DNA from: Oscillospiraceae bacterium
Lineage (GTDB): Bacteria > Bacillota > Clostridia > Oscillospirales > Oscillospiraceae
DNA length: 56,596 nucleotides
Assembly: GCA_017632775.1 (NCBI GenBank)
Contig: JAGBQR010000034.1
Span: forward strand, 1-56,596
Direction of reading: 5' to 3'
Below are positions 1-56,596 of the stretch, in pieces. The position numbers and the translations under genes are program-made. Each line of letters starts with the position of its first letter. The first letter of the stretch is position 1. The notes below the pieces were generated by a model, which did not search any database, had not been told where the DNA came from, and saw only the letters and a program-made list of their open reading frames with translations.

Positions 1-2
1 AT

Positions 3-365
3 CCCTGGCGTGAGCGCCGGAGCGACCGTGGAGCGGAAAGCGGGATCACGCAGAGAGCAGGCCTGTTCCGCCCGCGGGACCCGCGTCTGGCCATACGGTG
101 GGACTATGCGCATTTCATAGCGGAATGCCGCAGGAGAGGAGTTCCTGTCAGGAAGGGGATGACGGCCAGCGAGGTGTCGGACTGCAGCATATCTGCGTTT
201 CCCGGCGCGGACCCGGCAGCGCTCACCGCTCTCTATCTCCCTGCGCGCTATGATCTGTCCGGGCACATCACTCCGGAAGAGGCCAGACGATCCGGGGAAC
301 TTTGGCGGCTGCTGAAGCGTACGGAGGATCCCTCCTCTCCGTCGGGCAGAAAAAGAAACAGGTGA
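3..365 (+). CDS. C-terminal part of a DUF4129-like protein (5' truncated)
   Basis: An open frame runs without a stop from the first complete codon of the window to TGA at 363-365, so this is the end of a gene that begins outside. The visible ~120 residues are rich in Arg. They carry a pattern seen at the C-terminus of DUF4129 proteins: an RRRGVPVRKGMTASE stretch, a loop with FPGADPAALTALY, then YDLSGHITPEEARRSGELWRLLKR. DUF4129 domains often end transglutaminase-related membrane proteins. The assignment rests on the tail only. An internal ATG at 159 is unlikely to be the real start because the frame is open upstream. The next gene starts 28 bases later, probably in the same transcript. Confidence 0.5.
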   Translation, partial: PWRERRSDRGAESGITQRAGLFRPRDPRLAIRWDYAHFIAECRRRGVPVRKGMTASEVSDCSISAFPGADPAALTALYLPARYDLSGHITPEEARRSGELWRLLKRTEDPSSPSGRKRNR

Positions 366-393
366 TCGGCCATCAACGGATCGGGAGGAAACA

Positions 394-699
394 ATGAAGA
401 AAAAACTGCTTATGTCCGTGGGTATCCTGCTGGCGGTCCTGCTGATCGCCCTTGCTGTATTCGCCATATCGTTCCGGAGGATCACCGTGGTCTCAGGGAA
501 GGAATTTGTTGATCACTGTCCGCGTTTTGCCCGCCCGGGCAGAGAGGTCACGGTCACTACGGCGGTCATTTCCGACGGGGAGATCTATGTGAGCGGTGCG
601 GACGGGGACTATGTCCGGCCGGGAGTTTTCGTGTTTACGATGCCGGATGAAAACGTCCGGCTCAAAGTGACGGTCATCGCTTTCCCGGACGGGGCATAG
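394..699 (+). CDS. Small membrane-anchored protein with an InlB B-repeat-like domain
   Basis: 101 residues, with a strong GGGAGG ribosome binding site before the ATG. Residues 1-28 form a Lys-started hydrophobic segment (MKKKLL then a Leu/Ala/Val stretch) that is either a signal anchor or a signal peptide. The remainder resembles one bacterial 'divergent InlB B-repeat' unit: a GREVTVTT start, then a closing FTMPDENVRLKVTV, the typical xFTMPxxxVxLxVxx ending. Such domains are extracellular. Here only one unit is present, so this is a minimal exported protein. No enzymatic residues are visible and the function is unknown. It lies in the same direction as the truncated upstream gene and is followed at once by a terminator. 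Confidence 0.7.
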   Translation: MKKKLLMSVGILLAVLLIALAVFAISFRRITVVSGKEFVDHCPRFARPGREVTVTTAVISDGEIYVSGADGDYVRPGVFVFTMPDENVRLKVTVIAFPDGA

Positions 700-713
700 A
701 CAGAGAACAGCGG

Positions 714-752
714 AAAAAGTGCGGGTCCTTCCGGAGGGACCTGCACTTTTTT
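714..752 (+). terminator. Rho-independent terminator
   Basis: A hairpin with arms AAAAAGTGCGGGTCC and GGACCTGCACTTTTTT (one G-T pair) ends in a T-run, 15 bases after the small membrane protein gene. It closes the transcript entering the window from the left. Confidence 0.85.
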
Positions 753-783
753 GACAGGCGGAGCGGTTCCTGGCGCCTCTGTG

Positions 784-813
784 TTGCTCTTTTTCTGCAC
801 GGTGTGATATACT
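784..813 (+). promoter_or_regulatory. Sigma-A type promoter for the 222-residue membrane protein
   Basis: TTGCTC at 784-789 and TATACT at 808-813, 18 bases apart, lie between a terminator and the ATG at 874. Confidence 0.6.
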
Positions 814-873
814 TTGTCCGTAAGCGGATAAAATGCCGGAGTTAGATGACAGAAACGGAAGAGAGGGATCAAA

Positions 874-1542
874 ATGTTCAGATTCTGGGGGGACGGCTCA
901 CAGGAGGCCATGGACCTGGTCAATGCCATCCGGGTCAGAAGCACGGAGAACTTCAACTGGACCTTCATCTTTATCCTTGCCGTCGTGTTTTACGTTTACT
1001 GGTCCGAGATCAACAGAAAGAATATAGAGGCGGTCTGCGCCGGCCTGGCGCTGTATGGCGTCCACTGGCTGTACGAGATCGTCAATGCGGTGATAGGACA
1101 TGTTTTCGGATATCCGCTCTGGTCGGTATCCAATGCGTCGACCACGTTTATCCTTCTGATCGGAGTGTGCTGGGAACTTTCGATGATGTTTTCTCTGGCG
1201 GGCATCATTTCCTTCAAAATGCTCCCTCAGGACAGGAACAAACGCTATTTTGCCGGAAACGGCCGCCGCGGGATCAGCTGCAGACTGGTCGGCGCTCTGG
1301 AGATGGCGCTCCTTTTCGCGTTGTTTGAGTCTTTTCTGGCCGGTACGAGCAACCACTCATTCATCTGGGTGTATAAGTGGTGGGGCGTACTGCCTGTCTT
1401 CATCACCACGTATGTGCCGTTCTTCCTTGCCAGCAATTATGTGCCGGATATGGAGCCGAAGAAAAGAAGGACATTCCTGCTCGCGCTGTGGGGACTGGTA
1501 GCTGTCCTCCTCGCAGTCCTGATCCCGCTCGGTATCATCTGA
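874..1542 (+). CDS. Polytopic membrane protein, unknown function
   Basis: 222 residues, GAGAGGG ribosome binding site six bases before the ATG. Hydropathy by eye suggests about six membrane segments: roughly residues 28-45, 52-72, 86-112, 135-155, 162-183 and 198-220. Short charged loops lie between them, such as PQDRNKRYFAGNGRRG and DMEPKKRR. Aromatic residues cluster around the segments (WSEINRKN, YGVHWLYEIVN). I do not recognise a family. It is followed after 16 bases by the HD-domain gene and then by the nitroreductase, so the three are probably one transcript. A reading frame in the same region starting at 846 is a shadow. Confidence 0.8.
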   Translation: MFRFWGDGSQEAMDLVNAIRVRSTENFNWTFIFILAVVFYVYWSEINRKNIEAVCAGLALYGVHWLYEIVNAVIGHVFGYPLWSVSNASTTFILLIGVCWELSMMFSLAGIISFKMLPQDRNKRYFAGNGRRGISCRLVGALEMALLFALFESFLAGTSNHSFIWVYKWWGVLPVFITTYVPFFLASNYVPDMEPKKRRTFLLALWGLVAVLLAVLIPLGII

Positions 1543-1558
1543 GCTGCCGGGGGACAAG

Positions 1559-2194
1559 ATGATGGATGTGATCCGGGATGCCAAAGAATATGTTGAGGAG
1601 CTTTTCCGGAACGATTCCGGAGGTCATGATGCGGAGCACACGCTTCGGGTATACAGGAATGCCATGCGGATCGCCGGAGAAGTACCGGAGTGCGATCCGG
1701 AGATCGTTGCTCTTGCAGCCCTGCTCCACGATGCGGATGATCATAAGCTCTTCCATACCGAAAACGATGCCAATGCGCGTTCTTTCCTGAAAAAGCACGG
1801 TTTCGGGCAGGAAAGGATCGATCAGATCTGCCGGGTGATCGATTCGGTGTCCTTCAGCCGGAACCGCGGAAGACGGCCGGATACGGCGGAGGGAAAGATC
1901 GTGCAGGATGCCGACCGGCTGGACGCCATCGGCGCGGTAGGGATCGCCCGGACCTTTGCCTACGGCGGGGAACACGGACGGCCTATGAGTGAATCCATCG
2001 AGCATTTTTATGAAAAGCTCCTGCTCCTGAAAGAGGAGATGAATACACCGGCGGCAAAGAAGATCGCCGAAGAACGTCACCGTTTTCTGGAGATGTTCCT
2101 GAACGAGTATGAGCGGGAGACCGGACAGGTTCCCGCATCCGAAGAAGAAAAGGAGGAAAACCATGCCGAATCCGATCATCCGCTCCCTGTTTGA
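1559..2194 (+). CDS. HD-domain phosphohydrolase (YedJ-like)
   Basis: 211 residues, starting with two ATG codons in a row (1559 or 1562). The metal-binding HD-superfamily pattern is complete: H23 with D24/H27 in GGHDAEHT, H57-D58 in ALLHDADD, and a later Asp in VQDADRLDAIGAVGIAR. The last motif is typical of the small HD proteins related to E. coli YedJ. These are metal-dependent phosphohydrolases, probably on nucleotides or other small phosphorylated molecules; the substrate cannot be read from the sequence. The C-terminal ~25 residues are acidic and polar. The end overlaps the nitroreductase start by 32 bases, so the two are likely translationally coupled. Confidence 0.85.
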   Translation: MMDVIRDAKEYVEELFRNDSGGHDAEHTLRVYRNAMRIAGEVPECDPEIVALAALLHDADDHKLFHTENDANARSFLKKHGFGQERIDQICRVIDSVSFSRNRGRRPDTAEGKIVQDADRLDAIGAVGIARTFAYGGEHGRPMSESIEHFYEKLLLLKEEMNTPAAKKIAEERHRFLEMFLNEYERETGQVPASEEEKEENHAESDHPLPV

Positions 2195-2894
2195 GAGAAA
2201 ATCGGTCCGGGCTTACACGGACCAGCCCATACCGGAAGAAGCCGTCCAGACGATCCTTTCTGCCGCGACCCAGGCTCCGACTCCGGGAAATCAGCAGCTG
2301 TATACGATCCTTCGCATCACCGATCCGGATCTCCGCCACAGGCTGAGCATCTCCTGCGATGACCAGCCGTTCATTGAAAAGGCCGCGCTGGTACTGGTAT
2401 TCTGTGCTGACTGCCTCAAATGGTACAACGCCTACCGGGAAGCCGGCTGCAGCCCCCGCAAGCCGGATGTGGGAGATCTGATGCTGGCGGTGAGCGACGC
2501 GAACATCGCGGCGCAGAACGCGGTCGTCGCGGCGGAGTCCCTGGGGATCGGGTCATGCTATATCGGGGATATCATGGAAAACATCGAAACACAGCAGAAG
2601 ATCCTTCATCTGCCCCGGTATGTGTTTCCCGCGGTGATGGTGGTGTTCGGTTATCCCACCGAACAGCAGAAAACGAGGAAAAAACCCGACCGTTTCGATC
2701 TGAAGTTCATCGTCCAGGAGAATGCCTACCACGAGCATACAGCGGAAGAACTCCGGGAGATGTTTGCCGTCAAGACCGGTGCGCGCACCTATGAGGACTG
2801 GGTCGGGACCTTCTGCGCACGGAAATACGAATCCGGCTTCTCACGGGAGATGTCCCGCTCCGTGCGGAAGATCCTCCAGACCTATAAAGAGTGA
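2163..2894 (+). CDS. Nitroreductase-family flavoprotein
   Basis: 243 residues from ATG 2163, which has AGGAGG eight bases upstream; an upstream in-frame ATG at 2109 lies inside the HD gene and lacks a site. The N-terminus has the FMN-binding signature of nitroreductases, ERKSVRAYTDQPIP, followed by AATQAPTPGNQQ. A central GIGSCYIGDI and later VFGYPTEQ complete the fold. Length and layout resemble the NAD(P)H-dependent NfsA/FRP branch. It would reduce nitro- or quinone-like compounds or act as a flavin reductase in the cytoplasm; the physiological substrate is unknown. It overlaps the HD phosphohydrolase and precedes the carboxypeptidase by about 40 bases. Confidence 0.88.
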   Translation: MPNPIIRSLFERKSVRAYTDQPIPEEAVQTILSAATQAPTPGNQQLYTILRITDPDLRHRLSISCDDQPFIEKAALVLVFCADCLKWYNAYREAGCSPRKPDVGDLMLAVSDANIAAQNAVVAAESLGIGSCYIGDIMENIETQQKILHLPRYVFPAVMVVFGYPTEQQKTRKKPDRFDLKFIVQENAYHEHTAEELREMFAVKTGARTYEDWVGTFCARKYESGFSREMSRSVRKILQTYKE

Positions 2895-2935
2895 CCCGCA
2901 CTGCCCTGCCGGGGAAACTGCAAAGGAGTATCACG

Positions 2936-4300
2936 ATGAAGAGGTCCCTGCGATTTCTTTCTGTCCTGCTGTGCCTGCTGATCGTTCTGCCGCTTGCCCC
3001 TTCGGCCGGCGCGGACAGCAGTCTTCTTACGCCTGTCCGGATGGCGGTTTCGATCGGGGATGGAACGGAATACACGGTTCGCGCGTATGATGTTTCCTAT
3101 GAAAACAATATTTATCTCTCTCTGGGCGATCTGGCCGCCGTGCTCAAGAACAGCGAGAAAAGATTTACGATCGAATACCGGAATACCGCCCAGGACGGGG
3201 AGCACTATGCAGTGACGACCGGGCAGGCGCCCGCTGCGGAGCCTTTTTCCGGGAACGATACACGCGGAACTGTGTGGGGAGAGGTCCGGCGCAACCGGCT
3301 CTTCGTGGACAAGGCGGAAAAACGCTACTACACGGTGAGCAGCGGGAACATGCTGTATATGAGCGTACTGGATATACAGCTGATGCTGGACATCGGGATC
3401 GATGCCTTCCCGGACAACGGTCTGCGGATCTATCCCGATCAGCCTTTTTCCGCTGACCTGCAGGGATTGAAGAAAGAAGGATACTTTGAGTCCTTCAGCA
3501 GCGTACTGCTGGGCGATGCGGAGAGCGGAGCCATTCTGTTCGCGGGGAATCCTTCCACCCCAGTTCCGATCGCCAGTACGAGCAAACTGATGACATATCT
3601 TCTCCTTGCTGAAGCGATCCGGAACGGAGACGTGAAGACCGGAGATAAAGTGACGATCTCCAAAAACGCGGCGGCGCTCTCCAGAACAGCGGACGCGATG
3701 GTCGTCCTGACGGAGGGAACGAAGATCCCCCTGGAGGAACTTGTCCGGACCATGCTTCTTGCGTCCAGCAACGAATGCGCGCTTGCGATCGCGGAACATG
3801 TGGCCGGTTCGGAACGCGAATTCGTGAAAAGCATGAACAGCCGGGCAAGAGAACTGGAGCTGAAGACAGCAAGGTTCTATAATCCGCACGGACTGCCTGT
3901 TTACGGGGAGACGGCTGTGCCGGCCAAGCTCCAGAACCGGATGAGCGCGGAGGATATGTTCCGCCTTTCCGCCTACATTCTGAAAAACTTCCCGCAGATC
4001 ACGGCGGTCACTTCACTCCAGTATGCAAACATGCCGAATCTTCGCTATACAACGGCAAACTCCAACCCGCTGGTTTTCAACATGGAAGGCGTGAACGGCC
4101 TGAAGACCGGCTCCACGAACCGGGCGGGCTATTGTCTGGTGGCTTCCTGTCCGGTCACGGCGGGGAGGGAGACACATACGATGATCGCGATCGTCTACGG
4201 GGCCGAGAACCCGGAGGAGCGCGGCCAGGCGGCGGAGATCCTGCTGCGCTATGCCCGCGCTTTCTGTGAGGAGAACGGATTTCCGAAAGGCTGGAGATAA
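2936..4300 (+). CDS. D-alanyl-D-alanine carboxypeptidase (PBP5/DacF family)
   Basis: 454 residues from ATG 2936 (AAGGAG seven bases upstream; the earlier frame start at 2891 overlaps the nitroreductase). A signal peptide covers about residues 1-26. Residues ~30-180 look like a copper amine oxidase N-terminal-type beta domain (VSYENNIYLSLGDLAAVL). The transpeptidase fold follows with all three S11 motifs: S214-T-S-K217 (SxxK, catalytic Ser), S277-S-N279 (SxN) and K390-T-G392 (KTG). It would trim the terminal D-Ala from peptidoglycan stem peptides at the cell surface. I see no C-terminal amphipathic membrane helix like that of E. coli PBP5. A strong terminator follows. Confidence 0.92.
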   Translation: MKRSLRFLSVLLCLLIVLPLAPSAGADSSLLTPVRMAVSIGDGTEYTVRAYDVSYENNIYLSLGDLAAVLKNSEKRFTIEYRNTAQDGEHYAVTTGQAPAAEPFSGNDTRGTVWGEVRRNRLFVDKAEKRYYTVSSGNMLYMSVLDIQLMLDIGIDAFPDNGLRIYPDQPFSADLQGLKKEGYFESFSSVLLGDAESGAILFAGNPSTPVPIASTSKLMTYLLLAEAIRNGDVKTGDKVTISKNAAALSRTADAMVVLTEGTKIPLEELVRTMLLASSNECALAIAEHVAGSEREFVKSMNSRARELELKTARFYNPHGLPVYGETAVPAKLQNRMSAEDMFRLSAYILKNFPQITAVTSLQYANMPNLRYTTANSNPLVFNMEGVNGLKTGSTNRAGYCLVASCPVTAGRETHTMIAIVYGAENPEERGQAAEILLRYARAFCEENGFPKGWR

Positions 4301-4303
4301 AGG

Positions 4304-4356
4304 AAAAGTCACGGGTCATTTCTTTGACGGAGAAGAGAAATGACCCGTGACTTTTT
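4304..4356 (+). terminator. Strong terminator after the carboxypeptidase gene
   Basis: A near-perfect 20-base inverted repeat (AAAAGTCACGGGTCATTTCT and its complement) is followed by T-residues. The T-tract doubles as the -35 region of the next promoter. Confidence 0.9.
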
Positions 4357-4381
4357 GTCCGGAATGTGATATGCTTATAAT
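4353..4381 (+). promoter_or_regulatory. Promoter of the flavoprotein-hypA operon
   Basis: TTTTGT at 4353-4358 and a perfect TATAAT at 4376-4381, spaced 17 bases. The gene starts at 4444 with AAGGAG at about 4431. Confidence 0.6.
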
Positions 4382-4390
4382 AGTTCAATA

Positions 4391-4404
4391 TGCACATCTG
4401 TGCA
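4391..4404. promoter_or_regulatory. Perfect palindrome just downstream of the -10 box (possible operator)
   Basis: TGCACA-TC-TGTGCA lies 9 bases after the TATAAT box, covering the expected transcription start. Its position fits a repressor site. No regulator is assigned. Confidence 0.4.
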
Positions 4405-4443
4405 CTATATACAATAACGACGAGAGATTAAGGAGATCAACAC

Positions 4444-7149
4444 ATGGCAAGAGAGATTCTGTTTGACCTCGGCAAAATGATCACTGACCGCCTTCCGCAG
4501 AAATTCGGACTGAAAAAACTGACCGAAGAGGATCCGGAGTATATCCTGCTGGACCGTTCCCTGGAAAGCGACGAACAGGCGGAGATCATGCTCAAGATGG
4601 GCCTTCGCAAACCCAAAACCCTTGAGGAGATCGCAAAGATCACCGGAAAAGATCCCAAGCATGTGGAAGAACTGCTGGAGAAGGCAGCATGCACCGGAGC
4701 GGTGGAATATCATCGTGAATATCCGGATCATGTGAAGAGGTATTATGTTCAGCTGTTCGTTCCCGGTATCGCGGAAATGACCAATATGGTCCGCTGGCAG
4801 TTTGACAAATATCCCGAGATCGGCGAACAGTTCAACAAGATGACGTTCCTGCCGCTCGAAGGCAAAACACATCTCATTCCTCCCGGCGGAGACGGGATCG
4901 GCATGCATGTCATACCGGTCGAAAAAGCCATCAATGCGCAGAACCAGTCCCTTCCCATTGAGCATATTTCCCACTGGCTGGATAAGTACAACAAGTTTTC
5001 CGTCGGTTACTGCTCCTGCCGCAATGCCAGACGCGTAAAAGGCGAAGGTTCCGGCGAGATCCAGGACGACTGCTGCATCGGACTCGGCGATTATGCCGAT
5101 TACCTCGTGGAGACCGGAAAGGGCCGCTACATCACGAAGGAAGAGGTCCTCGCCATCTGCCAGCGTGCCGAAGAGAACGGCTATGTCCATCAGACCACCA
5201 ATATCGACGGTTCCGATAAGATTTTCGGACTCTGCAACTGCGATCTCGGTGTCTGCTTCGCGCTGCGCACCAGCCAGTATTTCAATACTCCGACCCTTTC
5301 CGCCTCCGCCTATCGCGCCCATGTCGATAAAGATAACTGCGTGGCCTGCGGCAAGTGCGTGGAAGTCTGCCCGGCCGGCGCTGTCAAGCTCGGTCAGAAG
5401 CTCTGCACCAAAGACGGAGAAGTGGAGTATCCGAAGCAGGAACTGCCGTCCGGACTCAAGTGGGGCAAAGACAAATGGAACCCGAACTACGTGTTCGATA
5501 ACCGCAAAAACTGCCATGAGTCGGGAACGGCTCCCTGCAAGACCGCCTGCCCGGCCCATATCGCCATCCAGGGATATATCAAGCTTGCAAAGGAAGGGCG
5601 TTATCTGGATGCTCTCAAGCTGATCAAGCAGGATAATCCTTTCCCCTCCGTCTGCGGATATGTCTGCAACCGCCGCTGCGAGGATGCGTGTACACGCGGT
5701 TCTCTTGACAAGGCACTTGCCATAGACGAGATCAAAAAATTCATCGCGGAGCAGGATCTCAAGAGTGCGGACCGCTATATTCCCGAGTTTATCCGCCGCC
5801 GTCCCATCGACAAACCCTATGAGGAGAAGATCGCCATCATCGGCGCCGGCCCTGCGGGACTCAGCTGTGCCTATTATCTGGCACGCATGGGTTATGAAAA
5901 TGTGACCGTGTTTGATCGCAACAGGGAACCCGGCGGAATGCTGGTCATGGGCATCCCGAGCTACCGCCTTGACCGCAGTGCCTTGAAGGGTGAGATCGAA
6001 GTGCTGGAGAAAATGGGCGTGAAGTTCCGGATGAACACGGAAGTGGGCAGGGACGTCACGATCGAACAGCTCCGCGAAGAAGGGTTCAAGGGGTTCTATG
6101 TGGCTATCGGCGCGCAGAAGAGCTCCCGTCTGGGCATCCCTGGAGACGATCTGCCCGGTGTGATGGGCGGAGTGGAGTTCCTGCGTGAGGTGAATCTCGG
6201 CAGCAAACCGGACCTCGGCAGAAAATGCGTTGTGATCGGCGGCGGTAATGTTGCGATGGATGTCTGCCGCACAGCGGTGCGTCTCGGAGCGGAGACCACG
6301 GTGGTCTACCGCCGCAGCGAAGAAGAGATGCCGGCCGATAAGGAGGAAGTGGCAGAGGCAAAGGCGGAGGACGTCCGTTTCCGTTTCCTCAGCGCTCCGG
6401 CGGAGGTCGTAGCGGAAGACGGAAAAGTCACCGGCCTGAAAGTGGAGATCATGGAACTCGGCGAGCCGGATGAAAAAGGCAGACGCAGACCCGTCGGTAC
6501 CGGAAAGTTCGAGATCATCGAAGCGGATTCCGTCCTTTCGGCCGTCGGTCAGAGCATCGACTGGGGCGGACTGGATGTCGGAGCCATGAAGACCGGAAAC
6601 AAAGGCAACGCGATCGCGGATCCCGTTACCTACCAGACGGAACAGGACGATATCTTCGTCGGCGGAGATGTCTACACCGGACCGAAGTTTGCCATCGACG
6701 CGATCGCTGCCGGCCGTGAAGGAGCCGAGTCGCTCCACCGCTTCGTGCAGGAAGGCCAGAGCCTTACCATCGGCCGCAATCTGAGAGAGTTCTATGAACT
6801 CGATAAAGAGAATCTGGTGATCGATGTCGACAGCTTCGACCGTCCGGCCCGCCAGGAGATCCGTCATGATCCGGCGAAAGCCAGATCCTTCGAGCATGAC
6901 CGCCTCACCTTCACCGAAGAGCAGGTCAAGGCTGAAGCGAGCCGCTGCCTGGGCTGCGGCGTCAGCGTGGTGGACAGGAACCGCTGCATCGGCTGCGGAC
7001 TCTGCACGACGCGCTGCATGTTCGACGCGATCCATCTGGAGAGGGATGTTCCCGAAGCTTCCAATATGGTCCGCTGTGAAGACAAGGTCGGTCCGATGCT
7101 CCGGCATGCGGTCAGGCAGACGGTCCGCGTGATCCGCAAGGCGAAGTAA
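4444..7149 (+). CDS. Large iron-sulfur flavoprotein, GltD-like FAD/NAD(P) oxidoreductase
   Basis: 901 residues. Residues ~1-110 look like a winged-helix-type head (KPKTLEEIAKITGKDPKHVEELL). Residues ~190-275 hold extra Cys clusters (YCSCRNARR, DDCCIGLG, FGLCNCDLGVC). A ferredoxin motif CxxCxxCxxxC spans residues 299-309. A GltD-type Cys-rich helical domain (CKTACPAHIAIQGYI, CNRRCEDACTRG) follows. FAD binding is at GAGPAG, residues 467-472, and a second nucleotide motif, GGGNVAMDVCR, starts near residue 599. The end holds C835/C838 and a second CxxCxxCxxxC at 848-858. The family moves electrons between NAD(P)H and iron-sulfur partners; the partner here is unknown. Its stop overlaps the hypA start (TAATG), so the two are coupled. 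Confidence 0.85.
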   Translation: MAREILFDLGKMITDRLPQKFGLKKLTEEDPEYILLDRSLESDEQAEIMLKMGLRKPKTLEEIAKITGKDPKHVEELLEKAACTGAVEYHREYPDHVKRYYVQLFVPGIAEMTNMVRWQFDKYPEIGEQFNKMTFLPLEGKTHLIPPGGDGIGMHVIPVEKAINAQNQSLPIEHISHWLDKYNKFSVGYCSCRNARRVKGEGSGEIQDDCCIGLGDYADYLVETGKGRYITKEEVLAICQRAEENGYVHQTTNIDGSDKIFGLCNCDLGVCFALRTSQYFNTPTLSASAYRAHVDKDNCVACGKCVEVCPAGAVKLGQKLCTKDGEVEYPKQELPSGLKWGKDKWNPNYVFDNRKNCHESGTAPCKTACPAHIAIQGYIKLAKEGRYLDALKLIKQDNPFPSVCGYVCNRRCEDACTRGSLDKALAIDEIKKFIAEQDLKSADRYIPEFIRRRPIDKPYEEKIAIIGAGPAGLSCAYYLARMGYENVTVFDRNREPGGMLVMGIPSYRLDRSALKGEIEVLEKMGVKFRMNTEVGRDVTIEQLREEGFKGFYVAIGAQKSSRLGIPGDDLPGVMGGVEFLREVNLGSKPDLGRKCVVIGGGNVAMDVCRTAVRLGAETTVVYRRSEEEMPADKEEVAEAKAEDVRFRFLSAPAEVVAEDGKVTGLKVEIMELGEPDEKGRRRPVGTGKFEIIEADSVLSAVGQSIDWGGLDVGAMKTGNKGNAIADPVTYQTEQDDIFVGGDVYTGPKFAIDAIAAGREGAESLHRFVQEGQSLTIGRNLREFYELDKENLVIDVDSFDRPARQEIRHDPAKARSFEHDRLTFTEEQVKAEASRCLGCGVSVVDRNRCIGCGLCTTRCMFDAIHLERDVPEASNMVRCEDKVGPMLRHAVRQTVRVIRKAK

Positions 7150-7493
7150 TGCACGAACTGAGCACGGTCGTTTACGTGATGGACACCGTCGAGAAGATCT
7201 GTCGAGAACAGGATCTGCACACGGTGGCTTCCGTGACCCTGGAGGTCGGCGAAGTGAGTACCATCATTCCGGAGTATCTTCTCGATTTCTGGGACTGGTC
7301 AAGGAAAAAGACAGAATTCCTCAAGGAGGCGGAGCTGAAGATCGAGACGATCAAAGCGGTCACCTATTGTCAGGACTGCAAAAACACGTACGACACCATG
7401 ACCTACCGCAAGATCTGTCCATACTGCGGCAGCGGGAACACGTTCCTCATCACGGGAAACGAATACAATATCAAAGAGATCGAAGCGATGTAG
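7149..7493 (+). CDS. hypA: HypA/HybF-type nickel metallochaperone
   Basis: 114 residues starting MHELS, the conserved N-terminus whose His2 binds nickel in HypA. The zinc site is present as CQDC and CPYC, spaced 14 residues, followed by GSGNTFLITGNEYNIKEIE, which matches the HypA C-terminus. HypA delivers nickel to [NiFe] hydrogenase (and in some bacteria urease) with HypB. No hydrogenase, hypB or other hyp gene lies in this window, so it may serve enzymes elsewhere or a non-canonical role tied to the flavoprotein it follows. It starts in the stop codon of that gene and has no separate promoter. Confidence 0.9.
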   Translation: MHELSTVVYVMDTVEKICREQDLHTVASVTLEVGEVSTIIPEYLLDFWDWSRKKTEFLKEAELKIETIKAVTYCQDCKNTYDTMTYRKICPYCGSGNTFLITGNEYNIKEIEAM

Positions 7494-7602
7494 GAGTCGT
7501 TTCAGAAAAACAGCATCGGCCGGACTGCTTCCTGAGAATGCAGCCCGGCCGCTCACTCCGTCCTGTGCGGAAGGGGAAAAAGACCGGGAGGGAAATGGAA
7601 CG

Positions 7603-8595
7603 TTGAAAAGATTTCTGAGAAAATGCGGGAGATGGACGGACATCATTCCGGTCGCCGTGATTTTTTCTGTCCTGCTTGCTGCGGGCGGTTCGCTGATCAG
7701 CTCGCTTCTGGAGACGTTTATCCCGGTGACAAAGCTGCTTGATCCGCTGACAGGAGATCCGGATGTATCGGCTTTTATGCAAATGTATCTGAGCACCATC
7801 GGCGTGTGGATACTCGTCCTGCCGATCATTCTGCTGGTGAAGCATCTGCGGCCGATGAAGCAGGCGCTGGGGCCGAACCGGCGCGGCAACACGGTGAAAG
7901 GAGCGCTGATCGGACTGGGCCTGGGGTTCGGATCGAATGCCCTGTGTGCCGGTATCTCCCTGCTTTCAGGAGACATCAGACTCTCCTACGCAGGGTTCCG
8001 TCCGCTGGTTCTGCTTGTGTTCCTGATTTTTGTGATGATACAGTCCGGCTCCGAGGAACTGATCGACAGACTCTATCTGTATCAGAAGCTCCGCCGGAGG
8101 TACAGAAACCCCTGGATAGCCATACTTGTCAATTCGCTGGCGTTTACAGCGATGCACGTGTTCAATCCGGGGTTCACACTGCTGGCCGGACTGCAGATCT
8201 TTGCGGTCGGAATGGTGTTCTCCCTGCTGGTGTACTATTATGACAGCCTGTGGGCAGCCATTACGTTCCATACTGCGTGGAATTTCACGCAGAATATCCT
8301 TTTCGGCCTGCCGAACAGCGGGATCGTTTCAGCATACTCTCTTTTCCGTCTGGAGGCCGCATCCGCCCGGAACGGGTTGTTTTACAACGTGGATTTCGGG
8401 ATCGAAGGAAGCATCGGCGCTTCGCTGGTGCTGCTCCTGATCGCCGCCGGCATCATCCTGATCAACAGGAAGCGCGGCGAACGGAAAGATATCTGGGAAG
8501 AAGCGGAAAAAGAAGCGGCTTCCCGATGCCCGCGCTGCGGGACTCCCCTGAAAGAGGAGGATCTTTTCTGCCCGCGGTGCGGACAGAAAAGATGA
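7603..8595 (+). CDS. CPBP-family intramembrane protease with C-terminal zinc ribbon
   Basis: 330 residues from a TTG start preceded by GGGAGGG. About eight membrane segments. The Abi/CAAX protease motifs are present: EELIDR (the EExxxR glutamates), FTAMHVF (FxxxH) and HTAWNFT (HxxxN). These are the metal-coordinating residues of type II CAAX-like membrane proteases. After the last membrane segment (VLLLIAAGIILIN) comes a cytoplasmic tail with a two-knuckle zinc ribbon, CPRCGTPLKEEDLFCPRCG. That tail is not part of the usual CPBP core and may bind a partner. It stands alone between hypA and a convergent transporter gene. The substrate is unknown. Confidence 0.88.
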   Translation: MKRFLRKCGRWTDIIPVAVIFSVLLAAGGSLISSLLETFIPVTKLLDPLTGDPDVSAFMQMYLSTIGVWILVLPIILLVKHLRPMKQALGPNRRGNTVKGALIGLGLGFGSNALCAGISLLSGDIRLSYAGFRPLVLLVFLIFVMIQSGSEELIDRLYLYQKLRRRYRNPWIAILVNSLAFTAMHVFNPGFTLLAGLQIFAVGMVFSLLVYYYDSLWAAITFHTAWNFTQNILFGLPNSGIVSAYSLFRLEAASARNGLFYNVDFGIEGSIGASLVLLLIAAGIILINRKRGERKDIWEEAEKEAASRCPRCGTPLKEEDLFCPRCGQKR

Positions 8596-8618
8596 TCCCT
8601 GCATGATCCGAACAACAG

Positions 8619-8664
8619 GGACCGGGCTGTTCTGACTGAATCAGAGCAGCCCGGTCCGTTTTAT
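8619..8664. terminator. Bidirectional terminator between convergent genes
   Basis: GGACCGGGCTG and CAGCCCGGTCC form the core stem, with an inner CTGA/TCAG stem and GTTTTAT after the right arm. It separates the CPBP gene from the EamA gene. Confidence 0.8.
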
Positions 8665-8668
8665 CTGT

Positions 8669-9571
8669 TTATCCGTCGGATCGCTTCAGCTGCGAGAGCA
8701 GCACAGCCGCCATCATAAGCGCGCATCCAAGCAGCTCACGCGCGCTGAGCCGCTCGTGAAGGATCAGCGCTCCTGTGACAACGGCAAAAAAAGCCTCCAG
8801 ACTCAGAAGAAGCGAAACCAGTACCGGATCCCCTTCTTTCTGGGCCACGATCTGCAGCGTGTAGGCGATTCCGGAGGAGAACACCCCTACATAGAGTATG
8901 TAGGGGATACAGGCTGCCAGTTCCGGAAGGCGGATCTCCTCCGTAAATACGGCGCCGATCGAACAGAGCAGGAAGCATATGAAAAACTGGGCGCAGGAAA
9001 GAGCGACCGGATCCGTATTCTTTACGAAGCGATCCACAAACAGTATCTGCGCTGTGAACGCAAATGCACAGAGAAATACGCTCAATTCCCCGATCCCTAT
9101 CGAGAATCTTTCCCCGGAGCGGATGCAGAGGAAATAAAGGCCGGCGACTGCCAGAAGAACTCCGCACCAGACGCGGAGAGGGCACTTCCTCCCGAAAAAC
9201 AGTCCTGCCACCGGCACAAGCACCACGTACAGCGCAGTGATGAAACCGGCTTTTCCGGCGCCGGTCGTGGTAATGCCGAACTGCTGCAGCACACTGGCCA
9301 GCGCAAGAAAAAACCCGCAGCATATCCCGCCCGGAAGAAGGGATCTCAAATCCGGTTTTCCGGACTTTTCCGCATGCTCTTCACTGTGACGGAACCTCCG
9401 GCGGATCAGAAGTGTCAGCAGCAGAACGAACGCACCGACGAGCGAGCGCGCCGCATTGAAAGTGAAGGGGCCGATGTGTCCGGTGCTGAGACTCTGCGCC
9501 ACGAATGCCGAACCCCAGATGAAAGCTGTGATCAGGGGAAGCAGGACAGAACGGATCACACTCCTGCGCAT
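8669..9571 (-). CDS. EamA/DMT-family transporter
   Basis: 300 residues from the ATG at 9571, which has GGGAGGTGA upstream on the minus strand; a TTG six codons earlier overlaps that site and is rejected. About ten membrane helices in two homologous halves. The N-terminal signature is LLPLITAFIWGSAFVAQ and the family hallmark PFTFNAARSLVGAFVLL follows. The second half repeats the pattern (PVALSCAQFFICFLLCSIGAVF, and SGIAYTLQIVAQKEGDPVLVS split over the last helices). Drug/metabolite transporters of this branch usually export amino acids or other small metabolites; the substrate cannot be told. It has its own promoter and is monocistronic. Confidence 0.9.
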   Translation of the reverse strand: MRRSVIRSVLLPLITAFIWGSAFVAQSLSTGHIGPFTFNAARSLVGAFVLLLTLLIRRRFRHSEEHAEKSGKPDLRSLLPGGICCGFFLALASVLQQFGITTTGAGKAGFITALYVVLVPVAGLFFGRKCPLRVWCGVLLAVAGLYFLCIRSGERFSIGIGELSVFLCAFAFTAQILFVDRFVKNTDPVALSCAQFFICFLLCSIGAVFTEEIRLPELAACIPYILYVGVFSSGIAYTLQIVAQKEGDPVLVSLLLSLEAFFAVVTGALILHERLSARELLGCALMMAAVLLSQLKRSDG

Positions 9572-9599
9572 CAGCCTCACCTCCCTCAAAAGATGATTG

Positions 9600-9629
9600 A
9601 GTATACCACGGAGATCCGCTGTTCTTCAA
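9600..9629 (-). promoter_or_regulatory. Promoter of the EamA gene
   Basis: On the minus strand TTGAAG (9624-9629) and TATACT (9600-9605) are 18 bases apart, 28 bases before the start codon. Confidence 0.65.
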
Positions 9630-9748
9630 TTGGGCAAAGCATATAGAGATCAGTACCCGGCGGACCGCCGCTGGTAGCCAGATTTTCCAAAACGGGGATG
9701 CCGGAAGGAGAAAAATCCGTAAAAACGGCCTGCGTGAGGAAGGGCACC
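9630..9748. other. Divergent intergenic region without a gene
   Basis: This lies between the divergent EamA promoter and the promoter at 9749. It contains a short GC-rich inverted repeat near 9660-9680 without a T-tract. I see no gene and no recognisable riboswitch. Confidence 0.5.
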
Positions 9749-9778
9749 TTGATTCAGCACGGCTTCCTGTGATAAAAT
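9749..9778 (+). promoter_or_regulatory. Promoter of the 54-residue gene
   Basis: TTGATT at 9749-9754 and TAAAAT at 9773-9778, 18 bases apart. It lies inside the longer reading frame starting at 9769 and so supports the later GTG start at 9814. Confidence 0.65.
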
Positions 9779-9813
9779 ATTTAGAAGAAAACAGCGATCC
9801 GGAGGGCATCTGC

Positions 9814-9978
9814 GTGACGATCAAAGAACTGACGGAGATCATATCCTGGCTGAAGAACAACAGCAAAAGAAGGCTGACCGAAGAAGAGAAAAACTGGGCA
9901 AAACAGGAGATCGACAAAGCGGAGACTTTCCGGGATCTGGCAAAGGCGGTCCTCGGTTTCATGCGTACCGGTTCCTGA
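9814..9978 (+). CDS. Small charged protein, unknown function
   Basis: 54 residues from GTG 9814, chosen because GGAGG lies nine bases upstream and the promoter -10 box is at 9773-9778, which rules out the earlier in-frame GTG at 9769. The sequence is a helical, charged peptide (EEEKNWAKQEIDKAETFRDLAKAVLGF) without Cys or membrane segment. I do not recognise it. A hairpin with CCGCGG arms at 9994-10014 follows, and the serine hydrolase gene begins about 80 bases later. It could be a small regulatory protein; no function can be assigned. Confidence 0.6.
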   Translation: MTIKELTEIISWLKNNSKRRLTEEEKNWAKQEIDKAETFRDLAKAVLGFMRTGS

Positions 9979-10058
9979 TGCATATCTCAGATGCCGCGGC
10001 GGGCTTTTCCGCGGTTCTCCCTTTGAAAAAAGGGTCATTCTGATCAGGTTGGTTGATT

Positions 10059-11237
10059 ATGACGTATAAAAAGACGGCGCTTTTATTGGCTTTTCTGCTG
10101 TTCTTTTCCTGCTTCCTTGCGCCTGCTTACGCCCGGGCGGAGAATATGGAGGAAGAGAGCGGTTTTTCCGTGCTGGATGAAGAGGAACTGACAGCCGGTA
10201 TCGAATCGATCATCACTGCCCTTCACCGGGACAAAAAAACGGTCAGCGTTGCGCTGTGCTTCCCGGCTACAGGCGAGATCTATTACTACAACGCGGACCG
10301 CTGGTGGTATACAGCCAGCCTTTTCAAGCTTCCCCTCGTAATGAAGATCTCCAATATGCAGATGAACGGGGAGATCGACTATGAGACGGTGAGACTCAAC
10401 AGCGATCTGGATACCGCACTGAAAAAGGTTCTGGTCTATTCGGACAACAGCTGGGCTTACGGACTTCAGGAAAAGGTTTTTCATGACGATCTTTCCGTGA
10501 TCCGCGCGAATGACCTGAGCTATTCCACGGACTTTGATGCGCAGGACCTGCCGAAAAAATTCTATTCATCGTATCTCTATTCCGCCCGTTTCTATCTGGG
10601 GATCCTCCGCGAACTGTATGCGCATCCGGAGGAATACCCTCATGTACTGGAATACATGAAGGAGGCTTCTCCCACCAAGTATTTTCACCGGATACTGGAA
10701 GACCGGTATGAGATCGCCCAGAAATACGGAAGCGCCGGGCACGTCTGTCATGCAGGAGGCGTCATCTATACCCCGGATCCGGTGCTTCTTGTCGTGATGA
10801 ACAGCGGGGTGGAGGACCTTCCGGGAAACAAGATGATCGGAGAGATCTCCGCCTATATCGCAGAGTGTGCTGAAGAATGGCATATACAGCTGGAGACGCA
10901 GAAAGAGGAAGCTGCAAAACAGAAGGCATCTCTCCCTGTGCGGGATACGGCAGAAATAAAACCGTCCGCACCTTCCCCGTCTCCGCTGCCGGAACCGGAG
11001 AAACCGGATGCGGAGCCTGTTCCTTCCGAAAATCATGGCGTGGTGCTGGCCTGTGCCGCCGGAGCACTGATCGCGGTCCTGATCCTGATCGCACTGTGGA
11101 AAAAGAAAAAAGTTCCTGTCTCCGGAGAAGCGGCACCGGACAGAGAAAGCGAAACAGGCCTAGCCGGCAGAGTGACAAGTGAAGATCCTCCCGAAATACA
11201 GGGAGATACGCTTCCGGAAGAGAAACAGCAGGATTGA
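10059..11237 (+). CDS. Membrane-anchored class A beta-lactamase-like serine hydrolase
   Basis: 392 residues from ATG 10059 (a TTG at 10053 is possible; neither has a strong ribosome site). A signal peptide spans residues ~1-28. The beta-lactamase/transpeptidase fold shows S87-L-F-K90 (SxxK) and S128-D-N130 (SDN). A KYGS takes the place of the third KTG motif, in AQKYGSAGHVCHAGG. After a Pro/Glu-rich linker (~295-325) there is a C-terminal membrane helix at about residues 327-347 and a Lys-rich, then acidic tail, so the enzyme is tethered outside the membrane. It is more likely a cell-wall or ester hydrolase than a resistance enzyme, but that is inference. It is followed after six bases by an rRNA methyltransferase. 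Confidence 0.82.
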   Translation: MTYKKTALLLAFLLFFSCFLAPAYARAENMEEESGFSVLDEEELTAGIESIITALHRDKKTVSVALCFPATGEIYYYNADRWWYTASLFKLPLVMKISNMQMNGEIDYETVRLNSDLDTALKKVLVYSDNSWAYGLQEKVFHDDLSVIRANDLSYSTDFDAQDLPKKFYSSYLYSARFYLGILRELYAHPEEYPHVLEYMKEASPTKYFHRILEDRYEIAQKYGSAGHVCHAGGVIYTPDPVLLVVMNSGVEDLPGNKMIGEISAYIAECAEEWHIQLETQKEEAAKQKASLPVRDTAEIKPSAPSPSPLPEPEKPDAEPVPSENHGVVLACAAGALIAVLILIALWKKKKVPVSGEAAPDRESETGLAGRVTSEDPPEIQGDTLPEEKQQD

Positions 11238-11243
11238 GAACAT

Positions 11244-12068
11244 ATGGCTGACATCATTGAAATCCGGGATTTTCATGCCGCGGAACTGGATGTGTACGCG
11301 CGCCTTACCGAGGCTCAGCTTCTGAACCGGCAGACACCGGAAAATGCACTGTTCATCGCAGAAAGCACGGTCGTGATCGAACGGGCGCTGGATGCTGGGT
11401 GCATACCGGTCTCCATCCTGCTCGAAAAAAAGCATATCGAAAAGCAGAAGGAACTGATCGCCCGCTGCGGCGCGATCCCTGTCTATACATCTTCCCTGGA
11501 TGTGCTCGAACAGCTTACAGGCTATAAGCTTACCCGCGGGGTGCTCTGCGCCATGCACCGGCCCCCGCGGCCTTCGGCGGAGGAACTCTGTGCGGTGTCC
11601 GGAAGGATCGCAGTGCTGGAAAATGTGATGAATCCGACCAATGTCGGGGCGATCTTCCGTTCCGCAGCCGCGCTCGGGATGGATGCTGTCCTGCTTACGC
11701 CGGCCTGCTGCGATCCTCTGTACCGCAGGTCGGTCCGCGTCAGCATGGGCACGGTGTTTCAGGTGCCGTGGGCATATATCGGTTCGGAGCTTTCTGACTG
11801 GCCGGATTCCGGGATGGCCCTGCTGCGGCGGGAAGGGTTCAAAACCGCGGCGATGGCGCTCCGGGAGGACGCGCTTCCGATCGACAGTCCGGTCCTTGGC
11901 GCAGAGGAAAAACTGGCGGTCGTTCTCGGTACGGAAGGGGACGGGCTGGCGGAGGAAACGATCGCAGCCTGTGATTATACCGTCCGGATCCCGATGTATC
12001 ATAACGTCGATTCACTGAATGTCGCAGCGGCCAGTGCAGTGGCGTTCTGGGAACTGCGATCCCGATAG
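11244..12068 (+). CDS. TrmH/SpoU-family RNA 2'-O-methyltransferase
   Basis: 274 residues. The N-terminal ~100 residues form the RNA-binding substrate domain (VYARLTEAQLLNRQ ... ESTVVIERALDAG). The SPOUT catalytic domain follows with all three motifs: NPTNVGAIFRSAAALGMDAV (motif 1), AVVLGTEGDGL (motif 2) and IPMYHNVDSLNVAAA (motif 3). These build the trefoil knot that binds S-adenosylmethionine. The family methylates ribose 2'-hydroxyls of rRNA or tRNA; the exact nucleotide is not predictable here. It sits six bases after the serine hydrolase and 18 bases before glgB, so the three share a transcript although their roles appear unrelated. Confidence 0.92.
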   Translation: MADIIEIRDFHAAELDVYARLTEAQLLNRQTPENALFIAESTVVIERALDAGCIPVSILLEKKHIEKQKELIARCGAIPVYTSSLDVLEQLTGYKLTRGVLCAMHRPPRPSAEELCAVSGRIAVLENVMNPTNVGAIFRSAAALGMDAVLLTPACCDPLYRRSVRVSMGTVFQVPWAYIGSELSDWPDSGMALLRREGFKTAAMALREDALPIDSPVLGAEEKLAVVLGTEGDGLAEETIAACDYTVRIPMYHNVDSLNVAAASAVAFWELRSR

Positions 12069-12086
12069 AGCGAAAGGAGATGCCGT

Positions 12087-14057
12087 ATGAAGGAGAAGAA
12101 TCAGGCTTCCAAAGAGGAAACCGGCGGATTTGTCTGCAATGAGAAAATCGATCCCGATGCGTATAAAAAACTGGGAGCGCATCTGACCTCGCAGAACGGC
12201 GTCAAAGGAACAAAATTTGCCGTCTGGGCCCCGCATGCCCGCGCAGTCTCCGTCATCACAGGCAAGACCGGATGGAACGAGGAAGCCGGGAAAATGCAGC
12301 TGGGAAGAAAAGGCATATGGAGGGCTTTCCTGCCCGGTATCGCGGAAGGGGATGTATATCGTTTCGTCGTCACCGGAGCGGATGGAGAAAAACGTTTCAA
12401 ATCCGATCCGTATGCTTTTTATACGGAAAGACGTCCGGCAAATGCCTCCATCGTCACAAGCCTGAAAGGATACCGCTGGAACGACGGGGAGTATATGGAG
12501 AACCGGGACGGAAGACACGCACCGGAAAAGCCGATGGCCATTTATGAGGTTCATCTCGGTTCCTGGAAAAAGGATTATACCAGAGACCGCGACGGGTTCC
12601 TGAATTACCGGGAACTGGCGAACGAACTGTCACAGTATGTCTCCTATATGGGCTACACGCATGTTGAACTCATCGGGATATGCGAATATCCGTTCGACGG
12701 ATCCTGGGGATATCAGGTCACGGGTTTCTTTTCCCCGACCAGCCGGTACGGAGCTCCGGACGATTTCCGCTATTTTGTCGATATCATGCATCAGCATGGC
12801 GTCGGGGTGATCCTCGACTGGGTCCCGGCCCATTTTCCGAAGGATGACTTCGGACTTGCCCGCTTTGACGGGACACCGCTGTATGAGTCCCCCGATCCGC
12901 TGAAAGCGGAGTACCCGGAGTGGGGCACCTATGCGTTCGATCATGAAAAGGTCGAAGTGCAGAGTTTTCTCATATCCAGCGCTTTTTACTGGATCCGGGA
13001 ATTCCATATCGATGCGCTGCGCGTGGATGCGGTCGCGGCAATGCTCTATTCCAGTTTCAGCCGCGCGAGATGGAGACCGAATAAATACGGCGGTCATGAG
13101 AACCTTGAAAGCACGGAGTTCCTCCGTCAGCTGAACCATATCGTACGCAGGGATACGGATGCGTATCTGATCGCGGAAGACTCCTCGATCATTTCCGGGA
13201 TCACAGCGGATGTGACGGAAGGCGGCATCGGCTTCATGTTCAAGTGGAACATGGGATGGATGAACGATACGCTGGAATATATGTCCAAGGATCCGTTTTA
13301 CAGGAAATGGCATCACGGCAGTCTTGTCCATGCGGCGGATTATGCTTTCTTTGAACGCTATATTCTCGTGCTCTCCCATGATGAAGTCGTGCATCTGAAG
13401 CACTCCATGCTGGAAAAATTCCCCGGAGGACTGGAAGACAAGCTGGGCAGCCTGAAATCGCTCTATGCGTTCCAGTTCACCTTCCCCGGGAAAAAGCTCC
13501 TCTTCATGGGGCAGGACATTGCGGAAGACCGGGAGTGGGATGAAAACCGGGAGATCAACTGGTCCTTCGCGGAAGATTTCGGGCATCGGGATGTGATGCA
13601 CTGCGTGAAGAACCTGCTGTCGATCTACCGGAGATATCCCTGCCTGTATTCCGATACGAAGGACCCGAAAACCTTTGAATGGGTCAGCAAAAACGATGCG
13701 GACCGGAACATCATCTCCTATATTCGCCGGAATCCGTGGAACTATGATGCGGCGCTGCTGATCATCTGCAATTTCTCTCCTGTGAGTTACGGGAATTATC
13801 TGTGCGGAGTGCCGGAGAAAGGGTACTACAAGCGCGTTTTCAGCACATATGACAGCCTTCCGGGAGGGGGAAGTCCCGGGGAAATCGGGGATATCCCGCC
13901 GATCGACAGCCTGAAAAAGGAATGCGATAATCATCCGTACGCTCTGCCTTACGGACTGCGTCCCTTTGAAGCTGTGGTCTTTGAATTCCCCCGGATGAGC
14001 GGGAAAGGAAAACAGAAAGCGGCAGAACCGGAAACATCTCTTCCGAAAGATAAATAA
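12087..14057 (+). CDS. glgB: 1,4-alpha-glucan branching enzyme
   Basis: 656 residues. An N-terminal CBM48-type beta domain (KFAVWAPHARAVSVIT) precedes the GH13 barrel. The conserved regions are present: DWVPAHF (region I), DALRVDAV with nucleophile D314 (region II), IAEDSS with acid/base E364 (region III) and LSHDE with H431-D432 (region IV). A C-terminal beta domain follows. The enzyme makes alpha-1,6 branches in glycogen by transferring short glucan chains. No glgA, glgC or glgP is adjacent, so the rest of glycogen metabolism is elsewhere. The last ~20 residues are a charged extension. It is the last gene of its operon and ends at a perfect hairpin. Confidence 0.95.
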   Translation: MKEKNQASKEETGGFVCNEKIDPDAYKKLGAHLTSQNGVKGTKFAVWAPHARAVSVITGKTGWNEEAGKMQLGRKGIWRAFLPGIAEGDVYRFVVTGADGEKRFKSDPYAFYTERRPANASIVTSLKGYRWNDGEYMENRDGRHAPEKPMAIYEVHLGSWKKDYTRDRDGFLNYRELANELSQYVSYMGYTHVELIGICEYPFDGSWGYQVTGFFSPTSRYGAPDDFRYFVDIMHQHGVGVILDWVPAHFPKDDFGLARFDGTPLYESPDPLKAEYPEWGTYAFDHEKVEVQSFLISSAFYWIREFHIDALRVDAVAAMLYSSFSRARWRPNKYGGHENLESTEFLRQLNHIVRRDTDAYLIAEDSSIISGITADVTEGGIGFMFKWNMGWMNDTLEYMSKDPFYRKWHHGSLVHAADYAFFERYILVLSHDEVVHLKHSMLEKFPGGLEDKLGSLKSLYAFQFTFPGKKLLFMGQDIAEDREWDENREINWSFAEDFGHRDVMHCVKNLLSIYRRYPCLYSDTKDPKTFEWVSKNDADRNIISYIRRNPWNYDAALLIICNFSPVSYGNYLCGVPEKGYYKRVFSTYDSLPGGGSPGEIGDIPPIDSLKKECDNHPYALPYGLRPFEAVVFEFPRMSGKGKQKAAEPETSLPKDK

Positions 14058-14062
14058 ATAGA

Positions 14063-14106
14063 CATAAGGAATGGCGCCCCGTCAGAGCGGGGCGCCATTC
14101 CTTATG
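14063..14106. terminator. Perfect 19-base inverted repeat, bidirectional terminator
   Basis: CATAAGGAATGGCGCCCCG and its exact complement, with a six-base loop, lie between convergent glgB and PAP2 genes. The flanking T-tract is weak, so termination rests on the long stem. Confidence 0.8.
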
Positions 14107-14130
14107 CTGCTTAGAACCGGGACAGCAGGC

Positions 14131-15081
14131 TCAGTTTTCCTTCTTCCGGCCGATCCGGGCGGTAACTTTGAATAGCATGGGATAAATCGCGATATCGGTG
14201 AAAGTGACTACGGCGTAACGGCCGCAGCGGATCAGTCGGGAAGCGGTGGAAGCTGAGGCGAGCAGTGCGGACGGAAAAGGAAGTTTCAGAACGGCATTCA
14301 GGCCGAAATAGATCGCGATACCGCCCGCCATCCGAAGGATCATGCGTACCGGGGAACGGGTGTTCTCAAAATGAACGAAACGCTTTTCAAACAGGATCGC
14401 TGTGCAGAAACCGAAGAGCATTCCGTAGGAAGTATAGAAATCGGAACTCCGGCAGTAAAAGAAACCGGGAAGGCCTGCCAGAAGAAGAACGCCAAACAGT
14501 ACGGTCTGGTTGCGGATGCTTTTCCGCAGCAGATTCAGCACCAGGATCACAAGAAGTCCGAGCAGCCATCCGCAGAGGACATCGGTCGGATAATGCACTC
14601 CGACATAGACACGGGATATGCCGACAAGCAGGGGAAGGATGAGCGCCAGCAGAAGGAAGACTCGCTTCCGGGTGTAGGAAGCCAGTGAACCGTACAGTGT
14701 AACGGCAGAAGAGGAATGTCCGCTGGGGAAAGAGAATCCCTGTGCTTCGATATCGTAGATATCCGCGCCTTTTTCCACAGGCCGAAGACAGCGGATCCCG
14801 CTGTTGTCGAAATAAGGCCGCCTGCGCAGACAGATGTTTTTGAGCATCGGATTCCAGAGAGAGACGGTCACGACGTTGAGGCCGACATATTCACCGAAGT
14901 CCTTGTCCCAGCACCAGTAAAGGAAACCAAGCACAGCGACCATGACCAGCTGCTCCCCGAACATGGAGAGAAAATTCAGGATCGAAGCGAGGACAGAGGA
15001 AGAGGGAAGAACGCGCTGGACCCATTCCATGAAAGCGACTTCCCAGTCGAAAAAGAAAACATTGCCCAGAACACCGGTCAT
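14131..15081 (-). CDS. PAP2-superfamily membrane phosphatase
   Basis: 316 residues from ATG 15081, chosen for AGGAGG eight bases upstream; the longer frame to 15126 has no site. About seven to eight membrane segments. The three phosphatase motifs are intact: KNICLRRRP (KxxxxxxRP), FPSGHSS (PSGH) and SRVYVGVHYPTD (SRxxxxxHxxxD). The two His residues form the phosphohistidine catalytic pair. Members hydrolyse lipid phosphates such as undecaprenyl pyrophosphate or phosphatidic acid on the outer membrane face. A second PAP2 protein is encoded at 42834. It is monocistronic and convergent with glgB. Confidence 0.88.
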   Translation of the reverse strand: MTGVLGNVFFFDWEVAFMEWVQRVLPSSSVLASILNFLSMFGEQLVMVAVLGFLYWCWDKDFGEYVGLNVVTVSLWNPMLKNICLRRRPYFDNSGIRCLRPVEKGADIYDIEAQGFSFPSGHSSSAVTLYGSLASYTRKRVFLLLALILPLLVGISRVYVGVHYPTDVLCGWLLGLLVILVLNLLRKSIRNQTVLFGVLLLAGLPGFFYCRSSDFYTSYGMLFGFCTAILFEKRFVHFENTRSPVRMILRMAGGIAIYFGLNAVLKLPFPSALLASASTASRLIRCGRYAVVTFTDIAIYPMLFKVTARIGRKKEN

Positions 15082-15232
15082 AAGGATAACCTCCTGCGAA
15101 CAAGATGATCGGATCGACGGTTTCATTTTAACACAGAAGGCGGAAAAAACAAGAAAAGAAGACAGCAGAGATATTATCGTTAATAATATTATGAAAACTA
15201 AATTATGTTAATAATCAGCGCGATCATTGGGA

Positions 15233-15261
15233 TTGAAGGGGAGAGGGAAGAAGAGTATAAT
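15233..15261 (+). promoter_or_regulatory. Promoter of the VWA/NorD-like gene
   Basis: TTGAAG (15233-15238) and a perfect TATAAT (15256-15261), 17 bases apart. An A/T-rich imperfect palindrome (ATATTAT, five bases, ATAATAT) lies about 40-60 bases upstream in this divergent region. Confidence 0.7.
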
Positions 15262-15304
15262 GAAAAAAGCTTAGAAACCATCCTTGCATTTTTACGGAGA
15301 AAAC

Positions 15305-17014
15305 ATGAATTTCGAAAAAATCTCTGACCTCCAGAAGAAAAGGGCAGTTAACATAATCTGGAATTCGGCGGGAGATTACAGTTTTATACCGGATTTCAAG
15401 GCTTACGATGAGAACGGGAAAGCGGAACTGTATTTCAACAGTATCGTCGGCGCAGTACGAAAACATTACGATTACCCGAAGATCGAAAAACTGTTTCGGG
15501 GCATCCGGAAATATCAGGACAGCGATCTGTATGAGTCGATCCTGTGGCTGGCGCTTGAGAACGCGGTATATGGACGGGAGGTACAGAGCAGACCGGCCTT
15601 GAAAAGCCTGCGCGAAGCGTATGCAGAAAACTGGCTGAAGGCATCTTCGGATGACACATACCAGCTCTATGATCATATCTCACGCGCTCATTTCACCAGG
15701 ATCCTCGGAAGACAGCAGAAACTGAACGGGTATGATGCGGCACTCCTTTCGGAACTGGAGCCGGGTCCGGAGCTGGATACGGATGAACTCGTCAAAAAGC
15801 TGGATGCGCTTCTGCAGAGATGGTTTCAGATCAACACGGAAGAACGGAAGGCAAGAAATCTGCTCGGTGTCCTGCGGGACCAGCGGGAAGCCCGGCGGAA
15901 AAAACCGAGGTACAGGCGCTTCGGACGCGGATTCGCGGATCATCCGGATGCAATGTACGGGGAACGGAGCGAGATGGAAACCGAACGTCCGAACTCGTTC
16001 TTCTCCCGGCTGACGGAGGAGGAACTGCGGGAGTTCATCCGCTTCAAATACGGCCGTCCGCTGTATACGCCCACCGCGGAGCGGGAAATAGAAAAACAGC
16101 TGTGCACAGACCACCATGCGCTCTGTCACCTGCATTTTACAAAGGGTGAAGCATATCAGGGAAGCATCCAGAATGCCTTTGAAGCCCTGCAGAAACAGAA
16201 AGAAGAACGGCAGAAGGAAAAAAACAGGACCTTTTATGATGAACATCTCTCTGCAAACCGCACAGCGATCGCCCGCCTGACGGCAAAGATCCAGAACTCT
16301 GTGCTGCTTTATCTTCAGGCAGACAGTGTTCGAAGCCTTTCCGGCACTCTGTCGGGAGGAAAAGCGTGGCGCGCGGAAGTTCTTGAAGACGGCAAGATCT
16401 TTGAGCGGAAAGAGAGAGACGCGGCGGGAGAACTCAGCGTGGATATTCTGCTGGACGCATCCACCTCCCAGAAGAAAAGGCAGGAAGTCATTGCGAGCCA
16501 GGGCTATATTATCGCGGAGAGCCTGAATCGCTGCGGGATACCCTGCAGGGTCGTTTCTTTCTGTTCGATGACCGGCTATACGATCCTTACTGTTTTTCGC
16601 GATTATCAGGAGACATCGCAGAACGCGCGCATTTTTGATTATGTATCCAACGGCTGCAACCGTGACGGTCTGGCGATCCGGGCCATGCATGACCGGATGA
16701 TGCTCTCGCCTTATGAACACAAGCTGCTGATCATCCTTTCGGATGTGAAGCCGAACGATGTAAGCCGTATGCCGGGCCTCGGAGAGGAACAGTTCATCGA
16801 TTATAACGGGGACCCGGGCGTGGCGGATACAGCCGCGGAAGTGAGGAGAGCCCGGGCGGACGGGATCTCCGTGATCTGTGTTTTCACGGGTGAGGATGAA
16901 GACATCCGTTCGGCAAAACTGGTTTACGGGAATGATTTTGCCCGCATCCAGTCTGTGGACCAGCTTGCGGAGACGGTAGGGAAACTGATCCTCAGTTGTA
17001 TACGGAACCTGTAG
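15305..17014 (+). CDS. NorD/CobT-like protein with C-terminal VWA domain
   Basis: 569 residues from ATG 15305, preceded by CGGAG; a TTG seven codons upstream is less likely. The first ~340 residues are helical and highly charged (ERKARNLLGVLRDQREARRKKPRYRR; KQKEERQKEKN). A von Willebrand A domain follows with a complete MIDAS start, D384-A-S-T-S388, and later ILSDVKPND. Proteins annotated as nitric oxide reductase activation protein (NorD) have this layout and normally work with a MoxR-type AAA ATPase to insert metals or remodel complexes. No MoxR gene is adjacent here. A radical SAM gene follows 12 bases after its stop and is probably co-transcribed. Confidence 0.82.
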   Translation: MNFEKISDLQKKRAVNIIWNSAGDYSFIPDFKAYDENGKAELYFNSIVGAVRKHYDYPKIEKLFRGIRKYQDSDLYESILWLALENAVYGREVQSRPALKSLREAYAENWLKASSDDTYQLYDHISRAHFTRILGRQQKLNGYDAALLSELEPGPELDTDELVKKLDALLQRWFQINTEERKARNLLGVLRDQREARRKKPRYRRFGRGFADHPDAMYGERSEMETERPNSFFSRLTEEELREFIRFKYGRPLYTPTAEREIEKQLCTDHHALCHLHFTKGEAYQGSIQNAFEALQKQKEERQKEKNRTFYDEHLSANRTAIARLTAKIQNSVLLYLQADSVRSLSGTLSGGKAWRAEVLEDGKIFERKERDAAGELSVDILLDASTSQKKRQEVIASQGYIIAESLNRCGIPCRVVSFCSMTGYTILTVFRDYQETSQNARIFDYVSNGCNRDGLAIRAMHDRMMLSPYEHKLLIILSDVKPNDVSRMPGLGEEQFIDYNGDPGVADTAAEVRRARADGISVICVFTGEDEDIRSAKLVYGNDFARIQSVDQLAETVGKLILSCIRNL

Positions 17015-17026
17015 GGAGAGCTGCCG

Positions 17027-17872
17027 ATGCTGAAAAGAGTGTACCTGGAGATCACAAACTGCTGCAATCTCAGCTGCGCTTTCTGCCATCAGACCGAAAG
17101 AAAACCGCGGAGTCTTACCGCGGAAGAGTTTGACATCCTCACGGAAAAGATCCGGGGGAAGACAGACCTGCTTTTCTTTCATCTGATGGGGGAACCGCTG
17201 CTTCATCCGGAACTTCCGGTGTTTATCCAGTCCGCGGCGGGGAAGGGATTCCGCCCTGCCCTGACAACGAACGGCACACTTCTGGCGGACAGGGGAAAAG
17301 AGCTGCTGGATACGCCTCTGAACCGGGTCAGTCTCTCCCTGCATGCCCCTGAAGCCAATCCTTCCTTTTCAGATCCGGGGTATCTGCATGCAGCCCTTTC
17401 ATTCGGGAAGGAGGCAGACAGAAGAGGGATCTGGGTGGCTTACCGGCTATGGAACCGGGGCGGACTGGAACGAAACAATCCGGCCATTCTGGATGAACTG
17501 CACCGGGCTTATCCCGGAGAATGGGAAAAAACACGGAACGGTGCCCGCATAGCCGAAAAAACGTATCTGGAACTGGCTGACCGCTTCGAGTGGCCGGATA
17601 TGAAGGCTCCGGAACAGTCCGGAGAAATCTTCTGTTATGCTCTGCGCGACCAGATCGGCATCCTCTCGGACGGTTCGGTCGTTCCATGCTGCCTGGATGC
17701 GGAAGGGATCATGGCGATTGGAAATCTTTTTGATTCTCCTCTGGATGAGATCCTGCGAAGTGAACGGGCGCGAAGGATCTATGAAGGGTTCACGGCGCAC
17801 CGGGCGGAAGAAGAGCTGTGCGGGCGATGCGGCTACGCTTCCATGAAAAGACACAGAGCACGAGGGAAATGA
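17027..17872 (+). CDS. Radical SAM protein with SPASM-like C-terminal Cys cluster
   Basis: 281 residues, AGGGAG upstream. The radical SAM cluster is C13-xxx-C17-xx-C20 (CNLSCAFC), followed by the HLMGEPLLHPEL and ALTTNGTLL strands typical of the TIM-like half barrel. The C-terminal quarter carries auxiliary cysteines in FCYALRDQIGI, VVPCCLDAEG and ELCGRCGYA, a SPASM/twitch-like arrangement that holds an extra iron-sulfur cluster. Such enzymes often modify peptides or proteins. It probably shares a transcript with the VWA protein, but no precursor peptide is obvious nearby. The substrate is unknown. The left arm of the following terminator lies inside its last codons. Confidence 0.88.
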   Translation: MLKRVYLEITNCCNLSCAFCHQTERKPRSLTAEEFDILTEKIRGKTDLLFFHLMGEPLLHPELPVFIQSAAGKGFRPALTTNGTLLADRGKELLDTPLNRVSLSLHAPEANPSFSDPGYLHAALSFGKEADRRGIWVAYRLWNRGGLERNNPAILDELHRAYPGEWEKTRNGARIAEKTYLELADRFEWPDMKAPEQSGEIFCYALRDQIGILSDGSVVPCCLDAEGIMAIGNLFDSPLDEILRSERARRIYEGFTAHRAEEELCGRCGYASMKRHRARGK

Positions 17873-17892
17873 CCGCGTGCTCTGTGTCTTTT
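17846..17892. terminator. Bidirectional terminator overlapping the radical SAM stop
   Basis: AAAAGACACAGAGCACG and its exact complement (17876-17892) flank the TGA stop. It serves both the plus-strand gene and the minus-strand MBL gene ending at 17898. Confidence 0.85.
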
Positions 17893-17897
17893 CTGTT

Positions 17898-18746
17898 TCA
17901 GTCGCCGGTGTAAAGAATGCGCTCTCCGTCGCTTGTGAAGGGACGGTCATATCCGACGGTCGTATAAACGGTGGTCCGGAGTGTTTCAAGTGTTTTGCGG
18001 ATCTTCGCCTCAGGAGCGGAAGCATTCACGATCGCTATGGAAGGGGCGAGCCGGCGGATCAGATCCGATGAGGCGGTGCTGCTTCGTCCGTGATACGGTG
18101 TTTTCAGAAGGTCGATCCGTGGAAGATCGATCCTTTCAAGTTCTTTCAGCCTTATTTTTTCCGCATCGCCGGGTAGGAAGAGGGTGATATTGCCGTGCCT
18201 GACGAGCAGCGCCAGTGAATAGTCGTTGTCCAGATCATAAAATGTCTTTTCGGGAGGGTAGAAGGTGATCACGAGATCACCGAAGGTTTCACGAAATTCG
18301 TCGGCCGGGTGGATCTGGCGGATCCCGGCGGTTTCCATCTGCTTGAGAAGGGTGTTGTAGCTTGCATTGTACTGTCCGTAATAGGGCATGACTGCCATGG
18401 AAACAGGAAAGGAATCAAGCAGGAGCGCGGCTCCGCCGATGTGATCCTTGTCCGGATGCGTCAGGACCAGACAGTCGATCTGACGGATCCCGTGCTCACG
18501 GAGCAGGGAGACGATATGGGGGCCGTCGGGTTCCTCCCCGGTGTCCACCACCACACAGGTTCCGCTGCTGAGCAGGATGCAGCAGTCTGCATCGTTTTCT
18601 GTTCCGGCAAAGATGAATTCCGCTGGAGCGATCTCGGCTTTCTTTCTCTGGATCATAAAAGAGGCAAGGAAAAGAAGGACCAGAAGCAGAAGACCGCCGG
18701 CTCCGAGCAGACGTGCCAGTCCGAATCGGCTGATGAGTTTTTTCAT
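17898..18746 (-). CDS. ComEC-like metallo-beta-lactamase-fold hydrolase, membrane-anchored
   Basis: 282 residues. An N-terminal hydrophobic anchor covers residues ~13-31. The MBL metal motif is H97-P-D-K-D101-H102, preceded by VVVDTG and followed by FLPGDAE and TPYHGRSS. This is the arrangement of the ComEC C-terminal hydrolase domain. It lacks ComEC's membrane channel, so it is an extracytoplasmic stand-alone hydrolase, possibly a phosphodiesterase or nuclease. The start overlaps the CotH stop by four bases (ATGA), so it is translationally coupled to the VTC-DUF4956-CotH operon and may act on the same pathway. That link is inference from position. Confidence 0.82.
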   Translation of the reverse strand: MKKLISRFGLARLLGAGGLLLLVLLFLASFMIQRKKAEIAPAEFIFAGTENDADCCILLSSGTCVVVDTGEEPDGPHIVSLLREHGIRQIDCLVLTHPDKDHIGGAALLLDSFPVSMAVMPYYGQYNASYNTLLKQMETAGIRQIHPADEFRETFGDLVITFYPPEKTFYDLDNDYSLALLVRHGNITLFLPGDAEKIRLKELERIDLPRIDLLKTPYHGRSSTASSDLIRRLAPSIAIVNASAPEAKIRKTLETLRTTVYTTVGYDRPFTSDGERILYTGD

Positions 18747-20320
18747 GAATGCTCCGATCTAAGGCGGAAGAGACGCCTTCTTGTTTTCAGTCTGACAGCG
18801 AGGGAAAAGACAGCGAGAAGGAATGCGGCTGAAAGAAGAACTGCAGCGGCGCGCCGGAGAGTTCCGGACGGGTCCGTCACGACCAGAGAATTCAGGTCAC
18901 CCAGATGCCGGTCAAGCCAGATGCCCCGCGTACCGAGCAGCCGGGAAAGTTCTTCACACGCGGAATCATAGGCTTCTTCCGTGATGCCGCGAAGGACTCT
19001 GTCCCGTTCAAGCGCACTGCCAAGATAGTCCCGGGTCTCCCGCAGAAGGGAGCTGATCCGTTCATCCGAGAGGGTGTCTTCCCGCAGGCGGCGATAGCGA
19101 TCGAGAAGCCGGTCCTGAAAAGTCCTGTTCTTCAGGAGATCCTGATACAGAGGGGCCCCGGCCATCGAAAGGAGTTCTGCATCTTCCCTGTGTGTAGCTG
19201 TGCTGTTGAAGCCCCATACCGGACCGATCGTCAGCTTGCCTCCGATGTCGCGGTACATATATGTGGAAGTCGTTCCCGCACCGCGGTTCATGAGCAGTTC
19301 ATTCAGAATCAGGTAATCGATGAAAGAATCCGTGTCCACCAGCCTTGAGAAGGAAGCAAAGGTGCTGATGTCTTTTGATGCGAGCACCTGTTCGATCCGG
19401 CTGAGATCGTTCGTGATGTAGGAAACGGCATCAGTAGTGACCTTTTCATTTTTCGGGTATACAAGAGTGAGTACGCTGGATGCGGCAGTGCCGCCGATGA
19501 ACCCGCTCAGTCCGGCCTCCTGGGAAGCCCAGGTGGAGAGAACTACACTGCCGGAATCGGCAATATCCCGCTTCACGATATAGGAATAAGCACCTATCAG
19601 GTTTTTCTTTCCTTTCAGGGCAACGCGTCCCTCTCCCCGTTCCACCGGTTCGGTGAGAAGATAGAGGCCGAGATAGCGATACTCCCCGCCGTCTTTGAGG
19701 ATCAGCTCGCAGAAGCGGACATCAGGACTGTCCAGGGAAAGCTCGCCGGCAAGGTTGTAAGCCAGATAACTCCGCAGACAGGTGATGTCGGAGTCCATTC
19801 CGTTCAGGATCCACTCATCTCCGGCCGACATGCCCAGAAGAGGGCTTTTCACACCGTCTCCGTATGGATCGAGCAGTTTGAAACGGTATTGTTTCTTGCC
19901 GTCCGTCGTGCTTCCGCCGCGTACTTTGATTTTCCCGCTCAGTGTCCGGGAGGGAACGGAGGAAATCGAGTTGATCCCGTCTTCATCATAAATAAAGAGA
20001 TCCATCTCGGTATAGGGATTCAGATTATCTCCGTACCGGGAAGCCTCACTGGACGATTCATCATGACGCAGGTCGGAGATCACGCTGCCGTCCGTATCGA
20101 TCAGGAGGATCGGAAGATGAGAGGAAAAAGCCGCATCGACCCGTCCGTCTGAAGAAACCGATGACGGAGAGTTCACAGCCGGCGCGTTTTCAGAAAGATG
20201 CTGCCAGATACGCCCGCCGTCAACAACATGAAGGATATTCTGTTTTACCGCTCCGAATGCCAGCAGCAGAAAAACGGCTGCAAACAAAACGGAAAAAACG
20301 AGTATCAGCGTTTTTTTCAC
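18743..20320 (-). CDS. CotH-family (atypical kinase fold) secreted protein
   Basis: 525 residues from a GTG with AGGAGG upstream. N-terminal membrane segment/signal at residues ~4-24. The CotH signature is clear: KIKVRGGSTTDGKKQYRFKLLD, split over a beta hairpin that carries the kinase-like Lys, then LLGMSAGDEWILNG, LRSYLAYNLA and YLGLYLLTEPVERG. A second hydrophobic helix (LRRAAAVLLSAAFLLAVFSLAV) lies near the C-terminus. It is therefore anchored at both ends with the domain outside. CotH of Bacillus spore coat is a protein kinase; CotH relatives beside VTC-type polymerases are widespread, but their role is not settled. It lies between DUF4956 and the MBL hydrolase. Confidence 0.88.
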   Translation of the reverse strand: MKKTLILVFSVLFAAVFLLLAFGAVKQNILHVVDGGRIWQHLSENAPAVNSPSSVSSDGRVDAAFSSHLPILLIDTDGSVISDLRHDESSSEASRYGDNLNPYTEMDLFIYDEDGINSISSVPSRTLSGKIKVRGGSTTDGKKQYRFKLLDPYGDGVKSPLLGMSAGDEWILNGMDSDITCLRSYLAYNLAGELSLDSPDVRFCELILKDGGEYRYLGLYLLTEPVERGEGRVALKGKKNLIGAYSYIVKRDIADSGSVVLSTWASQEAGLSGFIGGTAASSVLTLVYPKNEKVTTDAVSYITNDLSRIEQVLASKDISTFASFSRLVDTDSFIDYLILNELLMNRGAGTTSTYMYRDIGGKLTIGPVWGFNSTATHREDAELLSMAGAPLYQDLLKNRTFQDRLLDRYRRLREDTLSDERISSLLRETRDYLGSALERDRVLRGITEEAYDSACEELSRLLGTRGIWLDRHLGDLNSLVVTDPSGTLRRAAAVLLSAAFLLAVFSLAVRLKTRRRLFRLRSEHS

Positions 20321-20372
20321 GAATGTCCTCCTGGTATGAAAAAACAGGAAAATGCCGGCGGATCAGAAATGA

Positions 20373-21049
20373 TCAGCCGGTGATCTCATCATTCTGTCCG
20401 ACGAGGTTCACACTCTCTGTTCCGGAAATGGCGAAAAGCCGGCTGTCACCGTTCTGAGTCCGGAACTGGTCCGCCTGTTTGGAACTGAGTTCATAGATAT
20501 ACTCCATGCTGCCGAGAGAGCGGTTCTTGACGCACAGACGCACTCCGTCGCCGAAGAGCGCAGTGAGCGCAGCTTCCAGATCAGCGCTTCCTTCTTCAGA
20601 AAAAACACCGCGGATGATCAGCAGATACCGGCTGTTGGATCTGTTGCTGCCGATAGCGAGCATCAGTAGGAAGAGCACGGCGCTTCCGGCTACAGCGATC
20701 GTGAAATCAGAGATCCCGCAGCAGATGCCGCCGGCAACGCACCAGAAGATATAGGCCGTATCACGGGCATCTTTGATTGCAGTACGGAAACGGACGATCG
20801 ACAGAGCACCGACCATACCCAGGGAAAGAGCCACGTTGTTGCCGATGACACACATGACCATGGAAGTGACAACGGTAAGCATCCAGAGCGAGGCATTGAA
20901 TTTGGGACTGTATACGGCACCTGAGTGAGAGAAGCGATAGGAGAGGAAATGATTCCTCCCACGACCACCCCTGCAAGCAGGTTAAACAGGATTTCCTGAA
21001 GACTCAGGCTCCCGGAGTGATTGGTGACATAGTAGAGCAGATCGTTCAT
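20373..21049 (-). CDS. DUF4956 membrane protein, interrupted by an apparent -1 frameshift
   Basis: The reading frame begins at ATG 21049 (GGAGGT eight bases upstream) with MNDLLYYVTNHSG and a first membrane helix (ILFNLLAGVVVGGII). It then leaves frame at the A-run 20947-20949 (TTT on the coding strand). One extra T there would join it in frame to the FLSYRFSHSGAVYSPKFNASLWMLTVV continuation, split here between the two frames. The rest is GNNVALSLGMVGALSIVRFRTAIKD, the DUF4956 hallmark, with three further helices and a soluble C-terminal domain. The reading matches the family so well that a sequencing error or a very recent mutation is likely. It overlaps the VTC gene stop by four bases. Confidence 0.8.
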
Positions 21050-21753
21050 GGGTTCTGACCTCCAAGAGAATAAGTTCGAACGGCACAGTACTTGCTGCTG
21101 GCACATTCCGGATGGCCGTCCAGAGAAAGCGCTTCTTTCACGTAGCTGAGAAGGAAGTGGTTGTATTTTACTTCCAGTGTGACCCCGCCGAGCGGCGGGA
21201 CCGGATAAAGCTGGAGAGAATCATCAAATATGTTGAAATTGGATTCACTGCCGGAAAGACGGCTGTCAAATGTTATACGGGTATCATTGACGGGAACGAC
21301 GAAAGCAAAACGACGATAATCAACGACACAGCGCGGAGCATAAAGATTTACGGCCATCTCAGCATAAAGCTTTTCCGCAAGCGCGTCCGGCCGGTGAAGG
21401 AGGAACGCGTAATCACAGCGGATCAGGGCCTCGGCTTCTGCACGGGAGACCGTGAGGCTGAGCTTTCGCTGCATGCTGCCCTGCTTCTGCTTCGTTTCCA
21501 GTTTGATGACCCCTCCGTCCCCGTAAGTGCGGAGGCGGATCTTCTTGCGGTATTCTATTCCGGCCTGTTTTTCAAAGAAATCCTTGTTATCAAAGGAATC
21601 GAAATACAGAGACCGGACAAGATAACCGTCCCGGCCATGGCTGTTCGGGTCGGGCATGAGGATCGAAGAGAGCCTGAGACGAAGCGTTTCCGCTTCGAAT
21701 GCCGTCAGGGGATATTTGTGTTCTGTTCGGAGAACATCGAGCACTTCTGCCAC
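21046..21753 (-). CDS. VTC-domain polyphosphate polymerase-like protein
   Basis: 235 residues from a GTG start with GAGG seven bases upstream. It has the triphosphate tunnel fold motifs of VTC polyphosphate polymerases: TEHKYPLT near the N-terminus, VRSLYFDSFDN, YRKKIRLRTYG, IKLETKQKQG and the closing LEVKYNHFL. The alternating basic and acidic residues line the tunnel that binds polyphosphate and metal in yeast Vtc4. The yeast enzyme makes polyphosphate from ATP with a membrane translocator; here DUF4956, a membrane protein, is the next gene and could play that part. It is the first gene of the operon and has a near-consensus promoter. Confidence 0.9.
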   Translation of the reverse strand: MAEVLDVLRTEHKYPLTAFEAETLRLRLSSILMPDPNSHGRDGYLVRSLYFDSFDNKDFFEKQAGIEYRKKIRLRTYGDGGVIKLETKQKQGSMQRKLSLTVSRAEAEALIRCDYAFLLHRPDALAEKLYAEMAVNLYAPRCVVDYRRFAFVVPVNDTRITFDSRLSGSESNFNIFDDSLQLYPVPPLGGVTLEVKYNHFLLSYVKEALSLDGHPECASSKYCAVRTYSLGGQNP

Positions 21754-21789
21754 TTTCGAGCCTCACTCCTTTGCATATCAATCTAAAAT

Positions 21790-21818
21790 ATTATAAAGCA
21801 TGAAATGGAAATAATCAA
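21790..21818 (-). promoter_or_regulatory. Promoter of the VTC-DUF4956-CotH-MBL operon
   Basis: On the minus strand TTGATT (21813-21818) and TATAAT (21790-21795), exactly 17 bases apart, with the GTG start 36 bases downstream. Confidence 0.8.
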
Positions 21819-21860
21819 TGTTTAGCTGAGTTCCCCGCGGCACCGTAGGGCAGAATGCGG

Positions 21861-21889
21861 TTGTAAATGCCGGAATCGTTTGCTATAAT
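21861..21889 (+). promoter_or_regulatory. Promoter of the surface transglutaminase gene
   Basis: TTGTAA (21861-21866) and TATAAT (21884-21889), 17 bases apart, divergent from the VTC operon promoter. Confidence 0.75.
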
Positions 21890-21946
21890 GAATGAAATTG
21901 TCCCGACAGTTGAGACTATTCAGAAGAAAAGGGATACAGAAACAGT

Positions 21947-23467
21947 ATGAGAGTAGTGAAGGTCATTCTGCTGCTGCTTGTGATGGCCGCAGCGGCATAT
22001 GTGTTCTTCGTAGGGGAGATACGGCCCTATTCCGCATCGGGGTCTACGCCTCTGGACCGTGCGGCTTCCGCCGCGGGAGAGGAAACGGAGGAGACATATG
22101 AGATCCCCGCGGAGCATACCGTCCGTTTCGTGTATGACGGAAAGGAGTATTACTCCGAGAGCGTTCTCGAGGGGAGAAAACTCCGGGAGGACGTGACTCC
22201 TTCGGAGAGCACCTTCCTCGGGTGCCTGGATGAAGAAGGCATGTACTGTGATGTGGCGGACCTGGCTGTCCTGTCCGACAGGGTCTTCACGGCTTCGGTG
22301 GGGCCGGAACTGAAGCAGAATCCGAAAGGCTTTCTTGCTCCGGAGGGTGACGGACTCTTCTATCCGGACCGGGAGCTTACCCGCAGCGATATCGCACGGG
22401 CCGTATATGCGCTTCTGGCGAAAGATCCGGGCGGATCGGTCTATATCAGTGACCTGCATGAGAACGCCAAGTGCTATAAGGCGGCGGTCGCTCTGACATC
22501 GAATGGCTATATGGAGCTGACGGGGGACCGGTTCAGACCGGATGAACCGGTGACAGTCACGGAACTGAAAGATCTCCTCGCACAGATGTTCAACGGAAAA
22601 CGGCTGGAAGAACTTCTTCCCTCCGACCGTGAAACCATTACAAGAGGTGATGCGGCGGTGCTTCTGTGCGATCTCCTCGGACAGGACCGTGAACTTCCCG
22701 TTGAGCAGGCTGCCTATTTTCCGGATGTATCAAGCCGCCTGCCCTGTCATAAGGCCGTCAGCATTGCGGGCCAGCAGAGCTCTGTTTGGGCGAAAGCCGG
22801 CGAAAAACTGGATTCCGGCTACCGGAATGTGGAAGGGTGGCTGTATTTTGTCGACGAGGACGGATATTTCGTGCGGAATGCGAAGATCGGCACCCTTGAG
22901 TTCGGCGAGGACGGGCGCTTCACCAGCGGGAATGAGGAACTGGACCGGTTCGTAGCGGGTAAGATCGATGACCTGACAAATAAAAACATGACCCGCGAGA
23001 CCATGCTGTATGAGGTCTATAAATATGTTCGTGACCGGAACCTGTATCTCAAAGGCAGTTACTATCGTGTCGGAGAGACCGGCTGGGAGATCGAAGAGGC
23101 GCTGAAGCTTTTCCGCAACGGAAGAGGCAACTGCTACTCCTTCGCAGCCCAAATGTGGGCGCTGGCCAGAGGACTGGGTTATGATGCGAAAGCGATCAGC
23201 GGTTTTATCTCCCATACCTATCAGCCTCATGGCTGGGTGGAGATCGAAATCGACGGGACGAAGTATGTGTTTGACGCCGAGCAGGAAGGTCTGTATTACC
23301 GTGCCAGGGAAGACTATAACACCAATATGTTCAAGATGACATATGAGGTCGCCGCTTTCTGGAGTTACATCCGTACGCCGGAAGAAGCCGCTGCAGCAGG
23401 GATCGAAGGGTATGCGGACGCGGAAACAGAGGAAGCCGGACAAAGCAGCGAAGGAAACGAAGGATAA
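21947..23467 (+). CDS. Surface protein with SLH-like repeats and transglutaminase-like domain
   Basis: 506 residues. N-terminal membrane anchor/signal at residues ~4-24. Residues ~140-285 hold SLH-like units (FYPDRELTRSDIARAVYALLA; RFRPDEPVTVTELKDLLAQMF; ITRGDAAVLLCDLLG), which bind cell-wall polymers. A stretch near 300-335 (GWLYFVDEDGYFVRN) resembles one choline-binding-type repeat. The C-terminal part is a transglutaminase/protease-like fold with C396 (GNCYSF), H428 (HGWVEIE) and D443 (VFDAEQ) as the expected triad. It would act on the outer surface as a cysteine protease or cross-linking enzyme. It is monocistronic with its own promoter and a perfect terminator. Confidence 0.88.
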   Translation: MRVVKVILLLLVMAAAAYVFFVGEIRPYSASGSTPLDRAASAAGEETEETYEIPAEHTVRFVYDGKEYYSESVLEGRKLREDVTPSESTFLGCLDEEGMYCDVADLAVLSDRVFTASVGPELKQNPKGFLAPEGDGLFYPDRELTRSDIARAVYALLAKDPGGSVYISDLHENAKCYKAAVALTSNGYMELTGDRFRPDEPVTVTELKDLLAQMFNGKRLEELLPSDRETITRGDAAVLLCDLLGQDRELPVEQAAYFPDVSSRLPCHKAVSIAGQQSSVWAKAGEKLDSGYRNVEGWLYFVDEDGYFVRNAKIGTLEFGEDGRFTSGNEELDRFVAGKIDDLTNKNMTRETMLYEVYKYVRDRNLYLKGSYYRVGETGWEIEEALKLFRNGRGNCYSFAAQMWALARGLGYDAKAISGFISHTYQPHGWVEIEIDGTKYVFDAEQEGLYYRAREDYNTNMFKMTYEVAAFWSYIRTPEEAAAAGIEGYADAETEEAGQSSEGNEG

Positions 23468-23506
23468 AAAATCAGCCGGAAAGAGATCTCTTTCCGGCTG
23501 ATTTTT
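23467..23506. terminator. Perfect palindromic terminator
   Basis: AAAAATCAGCCGGAAAGAGA and its exact complement with no loop bases, ending in T5. It lies between the transglutaminase gene and the convergent isomerase gene. Confidence 0.9.
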
Positions 23507-23522
23507 GTCCTCAAAGCGAAGG

Positions 23523-24404
23523 TCACAGACTGTGAATGAATTCGCAGTCTCTCTGTGCACAGATTTCCGCATCGCCGTCTGTCCCGTAGCAGTGGTAGTA
23601 TTCACGCTCACTGACGAACCAGACCGGGATGCCCTGTCCCTTGGCGGCGGCAGTGAGATCCTTCCAGTCGATGATGCCGTTGCCGAGCTCAACGTTGAAG
23701 TTGCGCGCTTCATACATCATACGCTCCTGTTCCGGGGAGAACTTCGGCGCGCCGTTTATGAACTTCGGGGGCCCCATGTCGAGGACCTTCTTCGGAAAAT
23801 GCTCCCGCTCCTCCGCATCCTTCGCAATTCGGTTGCACTCTTTCACATGGATGATATGGAAACGGCCGGGGTATTTCCGGATGATCTCGGCAGGATTCGC
23901 ACCGGCGAACTGCACCCAACCCACATCGATCTCCATTCCCACAAGAGACGGATCGGTGTTCTGAAGGATCAGATCATAGGGGGTGACCCCTTCCGGTTCA
24001 CTCTCGACCTGCCCGAACTCATGGGCATGGTTGTGGATCAGGTTGAACATTCCGGCTTCTTTGACTTTCCTGGAAAAAGCATTGACTTCATCGCATGCGC
24101 GCAGGATCTCATCGCGGGAAAGATCTTTCGGGCGGAATCCGGCGACGTCATATTTTGCCCCCATGAAGGCGCCGTATTCCAGTTCCTCCGGTGTGCTCAG
24201 GTTCATGACGCTGATCATTTCAAGATCAAGATCGCAGACATATTTTCTGAAATCAGGCAGGGTCATTCCAGCGGTATTTGCACCGATCCCTTCGATGCCG
24301 TCGTATCCGTACCGGGAAAATTTGGCCAGGGCGTCATAGAGCAGTTCAGGGGTCCTGTCCTGCTTGATAAGGGAATAGACCTGCGCGTAAGCTTTTGTTG
24401 CCAT
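23523..24404 (-). CDS. Sugar phosphate isomerase/epimerase (xylose isomerase-like TIM barrel)
   Basis: 293 residues from ATG 24404, with GGAGGA eight bases upstream; the longer frame to 24443 has no such site. The AP endonuclease 2/xylose isomerase-like barrel is recognisable from FSRYGYDGIEGIGANTAG, the metal-binding NLIHNHAHEFG, MEIDVGWVQFAG and FHIIHVKE. These carry the His, Glu and Asp metal ligands. Related proteins isomerise or epimerise sugars or inositol derivatives. The substrate is not identifiable. It follows the Nif11-like gene in the same direction, 81 bases apart, and probably shares its promoter. Confidence 0.87.
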   Translation of the reverse strand: MATKAYAQVYSLIKQDRTPELLYDALAKFSRYGYDGIEGIGANTAGMTLPDFRKYVCDLDLEMISVMNLSTPEELEYGAFMGAKYDVAGFRPKDLSRDEILRACDEVNAFSRKVKEAGMFNLIHNHAHEFGQVESEPEGVTPYDLILQNTDPSLVGMEIDVGWVQFAGANPAEIIRKYPGRFHIIHVKECNRIAKDAEEREHFPKKVLDMGPPKFINGAPKFSPEQERMMYEARNFNVELGNGIIDWKDLTAAAKGQGIPVWFVSEREYYHCYGTDGDAEICAQRDCEFIHSL

Positions 24405-24485
24405 GAATGTTTCCTCCAGATGTGTATATTTGGTTATGTTCACGCGCCGGAACTCCGGCGACGCTGCAGACGGATTGCAGGAGAT

Positions 24486-24800
24486 TCAGGGATCGAACAC
24501 CGTGGGATCTGTTTCCCATCCGCGGTCCAGCAGCTGAAAAACGGTCGCTTCCGGTACTCCATCACTCTCGTCCGCGATGTCACGACTGTTTTTCAGCTTC
24601 AGGCGGGTTTCATATTTGCGGAGTTCTTCGATCGTGAAACCCAGGCCGAGCTCCTCCGCAAGAGGAAGCATGGTTTCCTGAAGAAACGGTTCGCGGATCT
24701 CCCAGCTGCCGGGGTAGGCATTCTGCATTTCTTCCAGTCTTCGGGCGACTGTTTCGTCTTCAGCCAGAAGGCGGTAAAACTTCTCGATGTTTTCGATCAT
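24486..24800 (-). CDS. Nif11-like small protein
   Basis: 104 residues, AGGAGT ribosome site seven bases upstream. The N-terminal half resembles the Nif11 leader-type domain: IENIEKFYRLLAEDETVARRL, then LPLAEELGLGFTIEELRKYE, the typical ALAxxxGFxFTxEEL end, although the two halves are separated by an insertion (NAYPGSWEIREPFLQ). Nif11 domains occur in nitrogen-fixation proteins and as leader peptides of RiPP natural products. The C-terminal tail (VFQLLDRGWETDPTVFDP) has no Cys and no clear cleavage site. No lanthionine synthetase or YcaO gene is nearby, so a RiPP role is speculative. Confidence 0.65.
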   Translation of the reverse strand: MIENIEKFYRLLAEDETVARRLEEMQNAYPGSWEIREPFLQETMLPLAEELGLGFTIEELRKYETRLKLKNSRDIADESDGVPEATVFQLLDRGWETDPTVFDP

Positions 24801-24850
24801 GGATGTACTCCTTTACTGTGCGGACGGATCGGGAACATGGATCTGTCGCT

Positions 24851-24879
24851 ATTGTAGCATACCGGGAAAAAGAGGGCAA
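24851..24879 (-). promoter_or_regulatory. Promoter of the Nif11-like/isomerase operon
   Basis: On the minus strand TTGCCC (24874-24879) and TACAAT (24851-24856), 17 bases apart. Confidence 0.65.
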
Positions 24880-25015
24880 GAAGCCGGATATACAGAATCT
24901 AAAAATAAAAAATGTATGAACATTGTTTTTTCGATGTAGCATTATTTCCGAAAGTGTCGTATAAGTAAGTCATGGAAAGTATGTAATACATGCGAAGCTA
25001 AATGGAAGGAGACGG

Positions 25016-25993
25016 ATGATGGAGAACGAACCTGTAAAATGCGAACAGTGCGGAGCGGATCTTCCGGAAGGGAGCGGAGTCTGTCCGGAATGCGGAGCCC
25101 CGGTTTCGGGTGCGTCCGTGCAGAACGAAGCGGAAACGGAACTGCAGGGAGCAGAACAGCAGGGAACGGCAGACGTCCAGGAACTCCCGGCCGTGTCCGA
25201 ACCGGCGCGGGAGAGCCGGAAAGAGCGGAAGCAGCGTGAAAAAGAGGAAGCCAGGCTGGAAAGAGAGCGGGCGAAACAGGCTGCGAAGGAGTCAAAAGCG
25301 GCTGCACGGGCAGCAAAGAAAGCGGAACGGAAGTACCGGAACATCCCCACGGTGATCATCCTGGTTCTGATCCTCATCGCTCTTACAGCGGGTCTCGGTT
25401 TTCTCGGATGGGAATATATCGGGTCCCGTTCGGTGATCGACAGTCTGACGGCAGAAAACAATCAGCTGGAAACAGAGGCCGGTGATCTGACGGAAAAGCT
25501 TGCACAGAAAGAAAACAGGATCAGTGAACTGCAGTCGGAGATCGAAGAAAAACTGGGGCTCATCTCCCAGGGAGACGCGAAGACCGAAGAATATGCAGAA
25601 ACGGTAGAAAAGCTGGAAAAACAGCTGGAAACAGACCGGACGAGAATCGAAGAGATCCTGAAACTGATTGCGGAGAAGGAACCTCTCGGCGGGGCTGTTT
25701 CAGGAAAATACAGGGCGGATCGCTCGATAATCATAGCAAAAGACGGAGATTCGATCCCGCTTTCCTTCTCCGCACAGTACGGAGAGAAAAACACGGCAGT
25801 CGAATACAGTTTCGAGAAGGGGACCCGCAATATCGATACGGTCTCTCTTTCCGGAAACAGTGTAACGGGAGAGCCCTCCCTGGTCACTCTCTCGGTAAAG
25901 AAAAAGGCAGCCGAAGAAGACGCCCTGGCGATTCTGAAATTTACGAATGACCAGAGCGATGATTTCTTCTATATGATCATCATAGTAAAATGA
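25016..25993 (+). CDS. Zinc-ribbon, coiled-coil single-pass membrane protein
   Basis: 325 residues, AAGGAG upstream; start at ATG 25016 or 25019. Residues 9-27 form a zinc ribbon (CEQCGADLPEGSGVCPECG). An acidic Gln/Glu-rich region follows, then a basic Ala/Lys/Arg helix (~65-105), one membrane segment (~111-133), a long extracellular coiled coil (~140-220, heptads such as NQLETEAGDLTEKLAQKENRI) and a C-terminal beta domain (~230-325) that looks Ig-like. This is a scaffold-type architecture linking a cytoplasmic zinc ribbon to an outside domain. I know no named family. It is monocistronic and ends at a terminator. Confidence 0.8.
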   Translation: MMENEPVKCEQCGADLPEGSGVCPECGAPVSGASVQNEAETELQGAEQQGTADVQELPAVSEPARESRKERKQREKEEARLERERAKQAAKESKAAARAAKKAERKYRNIPTVIILVLILIALTAGLGFLGWEYIGSRSVIDSLTAENNQLETEAGDLTEKLAQKENRISELQSEIEEKLGLISQGDAKTEEYAETVEKLEKQLETDRTRIEEILKLIAEKEPLGGAVSGKYRADRSIIIAKDGDSIPLSFSAQYGEKNTAVEYSFEKGTRNIDTVSLSGNSVTGEPSLVTLSVKKKAAEEDALAILKFTNDQSDDFFYMIIIVK

Positions 25994-26000
25994 CCTGAAA

Positions 26001-26028
26001 ACCGCCGGCAGTTTGCCGGCGGTTTTTT
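26001..26028 (+). terminator. Rho-independent terminator
   Basis: ACCGCCGGCA and its exact complement around a three-base loop, followed by a T-run, eight bases after the coiled-coil gene. Confidence 0.9.
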
Positions 26029-26101
26029 GCAGCGAGGTTAAGTATTACGTAAATTATAATATGTAAATGTTATTATGTAGCTTTCAGCGTGGAAAAACCG
26101 C

Positions 26102-26131
26102 TTGCTTTTCCCGTATCCGTCTGCGTATAAT
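26102..26131 (+). promoter_or_regulatory. Promoter of ybaK
   Basis: TTGCTT (26102-26107) and TATAAT (26126-26131), 18 bases apart, 30 bases before the ATG. Confidence 0.7.
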
Positions 26132-26160
26132 GAGCAAAAAAGCTCGAGAGGAAGGGAATA

Positions 26161-26634
26161 ATGGCGAAGGCGGAAAAAACCAACGTGATGCGTCTGCTGG
26201 ACAGCAGAAAGATTCCGTACCGTTTCCATTATTACGGGGATACGGATGCGGTCAGCGGAACAGATGTTGCCTCCGTGCTCGGAGAGCCTCCTGAGAAGGT
26301 CTTCAAGACGCTGGTGGCTGTAGGAAAAAGCAGGCAGGCTTATGTATTTGTTGTTCCTGTCGAAAAGGAACTTGACCTGAAAAAAGCGGCTGCAGCAGCC
26401 GGAGAAAAGAGTATGGAAATGCTGAAGGCAAAAGAACTTCTCCCGCTGACCGGTTATGTTCACGGGGGATGCTCTCCGATCGCCATGAAAAAACCGCTGC
26501 CGACTTTTCTGGATTCCTCTGCTCAGTTCCAGGATACGATCTGTGTGAGTGCAGGCAGGATCGGCTTTCAGATCGAAATAGGACCTTCTGACCTTACCGG
26601 ACTTACCGGCGCGTCTTACAGAGACCTGACATAA
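26161..26634 (+). CDS. ybaK: Cys-tRNA(Pro) deacylase, YbaK/EbsC family
   Basis: 157 residues, the usual family size. It starts AKAEKTNVMRLLDSRKIPY, the conserved YbaK N-terminus, and contains VFKTLVAVGKS with the invariant Lys, VVPVEKELDLKKAA, GYVHGGCSPIAMKKPLPTFLD across the substrate pocket, and a closing SAGRIGFQIEIGPSDL. The enzyme hydrolyses Cys-tRNA(Pro), which arises when prolyl-tRNA synthetase mischarges cysteine. It thus edits translation errors in the cytoplasm. It has its own promoter; the SLOG gene starts 13 bases after its stop. Confidence 0.93.
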   Translation: MAKAEKTNVMRLLDSRKIPYRFHYYGDTDAVSGTDVASVLGEPPEKVFKTLVAVGKSRQAYVFVVPVEKELDLKKAAAAAGEKSMEMLKAKELLPLTGYVHGGCSPIAMKKPLPTFLDSSAQFQDTICVSAGRIGFQIEIGPSDLTGLTGASYRDLT

Positions 26635-26647
26635 GGGGAAACAGACA

Positions 26648-27130
26648 ATGCTGGACTACGGGAATAAAAGCAGCACGTGCTGCTTTACAGGACACCGGCC
26701 GCAGAAACTTCACCAGGAGGAAGACGAGGTACGGAAGGGACTAGAGGCAGCCGTCAGGCAGGCATATTCGGACGGTTACCGTTGTTTTATAAGCGGGATG
26801 GCGATGGGAGTGGACCTGTGGGCCGGGGAGGCTGTCATAGAATTCAGATCGCAGCATCCGGATGTCCTTCTGATCGCCGCGATCCCTTATCCGGGGCAGG
26901 AGAAGCATTTTCCCCGCGAGTGGAAGGAGATGTACGCAAGAGTCCTCTCTGCATGCGATCACGCGGAGATCCTTGCCGGGGAATACCGGAAAGGTGTATT
27001 TGCGCTGCGTGACCGGTGGATGGTGGACCACAGCAGCCGGATCATTGCCGTATACAATGGCGAACCCGGAGGTACGGCGCTTACGATCGCCTACGCGAAA
27101 CGGGAAGGGCTGGAACTGAGAGGAATATAG
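26648..27130 (+). CDS. DUF1273/SLOG-family protein (YpsA-like)
   Basis: 160 residues. The SLOG Rossmann-like fold is recognisable from CCFTGHRPQKL near the N-terminus, FISGMAMGVDLWAGEAV with the Gly-rich nucleotide-binding loop, IPYPGQEKHFP and a C-terminal YNGEPGGTALTIAYAKREG. SLOG proteins bind nucleotide-derived ligands. The Bacillus relative YpsA affects cell division, but its biochemical role is unclear. It is probably co-transcribed with ybaK, and a perfect palindromic terminator follows. Confidence 0.88.
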   Translation: MLDYGNKSSTCCFTGHRPQKLHQEEDEVRKGLEAAVRQAYSDGYRCFISGMAMGVDLWAGEAVIEFRSQHPDVLLIAAIPYPGQEKHFPREWKEMYARVLSACDHAEILAGEYRKGVFALRDRWMVDHSSRIIAVYNGEPGGTALTIAYAKREGLELRGI

Positions 27131-27135
27131 AGAAC

Positions 27136-27173
27136 CATGAAAAGGAGCAGGCTGCAGCCTGCTCCTTTTCATG
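27136..27173. terminator. Perfect palindromic terminator between convergent genes
   Basis: CATGAAAAGGAGCAGGCTG and its exact complement. It separates the SLOG gene from the P-type ATPase gene. Confidence 0.85.
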
Positions 27174-27182
27174 TATGTAAAC

Positions 27183-29069
27183 TCATGAATGCCCCGGCAC
27201 CCGAAGCGCACGCATCGCATTGAGGACGGCCAGCACCATCACGCCCACATCGGCGAAGACAGCAGCCCACATTCCGGCGATCCCCAGCGCGCCGAGAAGA
27301 AGACAGCCGAACTTGATCAGAAGGGCAAAGGCAATGTTTTCATAGACGATGCGAAGGCACTTGCGGGCGATTGCAATGGACAGAGAGATCTTCACCGGAT
27401 CATCATCCATCAGGACCACATCAGCGGCTTCAATCGCGGCGTCCGATCCGAGGGCGCCCATAGCGATCCCTACATCAGCCAGCGTAAGGACAGGGGCATC
27501 GTTGATCCCGTCACCGGCAAAAGCCAGTTTCTGCCGCTGTCCGCTTTCCTTCAGTAGCATTTCGACCGCCGCAACTTTGTCGCCCGGGAGAAGTCCGCTC
27601 CGGTATTCCCGGATACCAACGCGTTCCGCAGTCTGGCGCGCGGCGCTTTCCGAATCACCGGTAAGCATGACGATCCGGGTCACTCCTGTTTTTTTCAATG
27701 CTTCCATAGCGGCCTGGACATTGTTTTTCTCCATGTCGGAGATAAGAATATGTCCGGAGTAGACTCCGTCGATGGCGATATGAACGATCGTGCCGGCGCT
27801 GCGGCAGGGAATGAACTCGATGCCCAGTTCTGACATCAGTCGGTCGTTTCCCGCAGCGACGTGCTTTCCGTCCACGGTGGCAAGGATCCCGCGGCCGCTG
27901 AGTTCCTGTATATCGGAAACACGGCTTCGATCCGGCTCGTGGCCGTATGTGCGTTTCAGACTCTGGCTGATGGGATGGGAGGAAGCACTTTCCGCGAGAG
28001 TCGCATACTCGATCAGATCCTCTTCAGAAAGAGAGGAGTGGTGGATGCCCTGTACTTCAAATACACCCTGCGTGATGGTGCCCGTCTTGTCAAACACGAC
28101 TGTCTTCACATTCGAGAGCGTCTCAAGGTAATTCGAGCCCTTGATGAGGATCCCCTTTCTGCTTGCCCCGCCGATCCCGGCAAAGAAACTCAGCGGAATG
28201 GAGACAACGAGAGCGCAGGGACAGCTTATGACGAGGAAAGTGAGAGCGCGGTAGATCCAGATGCTCCATAAAGGATCGCGGTTCGTCGCGATAGCGGCAA
28301 GCGGAGGCAGAACGGCGAGCATCAGGGCGCCGAGAACAACGACAGGCGTATAGATCCGGGAAAACTTCGAGATGAAGTTCTCGGACCGGGATTTGTTGGA
28401 AGCGGAGTTTTCAACCAGATCCAGGATCCGCGCAACAGTTGAATCCCCGTATTCCCGGAGCGTGCGTACTTTCAGAAGTCCGGTCAGATTGATGCAGCCG
28501 CTGATGAGCTCGCTGCCGGGAAAAACATCCCGGGGAAGACTCTCGCCCGTAAGTGCGGCTGTATCGATGGCGGAAGTACCCTCCAGAATGTAGCCGTCAA
28601 GCGGGATCCGTTCTCCGGGCTGGACCACGATATCGCTTCCGACCGGAACTTCTTCTGGATCCATCTGTATAAGAACTCCATCCCTTTCAACATTCGCATG
28701 GTCCGGACGGATATCCATGAGAGAAGCGATACTTCTGCGGCTCTTCCCGACGGCGATGCCCTGAAACAGTTCTCCGATCTGGTAAAACAGCATGACGGCG
28801 ACCGCTTCGTTGAATTCAAAGGATTTCTGCAGGATCGCCAGAGCGATGGCGCCGAGTGTGGCGACAGCCATGAGGAAGTTCTCATCGAGAAAACGTCCGT
28901 TCCCGATCCCGAGGACGGCCTTTCGAAGCACATCATATCCAATGATGAAATAAGCGCCGGCAAAAAACGGGCATTGCAGCCACACAGGAAGCGGAATCAG
29001 GTTGACGATCAGAAGAAGGCCCGCGGATAGAAGGATGCGCACGAGCATTTTCTGTTGTTTTCGATTCAT
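27183..29069 (-). CDS. P1B-type heavy-metal-exporting ATPase (Zn/Cd/Pb class)
   Basis: 628 residues, about eight membrane segments. P-type hallmarks are complete: TGES 174-177 (actuator), C283-P-C285 in the metal-transport helix, D327-K-T-G-T (phosphorylation site), the HP motif in SASSHPISQSL, and GDGINDAP. The last helix pair carries FADVGVMVLAVLNAMR, whose Asp is typical of the Zn2+/Cd2+/Pb2+ (ZntA/CadA) class. The usual N-terminal metal-binding domain is absent and is supplied as a separate gene 41 bases upstream. It exports divalent metal at the cost of ATP. Control is probably by the divergent ArsR-AraC protein. Confidence 0.93.
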   Translation of the reverse strand: MNRKQQKMLVRILLSAGLLLIVNLIPLPVWLQCPFFAGAYFIIGYDVLRKAVLGIGNGRFLDENFLMAVATLGAIALAILQKSFEFNEAVAVMLFYQIGELFQGIAVGKSRRSIASLMDIRPDHANVERDGVLIQMDPEEVPVGSDIVVQPGERIPLDGYILEGTSAIDTAALTGESLPRDVFPGSELISGCINLTGLLKVRTLREYGDSTVARILDLVENSASNKSRSENFISKFSRIYTPVVVLGALMLAVLPPLAAIATNRDPLWSIWIYRALTFLVISCPCALVVSIPLSFFAGIGGASRKGILIKGSNYLETLSNVKTVVFDKTGTITQGVFEVQGIHHSSLSEEDLIEYATLAESASSHPISQSLKRTYGHEPDRSRVSDIQELSGRGILATVDGKHVAAGNDRLMSELGIEFIPCRSAGTIVHIAIDGVYSGHILISDMEKNNVQAAMEALKKTGVTRIVMLTGDSESAARQTAERVGIREYRSGLLPGDKVAAVEMLLKESGQRQKLAFAGDGINDAPVLTLADVGIAMGALGSDAAIEAADVVLMDDDPVKISLSIAIARKCLRIVYENIAFALLIKFGCLLLGALGIAGMWAAVFADVGVMVLAVLNAMRALRVPGHS

Positions 29070-29110
29070 TGGAGCAGGTTCCTTTAATAACGATCTGTTG
29101 CGGGATGAGA

Positions 29111-29329
29111 TCAGAATTCGATCTCGCAGTCTGGTTCAACTTTTCTGCATTCTTTCAGAACGCTTTTCATGACCCTGGCCGGATCAGCTCCGTCTTCGAA
29201 TTCCACATTCATCTTCAGAGCCATGAAGTTTACGGAACAGGATTTCACACCGGGAACCCTTCCCGCCGCCTGTTCCATGAGATTGGCACAGTTTGCGCAA
29301 TCAACTTCGATCTTGTAACTCTTCTTCAT
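29111..29329 (-). CDS. HMA-domain metal-binding protein (metallochaperone)
   Basis: 72 residues from ATG 29329, with AAGGAAG upstream; a start six codons earlier is weaker. A single heavy-metal-associated ferredoxin-like domain: MKKSYKIEVDCANCANLMEQ with the metal-binding CxxC, then GVKSCSVNFMALKMNVEF. The residues before the cysteines (V-D-C-A-N-C) resemble the N-terminal domain of Zn/Cd ATPases rather than the M-T/H-C-x-x-C of copper chaperones. It is the detached metal-binding domain of the ATPase that follows, and would hand metal to it in the cytoplasm. Confidence 0.9.
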   Translation of the reverse strand: MKKSYKIEVDCANCANLMEQAAGRVPGVKSCSVNFMALKMNVEFEDGADPARVMKSVLKECRKVEPDCEIEF

Positions 29330-29353
29330 GGTGAACTTCCTTTCCAAAAAAAC

Positions 29354-29373
29354 GATTAAGCAGTTGTTTAATC
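29354..29373. promoter_or_regulatory. ArsR/SmtB-type operator palindrome
   Basis: GATTAA-g-CA-gt-TG-t-TTAATC, a 20-base inverted repeat with two mismatched positions. It lies between the divergent HMA/ATPase and ArsR-AraC genes and overlaps the -35 box of the plus-strand promoter. This is the expected site for the metal-sensing repressor encoded next to it. Confidence 0.7.
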
Positions 29374-29391
29374 TTATGATCGGAGTATAAT
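29364..29391 (+). promoter_or_regulatory. Promoter of the ArsR-AraC regulator gene
   Basis: TTGTTT (29364-29369) and TATAAT (29386-29391), 16 bases apart. The -35 box is inside the operator palindrome, which suggests autorepression. Confidence 0.6.
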
Positions 29392-29472
29392 GAGTCCGTG
29401 GACGAAAGTCAACGCCTCAGCGCCGCGCTCTTCTGAAAGGGAGAAAATACTTTCCAAAAAGGAGAATAGACG

Positions 29473-30204
29473 ATGGACTTCGATCGGATAAACGAAAACC
29501 CGGAGGGCACGAGGGGGAACACACTGCGGCAGCAGCTCAGTCTGGGAGGGGATTTCGCCGCGGTGGCGGAACTTTTCCGCCTGCTGGATGACAGCAGCCG
29601 CGTGCGGATCTTCTGGCTCCTCTGTCATTGTGAGGGCTGTGTGATCGAATTGGCGGAGATGACCGGCATGTCGAGTCCTGCACTGTCTCATCATCTGAAA
29701 CTCCTGCGGGAAGCGGGAATGATCACGGCGCGCAGGGAAGGGAAAGAGGTATATTACCGCGCATCGGAGACTCCGGCCTGCAGGCTGCTCCACAATGTGA
29801 TCGAAAAGGTCATGGAGATTTCCTGCCCGGAAACGGAAACGGGGAATGAAAAGCAGGTCAGGGCGTCCTCGGAACAGATCGAGACAGTGCGAAGGATGCA
29901 TGATGAACTGCTGCAGCATCCGGAAAGAAGGATCACGATCGATGAACTTGCGCGGCAATACCTGATCAACCCGACAACGCTGAAAGAGGTTTTCAAAGAG
30001 GTATACGGAGATTCCCTGGCCGCGCATATGAAGGAGCACAGGATGGAAAAAGCCGCTGAACTGCTTCTGCGAAGTGATGAGAGCATCTCCGCTGTCGCCG
30101 GAGCGGTCGGATATGACAGCTCCAGCCGTTTTTCTGCAGCGTTCAGAGAGCGTTATCACCTGCTTCCGAAAGAGTACCGCCGGCTGTACAGGAAAATTAT
30201 GTAA
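29473..30204 (+). CDS. ArsR-type metalloregulator fused to an AraC-type DNA-binding domain
   Basis: 243 residues. Residues ~25-110 form an ArsR/SmtB winged helix: AVAELFRLLDDSSRVRIFWLL, a Cys-rich metal site CHCEGCVIELAEM in the position of the ELCVCDL motif, the recognition helix SSPALSHHLKLLREAG, and the wing ITARREGKEVYYRAS. Residues ~150-240 form an AraC-type double helix-turn-helix (TIDELARQYLINPTTLKEVF; SISAVAGAVGYDSSSRFSAAF, then a short basic end). The parts are in one frame with no internal start evident. The protein would sense a metal through its Cys residues and control the divergent HMA-ATPase operon. The role of the second DNA-binding domain is unknown. Confidence 0.88.
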   Translation: MDFDRINENPEGTRGNTLRQQLSLGGDFAAVAELFRLLDDSSRVRIFWLLCHCEGCVIELAEMTGMSSPALSHHLKLLREAGMITARREGKEVYYRASETPACRLLHNVIEKVMEISCPETETGNEKQVRASSEQIETVRRMHDELLQHPERRITIDELARQYLINPTTLKEVFKEVYGDSLAAHMKEHRMEKAAELLLRSDESISAVAGAVGYDSSSRFSAAFRERYHLLPKEYRRLYRKIM

Positions 30205-30306
30205 ACCAATTGGCGGGGGAGAGAACACGTTCTTTTCCGGCCGAGAGAGAATCAAAAAAAGCTTGGGAAAACGGCATGTCCGCTGATGGATTTGACTGAA
30301 TACCGC

Positions 30307-30335
30307 TTGACATACCAGGCCTGAATCAGTAAAAT
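30307..30335 (+). promoter_or_regulatory. Strong promoter of the pta-thiolase-DUF35 operon
   Basis: Consensus TTGACA (30307-30312) and TAAAAT (30330-30335), 17 bases apart, 69 bases before the pta ATG. I see no obvious operator palindrome in the leader. Confidence 0.8.
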
Positions 30336-30404
30336 TATACAAGTATAACCTCTCTGCACTGTAATATTCCTGCAAATACCGGATAAAAGGAGAATACGAG
30401 ATCA

Positions 30405-31409
30405 ATGGATATCATGGAGAAAATATATGCGCGTGCGGCAGAAGATCCGCAGCGTATCGCATTCCCGGAAGCGACCGATGAAAAGATCCTTCTGGCGGCC
30501 AGAGAATGCTGTGACAAGGGCCTGATCATACCGGTCCTCGTAGGTGATTCTGCTGCGATTCGGGCAGCGGCCGAAGGATTCGGGATCAGCCTGGACGGAA
30601 TGGAGTTTTACGACACTTCCGACGCAGAGGCCGTAGCGGCACTGATCGCGGAGTATGCTCCGATGAATGAGATGCTCTCGGAAAAGGCCCTCACCAAACG
30701 TGCCGCACGCGACTGCATGTTCCCTGCGCTGTATCTGCTTGCTGTAGGCAAGGTGGATGCGATGTTTGCCGGTATGACCCATACGACCGGAGAAGTCATT
30801 CAGGCGGGCATGCTCATCATCGGCCTTGAAGACGGGATCATCACACCGTCCTCCGTCGGCATTGCAAAGATCCCCGGATTCAACGGATCTGAAGGCGATC
30901 TTCTCTGCTTCGGAGATTCCGCTGTCTGTGTCAATCCGAATCCGGATGAGCTGGCGTCGATCGCCATTGCGGCCTGCGATACCGTCAAGGGACTGATGGA
31001 CTGGGATCCCCGCTGTGCCATGCTCTCCTATTCCACAGACGGTTCTGCCGAGAGTCCGCTGGTGGATAAAGTCCGCCAGGCCCTCGCCATCGCTCATGCG
31101 ACCAGACCGGAGTATAAGATCGACGGCGAATTCCAGCTCGATGCGGCGATCGATCCCCGCGTTGCGGCAAAGAAAGTCAAAAGAGAAAGTGAAGTGGCCG
31201 GAAAGGCGAATATCGTTATCTGGCCGGATCTCAATGTCGGCAATATCGGCGTGAAGCTCGTTCAGTTCTTCTCCCATGCGGATGCATACGGCCCGCTGCT
31301 GCAGGGCTTTAAAAAGATCGTCTGCGACTGCTCCAGAAGCGCTCCCGTCACGGAGCTTGTGGGGAATATCGTTATGGCGGCCGTGCGTGCCCAGAGCCAG
31401 AAAAAGTAA
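30405..31409 (+). CDS. pta: Phosphate acetyltransferase (phosphotransacetylase)
   Basis: 334 residues, the length of the short, catalytic-domain-only Pta form. It contains RIAFPEATDEKILLAARECC, DAMFAGMTHTTGEVIQAG, IIGLEDGIITPSSVG, the CoA/phosphate-site stretch MLSYSTDGSAESP, GEFQLDAAIDPRVAAKKV and NIVIWPDLNVGNIGVKL. It converts acetyl-CoA and phosphate to acetyl phosphate and CoA, feeding ATP formation by acetate kinase; no ackA is adjacent. A relaxed acyl specificity cannot be excluded. Instead of ackA it leads an operon with a thiolase and a DUF35/carrier fusion, 27 bases before the former. Confidence 0.92.
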   Translation: MDIMEKIYARAAEDPQRIAFPEATDEKILLAARECCDKGLIIPVLVGDSAAIRAAAEGFGISLDGMEFYDTSDAEAVAALIAEYAPMNEMLSEKALTKRAARDCMFPALYLLAVGKVDAMFAGMTHTTGEVIQAGMLIIGLEDGIITPSSVGIAKIPGFNGSEGDLLCFGDSAVCVNPNPDELASIAIAACDTVKGLMDWDPRCAMLSYSTDGSAESPLVDKVRQALAIAHATRPEYKIDGEFQLDAAIDPRVAAKKVKRESEVAGKANIVIWPDLNVGNIGVKLVQFFSHADAYGPLLQGFKKIVCDCSRSAPVTELVGNIVMAAVRAQSQKK

Positions 31410-31436
31410 TTAATTAAGATAAACGGAGGAACCTAT

Positions 31437-32729
31437 ATGAATCCCTTTAATCAGACCAACCCCAGACCTTACGGTCGTTCGGTTTCCATTATCGGTGTTG
31501 GCTGCACCCCCTTTATGGAGACGCTGAACAACCCCGAAACGGAGGGACTTACCGACGGTGAACTCTTTGGTTACGCCGCCCTGAAGGCGATGGAAGACGC
31601 CGGAGTCACACCCAAGGATGTCCAGTTCTATTATCATGGCTGTGCAAGCCCGCTGAACGGCAGCAACTATCTTACTCCGAACATGCAGGTCGCGGAATGG
31701 TTCGGTATGCGCGGCAAAGCTTCTGTACACCACTCCGAAGCCTGCTGCACGGGATATCTTGCCGTGGACATTGCCGCGCAGGCGATCGCGTCCGGCAAGT
31801 ATGATATTGTCCTCACCGGCGGTATCGATTTCGGCGATGCTCTGGCCGAACAGGGCGTGCCTGCCCACATGCGTCACCATTTCTCCTTCGAAGAGTTCCA
31901 GCGTTCCACCGAGTGGCTCACGGACAACGCCTATTCCAGACATCTGCTTGCCAATGTCGGCCACGACTACGGCGCTGTCTGGTATCAGGAGAAAGCGGGC
32001 CTCACAGATGATGAGATCGACAAAGCTCTCTGCAAACTTGCCATCATTGCCCGCGAGAATGCCAAGAACAATCCGCTTGCCATTGATCATAAGACCTATC
32101 AGGAAGAAGCCAGGGAAGCCGGGTACGACGACGTGATGGAATACATGCAGTCCGACCTGAACCCCAAGATCGGACAGGCCCAGCGCATCACCGGACTGGA
32201 GCACAAGTGTGACGGCGCGACCTGCCTGATCCTCTGTGCTACCGATCTGGCGGAGAAATACACCAAGAACAAGCCCATCGAGATTCTTGGAGTCGGCAAT
32301 TCCGCCCTTGAAGCCAGCAACCCGATCCTTGAGATCGACGCTACCCGTGAAGCCTGCCGTCAGGTCTATAATGAGACCGGACTGACGGGGGATGACATCG
32401 ACCTGATGTATATCAATGACTTTATCATCACCTCTCAGCTTCTTGCTTCCGAACTGGCAGGATATATCCCAGAGAATCAGGCTTGGAAATATGTGATGGA
32501 TGGCCGTACCCGCTTTGACGGAGACAAGCCCATCAACCCCAACGGCGGACGCTGCGCATTCGGACATGCCCATGCGGCATCCGGGCTTGCAGACTTCTAT
32601 GATGCGGTCCTGCAGATCCGCGGCAAGGCGGAAGATCACCAGATCAAAAAGCAGCCGAAAACGGTTTTCCTCCGCGGATTCGGCGGCGGCCAGAACGTCT
32701 GCACCGTGATCATCCGGGAAAAAGACTGA
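31437..32729 (+). CDS. SCP2-type thiolase-like acyltransferase
   Basis: 430 residues, GGAGG upstream. The thiolase fold is clear, with C103 in EACCTGYLAV at the nucleophile position and IVLTGGIDF after it. D328 in INDF matches the second-half acid motif, and G376-H377 in NPNGGRCAFGHAHAASG is the active-site His loop. The C-terminal GFGGGQNVC replaces the usual CxG motif of biosynthetic thiolases. This is the SCP2/archaeal-type group that forms complexes with DUF35 Zn-ribbon/OB proteins, and such a protein is encoded next. It could condense or cleave acyl thioesters. The absence of the classical second Cys motif leaves the reaction open. Confidence 0.85.
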   Translation: MNPFNQTNPRPYGRSVSIIGVGCTPFMETLNNPETEGLTDGELFGYAALKAMEDAGVTPKDVQFYYHGCASPLNGSNYLTPNMQVAEWFGMRGKASVHHSEACCTGYLAVDIAAQAIASGKYDIVLTGGIDFGDALAEQGVPAHMRHHFSFEEFQRSTEWLTDNAYSRHLLANVGHDYGAVWYQEKAGLTDDEIDKALCKLAIIARENAKNNPLAIDHKTYQEEAREAGYDDVMEYMQSDLNPKIGQAQRITGLEHKCDGATCLILCATDLAEKYTKNKPIEILGVGNSALEASNPILEIDATREACRQVYNETGLTGDDIDLMYINDFIITSQLLASELAGYIPENQAWKYVMDGRTRFDGDKPINPNGGRCAFGHAHAASGLADFYDAVLQIRGKAEDHQIKKQPKTVFLRGFGGGQNVCTVIIREKD

Positions 32730-32747
32730 GAAAGGGGAAGTAGAGAT

Positions 32748-33737
32748 ATGGCTATCAAACTGGAAAGACTTGTCAAGACCTATTATGACACCCTTGAAGA
32801 GGGCAAAGTCCTCGGAAGAAAATGCCCGGTATGCGGCAATGTGGAGTGGCCTCCGGTCTATGCCTGCAATGCCTGCGGCGCCATGGAGACCGAATGGTGC
32901 GAGATGAGCGGGAAAGGTGAGATCATTCAGCTGATCCAGCCCACGGCCATGAGTCTGAAGCCGGCCTACAAACATCTTGAACCTTACGCTTACGCCTGGG
33001 TCAAATGCGCGGAAGGACCGGAGAGAAACGTGATGATCCGCGGGATAACCCGTCAGAATGCGGCTTATGTGCGTGCTCATCTGCCCTATCCGGTGCATAT
33101 GGAAATCGTCCAGATGAACCGGTATAAGACCTGCGTTTTTGCCATCGATCCCATCGAGGCGGACGGAACCCCGGCCAAGGCAGCGGAACCGGCTGCAGCA
33201 GCGCCCGTGAGCGGGACGCTGGAGGCTCTCAAGGAACTGTTTGCGCAGACCTACGGTGTCGATGCTGCCACTCTGAGCGGTGCCACCCTCCTTGAGGATA
33301 TGCAGGGACCTTCCGTCAAATTCGTTGGACTCGTTGCCCGTCTTGAAGATGAGTTCGATGCGGTCATTTCTGTTACGGAGGCGTCTGCTGCCAAGACGAT
33401 CGGCGGCCTCGCGGCTTTGATCGACGGCGGAGAGGCAGCCCCTGCTGAATCAGCGGCCGCAGCGGCTCCTGCAGATACGGCATCAGCTGCCGGAGCCGAG
33501 GAAGAGAGCGAGACGCTTCAGGCGCTCAAAGAACTCTTTGCCAAGACCTATAAGGTGGACGCTTCCACGCTGAAAGCGGACACACCGATGGATTCATTGG
33601 AAGGACCGTCCGTCCTCTTTGTCGGCCTTGTGGCCCGTCTTGAGGATGAATTCGACGCGGTCATTTCCGTTACGGAGGCGTCTGCTGCCAAGACAATCGG
33701 CGGCCTCGCCAAACTGGTCGACGCTGAGAGAGAATAA
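32748..33737 (+). CDS. DUF35 Zn-ribbon/OB-fold protein fused to two acyl-carrier-like domains
   Basis: 329 residues, starting 18 bases after the thiolase. Residues 26-43 are a rubredoxin-like zinc ribbon (CPVC...CNAC), and residues ~50-140 are the OB fold (GKGEIIQLIQPT; VMIRGI). An Ala/Pro linker leads to two carrier-like domains, about 157-225 and 255-325. Each has an ALKELFA(Q/K)TY first helix and a GPSV(K/L)FVGLVARLEDEFDAV second helix. The Ser at 189 and 288 aligns with the phosphopantetheine Ser of acyl carrier proteins, but the motif is P-S-V rather than D-S-L. DUF35 proteins assist thiolases and HMG-CoA synthases; the double carrier fusion is unusual to me. Confidence 0.85.
   Translation: MAIKLERLVKTYYDTLEEGKVLGRKCPVCGNVEWPPVYACNACGAMETEWCEMSGKGEIIQLIQPTAMSLKPAYKHLEPYAYAWVKCAEGPERNVMIRGITRQNAAYVRAHLPYPVHMEIVQMNRYKTCVFAIDPIEADGTPAKAAEPAAAAPVSGTLEALKELFAQTYGVDAATLSGATLLEDMQGPSVKFVGLVARLEDEFDAVISVTEASAAKTIGGLAALIDGGEAAPAESAAAAAPADTASAAGAEEESETLQALKELFAKTYKVDASTLKADTPMDSLEGPSVLFVGLVARLEDEFDAVISVTEASAAKTIGGLAKLVDAERE
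33306..33412 (+). repeat. Direct repeat, copy 1 (carrier-like domain)
   Basis: A 107-base segment of the first carrier-like domain, repeated 297 bases downstream. Over the last 76 bases the copies differ at five positions, all third-codon and silent. This points to recent duplication or gene conversion under strong protein-level selection. Confidence 0.85.
33603..33709 (+). repeat. Direct repeat, copy 2 (carrier-like domain)
   Basis: Second copy of the 107-base segment starting at 33306. It encodes the same FVGLVARLEDEF helix and the following EASAAKTIGGLA. Confidence 0.85.
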
Positions 33738-33747
33738 ACGAAGAAGA

Positions 33748-33796
33748 ACACAAAAGAGCAGATCCTCCCGAGAAGGGAGGATCTGCTCTTTTGTGT
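33748..33796 (+). terminator. Terminator of the pta-thiolase-DUF35 operon
   Basis: ACACAAAAGAGCAGATCCTC continuing to CCC, pairs perfectly with its complement around a five-base loop and ends in TTTTGTGT. Confidence 0.9.
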
Positions 33797-33850
33797 CTGC
33801 GGACGAATGTGAACAAAGCATAAAAACGGAAGAAAGCAGACGGCATCGCG

Positions 33851-33879
33851 TTTACAAGGATAGCCTTTGATGGTAGAAT
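33851..33879 (+). promoter_or_regulatory. Promoter of the BspA-like repeat protein gene
   Basis: TTTACA (33851-33856) and TAGAAT (33874-33879), 17 bases apart. The transcript would begin only about ten bases before the ATG at 33895. Confidence 0.55.
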
Positions 33880-33894
33880 ACAGGCATCAGAAGC

Positions 33895-34683
33895 ATGCGG
33901 AGAAATTCAGTGAGGGATCGGTTTATAAAAAAGCGGGAAGAAGGCTCCGGAGCGGAGGAAAAGATCCGGTTCCGGGACCTCTATGTCCGACCGCCAAAAG
34001 AAAAAAAGCCCGGGAAGATCTACGGGCTTCTCTTTGTCGCGCTCTGCGTTGCCGGATTCGGTTTTCTGCTTCGGAAAGATGCGGAAGATCGCACGGAGCA
34101 GATCCCCGGAACAGAGTTGACGGAGATAATCACAGAAAAAGCGGTGGAAGAAAAACCGGAAGTCACGATCCCGAGTTATTCACAGAACCCCGGACAGGCT
34201 CAGGTCGTATATGACCGCTATGAGATCAATTCCATCGTCTATGAGGTCCGGGGGGCTGCCGCCTACGTGGTGGGGACGGTGGGAAACAGCAAAAACGTAA
34301 AATACCTCACGGTGGAGCAGACTGTACTGTTCACGTACCCGGTCGTGGAGATCTGTGAGGATGCTTTCCGTGACTGCACCAAGCTGCTGAAGATCCATAT
34401 CCCGGACAGTGTCATCATTCTGGGGGAGCGGGCGTTTTACAACTGTGAGCGCCTGGAAAAGGTACGCCTCTCTGAAAACCTCGTTACGGTCGGTAAACAG
34501 GCGTTTGCAGGCTGTTCCTCTCTGCAGACCATCGCTGTCCCGTCCTCTGTGAAAGAACTGACAGCGGATGTTTTTGAAGGCGATACGTCCCTTCTCCGGG
34601 TAACGATCCCGGAATCATGCCGGATACCGGCGGGGGAGGATCCGTTCGGGCTGGGTCCGCTGCTGATCCTGGAATGGTATTAA
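33895..34683 (+). CDS. Single-pass membrane protein with BspA-type leucine-rich repeats
   Basis: 262 residues from ATG 33895. A GTG at 33910 is the better-supported start because GGAG lies seven bases before it, while the ATG has no site and almost no leader. A basic cytoplasmic head (residues 1-40) precedes one membrane segment (~42-60). The outside part carries LRR_5/BspA repeats: ICEDAFRDCTKLLKIHIPDSV, ILGERAFYNCERLEKVRL and VGKQAFAGCSSLQTIAVPSSV, split over successive units. Such repeats mediate protein or host-surface contacts. It is monocistronic between two terminators and convergent with the rnf operon. The binding partner is unknown. Confidence 0.83.
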   Translation: MRRNSVRDRFIKKREEGSGAEEKIRFRDLYVRPPKEKKPGKIYGLLFVALCVAGFGFLLRKDAEDRTEQIPGTELTEIITEKAVEEKPEVTIPSYSQNPGQAQVVYDRYEINSIVYEVRGAAAYVVGTVGNSKNVKYLTVEQTVLFTYPVVEICEDAFRDCTKLLKIHIPDSVIILGERAFYNCERLEKVRLSENLVTVGKQAFAGCSSLQTIAVPSSVKELTADVFEGDTSLLRVTIPESCRIPAGEDPFGLGPLLILEWY

Positions 34684-34719
34684 AGAAAAACCGGTCCCTC
34701 AAGGGACCGGTTTTTCTTT
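34682..34719. terminator. Bidirectional terminator shared by the BspA-like gene and rnfB
   Basis: AAAGAAAAACCGGTCCCT and its exact complement around a two-base loop, T-rich on both strands. Confidence 0.9.
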
Positions 34720-35519
34720 CAGACATCCTTCATGAATTCGATGCATTTCACAGGGCAGTTCTGTACACATTTGCCGCAACCGTTGCAGAGTGTGTAGTCG
34801 ATCCGGGCAACGTTGTAATGCAGGGTGATGGCTTTCTGCTCACATTCCCGGACACATCTTCCGCAGGCGATGCAGCCGGCCTTGCACTGCTTCCGGGTGT
34901 CCACGCCCTTTTCATGGTTGGCGCACATGACGGTAGGCCTGGGCTCGCGCAGAGGCGGATAGAGATAAATGATCTTTTTCGGACAGACATCCTTGCAGGA
35001 GCCGCAGCCCGTGCATTTATCCTTATCGATCACGGCAACACCGTTCTCGATACGGATTGCATCAAACTTGCATACCCGTACGCAGTCCCCGAAGCCGAGG
35101 CAGCCGAAGGGGCAGGAGCGGTTTCCGTTATATACGGAGTTACAGGCCGAGCAGGTCGGTATTCCATTGTATTCAAAGCGCTGTGACGTGTTGTCCAGAT
35201 TTCCTCGGCAGGCGACAAAGGCTTTGTACGGTTCGGTATCTCCTGCGTCCGTGCCCATGATCTCGGCTATTTTCGCTGCGGTGTCCGCACCGCCGGGAAC
35301 ACAGCGGTTTACAGCTTCACCTCCGACGATCGCCTTGGCGTATGCCGCGCATCCGGCAAATCCGCAGGAACCGCAGTTGGCTCCCGGGAGTGCCTCTGTG
35401 ATCTCGCCGACCCGGCGGTCTTCCTTCACGGCAAGGATCCGGGAGGCAATCACCAGCACGATCCCGCCGACCAGACCAACAGCGGCGATTACGATAACAG
35501 CTATCATGATTCCATTCAT
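34719..35519 (-). CDS. rnfB: Rnf complex subunit RnfB (ferredoxin-binding iron-sulfur subunit)
   Basis: 266 residues from ATG 35519, with AGGAGG eight bases upstream; the longer frame to 35591 overlaps rnfA. One N-terminal membrane helix (IAVIVIAAVGLVGGIVL) is followed by the RnfB Fe-S domain LPGANCGSCGFAGCAAYAKA. Multiple ferredoxin-type clusters follow: CPFGCLGFGDCVRVC, CTGCGSCKDVC, CIACGRCVREC and CNGCGKCVQNC. It receives electrons from reduced ferredoxin and passes them into the membrane complex. It is the last gene of the operon, 13 bases after rnfA, and ends at the shared hairpin. Confidence 0.95.
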   Translation of the reverse strand: MNGIMIAVIVIAAVGLVGGIVLVIASRILAVKEDRRVGEITEALPGANCGSCGFAGCAAYAKAIVGGEAVNRCVPGGADTAAKIAEIMGTDAGDTEPYKAFVACRGNLDNTSQRFEYNGIPTCSACNSVYNGNRSCPFGCLGFGDCVRVCKFDAIRIENGVAVIDKDKCTGCGSCKDVCPKKIIYLYPPLREPRPTVMCANHEKGVDTRKQCKAGCIACGRCVRECEQKAITLHYNVARIDYTLCNGCGKCVQNCPVKCIEFMKDV

Positions 35520-35532
35520 ACAGAAAACCTCC

Positions 35533-36129
35533 TTAAGCCCCGAAGATGTTCTCCACGAGCCCGCCGAAGCCGGTGAAGCATAGCGCCACAATGGCGGCGG
35601 AGATCAGGGTGATGGGCAGATCCTGGAAGGATTTGGGCGGTCTGGCGCGTTCCACGCTGCGGCGAACGATAGAGAACAGGACCATTGCCAGCAGGAATCC
35701 GAGTCCCGCACCGACGGAGCAGATCATCGATTCAAGAAAATTGTATCCTTCATCGATGTTCAGGATCGTCACGCCGAGCACGGCGCAGTTGGTGGTGATG
35801 AGGGGCAGATAGATGCCGAGGGCGGAATAAAGGGGCGGAACATATTTACGCAGTACGAGTTCCAGCAGCTGAACGAGGATCGCAATGACGAGAATGAACA
35901 CGATCGTCTGGAAGCTTTCCAGATGCCACAGTTCCAGCAGCTGCTGCAAAGGCCAGGTTACCGCGGTGGCAAGGGCCATGACGGCGGTAACGGCAAGACC
36001 CATGCCCGAGGCGGAATCCATCTTTTTACTGACGCCGAGAAAAGAGCAGATCCCGAGAAATTTGACGAGAACATAGTTGTTCACCAGGATCATGCTGAAG
36101 AAAATCGATGCAAGTTTAGCGGCTGTCAT
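35533..36129 (-). CDS. rnfA: Rnf complex subunit RnfA
   Basis: 198 residues, six membrane helices. Typical features are the N-terminal FFSMILVNNYVLVKFLGICSF with the cluster-binding Cys in the first helix region, TAVMALATAVTWPL, and ITTNCAVLGVTILN with the second conserved Cys. RnfA and RnfE are homologous with inverted topology and hold a [2Fe-2S] cluster between them in the membrane. They form the core through which electrons cross and ion pumping is coupled. It overlaps rnfE by four bases and is 13 bases from rnfB. Confidence 0.96.
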   Translation of the reverse strand: MTAAKLASIFFSMILVNNYVLVKFLGICSFLGVSKKMDSASGMGLAVTAVMALATAVTWPLQQLLELWHLESFQTIVFILVIAILVQLLELVLRKYVPPLYSALGIYLPLITTNCAVLGVTILNIDEGYNFLESMICSVGAGLGFLLAMVLFSIVRRSVERARPPKSFQDLPITLISAAIVALCFTGFGGLVENIFGA

Positions 36130-36785
36130 GCTGTTACATCCTCCTTACTGCTGATTTCTGCGGAGGCAGGTTCCGTGTTCACGGCTTCTTTCTTTCTGTT
36201 TTTGCGAAGATCCAGATATGCGGCGGCGGCCATCAGGATTCCGAATACGAAGAAGCCGCCGGGAGGTGTGATGAATACGATCATCGGCGGGATCGGAAGA
36301 TGGAGATTCAGACCGAATATGCTTCCGTTTCCGAGAATCTCACGGATCGTTCCCATGAGCACAAGAGTGAGCGTGAAGCCAAGACCCATTCCGAGTCCGT
36401 CCAGCGCTGAGTCAAATACTTTGTTCTTGGAGGCGAACATCTCCGCTCTTCCGAGAATGATGCAGTTGACAACGATCAGAGGCAGATAAACACCGAGCGA
36501 GGAGTTCAGAGCCGGCAGATAGGCGCGTACCAGCAGCATCAGGATCGTGACGAACGTTGCGATGATGGTGATATAGGCGGGAAGACGGACTTTGGAAGGA
36601 ATGACGTTCCGGAGAGCTGAAATGGCGATGCCGGAAAAGATCAGGACGAATGTGGCGCTAAGACCCATTCCGAGACCATTCATGGCCAGGGTCGTGACGG
36701 CCAGGGTGGGACAGGTGCCCAGAACAAGACGGAGAGCCGGGTTTTCCTTTAAAATACCGTTGAGGACAATATCAGCTTTTTTCAT
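36126..36785 (-). CDS. rnfE: Rnf complex subunit RnfE
   Basis: 219 residues, about six membrane helices. Landmarks are NPALRLVLGTCPTLAVTTLA at the N-terminus, IPSKVRLPAYITIIATFVT, and YLPLIVVNCIILGRAEMFA, which mirrors the Cys-bearing helix of RnfA. A charged C-terminal tail of ~35 residues (RKNRKKEAVNTEPASAEIS) extends into the cytoplasm. It is the partner of RnfA in the membrane core and overlaps rnfG and rnfA by four bases each, so the operon is translationally coupled here. Confidence 0.95.
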   Translation of the reverse strand: MKKADIVLNGILKENPALRLVLGTCPTLAVTTLAMNGLGMGLSATFVLIFSGIAISALRNVIPSKVRLPAYITIIATFVTILMLLVRAYLPALNSSLGVYLPLIVVNCIILGRAEMFASKNKVFDSALDGLGMGLGFTLTLVLMGTIREILGNGSIFGLNLHLPIPPMIVFITPPGGFFVFGILMAAAAYLDLRKNRKKEAVNTEPASAEISSKEDVTA

Positions 36786-37318
36786 GATGCGTTTCCTCCG
36801 GTTACAGTCTTATAGGCTTCCATGGCAAGGTTGATGGCGGAAACGGACGCCCGGGAAGAAATCGTTGCGCCGGAAACGGCGTCGATCCCGTCCAGGGTCA
36901 GTTTATCGGCTTTCTTTCCGGAAAACTGTTCATAGAAAGAAGGAAGAGTGACCTTCTGGCCGAGTCCCGGGGTTTCGCTGTTGTCCATCATGACGACGCG
37001 GATGATATTTCCGGAATCGTCAAAACTGACGGCTGCCGGGACCTGGCCGCCGTACCCTCTGGACTGTGCGGTGATCACATAGCCGGCACCATTGTCTGCT
37101 TTCAGCACCGCGGTGACACCATCGATCTCACAGGGGAGCTGTGTGAAGGAATCGGCTTCGGGAAGCACCTCATAATAGACCTTATAGGTGCTTTCACGAA
37201 CGTTTTCACTGATTATAGGGGCAGTCAGATGATCTACTTCTGCAAGCAGAAACGCGGAAACAGCCGCGATCGCAAGAAGAACAAGAACCGGCTTGATGTA
37301 TTCTCTCCAGGATTTCAT
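36782..37318 (-). CDS. rnfG: Rnf complex subunit RnfG (covalent FMN subunit)
   Basis: 178 residues. One N-terminal membrane helix (VLLAIAAVSAFLLAEV) and an extracytoplasmic FMN-binding domain. The flavinylation motif is SGAT in DAVSGATISSRAS, whose Thr carries FMN by a phosphoester bond. GYGGQVPAAVSFD and DNSETPGLGQKV are further family marks. It overlaps rnfD and rnfE by four bases each. The flavin transferase ApbE needed for attachment is not encoded in this window. Confidence 0.95.
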   Translation of the reverse strand: MKSWREYIKPVLVLLAIAAVSAFLLAEVDHLTAPIISENVRESTYKVYYEVLPEADSFTQLPCEIDGVTAVLKADNGAGYVITAQSRGYGGQVPAAVSFDDSGNIIRVVMMDNSETPGLGQKVTLPSFYEQFSGKKADKLTLDGIDAVSGATISSRASVSAINLAMEAYKTVTGGNAS

Positions 37319-38250
37319 TTCTTCGCGGCACCTCCTCCCAGGGGGACCCTTCTGGTCTTCTCATTGATAATGGGTACCAGAAGGTTCATGAGCAGGATCG
37401 AGTAGCTGACACCTTCGCGCATGTTTCCGAAGAAGCGGATCATGCACGTAATGACGCCGCAGCCTGCGGCAAATATGATCTTCCCGAGATGCGTGTAGGG
37501 AGAGGTCACATAATCAGTCGCCATGAAAATGGCTCCGAGGAGGAGTCCGCCGGACAGGACCTGCTGCAGGGGATTATAACCGAAGATCCAGCTGAGCACG
37601 AAGACGGTTCCGACATATACAGCCGGGATCGTGATTTCAATCGTATGTGTGACAAGCAGCCAGATGAGTCCGGCCAGGAGTGCTACGGCACAGGTTTCAC
37701 CGATCACTCCGCCATGTGTTCCGAGCAGAAGATCCATCAGAGGAAGTCCTGCCTTGCCGGCGGCGAGCGGAGTGGCGGAGGTGAGCGCGTCACAGGCTTG
37801 GAAGAGCCGCGGATAGGTGTATGAGGTCATCAGAGAGGGAAAACTGACCGCCAGCGTGATCCTGGCGACGATCGCCGGGTTGGCGAAGTTGTAGCCGATC
37901 CCGCCGAACAGCTCCTTCACCACGATGATCGCGACGATTGCCCCGATGACCGGTATATACAGAGGAATGGAGGCAGGCAGGTTGAAAGCAAGCAGCAGAC
38001 CGGTGATTATTGCGGAGAGGTCTCTGATGGACTGCTTTTCCTTCCGGACAGCGCACCATGCAGCTTCACAGAGCACAGCGGAAGCCACCGAGACGGCTTC
38101 TACCAGCAGAGCACGGAAACCGAACAGGATCACGGAGGCGACCAGGGCAGGCATCAGGGCGAGGATCACGTTCAGCATGATGGATTGCGTCGTGTCTTTG
38201 GAGCGAATATGCGGAGAAGCGGAAACAATATAGTTTTCCTGCATATCCAT
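37315..38250 (-). CDS. rnfD: Rnf complex subunit RnfD
   Basis: 311 residues, about nine membrane segments. The N-terminus (VSASPHIRSKDTTQSIMLNVI) is typical of RnfD/NqrB. The covalent FMN site is TSATPLA in ACDALTSATPLAAGK. GGIGYNFANPAIVAR and FMATDYVTSPYT are further conserved loops. It binds FMN covalently and probably takes part in ion translocation. It starts inside the rnfC stop (TAATG overlap) and overlaps rnfG by four bases. Confidence 0.95.
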   Translation of the reverse strand: MDMQENYIVSASPHIRSKDTTQSIMLNVILALMPALVASVILFGFRALLVEAVSVASAVLCEAAWCAVRKEKQSIRDLSAIITGLLLAFNLPASIPLYIPVIGAIVAIIVVKELFGGIGYNFANPAIVARITLAVSFPSLMTSYTYPRLFQACDALTSATPLAAGKAGLPLMDLLLGTHGGVIGETCAVALLAGLIWLLVTHTIEITIPAVYVGTVFVLSWIFGYNPLQQVLSGGLLLGAIFMATDYVTSPYTHLGKIIFAAGCGVITCMIRFFGNMREGVSYSILLMNLLVPIINEKTRRVPLGGGAAKK

Positions 38251-39590
38251 TATTTTTTACCCCCTTTCCCGCTTTTTTTGAGGATCCCCTTGGAGAGTGT
38301 CATTACTTCTGTCAGCGGACGTTTGGCCGGACAGACATAGCTGCAGCAGCCGCAGCCGATACAGATATCCACATTAAGGCCTTCAAACTTATCAAATTCA
38401 TAGCGTTCAAACGCCATCCCGATTTCCACAGGAGAAAGGCCCATGGGACAGGCACTGATGCACCTTCCGCAGTGGATGCATGGCGTGATCTCCGGGGTTT
38501 TTGCCAGTTTCTCGGAGAAGGCAAGTACTCCGTTGTTCTGACGCACGATGGGGTAATCTGTCCGGAACTGTGCCACGCCCATCATCGGTCCGCCGAGGAT
38601 CACCTTCTTGGGGTCTTCCTTTAACCCGCAGTAATTGAGAACGTCCTTGATCTGTGTCCCGATGGGGACCTCGAGATTCTTGGGGTTCTCGATGGCGTCT
38701 CCGGCCACGGTCAGACGCTTGCTGACGAGAGGCATCCCTGTCTGAAGGTATTTGCCGATCGAGGAGACTGTCGTCACGTTCAGCATGATCACGCCGACCA
38801 CCGTATGTCTTGCCCCGCGGGGTACGATCCGTCCGGTCGCGTTTTTGATGAGGATGTTCTGGGCGCCCTGCGGATAGCGGGACTGGAGAACACAGACATC
38901 GATCCGGTCATCGCTCGCGGCCTTTTTCGTCATCAGGTCGATCGCAGCTTCCTTGTTGTCCTCGATGCAGATCAGGCACTTGGGGATATCCAGGTATTTC
39001 AGGCATGCATCGATTCCATAGAGAATGGTGTCGGGATGCTCGAGAAATTCACGGTTGTCCGTTGTCAGATACGGTTCACATTCAGCTCCGTTGATGAGCA
39101 GAGTGTCGATGTCAGGCAGGTTTTTCGGCTGCACCTTGATATCGGTCGGAAAACCCGCTCCGCCCAGTCCGACGATACCGGACATGCTGAGCGCGTCCAC
39201 AAAGCTGGTGAAGTCGTGGACTTCAGGAGGCTTGATGGAAGGATCCGGTTCCTGCAGACCGTCCGGCTTGACGATGACGATCGTTTCGCCCATACCGGCT
39301 TTATGAAAGATCCTTTCGATGCCGGAAACCGTCCCGGAAACACTGCTGAAAATATGCATGCTCATGGCTGTCGGCGCTTTGCCTACCATGGTGCCCACAT
39401 ACACATGGTCACCCTTTTCAACGCAGGGCACGCACGGGGCGCCGGTATGCTGGACCATGGAAATGACGACCTGTTCCGGGAGAGGGAGATACTCAGTGGG
39501 GAAGTTTGCCGTGTCCTTGTGATGCCGGATTTTGAGACCGCCGGTTTTCTGCCTGGTACCGGCATATTTGAATACATCGCTGAATCCCAT
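38250..39590 (-). CDS. rnfC: Rnf complex subunit RnfC (NADH-binding)
   Basis: 446 residues, the first gene of the operon, GAGGA upstream of the ATG. The N-terminal part carries the barrel-sandwich region (PLPEQVVISMVQHTGAPCVPCVEKGD). The NuoF-like nucleotide region has GIVGLGGAGFPTDIKVQP, INGAECEPYLTTD and ILGGPMMG. Two ferredoxin clusters follow: CIHCGRCISACPMG and CIGCGCCSYVCPAKR. It oxidises or reduces NAD(H) at the membrane and exchanges electrons with the other subunits. The promoter and the Rex-type site lie directly upstream. Confidence 0.96.
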   Translation of the reverse strand: MGFSDVFKYAGTRQKTGGLKIRHHKDTANFPTEYLPLPEQVVISMVQHTGAPCVPCVEKGDHVYVGTMVGKAPTAMSMHIFSSVSGTVSGIERIFHKAGMGETIVIVKPDGLQEPDPSIKPPEVHDFTSFVDALSMSGIVGLGGAGFPTDIKVQPKNLPDIDTLLINGAECEPYLTTDNREFLEHPDTILYGIDACLKYLDIPKCLICIEDNKEAAIDLMTKKAASDDRIDVCVLQSRYPQGAQNILIKNATGRIVPRGARHTVVGVIMLNVTTVSSIGKYLQTGMPLVSKRLTVAGDAIENPKNLEVPIGTQIKDVLNYCGLKEDPKKVILGGPMMGVAQFRTDYPIVRQNNGVLAFSEKLAKTPEITPCIHCGRCISACPMGLSPVEIGMAFERYEFDKFEGLNVDICIGCGCCSYVCPAKRPLTEVMTLSKGILKKSGKGGKK

Positions 39591-39613
39591 AGTCGTTTCC
39601 TCACGTACACAGT

Positions 39614-39631
39614 TTGTTAATTTATGAACAA
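39614..39631. promoter_or_regulatory. Rex-type redox operator in front of rnf
   Basis: TTGTTAA-TTTA-TGAACAA matches the Rex consensus TTGTTAANNNNTTAACAA at all but one position. It starts 23 bases before rnfC and ends just before the -10 box, so a bound repressor would cover the transcription start. Rex releases DNA at high NADH/NAD+. Confidence 0.75.
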
Positions 39632-39661
39632 AGTATAACTCTATTTGGGAGTAACTGTCAA
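39632..39661 (-). promoter_or_regulatory. Promoter of the rnfCDGEAB operon
   Basis: On the minus strand consensus TTGACA (39656-39661) and TATACT (39632-39637), 18 bases apart. Confidence 0.85.
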
Positions 39662-39906
39662 GAAATTATCAATCATTTTTTAAACTTCTTTAAAAATGTA
39701 CGTTCTGCATAATAAGGAGAGGGGAATGCGTACGGAATTGTCGAAAAGCGACAGAAGACGGAACGCCCGGGAAGAGAAAACGGAAAAAACAGATGCAATT
39801 TCTCTGCAAAAGAAAAGAAAACAAAAAAACTATTTAAAAATCCGAAAGAATAAAGTATGATAAACACAGTAGATCAAGTCAATTGATGAACGGGAGGAAA
39901 AACAGA
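39662..39906. other. A/T-rich divergent intergenic region
   Basis: Between the rnf promoter and the coiled-coil gene. It contains a TGTCG/CGACA mini-hairpin near 39736-39752 and long A-runs. TATGAT at 39856-39861 is a possible -10 box for the plus-strand gene, without a good -35. No gene is visible. Confidence 0.5.
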
Positions 39907-40269
39907 ATGGAAGAAAATGAAATCCGGGAAGAAATGGACGTAGTGGCAACGGAGTTCTTTGCCGTTACGGAAGACCTCATCAACAGCAATGAAGCCATGA
40001 AAGCGGAGATCCTTGCAAATGTCCAGGATCTTGTGAAGGAAGTTCAGGAGGCCAGTTTTGATACACAGCAGTCGATCGATGGGCTGAAGGAGGTGCTGAC
40101 CGCTTCACCGGATTGCTGCCAGGCAAAAGCGGAAACGGCTTCTCCTGCAGGGGATGTCTGCTGTGAGGAACTGAAAACCCTGCTCGAGCAGCAGAAGAAA
40201 CTGACGACACTCAGTGCGGTGGCCGCAGTCATTGCCGCGATAGCAGCAGTCATCGGACTCTTTTTCTGA
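39907..40269 (+). CDS. Small coiled-coil protein with C-terminal membrane anchor
   Basis: 120 residues from ATG 39907, with GGAGG nine bases upstream; an earlier in-frame ATG at 39883 precedes that site. The first ~95 residues are acidic and helical with heptad-like spacing (NSNEAMKAEILANVQDLVKEV). They include CC pairs in PDCCQAK and DVCCEEL. The last ~22 residues form a single hydrophobic Ala/Ile/Val helix ending in GLFF, which suggests a tail-anchored membrane protein. I do not recognise the family. It is divergent from rnf and ends at a strong terminator. Confidence 0.75.
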   Translation: MEENEIREEMDVVATEFFAVTEDLINSNEAMKAEILANVQDLVKEVQEASFDTQQSIDGLKEVLTASPDCCQAKAETASPAGDVCCEELKTLLEQQKKLTTLSAVAAVIAAIAAVIGLFF

Positions 40270-40280
40270 TTGCTCCGTAT

Positions 40281-40327
40281 AAAAAACAGCGCCGTTTCGG
40301 GAAGGTACCCGAAGCGGCGCTGTTTTT
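40281..40327. terminator. Bidirectional terminator
   Basis: AAAAAACAGCGCCG and CGGCGCTGTTTTT form the outer stem (one G-T pair next to it), with TTCGGG/CCCGAA inside. It lies between convergent genes. Confidence 0.9.
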
Positions 40328-41109
40328 CAGTCGATATGAATGCACGATTCCATCAGATCCGCTGCACGGACAGCCGGATTGTGATAGTGTTCACGCTTTT
40401 TGGATGCGCTGCCGATCGTAATGGCTTCTTCCGGGCAGAACTGCAGACAGCGGAGGCACTGGATGCAGTCGGTGCCGATGGAGGCTCTTCCGTTGACGAT
40501 GCGGATGTTTCCTTTCGGGCAGAGCTTTACGCACTGTCCGCATGCGATGCAGCGTGCGCTGACTGAGAAGTCTTTTGCCTTTTTTGCGACAAGCGCCGGC
40601 CAGGCTTTGCTCTCCAGAGCGTTGAGAGGATTATAGGGGATTTCCTTTTCAGAGAATTTCCGGGCGATCACATCGTCTGCAATCTTCCCCGCCAGTTCCT
40701 CGGAACGCTTCTGCGCAGCCTCCACGGAAAGCGCAGGCATCATCAGCGTGTGGGGGAAAAGCCAGATGCAGGAGCAGTGATGCGAGATCTGTGCCCAGTA
40801 GTTGATCGGTATGATCTTGCTCAGCTCCTTCAGACCGATGCCCGGATAGCCGGAATAGCTGCAGATGCCGTACAGATAGGAGGAGAAGCTGAAATCGATC
40901 TTTTTCAGCATCTCGCGGACGCCGAGCGGAAGACCGCCCGCATGGCAGGGAACCACGAAACCGACGGTTTTGGCGTCGCGTACATCAACAGGACCGGAAA
41001 GCCGGTCCAGCTGGAAAATATCCGTGTCACCGAGTTTCCCGGCTATGGTCCTGGCAATGTGGAAACAGTTGCCTGTCCCGGAAAAACAAAAGATTACGTT
41101 CTGACTCAT
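40327..41109 (-). CDS. EFR1-family flavodoxin/ferredoxin protein
   Basis: 260 residues, AGGAG before the ATG. The N-terminal flavodoxin-like domain begins VIFCFSGTGNCFHIAR, whose SGTGN loop binds FMN phosphate. VGFVVPCHAGGLP and YGICSYSGYPGIG continue the fold. The C-terminal third holds two [4Fe-4S] clusters, CIACGQCVKLCPKG and CIQCLRCLQFCPEE. EFR1 proteins are common in anaerobic Clostridia as electron carriers of unknown partner. It lies near the Rnf operon, which could exchange electrons with it, but co-regulation is not evident: no Rex-type site was found in its promoter. Confidence 0.9.
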   Translation of the reverse strand: MSQNVIFCFSGTGNCFHIARTIAGKLGDTDIFQLDRLSGPVDVRDAKTVGFVVPCHAGGLPLGVREMLKKIDFSFSSYLYGICSYSGYPGIGLKELSKIIPINYWAQISHHCSCIWLFPHTLMMPALSVEAAQKRSEELAGKIADDVIARKFSEKEIPYNPLNALESKAWPALVAKKAKDFSVSARCIACGQCVKLCPKGNIRIVNGRASIGTDCIQCLRCLQFCPEEAITIGSASKKREHYHNPAVRAADLMESCIHID

Positions 41110-41155
41110 GAATACTCCTTTCCGCTTGCGGAAGATTCTGATTTCTCATAGACCC

Positions 41156-41185
41156 ATTTTATCATGATACAGGGAGAGTTTTCAA
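41156..41185 (-). promoter_or_regulatory. Promoter of the EFR1 gene
   Basis: On the minus strand TTGAAA (41180-41185) and TAAAAT (41156-41161), 18 bases apart. Confidence 0.7.
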
Positions 41186-41315
41186 TGGGAAAACGCTCTG
41201 TGAAGGGGAAAAGATGTTTATAGAACGTTCACAAAAAGGGGGCGGTTCTTTAAGGTTGGATTAAGTAATGCAGGGTAATATGGAGCCATCATAAAGAAAA
41301 AAGGAGAGATGGATC

Positions 41316-42761
41316 ATGAACGAAGAATTGGAACGTGATAATCCGAAGGGACCGGAGGAACCGCAGACGGTCGAAAACAGCACGTATGCTTATGCATATC
41401 AGCCTGTCCGTCCGGCGCAGCCGGCCGAGCCGAAGAGAAGAAAGGGAACCTGGGTACGTGTGCTGGCGCTTCTTCTCTGCTGTGTGCTTCTCGGAGGAGC
41501 TGCCGGGATCGGCGGAACGCTGCTGATGCACAGGCGCCTCACTTCTGCGGAAGATGTGAGTGAAGCGGAAACCGGACTGACGGAATCTTCGCCAGCCGAA
41601 CAGGGTCAGGAGGAGAAAGAGAAAGCTCTGCCGGAGGAAGAGGATACGCTTCTTACGGGCAGCCGGCCTTCTGCGGCAATCCGTCATACAGCGGTGGAGA
41701 CCGGTGAACTGATGACGGCTGCGGAGGTTTATGCGGCCAATGTCCGTTCCACGGTCGGTATCTCTGCGGAAGGTGTGTCTGCGAATTACTGGGGTTATGC
41801 CACGCCGTTTGCCGCAGCGGGATCCGGATTCATCATCTCGGATTCGGGTTATGTGATCACCAATTATCATGTGATCAAGAGCAGCCGCAATGTATCGGTC
41901 TCTACGTATGACGGTCAGACATATGAAGCAACGATCGTCGGCGGAGACGAGAGCAACGATGTCGCCGTTCTGAAGATCGAAGCGGAGGGACTGACTCCTG
42001 TGATCCTTGGTGACTCGGACAACATGAACGTGGGCGACACGGTGCTTGCCATCGGGAACCCTCTTGGCGAACTGACCTTCAGCCTTTCCCAGGGCGTGAT
42101 CAGCGCGATGAACCGGGAAGTGACCTTCTCCGGCAACCAGCGCATGAGGCTGATCCAGACGGACGCGGCGATCAACTCAGGCAATTCCGGAGGAGCTCTT
42201 TTCAATCTGTACGGTGAAGTGATCGGTATCACAAATGCCAAATACTCCGCTTCATCGTCCTCTTCATCCGCCTCTATTGACAACATCGGCTTTGCCATCC
42301 CGATCAATAATGTGCTCAAGATCATCGAGAGCATCATTGAAAAAGGAGTAGTGACCAGGCCTTATATCGGAGTAACTGTGCAGACGGTCAGTGACGAGGC
42401 TTCCATCTATGCCGCGGCAGGCGCCCGTGTGGTGAGCATTACAGAAGACTCACCGGCGGAAGAGGCCGGTCTGCAGGAAAATGACATCATTACCGCAGTG
42501 GATGGAGAAGAGATCTCTACCAGCACAGAGCTCGTAACGATCGTCACGGCGAAAGATCCCGGAGACGAACTGATCCTTTCTGTTTACAGGGAACGCCGTA
42601 CACTTGAGATCCGCGTGGTCGTGGGAGAACAGGTAACCTCTGCGGAGGTGGTGAGTGAAAACACACAGGATCAGAGCTATCCGAACGGCTATGGGTACGG
42701 TTACGGAAACGGAGGCGGCAGCGGATTCCCGTACGGCTTCTTTGGCGGAGGAGTCGGATAA
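41316..42761 (+). CDS. HtrA/DegP-like S1C serine protease, membrane-anchored (first copy)
   Basis: 481 residues. A cytoplasmic head of ~45 residues is followed by one membrane segment (~47-70) and an acidic linker. The trypsin-like domain has H185 (TNYHVIKS), D215 (SNDVAVLKI) and S291 (GNSGGALF). A PDZ domain follows (residues ~345-440; PYIGVTVQTVSDEA, VDGEEISTSTELV), then a Gly/Tyr-rich tail (YGYGYGNGGGSG). It degrades misfolded proteins outside the membrane. A second copy of the same layout is encoded at 47430 but lacks the Gly/Tyr tail. The adjacent PAP2 gene has its own start signals. Confidence 0.93.
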   Translation: MNEELERDNPKGPEEPQTVENSTYAYAYQPVRPAQPAEPKRRKGTWVRVLALLLCCVLLGGAAGIGGTLLMHRRLTSAEDVSEAETGLTESSPAEQGQEEKEKALPEEEDTLLTGSRPSAAIRHTAVETGELMTAAEVYAANVRSTVGISAEGVSANYWGYATPFAAAGSGFIISDSGYVITNYHVIKSSRNVSVSTYDGQTYEATIVGGDESNDVAVLKIEAEGLTPVILGDSDNMNVGDTVLAIGNPLGELTFSLSQGVISAMNREVTFSGNQRMRLIQTDAAINSGNSGGALFNLYGEVIGITNAKYSASSSSSSASIDNIGFAIPINNVLKIIESIIEKGVVTRPYIGVTVQTVSDEASIYAAAGARVVSITEDSPAEEAGLQENDIITAVDGEEISTSTELVTIVTAKDPGDELILSVYRERRTLEIRVVVGEQVTSAEVVSENTQDQSYPNGYGYGYGNGGGSGFPYGFFGGGVG

Positions 42762-42800
42762 AAAGAGGATTTACCGCTTTCAGAATGCATGCTATAATAT

Positions 42801-42824
42801 CCCCGTTGTCGAAAGACAGCGGGG
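42801..42824 (+). promoter_or_regulatory. Hairpin that encloses part of the PAP2 ribosome binding site
   Basis: CCCCGTTGTC and GACAGCGGGG (one T-G pair) form a stem with a GAAA loop. The right arm overlaps the GGGGAGG ribosome site of the gene at 42834, and a T5 run follows. It follows TATAAT at 42793-42798 directly. It could be a weak terminator of the protease gene or a control of translation. Confidence 0.45.
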
Positions 42825-42833
42825 AGGCTTTTT

Positions 42834-43625
42834 ATGGAGAGATTTCTGCAGAAACATTTCAGAAAAGGCGTGATCGCCCTGACGGCGTTCGTGCGGTTTA
42901 CGTTTCTGATTAAGGTGATAGATGTGAAACCTATCGGCCCGGAGGCGTCTGCAGTCGGATTTGCCGCATTGAACGGTTTCGTATTCCGTGTGATCGGGCA
43001 GCATGCGTTCTTCGAGAAACTCACAAAACTGCTGGGTTATCTCGCAATCCTCACTGCGGCGGGATTTGCGCTCGTTGGAGGTTTTCAGTTTCTGAAGGAG
43101 AAAAAACTCTCCGCTGTCGATAATGAGATCCTGATCCTCGGGTGCTTCTATGTGCTTGTCGTTCTGGCATATGTCTTCTTTGAACTGGTGGTCATAAACC
43201 GGCGCCCGGTGATCCTGGATCCGGAAGAAGGGCTGGAAGCATCTTACCCGTCCTCCCACACGGTCCTGGTCATCTGTATCATGGCCACAGCCCCGCGGCA
43301 GCTGGGCAGGCTCGTGCAGAATGACCGGATCTTCTATGCTTCCAAGATACTCTGTACCGTGCTGATCGTGGTAATGGTTCTGGGAAGACTGATCTCCGGT
43401 GTTCACTGGTTCACGGATATCCTTGGCGGGATCCTGCTCTCGACGGCTTTGCTTTTCGTCTATTCCGGCGCGATGGATGTGCTCGGCGGAGAACTCTGGC
43501 CGGATACGCACCCGCTGCCGGATCTGCAGCTCGGGACAAGGATCGCTGCGCTTCTCCGTCCTGCTGCGGGAAAGCGCGGATCCGGGAAAAAGTCCGCCGG
43601 ACGGGGCGGCGCTCACCTGAAATGA
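42834..43625 (+). CDS. PAP2-superfamily membrane phosphatase (second copy)
   Basis: 263 residues, five to six membrane segments. The phosphatase motifs are NRRPVI (end of motif 1), YPSSHTVLV (motif 2, with SSHT for SGHT) and GRLISGVHWFTD (motif 3). Both catalytic His residues are present. The C-terminal 40 residues are a basic tail (GKRGSGKKSAGRGG). The substrate is probably a lipid phosphate at the outer face. It is not a close copy of the PAP2 protein at 14131, which has longer flanking helices. Its end overlaps the first bases of the frame that leads into thrC. Confidence 0.87.
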   Translation: MERFLQKHFRKGVIALTAFVRFTFLIKVIDVKPIGPEASAVGFAALNGFVFRVIGQHAFFEKLTKLLGYLAILTAAGFALVGGFQFLKEKKLSAVDNEILILGCFYVLVVLAYVFFELVVINRRPVILDPEEGLEASYPSSHTVLVICIMATAPRQLGRLVQNDRIFYASKILCTVLIVVMVLGRLISGVHWFTDILGGILLSTALLFVYSGAMDVLGGELWPDTHPLPDLQLGTRIAALLRPAAGKRGSGKKSAGRGGAHLK

Positions 43626-43642
43626 TCGAAAGGGGAAAGAGA

Positions 43643-45100
43643 ATGGAATATCAGAGTACGCGAAACGCCGGATACCGGGCTGATTCCGTACAGGCTGTTC
43701 TTGAAGGGATCGCACCGGACGGCGGTCTATACATCGCTGACCCTGCGGAGATCCCGTTTGACTGGCAGTCTGTCCTCCGGTGCAGCGCCCGTGAAATGTC
43801 CGCCCGCATCCTGCAGGCGCTCCTTCCGGATTTCCCGGATATGCGGGGACTGGTGGAGAAAGCCTACGAAGGGAAATTCGAGACGGAAGACCTGACCCCG
43901 CTCGTGCAGGTGGGAGACCGTTATGTACTGGAACTGTTCCGTGGACCGACAAGCGCCTTCAAAGACGTGGCGCTCAGCGTTCTTCCGCAGCTGGTGACGG
44001 CCGGGCGTTCTCTGGAAGGGGCGGAAGGAGATGTGGTCATCCTTACGGCTACCTCGGGAGATACGGGAAAAGCGGCGCTGGAAGGTTTCCATGATGTCCC
44101 CGGCACAAGGATCGTTGTGTTCTATCCGTATAAGGGTGTAAGCCGTGTGCAGGAACTGCAGATGAGTACCCAGAAGGGAAAAAACGTGCGTGTCTGCGCA
44201 GTGCGAGGGAACTTCGATGATGCGCAGACAGGGGTAAAAAAGATATTCGCTGCCTGCAGCGGCCGTGATCTCGGGGGAAAAACGCTGAGTTCAGCCAATT
44301 CCATCAATATCGGGCGGCTTGCACCGCAGGTGATGTATTATTTCAAGGCATATGCGGATCTGCTTGCCGCAGGACGCATCGGCATGGGCGAAGAGGTCTG
44401 CTTTGTCGTTCCTACCGGCAATTTCGGAGATATCCTGGCCGGATACTACGCCCGGCGGCTTGGACTTCCCGTCGGCAGGCTCGTCTGTGCATCCAACCAG
44501 AACAACGTTCTTACCGATTTTATCCGCACGGGGGTGTATGACCGGCGCAGAGAGTTTTACAAAACGAATTCTCCATCGATGGATATCCTGGTGTCGAGCA
44601 ACCTTGAGCGGCTTCTTTTCCTGCTCTGCAGGAACGGGGAAAAAGTGGCGGATTACATGCGCAGACTCTCGGAAGAAGGCGTGTATACCGTGGAAAAGGA
44701 ACTGCTGACGGAACTGCAGAGCGATTTTGCCTGCGGCTGCTGTGACGATGAGGCCTCACTCCGGACGATCGGGGAAGTCTTCCGGCAATACGGATATCTG
44801 ATGGATCCGCATACTGCCGTGGCATGGAATGTTTCCGGTCAGGTACGGGAAACGGTCGGCGGGATGCCGATGGTCGTACTGTCCACGGCGTCTCCGTATA
44901 AGTTCCCGACAGCCTGCCTGAAAGCTCTGGGCGGATCTCCGGATGAGGATGAGTTTGCCGTGATGCGGCAGCTGCGGGAGATCAGCGGCATGCCTATCCC
45001 CCGGAATCTGGCCGGACTGCAGGAAGAACCGGTCCTGCATACCGATGTGATCGGCAAAGAAGACATGCTGGACTATGTGCTCCGTTATCTGGCGGAATGA
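43643..45100 (+). CDS. thrC: Threonine synthase
   Basis: 485 residues from ATG 43643 (AAGGGG upstream; a start seven codons earlier overlaps the PAP2 gene). The N-terminus MEYQSTRN with GIAPDGGLYI is characteristic of the long-form threonine synthases. The PLP Lys lies in TSAFKDVALS, and TATSGDTGKAALEGF is the phosphate-binding loop. VPTGNFGDILAGYYA completes the cofactor site. It converts O-phosphohomoserine to threonine. The next gene, thrH, starts 17 bases after its stop and can supply the substrate. Confidence 0.95.
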   Translation: MEYQSTRNAGYRADSVQAVLEGIAPDGGLYIADPAEIPFDWQSVLRCSAREMSARILQALLPDFPDMRGLVEKAYEGKFETEDLTPLVQVGDRYVLELFRGPTSAFKDVALSVLPQLVTAGRSLEGAEGDVVILTATSGDTGKAALEGFHDVPGTRIVVFYPYKGVSRVQELQMSTQKGKNVRVCAVRGNFDDAQTGVKKIFAACSGRDLGGKTLSSANSINIGRLAPQVMYYFKAYADLLAAGRIGMGEEVCFVVPTGNFGDILAGYYARRLGLPVGRLVCASNQNNVLTDFIRTGVYDRRREFYKTNSPSMDILVSSNLERLLFLLCRNGEKVADYMRRLSEEGVYTVEKELLTELQSDFACGCCDDEASLRTIGEVFRQYGYLMDPHTAVAWNVSGQVRETVGGMPMVVLSTASPYKFPTACLKALGGSPDEDEFAVMRQLREISGMPIPRNLAGLQEEPVLHTDVIGKEDMLDYVLRYLAE

Positions 45101-45117
45101 GCGGGAAGGAGAAACGA

Positions 45118-45717
45118 ATGAACATCGTATGTCTTGATATGGAAGGGGTCCTGGTGCCGGAGATCTGGATCGCGTTTTCGGAAGCCTCCGGGATCCCGGA
45201 ACTGCGGCGGACCACAAGAGATGAACCGGATTACGACAAACTCATGCGCTGGCGCATCGGCATCCTGAAAGAGCACGGGTTAGGCCTGAAGGAGATCCAG
45301 GAGACGATCGCAAAGATCGAACCGCTCGACGGTGCCCGGGAGTTTCTGGACGCACTGCGGGAAATCACCCAGGTGATCATATTGAGCGATACCTTCGATC
45401 AGTTTGCCAGTCCGCTTATGCGCAAGCTCGGATGGCCGACTATTTTCTGCAATACGCTGGAGGTGGCGGAGAACGGAGAGATCACAGGTTTCAGGATGCG
45501 CTGCGAGCATTCCAAACTCACAAGTGTGCGTGCCCTGCAGTCCATGGGATTCGAAACGATCGCCAGCGGGGACAGCTATAACGATCTGGATATGATCAGG
45601 GCAAGCCGGGCAGGCTTCCTTTTCCGCTCCACAGAGAAAATCAAGGCGGATTATCCGGAGATCCCCGCATTTGAAGCGTTCGATGACCTCCTTAACGCCA
45701 TTCGCGGCGTGCTCTGA
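45118..45717 (+). CDS. thrH: Phosphoserine phosphatase / homoserine phosphotransferase ThrH
   Basis: 199 residues from ATG 45118, with AAGGAG upstream. HAD-superfamily motifs: CLDMEGVLVP (motif I, DMEG instead of DxDxT, as in ThrH), ILSDTFDQFA (motif II) and ASGDSYNDLDMI (motif IV). The Pseudomonas ThrH dephosphorylates phosphoserine and can transfer the phosphate to homoserine. Next to thrC this suggests it replaces homoserine kinase ThrB in threonine synthesis. That substitution is inference from gene order. The transcript ends at a long hairpin. Confidence 0.92.
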   Translation: MNIVCLDMEGVLVPEIWIAFSEASGIPELRRTTRDEPDYDKLMRWRIGILKEHGLGLKEIQETIAKIEPLDGAREFLDALREITQVIILSDTFDQFASPLMRKLGWPTIFCNTLEVAENGEITGFRMRCEHSKLTSVRALQSMGFETIASGDSYNDLDMIRASRAGFLFRSTEKIKADYPEIPAFEAFDDLLNAIRGVL

Positions 45718-45729
45718 TCCGGCAGTTGA

Positions 45730-45787
45730 ACAGCAGAAAGAATCCCCGCATGTTCGGAGAACGAACTGCGGGGATTCTTTCTGCTGT
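45730..45787. terminator. Long bidirectional terminator
   Basis: CAGCAGAAAGAATCCCCGCA and its exact complement (with an extra A-T pair) flank a 16-base loop. It lies between convergent thrH and the MBL gene. Confidence 0.9.
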
Positions 45788-45793
45788 CAGGTG

Positions 45794-46627
45794 CTACAGT
45801 TCCAGAAGCGCCTGCTCAGGGGAAGCGTGACTGAACAGGGTGAAGCGATGCATCGGATCATCCTGAAGCGATTTGAGGAACAGAAGGGATTTTAACTGCA
45901 TTCGGCGGTCGAAACCGTATCCCGGAACGACCTCCTCATCCAGATTGCGCTGGGAAAAGGCTGTGTCAGAGGCGATCACGGCGAAAGCGCCTCCATATCT
46001 CCCGTCCCCGTGAACAAGAAAACGGTTGGATGGGCTCTGGCTGACGATCGTGGTGAAGATCCCGTCCGTGTGGCCGGGAGTATAGATGCAGATCACACTG
46101 TCATCTCCGAAAAGATCAAAACCACGTCCGGCAGGGCCTAGGACGGAGGCGCGGTAGTGGATCCGCTCGATGCGGTCGGCATAGGGGATCCAGCTTTCCC
46201 AGAACTCTCTCCGCTTATAGACCGTGCGGCAGGAATAAAAATATTCCAGTTCTGCACAGGCGATCCGTTTTGCTTTTCCTGCGAAATCCTTCAGCGCGGA
46301 TGTGTGGTCGGCGTCCAGATGGGTCAGAAGGAGCAGATCGATGTCCTCCGGTCGTATTCCAAGGGAAGCAAGCTGCTCCGCGGCGGTTTCTCCGGGACGG
46401 ATCTCCGGATCATACAGATCAAGAAGGCGGCGGGGCAGTGTTTTCCGGCAGTCGGAGGACCAGCCGGTATCGAAAAGGATGCGTCCATGCTGCGGATGTT
46501 CTAAAAGGAAGACATTGTTCGGCAGAATCTGCCGCGATTCAAAGAGGGAGCGGTCATCCAGAAAAGACATGGACCGCTTCATCCGGACATTTCCGCACGG
46601 GAGCGTGCGTATGCGGATCTTTTCCAT
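45794..46627 (-). CDS. Metallo-beta-lactamase-fold hydrolase (lactonase-like)
   Basis: 277 residues from ATG 46627, with GGGAGGG upstream. MBL motifs: ILFDTGW, H103-L-D-A-D107-H108, YTPGHTDG and HGDGRYGG. The N-terminal layout (SFLDDRSLF ... PNNVFLLEHPQHG) resembles the N-acyl homoserine lactonase branch of MBL enzymes, which also includes other lactonases and esterases. It is cytoplasmic (no signal). The substrate is unknown, and quorum quenching is only one possibility. It is monocistronic with its own promoter. Confidence 0.87.
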   Translation of the reverse strand: MEKIRIRTLPCGNVRMKRSMSFLDDRSLFESRQILPNNVFLLEHPQHGRILFDTGWSSDCRKTLPRRLLDLYDPEIRPGETAAEQLASLGIRPEDIDLLLLTHLDADHTSALKDFAGKAKRIACAELEYFYSCRTVYKRREFWESWIPYADRIERIHYRASVLGPAGRGFDLFGDDSVICIYTPGHTDGIFTTIVSQSPSNRFLVHGDGRYGGAFAVIASDTAFSQRNLDEEVVPGYGFDRRMQLKSLLFLKSLQDDPMHRFTLFSHASPEQALLEL

Positions 46628-46655
46628 CTTTTCCCTCCCTCGCAGTGTTTCCTGC

Positions 46656-46684
46656 ATCCTATCACATCCGTCCGCACATTGCAA
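46656..46684 (-). promoter_or_regulatory. Promoter of the lactonase-like MBL gene
   Basis: On the minus strand TTGCAA (46679-46684) and TAGGAT (46656-46661), 17 bases apart. Confidence 0.6.
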
Positions 46685-46836
46685 TTCCCGCCGCGGAAGG
46701 AAACATGCCGGTATTTTTCCGAAAGAGAGAAAATAAAAGCCCGTATTTTATACGGATGACCATGGAGGTTCCACCGCTCCCGCGCTATGATAGGACCATA
46801 AGAAAGAGTTCATCACAGATGAAAGGAGAGAGAACC

Positions 46837-47037
46837 ATGAAAGAGAAAAAACTGATGAAGAGCAGAGACAAGGTGATCTGCGGTGTGTGCGGAGGTATCG
46901 CCGAGTATTTCGAGATCGACCCCGTATTCGTGCGGATCGGGTTCGCAGCCTTTGTGCTGATGGGCGGAAGCGGCGTGCTCCTGTATCTGGTGGCCGCCGT
47001 GCTGATGAAAGACCCGGAGCAGAGCGGGACGGACTGA
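46837..47037 (+). CDS. PspC-domain small membrane protein
   Basis: 66 residues from ATG 46837, with AAAGGAG nine bases upstream; the long open frame before it is a shadow of the minus-strand gene. The PspC signature is intact: KSRDKVICGVCGGIAEYFEIDPVFVRIGF split by the first membrane helix, then a hydrophobic GGSGVLLYLVAAVLM and an acidic end. PspC proteins take part in membrane-stress responses in some bacteria. The next gene, another tiny membrane protein, starts 36 bases after its stop, so the two form an operon. Confidence 0.9.
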   Translation: MKEKKLMKSRDKVICGVCGGIAEYFEIDPVFVRIGFAAFVLMGGSGVLLYLVAAVLMKDPEQSGTD

Positions 47038-47073
47038 GTAAAGCGCGTTGAACAAAGACAGGAGGTGAGAGGC

Positions 47074-47286
47074 ATGCTTCAGGTGATTTTTTCGGTTTTG
47101 CTGCTGCTGTTCCTTTTCCGTGTGATCCGGCTGGCAGTCCGGGCGGCATGGGGACTTCTGAAGGTCCTTGTGTTTGTGGTCCTTTTCCCCGGAGTCATGC
47201 TTGTGCTGGCTGGAGCAGGGCTGTTTATTCTGGCACTTCCTGCTCTTGTGATCGGAAGTGCGGCTGCAATGCTGATCCCTGCATGA
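47074..47286 (+). CDS. Small two-helix membrane protein
   Basis: 70 residues from ATG 47074, with AGGAGG eight bases upstream; a GTG at 47065 overlaps that site. Nearly the whole chain is hydrophobic, in two or three helices (IFSVLLLLFLFRVIRL; VLVFVVLFPGVMLVLAGAG; LFILALPALVIGSAAAM). Short Arg/Trp-containing turns separate them. No family recognised. Its position after the PspC gene suggests a shared membrane-stress role, which is inference. Confidence 0.75.
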   Translation: MLQVIFSVLLLLFLFRVIRLAVRAAWGLLKVLVFVVLFPGVMLVLAGAGLFILALPALVIGSAAAMLIPA

Positions 47287-47294
47287 AAAGAAAG

Positions 47295-47333
47295 ATCCGG
47301 ATCCGGAACGACAGTTTCCGGGCCGGATTTTTT
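47295..47333 (+). terminator. Terminator of the PspC operon
   Basis: ATCCGGATCCGGAA pairs with TTTCCGGGCCGGAT with mismatches at the centre, followed by T-residues. Confidence 0.75.
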
Positions 47334-47429
47334 ACGTTTTGTTCACGAAACAAAGGGGAAAAGGTTTATAGTAAATGAAGAAATAAACAAGCATGAACAA
47401 ATTGTTTTCCGAAGCAGAAGAGGAGAACT

Positions 47430-48884
47430 ATGCCGATCTTTGAGGATAAACGGGAAGAACTCTCCGGCGGAGAGGTTCCGGAAGGCTTTACCGGGGAGAC
47501 AGACCGGGAAAACGGAGAATACCATTACAGGAACGGATATACGCAGAAGATCTATTCCGATGCGCATTATGTGCCCGTCAGCGAGAGCGTAGATCCTCCG
47601 CGTTACTATACGCCTGCCCAGAAAAAAGAAAAGGAGCAGACGAAGAGCGGCGGAAGTAAAGCGGTCTTGATCGTGACGCTGTGCGCTTTTTTCACCTTGC
47701 TCGGCTGCGGAGCAGGGATCGGGCTTTCCTCCCGGATGACGGCCTCCCGTATCGAAGATCTCCGCGCTGAAATTGCGGATCTCTCTTCCAGACTGGATGA
47801 AGAAGAACCGCAGACCGCACCGGTCACTTCCGGAGTCCCGGAAAGCAGGAAAACGGAAGAGACTGTTCTCGCAGTGGAGAGCGGGATATCTCCTTCAGAT
47901 ATTTACCGGAAGGCCTGTGAGGAAGTGGTGGGCGTTACCACAGAGGTGACCTATACGAACTTTTTCGGGCAGACCAGTTCCTCGGCTGTTTCCGGCACGG
48001 GCTTCCTGATATCGTCGGACGGATATATCCTTACGAATTACCATGTGATCGAATACGCGCATAAATATAATTATGCCGTCAAAGTCATGATGCATGACGG
48101 AACAGCCTATGATGCGGCGATCGTGGGAGTGGAGCAGGACAATGACCTGGCGGTCCTGAAGATCGAAGCGGCAGGTCTGGCCTGTGCTACGCTGGGGGAC
48201 AGTGATGCGCTCTCGGTCGGAGACGCGGCGTATGCCGTAGGGAACCCGCTGGGAGAACTCGAATTCACGATGACGAGCGGGACCATCAGCGCTCTTGACC
48301 GGCTGATCACGACGGATTCCGCCTCTCCGGCCATCAATATGTTCCAGATCGATGCGGCGGTGAATTCCGGTAATTCCGGAGGGCCGGTCTATAACACGGC
48401 CGGTGATGTCATCGGTGTGGTGACGGCAAAATACAAGGAGAGCGGAGTGGAAGGGATCGGGTTCGCCATCCCCATCAATGACGCGGGACTGATCGCACAG
48501 GATCTGATCCGGAACGGATATGTGACCGGTAAAGCATTCCTGGGTATCTATTATGATGAGAGCAACACTTCGATTTACAACCGTTATTACCGCAACCTGT
48601 GGGGATCGCCGAAGGGCGTGATGGTCCTCGGTATCGACCGCAACAGTGCGGCTGCCAAAGCCGGCTTTGAAGAGTTCGATACCATCACCGCGATCGACGG
48701 ACATCCGGTCGAGAACTGCTCGGATCTTCTGAACCTTCTGAAAAGGTATTCCGCAGGGGACACGGCGGAAATCACCATTTACCGGGCGACTGCCGCCTCT
48801 TCATCCGGAGGTTCGATGGTCCTGACCGTTACCTTTGACGAGGCCGTTCCCCATGCCGTGAACAACGGCATGAGCCTGGCATAA
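47430..48884 (+). CDS. HtrA/DegP-like S1C serine protease, membrane-anchored (second copy)
   Basis: 484 residues. A ~75-residue acidic cytoplasmic head (YHYRNGYTQKIYSDAHYVPV) precedes one membrane segment (~77-99) and a short coiled coil (RIEDLRAEIADLSSRLDEE). The protease triad is H205 (TNYHVIEY), D239 (DNDLAVLKI) and S316 (GNSGGPVY). A PDZ domain follows, with an inserted YDESNTSIYNRYYRN region and IDGHPVENCSDLL. It would act in protein quality control outside the membrane. It shares the layout of the protease at 41316 but has a different cytoplasmic head, so the two may answer to different signals. Confidence 0.93.
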   Translation: MPIFEDKREELSGGEVPEGFTGETDRENGEYHYRNGYTQKIYSDAHYVPVSESVDPPRYYTPAQKKEKEQTKSGGSKAVLIVTLCAFFTLLGCGAGIGLSSRMTASRIEDLRAEIADLSSRLDEEEPQTAPVTSGVPESRKTEETVLAVESGISPSDIYRKACEEVVGVTTEVTYTNFFGQTSSSAVSGTGFLISSDGYILTNYHVIEYAHKYNYAVKVMMHDGTAYDAAIVGVEQDNDLAVLKIEAAGLACATLGDSDALSVGDAAYAVGNPLGELEFTMTSGTISALDRLITTDSASPAINMFQIDAAVNSGNSGGPVYNTAGDVIGVVTAKYKESGVEGIGFAIPINDAGLIAQDLIRNGYVTGKAFLGIYYDESNTSIYNRYYRNLWGSPKGVMVLGIDRNSAAAKAGFEEFDTITAIDGHPVENCSDLLNLLKRYSAGDTAEITIYRATAASSSGGSMVLTVTFDEAVPHAVNNGMSLA

Positions 48885-48897
48885 ACCGAATAAACAC

Positions 48898-48928
48898 AAA
48901 CGTGCATGCCCGCGGGCATGCACGTTTT
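48898..48928. terminator. Perfect palindromic terminator
   Basis: ACGTGCATGCCCG and its exact complement with no loop, then T4. It lies between the convergent HtrA and MATE genes. Confidence 0.85.
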
Positions 48929-48942
48929 CTCTGTTCCGGATC

Positions 48943-50379
48943 TTATCTGCTTCCGCGGGAGGCGGGCGATTTGAACGGGGGATCCGCACCGTCGGGAAGC
49001 TGCCCGATCTTGCGGAACATATAGATGGCCAGCGGCAGTGCAAGGAACAGGAAGCTCAGCAGATCGGAAGCGGCCTGGCTTACCGCAAGACCGTATTCCG
49101 CGGGAAAGCCCATCAGGGGGAACAGCTTCGGAAGTGTCAGCAGCAGAGGGATAAGAAACAGCAGCTGCCGGGACATGCTCAGCACCAGATTGCCCATGGG
49201 GCGTCCCAGCGACTGATACAGATTGGAGGTGATCATGACGGCAATGTGAGGAAGCAGCATCAGGCAGTTCGCCCGAATCTTCAGGGACCCGATCGCGTAC
49301 ATGGTCTCGTTTGCCTCGGAATTGAACCAGCTGATGATCCCCCGGGAGAAGATGAACATAAATGCGCCAAGGAGACACGCCACAACAGCGGCGATCCCGA
49401 AAGTGGTGTAATAGGCCTCCCGTACCCGCCTGTATTTTTTCGCGCCGTAACAGAAGCCGGCTACGGGCCCGAATCCCTGGGAGAAGCCCATGATGGCTGA
49501 AGCCACCAGACGATACATCTTGTTGGCCACGGAGATGCCGGCCAGCACCGCGCTGCCGAAGGCCTTGGCGATGTTGTTGGTCACGATGCCGCCCAGGCTC
49601 AGGAGACTCATCCGCAGAAAAGCGGGGATGCCCATGCGCGCCACTTCGGCGGCGTCTGCCTTTTCAGGCTTGAAGTTCTTCAGCCCGATCTCGAGCATAG
49701 TGGTCCGACGGATAAAGGGAAGGGCCAGGACAGCGGCGCTAACTACCTTTGAAAGCGCCGTGGCACCGGCAGCGCCGGCGACACCCCAGCCGAACACGTT
49801 GATGAAGAGGGGATCAAGGCCGATGTTCAGAACACATCCCGAAACCATGCCGATCATGGCGAAATGCGTGCTGCCTTCGCTGCGGAGCAGCTGGTTCTGG
49901 ATCATCTCCGCCGTGGTGAAGGGGGCGGCAAGCAGGATCCAGAAGGCATACTGCATGGAGTATTGCTTGGCCTCCCTCGTCACGCCCAGGAGATCCACGA
50001 TCGAAGAGCGGAACAGCAGGCAGAAAAGTCCAAAGAGAAGGGAAAAAGCAACGCCGATGAACAGTGTGCTGGAGCCGACCCGGCTTGCCCGCCTGTCTTC
50101 CTTTGCTCCGAGAAGCCGTGAAATATAACTGGCCGCGCCCATGGCAAATCCCATGGAGACTGCCCGCAGTATCTGCATCAGCGAGTCGTTGACGGCAACG
50201 GCGGCTGTGGCATGCACCCCCAGCTGACTCACGAACAGGGTATCCACCAGATTATAGATCGAATCGATCAGCGATGATATGACCATGGGTACCGCTACTT
50301 TGGGGATCACGCGGAGCATAGGCTCCTGCAGCATCATATTCCGCCGGCGTTCCCGCGCCAGCGCCTGTTTTTCATCCAT
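48943..50379 (-). CDS. MATE-family efflux transporter
   Basis: 478 residues from ATG 50379, with AGGTG eight bases upstream; a GTG three codons earlier is the alternative. Twelve membrane helices in two halves. Characteristic stretches are VAVPMVISSLIDSIYNLVDTLFVSQLG at the N-terminus (split over helix 1-2), MGFAMGAASYISRLLGAK, and the second-half MGFSQGFGPVAGFCYGAKKY. It exports cationic or aromatic compounds in exchange for Na+ or H+. The substrate is unknown. It is monocistronic and convergent with htrA. Confidence 0.93.
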   Translation of the reverse strand: MDEKQALARERRRNMMLQEPMLRVIPKVAVPMVISSLIDSIYNLVDTLFVSQLGVHATAAVAVNDSLMQILRAVSMGFAMGAASYISRLLGAKEDRRASRVGSSTLFIGVAFSLLFGLFCLLFRSSIVDLLGVTREAKQYSMQYAFWILLAAPFTTAEMIQNQLLRSEGSTHFAMIGMVSGCVLNIGLDPLFINVFGWGVAGAAGATALSKVVSAAVLALPFIRRTTMLEIGLKNFKPEKADAAEVARMGIPAFLRMSLLSLGGIVTNNIAKAFGSAVLAGISVANKMYRLVASAIMGFSQGFGPVAGFCYGAKKYRRVREAYYTTFGIAAVVACLLGAFMFIFSRGIISWFNSEANETMYAIGSLKIRANCLMLLPHIAVMITSNLYQSLGRPMGNLVLSMSRQLLFLIPLLLTLPKLFPLMGFPAEYGLAVSQAASDLLSFLFLALPLAIYMFRKIGQLPDGADPPFKSPASRGSR

Positions 50380-50640
50380 CTGATTCACCTATCTGGATAT
50401 ATCGAAGCTGTATTACCCGGTTACTTCGAGAAATTTTAATACATTGTATCATAAATCGTTTATCATATCAATGAAGGACTCTGTCTGTTGGCAGGCGCGG
50501 TTTCCATGTGCTATGATTTGCAGGAGAAAAGGATTCCGCCTATATATGTGAGAGAACTCCCGTATATTCCTTGCCATGAAAAACCTATTATTATAGTATA
50601 TATAGTACAAATAAAAGAACAGGAAGGAGCTTCTTTTCAC
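50380..50640. other. A/T-rich intergenic region
   Basis: About 260 bases between the divergent MATE gene and the DUF1858 promoter. It contains an alternating A/T stretch near 50585-50610 (TATTATTATAGTATATATAG). A reading frame that crosses it from 50488 overlaps the DUF1858 gene in a wrong frame and is not credible. No gene seen. Confidence 0.5.
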
Positions 50641-50670
50641 TTGAAACGGGCCGTCGGTGAAGAGTATAAT
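50641..50670 (+). promoter_or_regulatory. Promoter of the DUF1858 gene
   Basis: TTGAAA (50641-50646) and TATAAT (50665-50670), 18 bases apart. Confidence 0.75.
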
Positions 50671-50706
50671 GGTGCCGGAAAACCACCGGACGAAAGGAAA
50701 ATGAAA

Positions 50707-50915
50707 ATGGAAATCACAAAGAAACCACCATGGGCGAAATGCTCGAATACGACAGAGGCATCGCCTATGTCCTCATGCAGTCGGGGATGCACTGCGTCGG
50801 CTGCCCCTCTTCGATCCACGAGACGCTGGAAGAAGCCTGCATCGTGCACGGACTGGATGCCGAAGAGGTCCTGAAGTCCATCAGGGAGTTCCTCTCCGAG
50901 AACAAGGCCGACTGA
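50707..50915 (+). CDS. DUF1858 redox-disulfide domain protein, with an apparent -1 frameshift near the start
   Basis: The family usually begins MEITK..TMGEMLEYD. Here ATG 50707 (AGGA upstream) gives MEITKK, then the frame is lost at the AAA run 50722-50724. One more A would join it to MGEMLEYDRGIAYVLMQSG, which continues open to 50915 with HCVGCPSSIHETLEEAC and HGLDAEEVLKSIREFL. The alternative is an initiation at ATG 50730 without any ribosome site, giving 61 residues. The CxxC is the hallmark of this small domain, often found with hybrid-cluster proteins. It is probably a thiol-redox or metal-cluster accessory protein. Confidence 0.8.
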
Positions 50916-50949
50916 GCGGTTGGAACAGGGATCGCGCCTGTTTTTAATG

Positions 50950-51005
50950 AAACAAATAGCAACAGGGTTGGCAAAAGCATGGCCAGGCCTGTTGCTGTTT
51001 GTTTT
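50950..51005 (+). terminator. Terminator after DUF1858
   Basis: AAACAAATAGCAACAGG pairs with CCTGTTGCTGTTTGTTT (one A/G mismatch), followed by TTTTG. A smaller AACAGG/CCTGTT hairpin with a T-run precedes it at about 50923-50946. Confidence 0.75.
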
Positions 51006-51596
51006 GTGAATAGTTTACATAAAAAAATTATGGTTAATAATTGCTGTTTATTCACGAAGATTCCTTTCGGATGCAAGCAGAGTGTACAGGTTACGGCACT
51101 GCTTGCGGGGCGAAGAGCAAGCGCAGCTTCTTCGACGAGCTGAGGAACAAGGGCATCTATGCGGAGTCAGGCAGAGTAAACGGTATGACCCTGAAGAACA
51201 TCATCAAAGGATATGAACTGAGCGGATCCTTCTGATCCCTGCACTGCAAGGCTTTACGGGATTTTAGGCGGAACAGGCATTTTTTATGTGAGGTTTTTAC
51301 AAAAAAGAAAAACAAAAAAAGGTCACATGAGTTATGCCTATTTTGCCTAATTGGTTTGACAGAAGAAACGGATCAGATATTGGAAAGATTCTTCCGGTCT
51401 GGGCAATAAGTTTACATAATGCTATTTGAAGCTTATCTTCAAAAGTCAAGAGAAGGTTTGCCTGAATAATCTCAAAGCCTTATGATGGCACGAGTGCGAA
51501 CTGCGCATTTTACATAAACGCCTGTTTATAAGTATCTGAAAAACGAAAAAAGGAGATTAGTTCGGCTAATAATTCTAAGGAAGCATCATACCTGAG
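51006..51596. other. Region without a convincing gene; possible gene fragment at 51090-51235
   Basis: Mostly A/T-rich. From about 51090 to the TGA at 51233-51235 one frame looks protein-like (SFFDELRNKGIYAESGRVNG, then MTLKNIIKGYELSGSF). It has only a weak TTG start at 51041 and no ribosome site, so it may be the tail of a lost gene. The rest (51240-51596) holds A-rich runs and several TTTACATAA words (51012, 51411, 51511) but nothing I can name. Confidence 0.35.
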
Positions 51597-51625
51597 TTGA
51601 CAAGTGACCGTACGGTCACTATAAT
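51597..51625 (+). promoter_or_regulatory. Consensus promoter of the TetR gene
   Basis: Perfect TTGACA (51597-51602) and perfect TATAAT (51620-51625), exactly 17 bases apart. The spacer is filled by the operator palindrome. Confidence 0.9.
51603..51620. promoter_or_regulatory. TetR-type operator, perfect 18-base palindrome
   Basis: AGTGACCGTACGGTCACT is its own reverse complement and occupies the promoter spacer. A second, imperfect copy sharing ACGGTCACT lies at 51627-51644. Together they suggest autorepression by the TetR protein that follows. Confidence 0.85.
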
Positions 51626-51669
51626 GGGAGAACGAACGGTCACTATATGCTTTTGAAGGAGGTCCATTC

Positions 51670-52269
51670 ATGGCAAAAGATACGAAAGAAAGGATCCTGG
51701 CAGCGGCTTTGGATATGTTCTCACAAAACGGATATGCGGGAACAAACATCCGTGAACTGACCGCTTCTCTTGGGTTGGTCAAATCATCGATGTATAAGCA
51801 CTATAGCAGCAAGGAAGAGATATGGAATTCACTTCTGGACAGCATGATTGTTTACTATGATGAGCGCTTCGGATCCCCGGAGCATCTTCCTCCCGCCCCG
51901 GATTCATTGGAGGGTCTTGTGACGATGACAATGCAGATGGTGGATTTTACGGTTCACGATGAGAATGTCATCAAGACAAGAAAACTTCTTACGATCGAGC
52001 AGTTCCGGGATGAACGCGCCAGAGATCTGGCAACGAAGCACTTTCTTACTGGTCTTACGGAAATGTTCACGCAGGTTTTTACAGACATGATGGAAAAGGG
52101 ACTTCTCCGCCAGGACGATCCGGCCATGCTCGCTTTTGCCTACACAGCTCCCATCTCTGCTCTCATCCATCTCTGCGACCGAGAGCCTGAGAAAACGGAC
52201 GAAGCGATAATGCAGGTTGAGGCATTCAGCAGGCACTTTATCCGGATATATGGGCAGAAAAACCAGTGA
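51670..52269 (+). CDS. TetR/AcrR-family transcriptional regulator
   Basis: 199 residues, GGAGGT upstream. The N-terminal helix-turn-helix is KERILAAALDMFSQNGYAG with IRELTASLGLVKSSMYKHYSSKEE, matching the family closely (YxHYxSKEE at the end of the recognition helix region). The C-terminal ligand domain is unspecific (residues ~75-195). It probably represses itself through the palindromes in its promoter. The regulated target and ligand are not evident; the next genes in the same direction are a lipoprotein and a GNAT protein after a ~390-base gap. Confidence 0.93.
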   Translation: MAKDTKERILAAALDMFSQNGYAGTNIRELTASLGLVKSSMYKHYSSKEEIWNSLLDSMIVYYDERFGSPEHLPPAPDSLEGLVTMTMQMVDFTVHDENVIKTRKLLTIEQFRDERARDLATKHFLTGLTEMFTQVFTDMMEKGLLRQDDPAMLAFAYTAPISALIHLCDREPEKTDEAIMQVEAFSRHFIRIYGQKNQ

Positions 52270-52664
52270 AAAGAGCGCCGCAATGAATATCAAAAACACG
52301 ATACTATTCTTTATTGGAAGATGACTGTATAAAACAGTTTGACGCAGATAAAAGGGAATAGATCCATTCTGTAAAAAACAAGGGATCGGAATCCTGTGAA
52401 AGATCAGGCGGCATCTGGAAATAAGATCGAGGCGGAGTACTGCGATTATCAGCGATTGAATGACGCGGGCATACACACCCCGCCATGCTTGCAGACATCG
52501 AGGCAGAGCGAATCGTAAAGGAGTACGTCGAGGTGAAACCGTCATTGACCTGGTGTGCAGCAGCGATATGGACGACTGGAGATTCGACAACTGGGGCGTC
52601 AGATGCTGGTCCCGGACGGCGGAGTTTGAAGAACACTTAAGAAAGCATGAGAAGATAGAGCACG
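52270..52664. other. Region without a convincing gene; possible degraded frame
   Basis: About 390 bases between the TetR and lipoprotein genes. A frame from 52460 to 52675 ends with a protein-like segment (DDWRFDNWGVRCWSRTAEF, EEHLRKHEK) but begins with unconvincing Arg-rich residues and has no ribosome site. It may be the end of a decayed gene. No promoter or repeat stands out. Confidence 0.35.
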
Positions 52665-53489
52665 ATGAAGCATAAAACATCAATTATTCTGACGATGGTC
52701 GTCGTCCTTTCCTTGCTGACTGGCTGCGGCACAGATGGAAAGCAATCATCATCGGTTGCGGAAAGCGAGGAAGGAACCGTATTGACCGTCCGCATTATAA
52801 ACCAAAGCGCCGTAAACCTGTATGGTATCGCGGTGAGCTGTTCCGCAAACGGCGAGACGCTCGGCAGTAAAGCCTGTGAGCGGATCGACAGAAACACCGG
52901 GCAAGCTGTGTATGAATTCAGTTTTGTCCCGGATGAGCTTCCGGCTGCTCCCATGGATACCTTCCGGCTCGATCTGTTCGCCGCGGAAAAAGCCGGAGAG
53001 GATTTTTCAGACTGTGGGAGCGCTGTGATCAAAAACCCGCAATCGGGAGGCGTTTATACGCTGGCGCTGAATGGAGGGGAAGCAGCTGCACTGACGCTTT
53101 CTGCGGCAGAGCGGGACGTCGAAATCTTCGCCCCTGTGCATGCGCAAAAAGAATTGTCCGCGGACTCTGCTGTCGGGCCCTGGCATCTTGCAGATGATAC
53201 CGACCTGGAGACACTAAGTGAGGCCTTTCCCGGCGCGGCAGAGTTCGGCAGCGGTATGGAGATCCGCTCCGACGGTCGGATCTCCTGGTACATCGGTGCA
53301 GACGGGGCCATGGGGACCTACATCATTGAAGGCGGCACCCTGACCGCCGATGTAACCGGTGAACTGGACGGGGAGGCATATCGTATCACACTGCATCAGC
53401 CGGAGCCGGAAAAACTGGTCATGACTTTCAAGGGAATCGATTTTGTCTGGACGTATGGCAAGGGCGATTCGCTCCGGGGAGAGGATTGA
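52665..53489 (+). CDS. Lipoprotein with lipocalin-like C-terminal domain
   Basis: 274 residues. A lipoprotein signal is clear: a Lys-started hydrophobic stretch and the lipobox LLTGC, with the lipidated Cys at position 21. Residues ~40-145 form a beta-rich domain (VLTVRIINQSAVNLYGIAV). Residues ~165-270 (GPWHLADDTDLETLSEAF ... TFKGIDFVWTYGK) resemble the small lipocalin-like domain common in Firmicutes surface lipoproteins. It would be anchored on the outer membrane face. The ligand is unknown. The GNAT gene begins four bases after its stop. Confidence 0.82.
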   Translation: MKHKTSIILTMVVVLSLLTGCGTDGKQSSSVAESEEGTVLTVRIINQSAVNLYGIAVSCSANGETLGSKACERIDRNTGQAVYEFSFVPDELPAAPMDTFRLDLFAAEKAGEDFSDCGSAVIKNPQSGGVYTLALNGGEAAALTLSAAERDVEIFAPVHAQKELSADSAVGPWHLADDTDLETLSEAFPGAAEFGSGMEIRSDGRISWYIGADGAMGTYIIEGGTLTADVTGELDGEAYRITLHQPEPEKLVMTFKGIDFVWTYGKGDSLRGED

Positions 53490-53493
53490 AAAG

Positions 53494-53949
53494 ATGATCG
53501 AGACAAAACGGCTGAGAATCTATCCCGCTGTGCGAGAGCAGATGAAGGCATCCATTGCCGCAGAAGCGGACACTGGACTCAGAAAGGCGTATACCGAGAT
53601 GCTGGAGGGCTGTCTGCGGCATCCCGACCAGTGGCAATGGTACGCCATGTGGATGATCGAGCTGCGGGACGGATCACATATCGGGGACTTGTGTTTCAAA
53701 GGCCTTGGCGCAAACGGCGTAGTTGAGATCGGTTACGGTATTCTCGAAGAATACCAGGGTCAGGGCTACGCAGCCGAGGCAGTCGGTGCAGCTGTTAACT
53801 GGGCTTTACAGCAACCCGATGTGACCCGCGTAGAGGCGGAAACAGAGTCGGAAAACCGCGCCTCCCAACGGGTTCTTGAAAAGTGCGGGTTTCTGGCCTC
53901 CGGCACTTCTGGGGAAGAAGGGCCTCGGTTTTTCAGAGTGTTGCAGTGA
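53494..53949 (+). CDS. GNAT-family N-acetyltransferase (RimJ/RimL-like)
   Basis: 151 residues from ATG 53494, with GGAGAGG upstream; the longer frame to 53443 overlaps the lipoprotein gene. It begins MIETKRLRIYP, typical of the family. The acetyl-CoA-binding motif A is YGILEEYQGQGYAAEAVGA, and the C-terminal motif ENRASQRVLEKCGF is also present. It transfers acetyl from acetyl-CoA to an amine; the substrate is unknown. It is in the same direction as the lipoprotein and the membrane/GyrI-like gene, each within 20 bases. Confidence 0.9.
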   Translation: MIETKRLRIYPAVREQMKASIAAEADTGLRKAYTEMLEGCLRHPDQWQWYAMWMIELRDGSHIGDLCFKGLGANGVVEIGYGILEEYQGQGYAAEAVGAAVNWALQQPDVTRVEAETESENRASQRVLEKCGFLASGTSGEEGPRFFRVLQ

Positions 53950-53966
53950 AGGAACGGTAAGATATT

Positions 53967-54761
53967 ATGGAGAACATCTTTGATTTTATGAGCGCAGCAC
54001 TGCCATGGATTGCCATGGGGCTTTTGCTGGCCATCGTCTTTGCAAAGGCGTCACATGGGAAGCAGGAAAAAGAGAAAATCGAAGACCACAGTTCCGAGGG
54101 TATGGCGCTGGGCATGTGCTTCGGCGTCGCCCTGTCAGCAGCACTGCACGTCAACGTCGGCCTTGGCCTGATGGGGGGCATGGTGCTTGGTCTGCTTGTT
54201 GGCTCAGAAATTAAGAAAAAGAGCGATAACGATAAGGGAGGAAAGAGAATGAACGTCATTTACGAAAAGAAACACGCCATGACCTTTATCGGGTTTCACA
54301 CGGAGATCCGCCCCGATGAGGGCTATCAGAAATGCCCTGAATTCTGGGATGAGGAATATAATGTGAAGTATGCACGGCTCTGGCAGACCATGAAGCCGGA
54401 AACGCCGATCGAGGAAGCAATCCTGGCCAACGGGATCGGGATGTATGCCATCTGCTCGGAATCCGAAAACGGCTTTGCCTACTGGATCGCGGGGCTTTAT
54501 CAGGGCGGCGAGGTGCCGGAGGGGCTGGATCTGTACTCCTTCCCTGCAAGCGAGTGGGCGGTCTTTTCAACGAAAGGCCCGATGCCGGGTTCCCTGCAAA
54601 CGCTGAACACCTGGGTCTGGCAGGAGTGGTTCCCGACAGAAGGGAAAAAGCGTCAGGCGAATGACATGGCGACGCTGGAAGTGTACTCTGCCGGCGATCC
54701 GCAGTCGCCGGATTACGAGAGCGGCATCTGGGTTCCAATAAAAGGAAGTCTATTGCCATAG
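53967..54761 (+). CDS. Membrane protein fused to a GyrI-like effector-binding domain
   Basis: 264 residues. Residues 1-94 form a small membrane protein with two hydrophobic segments (ALPWIAMGLLLAIVFA; NVGLGLMGGMVLGLLVG) and a charged linker. Residues 95-264 form a GyrI/AraC effector-binding-like domain (AMTFIGFHTEIRPDEGYQK; YWIAGLYQGGEVPEGLD; SEWAVFSTKGPMPGSLQTLN). At the junction there is an internal GGAGG and ATG 54249 in the same frame, so the two parts may also be made separately. Either the stop of an upstream gene was lost or this is a true fusion with an internal start. The ligand is unknown. Confidence 0.8.
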   Translation: MENIFDFMSAALPWIAMGLLLAIVFAKASHGKQEKEKIEDHSSEGMALGMCFGVALSAALHVNVGLGLMGGMVLGLLVGSEIKKKSDNDKGGKRMNVIYEKKHAMTFIGFHTEIRPDEGYQKCPEFWDEEYNVKYARLWQTMKPETPIEEAILANGIGMYAICSESENGFAYWIAGLYQGGEVPEGLDLYSFPASEWAVFSTKGPMPGSLQTLNTWVWQEWFPTEGKKRQANDMATLEVYSAGDPQSPDYESGIWVPIKGSLLP

Positions 54762-54769
54762 GGGAAGAG

Positions 54770-55234
54770 ATGAAATATACAGGTACACTGATTGCTGTTA
54801 CGGACATGGAGAAAAGCAGGCAATTCTATCATGATGTGCTGGGGATGAAAGCTGTCGCCGACTTTGGCGCGAATGTTACCCTGGACGGCGGACTTGTGAT
54901 GCAAACCATGGATACATGGAAGTCATTTATTCGAACGGATAAAGCTGTTCTTCCGAACTACGCCGGAGAGCTCTATTTTGAAGAAGAGGATTTAGATGCC
55001 TTCCTGGAGAATCTGAAACAGTTTGATATCTGCTATGTTCATCCGCCGTTTGAGCACCGCTGGGGCCAGCGCGTTGTCCGGTTCTATGACCCGGACATGC
55101 ATATCATCGAGGTCGGGGAAAAGCTTGACGCGGTCATCCGCCGCTTCATGGAGCAGGGCTTGTCGGCAGAGGAAACAGCAGTCCGAATGGATATCCCAGT
55201 CGATTATGTGACAGCCTGCCTGAACAAGGAGTAA
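54770..55234 (+). CDS. VOC-family (glyoxalase-like) protein
   Basis: 154 residues. The VOC fold is indicated by MKYTGTLIAVTDMEKSRQFYHDVLGMKAV at the start, split over the first beta-alpha unit, and RVVRFYDPDMHIIEVGE at the end of the second unit. The last 35 residues (FMEQGLSAEETAVRMDIP) add a helical tail resembling a helix-turn-helix. Family members include glyoxalases, dioxygenases and antibiotic-binding proteins, so the reaction cannot be assigned. It starts nine bases after the GyrI-like gene. Confidence 0.88.
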   Translation: MKYTGTLIAVTDMEKSRQFYHDVLGMKAVADFGANVTLDGGLVMQTMDTWKSFIRTDKAVLPNYAGELYFEEEDLDAFLENLKQFDICYVHPPFEHRWGQRVVRFYDPDMHIIEVGEKLDAVIRRFMEQGLSAEETAVRMDIPVDYVTACLNKE

Positions 55235-55240
55235 GGGAGG

Positions 55241-55756
55241 GTGAAACATGAGTGCCAGGCAGGGGCGGCTGATCTCATCACCGGTACGCGCATCCTGTGC
55301 AGTGTCGCCTTGCTGTTCTGTCAGCCTTTTTCCGCCTCGTTTTATTTCTTGTATCTTGTCGCCGGATTTAGCGATATGATCGACGGGCCTGTGGCACGAA
55401 AGACCGGCACGGTCAGCGAGCTCGGCGCGAAGCTGGATACCGCCGCCGATTTTGTGTTTGTCGCGGTATGCCTGTGGAAGCTGCTGCCCAGCCTTGCCGT
55501 TCCGTTGTGGTTATGGATTTGGATCGCCTTCATTGCGCTGATCAGAATGATAAACATCATTTCCGGCTATGTGATCCAAAGAAAGGTTGTCGCCGTGCAT
55601 ACGGTTATGAATAAGGTCACGGGCATTCTGCTGTTTATTCTGCCGCTGACGCTGCCGGTCGTTGAGCTTACATACAGCGCGCCGCTCGTCTGCGCGGCGG
55701 CTACATTTGCCGCAATTCAGGAAGGACATTTCGTCCGGACAGGAAGAGAGAACTAG
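55241..55756 (+). CDS. CDP-alcohol phosphatidyltransferase, start affected by an apparent -1 frameshift
   Basis: The catalytic motif is complete: D-G-P-V-A-R, eight residues, G-A-K-L-D-T-A-A-D, within a five- to six-helix membrane protein of ~170 residues. The natural start seems to be ATG 55248, seven bases after GGGAGG, but that frame is one base off. An extra G in the G-run 55262-55265 would give MSARQGAADLITGTRIL. As printed, only a GTG at 55241, directly against the ribosome site, opens the frame. The enzyme condenses a CDP-activated lipid with an alcohol such as glycerol phosphate; the exact product is unknown. Confidence 0.82.
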   Translation: MKHECQAGAADLITGTRILCSVALLFCQPFSASFYFLYLVAGFSDMIDGPVARKTGTVSELGAKLDTAADFVFVAVCLWKLLPSLAVPLWLWIWIAFIALIRMINIISGYVIQRKVVAVHTVMNKVTGILLFILPLTLPVVELTYSAPLVCAAATFAAIQEGHFVRTGREN

Positions 55757-55836
55757 TATACGCTGTTACGGCGCGTTTGATGTGGAAAAGCTGGTGGGTA
55801 TGGGTATTGCCTGCAGTGAGATAGGGATGACAACGA

Positions 55837-55977
55837 ATGATTTTGCAAACGAAAAGACTGGTGCTTCGGGAAATGAATACAGATGATTATGAAGCATTAT
55901 ATGGAACAGAGACTGTGCTTTTCCGAATGAAAACTATCAAAGATGCGCCGATTGGGAGAGCATTCGCAAGATTGTAA
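55837..55977 (+). pseudogene. Remnant of a GNAT acetyltransferase gene
   Basis: An ATG opens MILQTKRLVLREMNTDDYEALY, in two parts the typical GNAT N-terminus, but the frame then loses family similarity and stops at 55975-55977 after 46 residues. A possible continuation (CADWESIRKIVTGA) appears in another frame and also stops. No acetyl-CoA motif is present. This is a decayed or deleted acetyltransferase rather than a small functional gene. Confidence 0.6.
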
Positions 55978-56031
55978 CAGGTGCGTGAGAAAGAGACGTG
56001 CAGGAAAGCGGTCTTTGTGATGGAGGTCAAA

Positions 56032-56596
56032 ATGATTCTTATAGTGATCAGGCATGGCGAATCCGAAGCAGATATTCTGGATGTCCACGAGGGCAGGGCT
56101 GATTTTGAATTGACTCAAAAGGGACATAGGCAGGCTGGTGCCATGGCAAAATATGTGGCCGGGAATTATCGGATCACACGTATTTACGCAAGCACGCTCA
56201 AGAGGGCGGCGCAAACTGCGGAGCACCTGTCCGAAGAGACAGGAATCGCGATCGAATTTGATCCGGATCTGATGGAGTTCAACAACGGACTGTTGGCAGG
56301 TCTCTCCCACGAAGAGGCAGACCGGCTTTATCCTCACGTAGAGAACCTCCCCATTGATCAGGCGGTGTACGGTCAGGAATCTAAGGTTGAATTCCGCAGC
56401 AGAGCCGAGAACGCACTGCAGAGAGTGCTTTCGGAAAACGGTTCAGAGTCCGTCATAGCGATCGTGACGCATGGGGGCATGGTGAACCAGTTGTACGGTG
56501 CTCTGCTTCACATGCCGATCGGAGAGAACTGCTTCTTCCGTACAGCCGACACAGGGTTCCACATTTGGGAAATTACGGAGCACGGAAGCTATGTGA
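56032..56596 (+). CDS. Histidine phosphatase-family protein (3' end outside the window)
   Basis: At least 188 residues, open to the window edge. Start ATG 56032 has GGAGG five bases upstream; an ATG at 56020 overlaps that site. The phosphohistidine motif is LIVIRHGESEAD, followed by ELTQKGHRQAGAMA and IYASTLKRAAQTAEHL, where the Arg contacts phosphate. The second catalytic His lies in IAIVTHGGMVNQLYG. Broad-specificity phosphatases and phosphoglycerate mutase-like enzymes share this pattern; the substrate is unknown. The missing end is probably short. Confidence 0.9.
   Translation, partial: MILIVIRHGESEADILDVHEGRADFELTQKGHRQAGAMAKYVAGNYRITRIYASTLKRAAQTAEHLSEETGIAIEFDPDLMEFNNGLLAGLSHEEADRLYPHVENLPIDQAVYGQESKVEFRSRAENALQRVLSENGSESVIAIVTHGGMVNQLYGALLHMPIGENCFFRTADTGFHIWEITEHGSYV

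Follow-up and report, generated by a model that had tools for sequence, protein, structure and literature searches.

What might a phosphotransacetylase (Pta) homologue, a thiolase homologue and a DUF35 protein with two acyl-carrier domains do together? The three are encoded side by side in a stretch of 56,596 nucleotides from an Oscillospiraceae MAG, the whole of which we call the window. We verified three ORFs on the same strand (334, 430 and 329 aa) with intergenic gaps of 27 and 18 bp, confirming the three-gene operon of an initial annotation in its coordinates, strand and domains. The region has the following features.

29473..30204, plus strand: ArsR-AraC fusion regulator gene, upstream of the operon (Pfam, neighbourhood).
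30307..30335, plus strand: sigma-70-type promoter-like site TTGACA-17-TAAAAT, 11/12 consensus matches (consensus only).
30405..31409, plus strand: Pta homologue of the carrier-linked clade, 334 aa (ORF, Pfam, alignment, tree).
31437..32729, plus strand: thiolase homologue of the DUF35-partnered (SCP2-type) group, 430 aa (ORF, Pfam, alignment).
32748..33737, plus strand: DUF35-carrier-carrier fusion gene, entire, 329 aa (ORF, Pfam).
32748..33164, plus strand: DUF35 region, four-Cys zinc ribbon and probable OB domain (Pfam, alignment, profile search).
33213..33440, plus strand: acyl-carrier domain 1, with the predicted phosphopantetheine Ser189 at 33312-33314 (Pfam, repeat, alignment).
33507..33734, plus strand: acyl-carrier domain 2, with the predicted phosphopantetheine Ser288 at 33609-33611 (Pfam, repeat, alignment).
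33749..33795, plus strand: perfect hairpin of at least 20 bp 3' of the operon, a possible terminator (folding, scanner).

The scanned region holds 5 promoter-like sites as compared to 2.6 ± 1.4 in shuffled sequences, and there are 4 terminator-like sites overall as compared to 5.3 ± 2.5. The hairpin at 33749-33795 has a folding energy of −43.9 kcal/mol (z −9.5), and the terminator scan scored it as terminator-like only on the minus strand. The ArsR-AraC fusion is a possible candidate for the regulator of the operon. As for conservation of gene order, on which the initial annotation had staked its reading, the set is conserved and L001 and L002, both Oscillospiraceae MAGs, match the window in all three genes and in their order, so that the operon is no chance arrangement of ORFs; in more distant kin the order differs. 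An ArsR-AraC-like gene adjoins the operon in L002 and none is listed in L001. The gene for a C-glycoside deglycosidase subunit that lies upstream of the operon in L002 was considered as a clue to the substrate and dropped, being absent from the gene lists of L001 and the window.

Another nine loci in the GTDB family of the window hold the set; their carrier is either separate or fused in one or two copies. Our first thiolase search (E ≤ 1e-20) matched 10/200 family genomes, 5 of which were dropped as having only distant thiolases (29-35% identity, E 6e-31 or weaker; L053 is the one distant locus looked at). A thiolase profile (E ≤ 1e-60) matched 11/400 family genomes and, among 398 phylum and 391 class genomes, only the window's own. 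It matched none of the 9 other same-genus genomes listed, and the operon is therefore patchy. An order-wide search with the DUF35-carrier protein matched 124/394 genomes, and the DUF35 part was covered in only 3 (G000, G139 and G295); the other matches were carrier-only or partial with E above 1e-7 and were dropped. A fragment (L003) and a Paenibacillus locus matched in the carrier part only (L004, 34%) were left out. Thiolase/DUF35 loci also occur without a carrier, in L048, which has a Ptb-type gene, and in L051.

The third gene supplies the carrier. PP-binding (PF00550) matches two stretches of the protein (E 3.6e-17, 62.8 bits against a cut-off of 20.8), which form a direct repeat of 235 nt with 74% DNA identity, and the predicted attachment serine is present in both. 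Across the family, a serine occupies the column of E. coli AcpP Ser36 in 18/18 aligned carriers (16 distinct), and the aligned carriers are acidic. Carriers occur fused or separate, and in tandem in three unrelated contexts. The expectation of the initial annotation that the C-terminal domains are four-helix carriers with a phosphopantetheine is supported at the level of sequence. The N-terminal region matches zf-ChsH2 (E 1.3e-5, 25.4 bits against 23.2), with C26, C29, C40 and C43 of the zinc ribbon invariant among 9 DUF35 sequences, and OB_ChsH2_C at a score under the curated cut-off (E 0.013, 15.8 bits against 27.1). A profile built from nine related DUF35 regions matched 11 PDB sequences at E ≤ 0.01, of which 7 are partners of thiolase-fold proteins with E values from 6e-12 to 1e-3: 6esq_E (6e-12), ChsH2 (9e-11), 9myr_B (2e-10), three PhlB-type proteins and BbsA (4e-4). 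The remainder are two other DUF35/Zn-ribbon proteins and two ribosomal Zn-ribbon proteins (6e-4 and 6e-3).

The presumptive partner, encoded by the second gene, matches Thiolase_C_1 (1e-23) and Thiolase_N (1.8e-7). It keeps the nucleophilic cysteine and the GH histidine of SCP2-type thiolases as Cys103 (31743-31745) and His377 (32565-32567), and H67, C103, D328 and H377 are retained in 14/14 thiolase rows (12 distinct). The HDxF motif is absent from all 14 rows, which read [NQ]D[FL] at that site (NDF in the window), as compared to HDAF in 7yvy and 7pxp, HDCF in 6esq, HDMA in 4yzo and YDLL in PhlC among PDB relatives. Since the motif is lacking, we term the protein a homologue of SCP2-type thiolases and not a member. 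H67 and PhlC His56 fall in different alignment columns, and an equivalence of the two, though considered, is not claimed; the score against the NCBIfam equivalog for the benzoylsuccinyl-CoA thiolase BbsB is below its cut-off (90.1 bits against 750). Absence of the CxG motif had been taken to argue against a plain acetoacetyl-CoA thiolase; it is not diagnostic, as PDB 7yvy, named an acetyl-CoA acetyltransferase, also reads NIGGTGSN there.

The Pta homologue belongs to PTA_PTB (E 4.9e-84, 282.8 bits against 24) and scores below the TIGR00651 pta equivalog cut-off (241.9 bits against 311.2). We found 36 PTA_PTB matches in 13 genomes and aligned the 30 with loci, which we labelled as 12 housekeeping, 16 cluster-type and 2 Ptb-type proteins; five unaligned matches are weaker, partial and resemble the Ptb-type matches, and G627:C130 was added later. 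The MAG of the window, 65% complete, has no housekeeping-type Pta among its matches. In MtPta numbering, used for all Ptas here, equivalents of Arg87 and Arg133 are found in 12/12 housekeeping-type Ptas and in 0/16 cluster Ptas (14 distinct). The window protein lacks these and Arg287, which is missing from 12/16 cluster Ptas, and keeps the catalytic Asp307, Ser309 and Arg310, retained in 16/16. Excerpts of one study (PMC6461089) place Arg87 and Arg133 at CoA site 2 of MtPta, a site of lower affinity where mutation mainly alters Km, with moderate effects in P. gingivalis Pta mutants, while Ser309 and Arg310 affect kcat.

The cluster-type Ptas form a single clade (support 99/98) in a tree that left out two rows identical to G749_C3 and both Ptb-type rows. 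The Ptb rows give long branches and unsafe rooting, and so we make no claim on the timing of the arginine loss. A one-residue insertion is found in 15/15 cluster-type rows and 0/17 others, with extra basic residues there in 12/15. Asp316-to-Glu was rejected as a sign of the clade, because housekeeping-type Ptas of the same genomes share the change. Further observations weigh against reading the arginine loss as a sign that a carrier replaced CoA. Both aligned Ptb-type proteins also lack Arg87 and Arg133, and Ptb uses CoA; in the alignment an Arg87 equivalent is missing from PDB 1vmi, named a putative phosphate acetyltransferase; and the clade member G627:C130, without Arg133, adjoins a CaiB-like CoA-transferase gene (by eye), with no carrier seen over 10.6 kb. 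One of the 16 cluster Ptas (G662:C208) likewise has no carrier visible on its short contig.

The genes that would modify the carrier and consume the acyl phosphate were sought around 12 carrier-bearing thiolase clusters. Phosphopantetheinyl-transferase genes are present in 6/12, of AcpS type in L049, L065 and L071 (one lineage; L071 assigned through its 98.8% alignment to L049) and L067, and of Sfp type in L050 and L069; the fetched stretches of L066, L068, L070 and L109 have none. Of the PF01648 matches in 8 genomes, 5/10 are no more than about 10 kb away from a module (binomial with uniform placement 1e-8, in which G139 and G749 are not independent). A butyrate-kinase-like gene occurs in 9/12 clusters. 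In the window, L001 and L002, neither kinase nor transferase adjoins the operon; the genome of L002 has a separate kinase cluster (L075) that holds a transferase-like gene, with a 61% relative in the genome of L001. Whole-genome searches of the window's MAG, at 65% completeness, gave no match to the acetokinase family or to phosphopantetheinyl transferases. The same incompleteness, and acetokinase-family genes in 8/8 kin genomes searched, make the missing ackA a weak argument of the initial annotation. The thiolase modules share their back end with another kind of front end, in which a hydrolase of S15/CocE type comes with a carrier of its own, and a phosphopantetheinyl transferase adjoins this back end in L072 and L108.

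We propose that the acyl group probably passes from acyl-enzyme to acyl-carrier to acyl phosphate, and thence to ATP, with the carrier in place of CoA. A ketone-type substrate would give up its acyl group to Cys103 of the thiolase/DUF35 pair, and the next acceptor would be the phosphopantetheine thiol on one of the DUF35-borne carrier domains rather than free CoA. On the swinging carrier the thioester would reach the neighbouring Pta-like protein, which would form acyl phosphate. A butyrate-kinase-like enzyme, whose gene in kin genomes lies either next to the module or at another place, would use the acyl phosphate to generate ATP and the free acid. We infer phosphopantetheinylation, use of the carrier instead of CoA, the direction and the ATP yield from the sequences, and the residue losses in Pta offer the strongest indication for the carrier. 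The earlier suggestion that the carriers tether the acyl group of the thiolase and Pta links it to acyl phosphate gains from these losses, from the kept serines and from the transferases and kinases. We guess that a C-acyl compound, 1,3-diketone or acylphenol-like, would fit as substrate, because no CoA ligase was noticed by eye in the thiolase clusters.

Ordinary CoA catabolism, in which the thiolase cleaves 3-ketoacyl-CoA, Pta uses acyl-CoA and the carriers only scaffold or regulate, appears unlikely. The retained serine (18/18) and the transferases inside clusters argue against it, as do the CoA-site arginines lost in cluster Ptas and not in housekeeping-type Ptas, and the replacement of HDxF in 14/14 rows. 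It draws support from L048, a close carrier-free system of thiolase, DUF35, Ptb-type and Buk genes, and from CoA-type genes seen by eye near L066 (at its edges, 3-hydroxyacyl-CoA dehydrogenase-like and dehydratase-activator-like) and L110. In addition, CoA thioesters are substrates of the DUF35-partnered thiolase-fold enzymes BbsAB, archaeal thiolase and Sal according to PDB names and excerpts of PMC12329534, and Arg87 and Arg133 are non-essential in PgPta according to those of PMC6461089.

We consider it improbable that the module serves biosynthesis, with Pta loading the acetyl group of acetyl phosphate onto the carrier and the thiolase condensing or C-acylating an acceptor, as in Pseudomonas PhlACB. 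Biosynthesis is the typical setting of carriers, and the PDB relatives include PhlC and PhlB. The kin clusters have a catabolic look, with acyl kinases, transporters (by eye), an esterase, Fe-hydrogenase-like proteins and flavoprotein reductases, and no ketoreductase, dehydratase or acyltransferase set was noticed by eye. Acyl transfer by PpATase is CoA-independent and reversible (excerpts of PMC6392133), a point for the biosynthetic reading. A retro-aldolase like Ltp2 or Sal, with the carrier binding the aldol substrate, is very improbable: Ltp2-ChsH2 and Sal-Shy are DUF35/thiolase-fold aldolases (excerpts of PMC12329534) and ChsH2 is among the PDB matches of the DUF35 profile, but in Sal the position of the thiolase nucleophile is taken by Gly (same excerpts) whereas Cys103 is kept in 14/14 rows, and a Pta partner suits an acyl product, not an aldehyde.

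The proposed transfer through a carrier combines traits of several known systems. Thiolase-fold enzymes with a Zn-ribbon/OB partner share the nucleophilic Cys and the GH histidine; here, in contrast, the partner carries or accompanies acyl-carrier domains, Pta and an acyl kinase are added, the HDxF site reads [NQ]D[FL], and an HMG-CoA-synthase- or PhlA-like third subunit was not noticed by eye. Pta-AckA and Ptb-Buk likewise pair a PTA_PTB enzyme with an acetokinase-family kinase, which would give acyl phosphate and ATP, whereas the present Ptas have lost Arg87/Arg133, have a basic insertion loop and come with their own carrier and often their own phosphopantetheinyl transferase. Protein C of glycine reductase (GrdC/GrdD) pairs a thiolase fold with a Pta/PlsX fold and forms acetyl phosphate without CoA; the likeness is one of fold pair, and GrdCD has a selenoether substrate and neither acyl-carrier protein nor DUF35. 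PlsX, of related fold, is a precedent for converting acyl-ACP to acyl phosphate, but is a long-chain, biosynthetic enzyme of a different family. Among catabolic enzymes, citrate lyase and malonate decarboxylase likewise bring an acyl carrier of their own, along with the machinery for its prosthetic group; they differ in their modified dephospho-CoA group and in that the acyl group is not passed to phosphate. Among the open-licence papers listed, a scope that leaves bioRxiv outside, titles and abstract beginnings describe no such system.

Acyl-group substrate-level phosphorylation is known as CoA-based, in Pta-AckA and Ptb-Buk. We tentatively suggest a family of modules whose front ends, either thiolase/DUF35 or an S15 hydrolase, would be exchangeable and which may conserve energy through ACP thioesters instead of CoA. 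In them a dedicated, often tandem phosphopantetheine carrier, a carrier-specific phosphotransacylase and an acyl kinase would lead to ATP from substrates possibly never activated with CoA. Should the carrier replace CoA, the bacteria would be equipped to gain ATP from an acyl compound by a self-contained path, one that can do without the pool of CoA and in which the acyl group stays tethered to the enzyme. A testable role would thereby be assigned to a subfamily of Pta whose members, judged by their family alone, pass for ordinary phosphotransacetylases, and also to the carrier-fused DUF35 and S15 proteins.

Three open reading frames lie on a single strand at the positions claimed in the initial annotation, with spacings of 27 and 18 bp, and have the following Pfam domains:

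30405 to 31409, plus strand, phosphotransacetylase (Pta) homologue, PTA_PTB domain
31437 to 32729, plus strand, thiolase homologue, thiolase domains
32748 to 33737, plus strand, DUF35 protein, zinc ribbon followed by two phosphopantetheine-binding (carrier) domains

The OB part of DUF35 falls under the Pfam cut-off when scored alone. A profile built from nine related DUF35 regions matched 11 PDB sequences, 7 of which are partners of thiolase-fold proteins (from the archaeal thiolase complex, ChsH2, PhlB, BbsA and others). At the protein level the two carrier domains share 71% identity, and their DNA constitutes a 235-nt direct repeat. A good promoter-like site is found 5' of the operon and a very stable hairpin 3' of it. 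Searches of the window's MAG found neither a kinase nor a phosphopantetheinyl transferase, an absence that means little at 65% completeness. Upstream, a regulator (29473 to 30204) that combines DNA-binding domains of ArsR type (N-terminal) and AraC type (C-terminal) adjoins a heavy-metal P-type ATPase named by eye; a similar regulator gene adjoins the operon in the related locus L002, where that ATPase is not among the listed ORFs. Genes resembling an Rnf electron-transport operon (34719 to 39590, by eye) lie on the opposite strand directly beyond the LRR protein 3' of the operon.

Two loci from Oscillospiraceae MAGs, L001 and L002, have the identical three genes in the same order, flanked as in the window by YbaK-like and SLOG-like genes (both named by eye) and an LRR-type protein. 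For many neighbours the name was given by eye, on the basis of the first 100-150 residues. In more distant members of the window's GTDB family the set is rearranged.

Gene arrangements in distant relatives (L, locus; G, genome)
L049, L065, L071: thiolase, DUF35-carrier-carrier, Pta
L050, L066, L068: thiolase, DUF35, carrier as its own gene, Pta
L069: thiolase, DUF35-carrier, a further carrier and Pta in a single stretch
L070: thiolase, DUF35, Pta, carrier
G627: thiolase and DUF35 on L067; carrier, Pta and kinase on another contig, L107

With L067 and L107 scored as one cluster, there are 12 carrier-bearing thiolase clusters, including the window, L001 and L002; these counts are not independent, as clusters inside one GTDB family are kin. 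L048 and L051 are thiolase/DUF35 clusters lacking a carrier. The thiolase family is present in 11/400 genomes of the GTDB family, and among 398 phylum and 391 class genomes only in the window's own. L049, L065 and L071 are near-identical, and the clusters of G139 and G749 share 99.3% of their DNA over 13.4 kb (L049:1-13425 aligned to L065:2260-15684) despite belonging to different genera, so we count the three as one recent, horizontally moved lineage. Its catalogue looks catabolic: AcpS, a regulator, a butyrate kinase (Buk), acyl-ACP thioesterase, ferredoxin, FAD reductase, an Fe-hydrogenase-like protein, thiolase, DUF35-carriers, Pta and MFS. At L052:3561-4929 (G479), thiolase and DUF35-carrier have decayed into fragments that contain stop codons.

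The attachment serine is present in all 18 carrier domains aligned (16 of them distinct, with identity of just ~10% in some pairs) and, by eye, in three more (L107, L109 and the second L072 domain); the carriers are probably modified with phosphopantetheine. In three unrelated settings the carriers stand in tandem: in the window lineage, in that of G139, whose two carriers are 85% identical to one another and 23-29% identical to those of the window, and in an S15 hydrolase fusion in L072. Six of the 12 carrier-bearing thiolase clusters have a transferase. AcpS-type genes are found in L049/L065/L071, L108 and the S15 modules of L067 and L072, and Sfp-type genes in L050 and L069; none was seen close by in L066, L068, L070 or the window group. 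In eight genomes searched, 5 of 10 PF01648 matches are near a module; neither L001's genome nor L002's yielded one. In the genome of L002, near genes for a Buk-like kinase, an FMN reductase and a metallo-beta-lactamase-fold protein, L075 includes a divergent gene of Sfp type (NCBIfam AcpT/AusB/HetI matches of ~1e-6, far under cut-offs). A relative at 61% occurs in L001's genome, and none was found in the window's incomplete MAG.

A different enzyme is joined to a carrier, a Pta of the same clade and a Buk-like kinase at three loci. These are S15/PepX_C hydrolases of the cocaine-esterase kind:

L072:6214-8703, two carriers fused at the N-terminus
L067:3768-5921, one carrier fused at the N-terminus
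L109:2278-4299, carrier separate and adjacent

At L108, AcpS, Pta and kinase follow an ORF cut short where the contig begins, and L069 has thiolase/DUF35 and S15 genes together with a single Pta and a single kinase. Since either thiolase/DUF35 or S15 stands beside one back end, the core that recurs is carrier, carrier-type Pta and kinase, often with a transferase; the putative acyl-cleaving enzyme is the variable part of the module.

We aligned 30 Pta proteins with loci, from 36 matches in 13 genomes, using the numbering of MtPta. Arg87, Arg133 and Arg287 are all present in the housekeeping-type proteins (12/12). The 16 Ptas beside modules (12 thiolase-linked, 4 S15-linked or AcpS-only; a carrier seen in 15/16 clusters) all lack Arg87 and Arg133, 12 lack Arg287, and all retain Asp307, Ser309 and Arg310. 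PMC6461089 assigns Arg87 and Arg133 to CoA site 2 of MtPta, with effects chiefly on Km, and Ser309/Arg310 to site 1, with effects on kcat. Cluster-type Ptas form a single clade (support 99/98) with a one-residue insertion (15/15 rows) and additional basic residues in 12/15. This pattern is as expected if the partner had switched from CoA to an acidic carrier, though it falls short of proof: both aligned Ptb-type proteins also lack Arg87/Arg133, 1vmi lacks Arg87, and one member of the carrier clade (G627:C130; L110:6361-7386), which has neither Arg133 nor the basic residues, adjoins CaiB-type CoA-transferase-like and dehydratase-like genes (by eye), with no carrier visible over 10.6 kb.

Thiolase residues H67, C103, D328 and H377 are present in 14/14 rows, and the HDxF motif of CoA thiolases is replaced by [NQ]D[FL]; PhlC likewise deviates, reading YDLL. 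PhlC takes the acyl group of a C-acylated phenol onto Cys with no CoA involved (PMC6392133), a chemical precedent for use of an unactivated ketone. Related clusters also encode an esterase, FMN and FAD reductases, Fe-hydrogenase-like proteins and, by eye, transporters of the MFS type; together these point to the import and degradation of some organic compound. L002 has a C-glycoside deglycosidase beta subunit gene (PF19906, 2.5e-32) ~4.2 kb upstream of the operon, with a TIM-barrel protein and an amidohydrolase (L002:1029-3561); no such set was seen at the equivalent place in the L001 or window gene lists. This gene is a weak hint of plant phenolics, and the substrate is a guess. In the proposed mechanism, Cys103 would receive an acyl group from the substrate and pass it to the phosphopantetheine thiol of the tethered carrier, which would swing over to Pta; the kinase would then receive acyl phosphate. 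Resting on sequence throughout, this reading suggests that the module may lead from acyl-enzyme through acyl-carrier and acyl phosphate to ATP, with a carrier in place of CoA.
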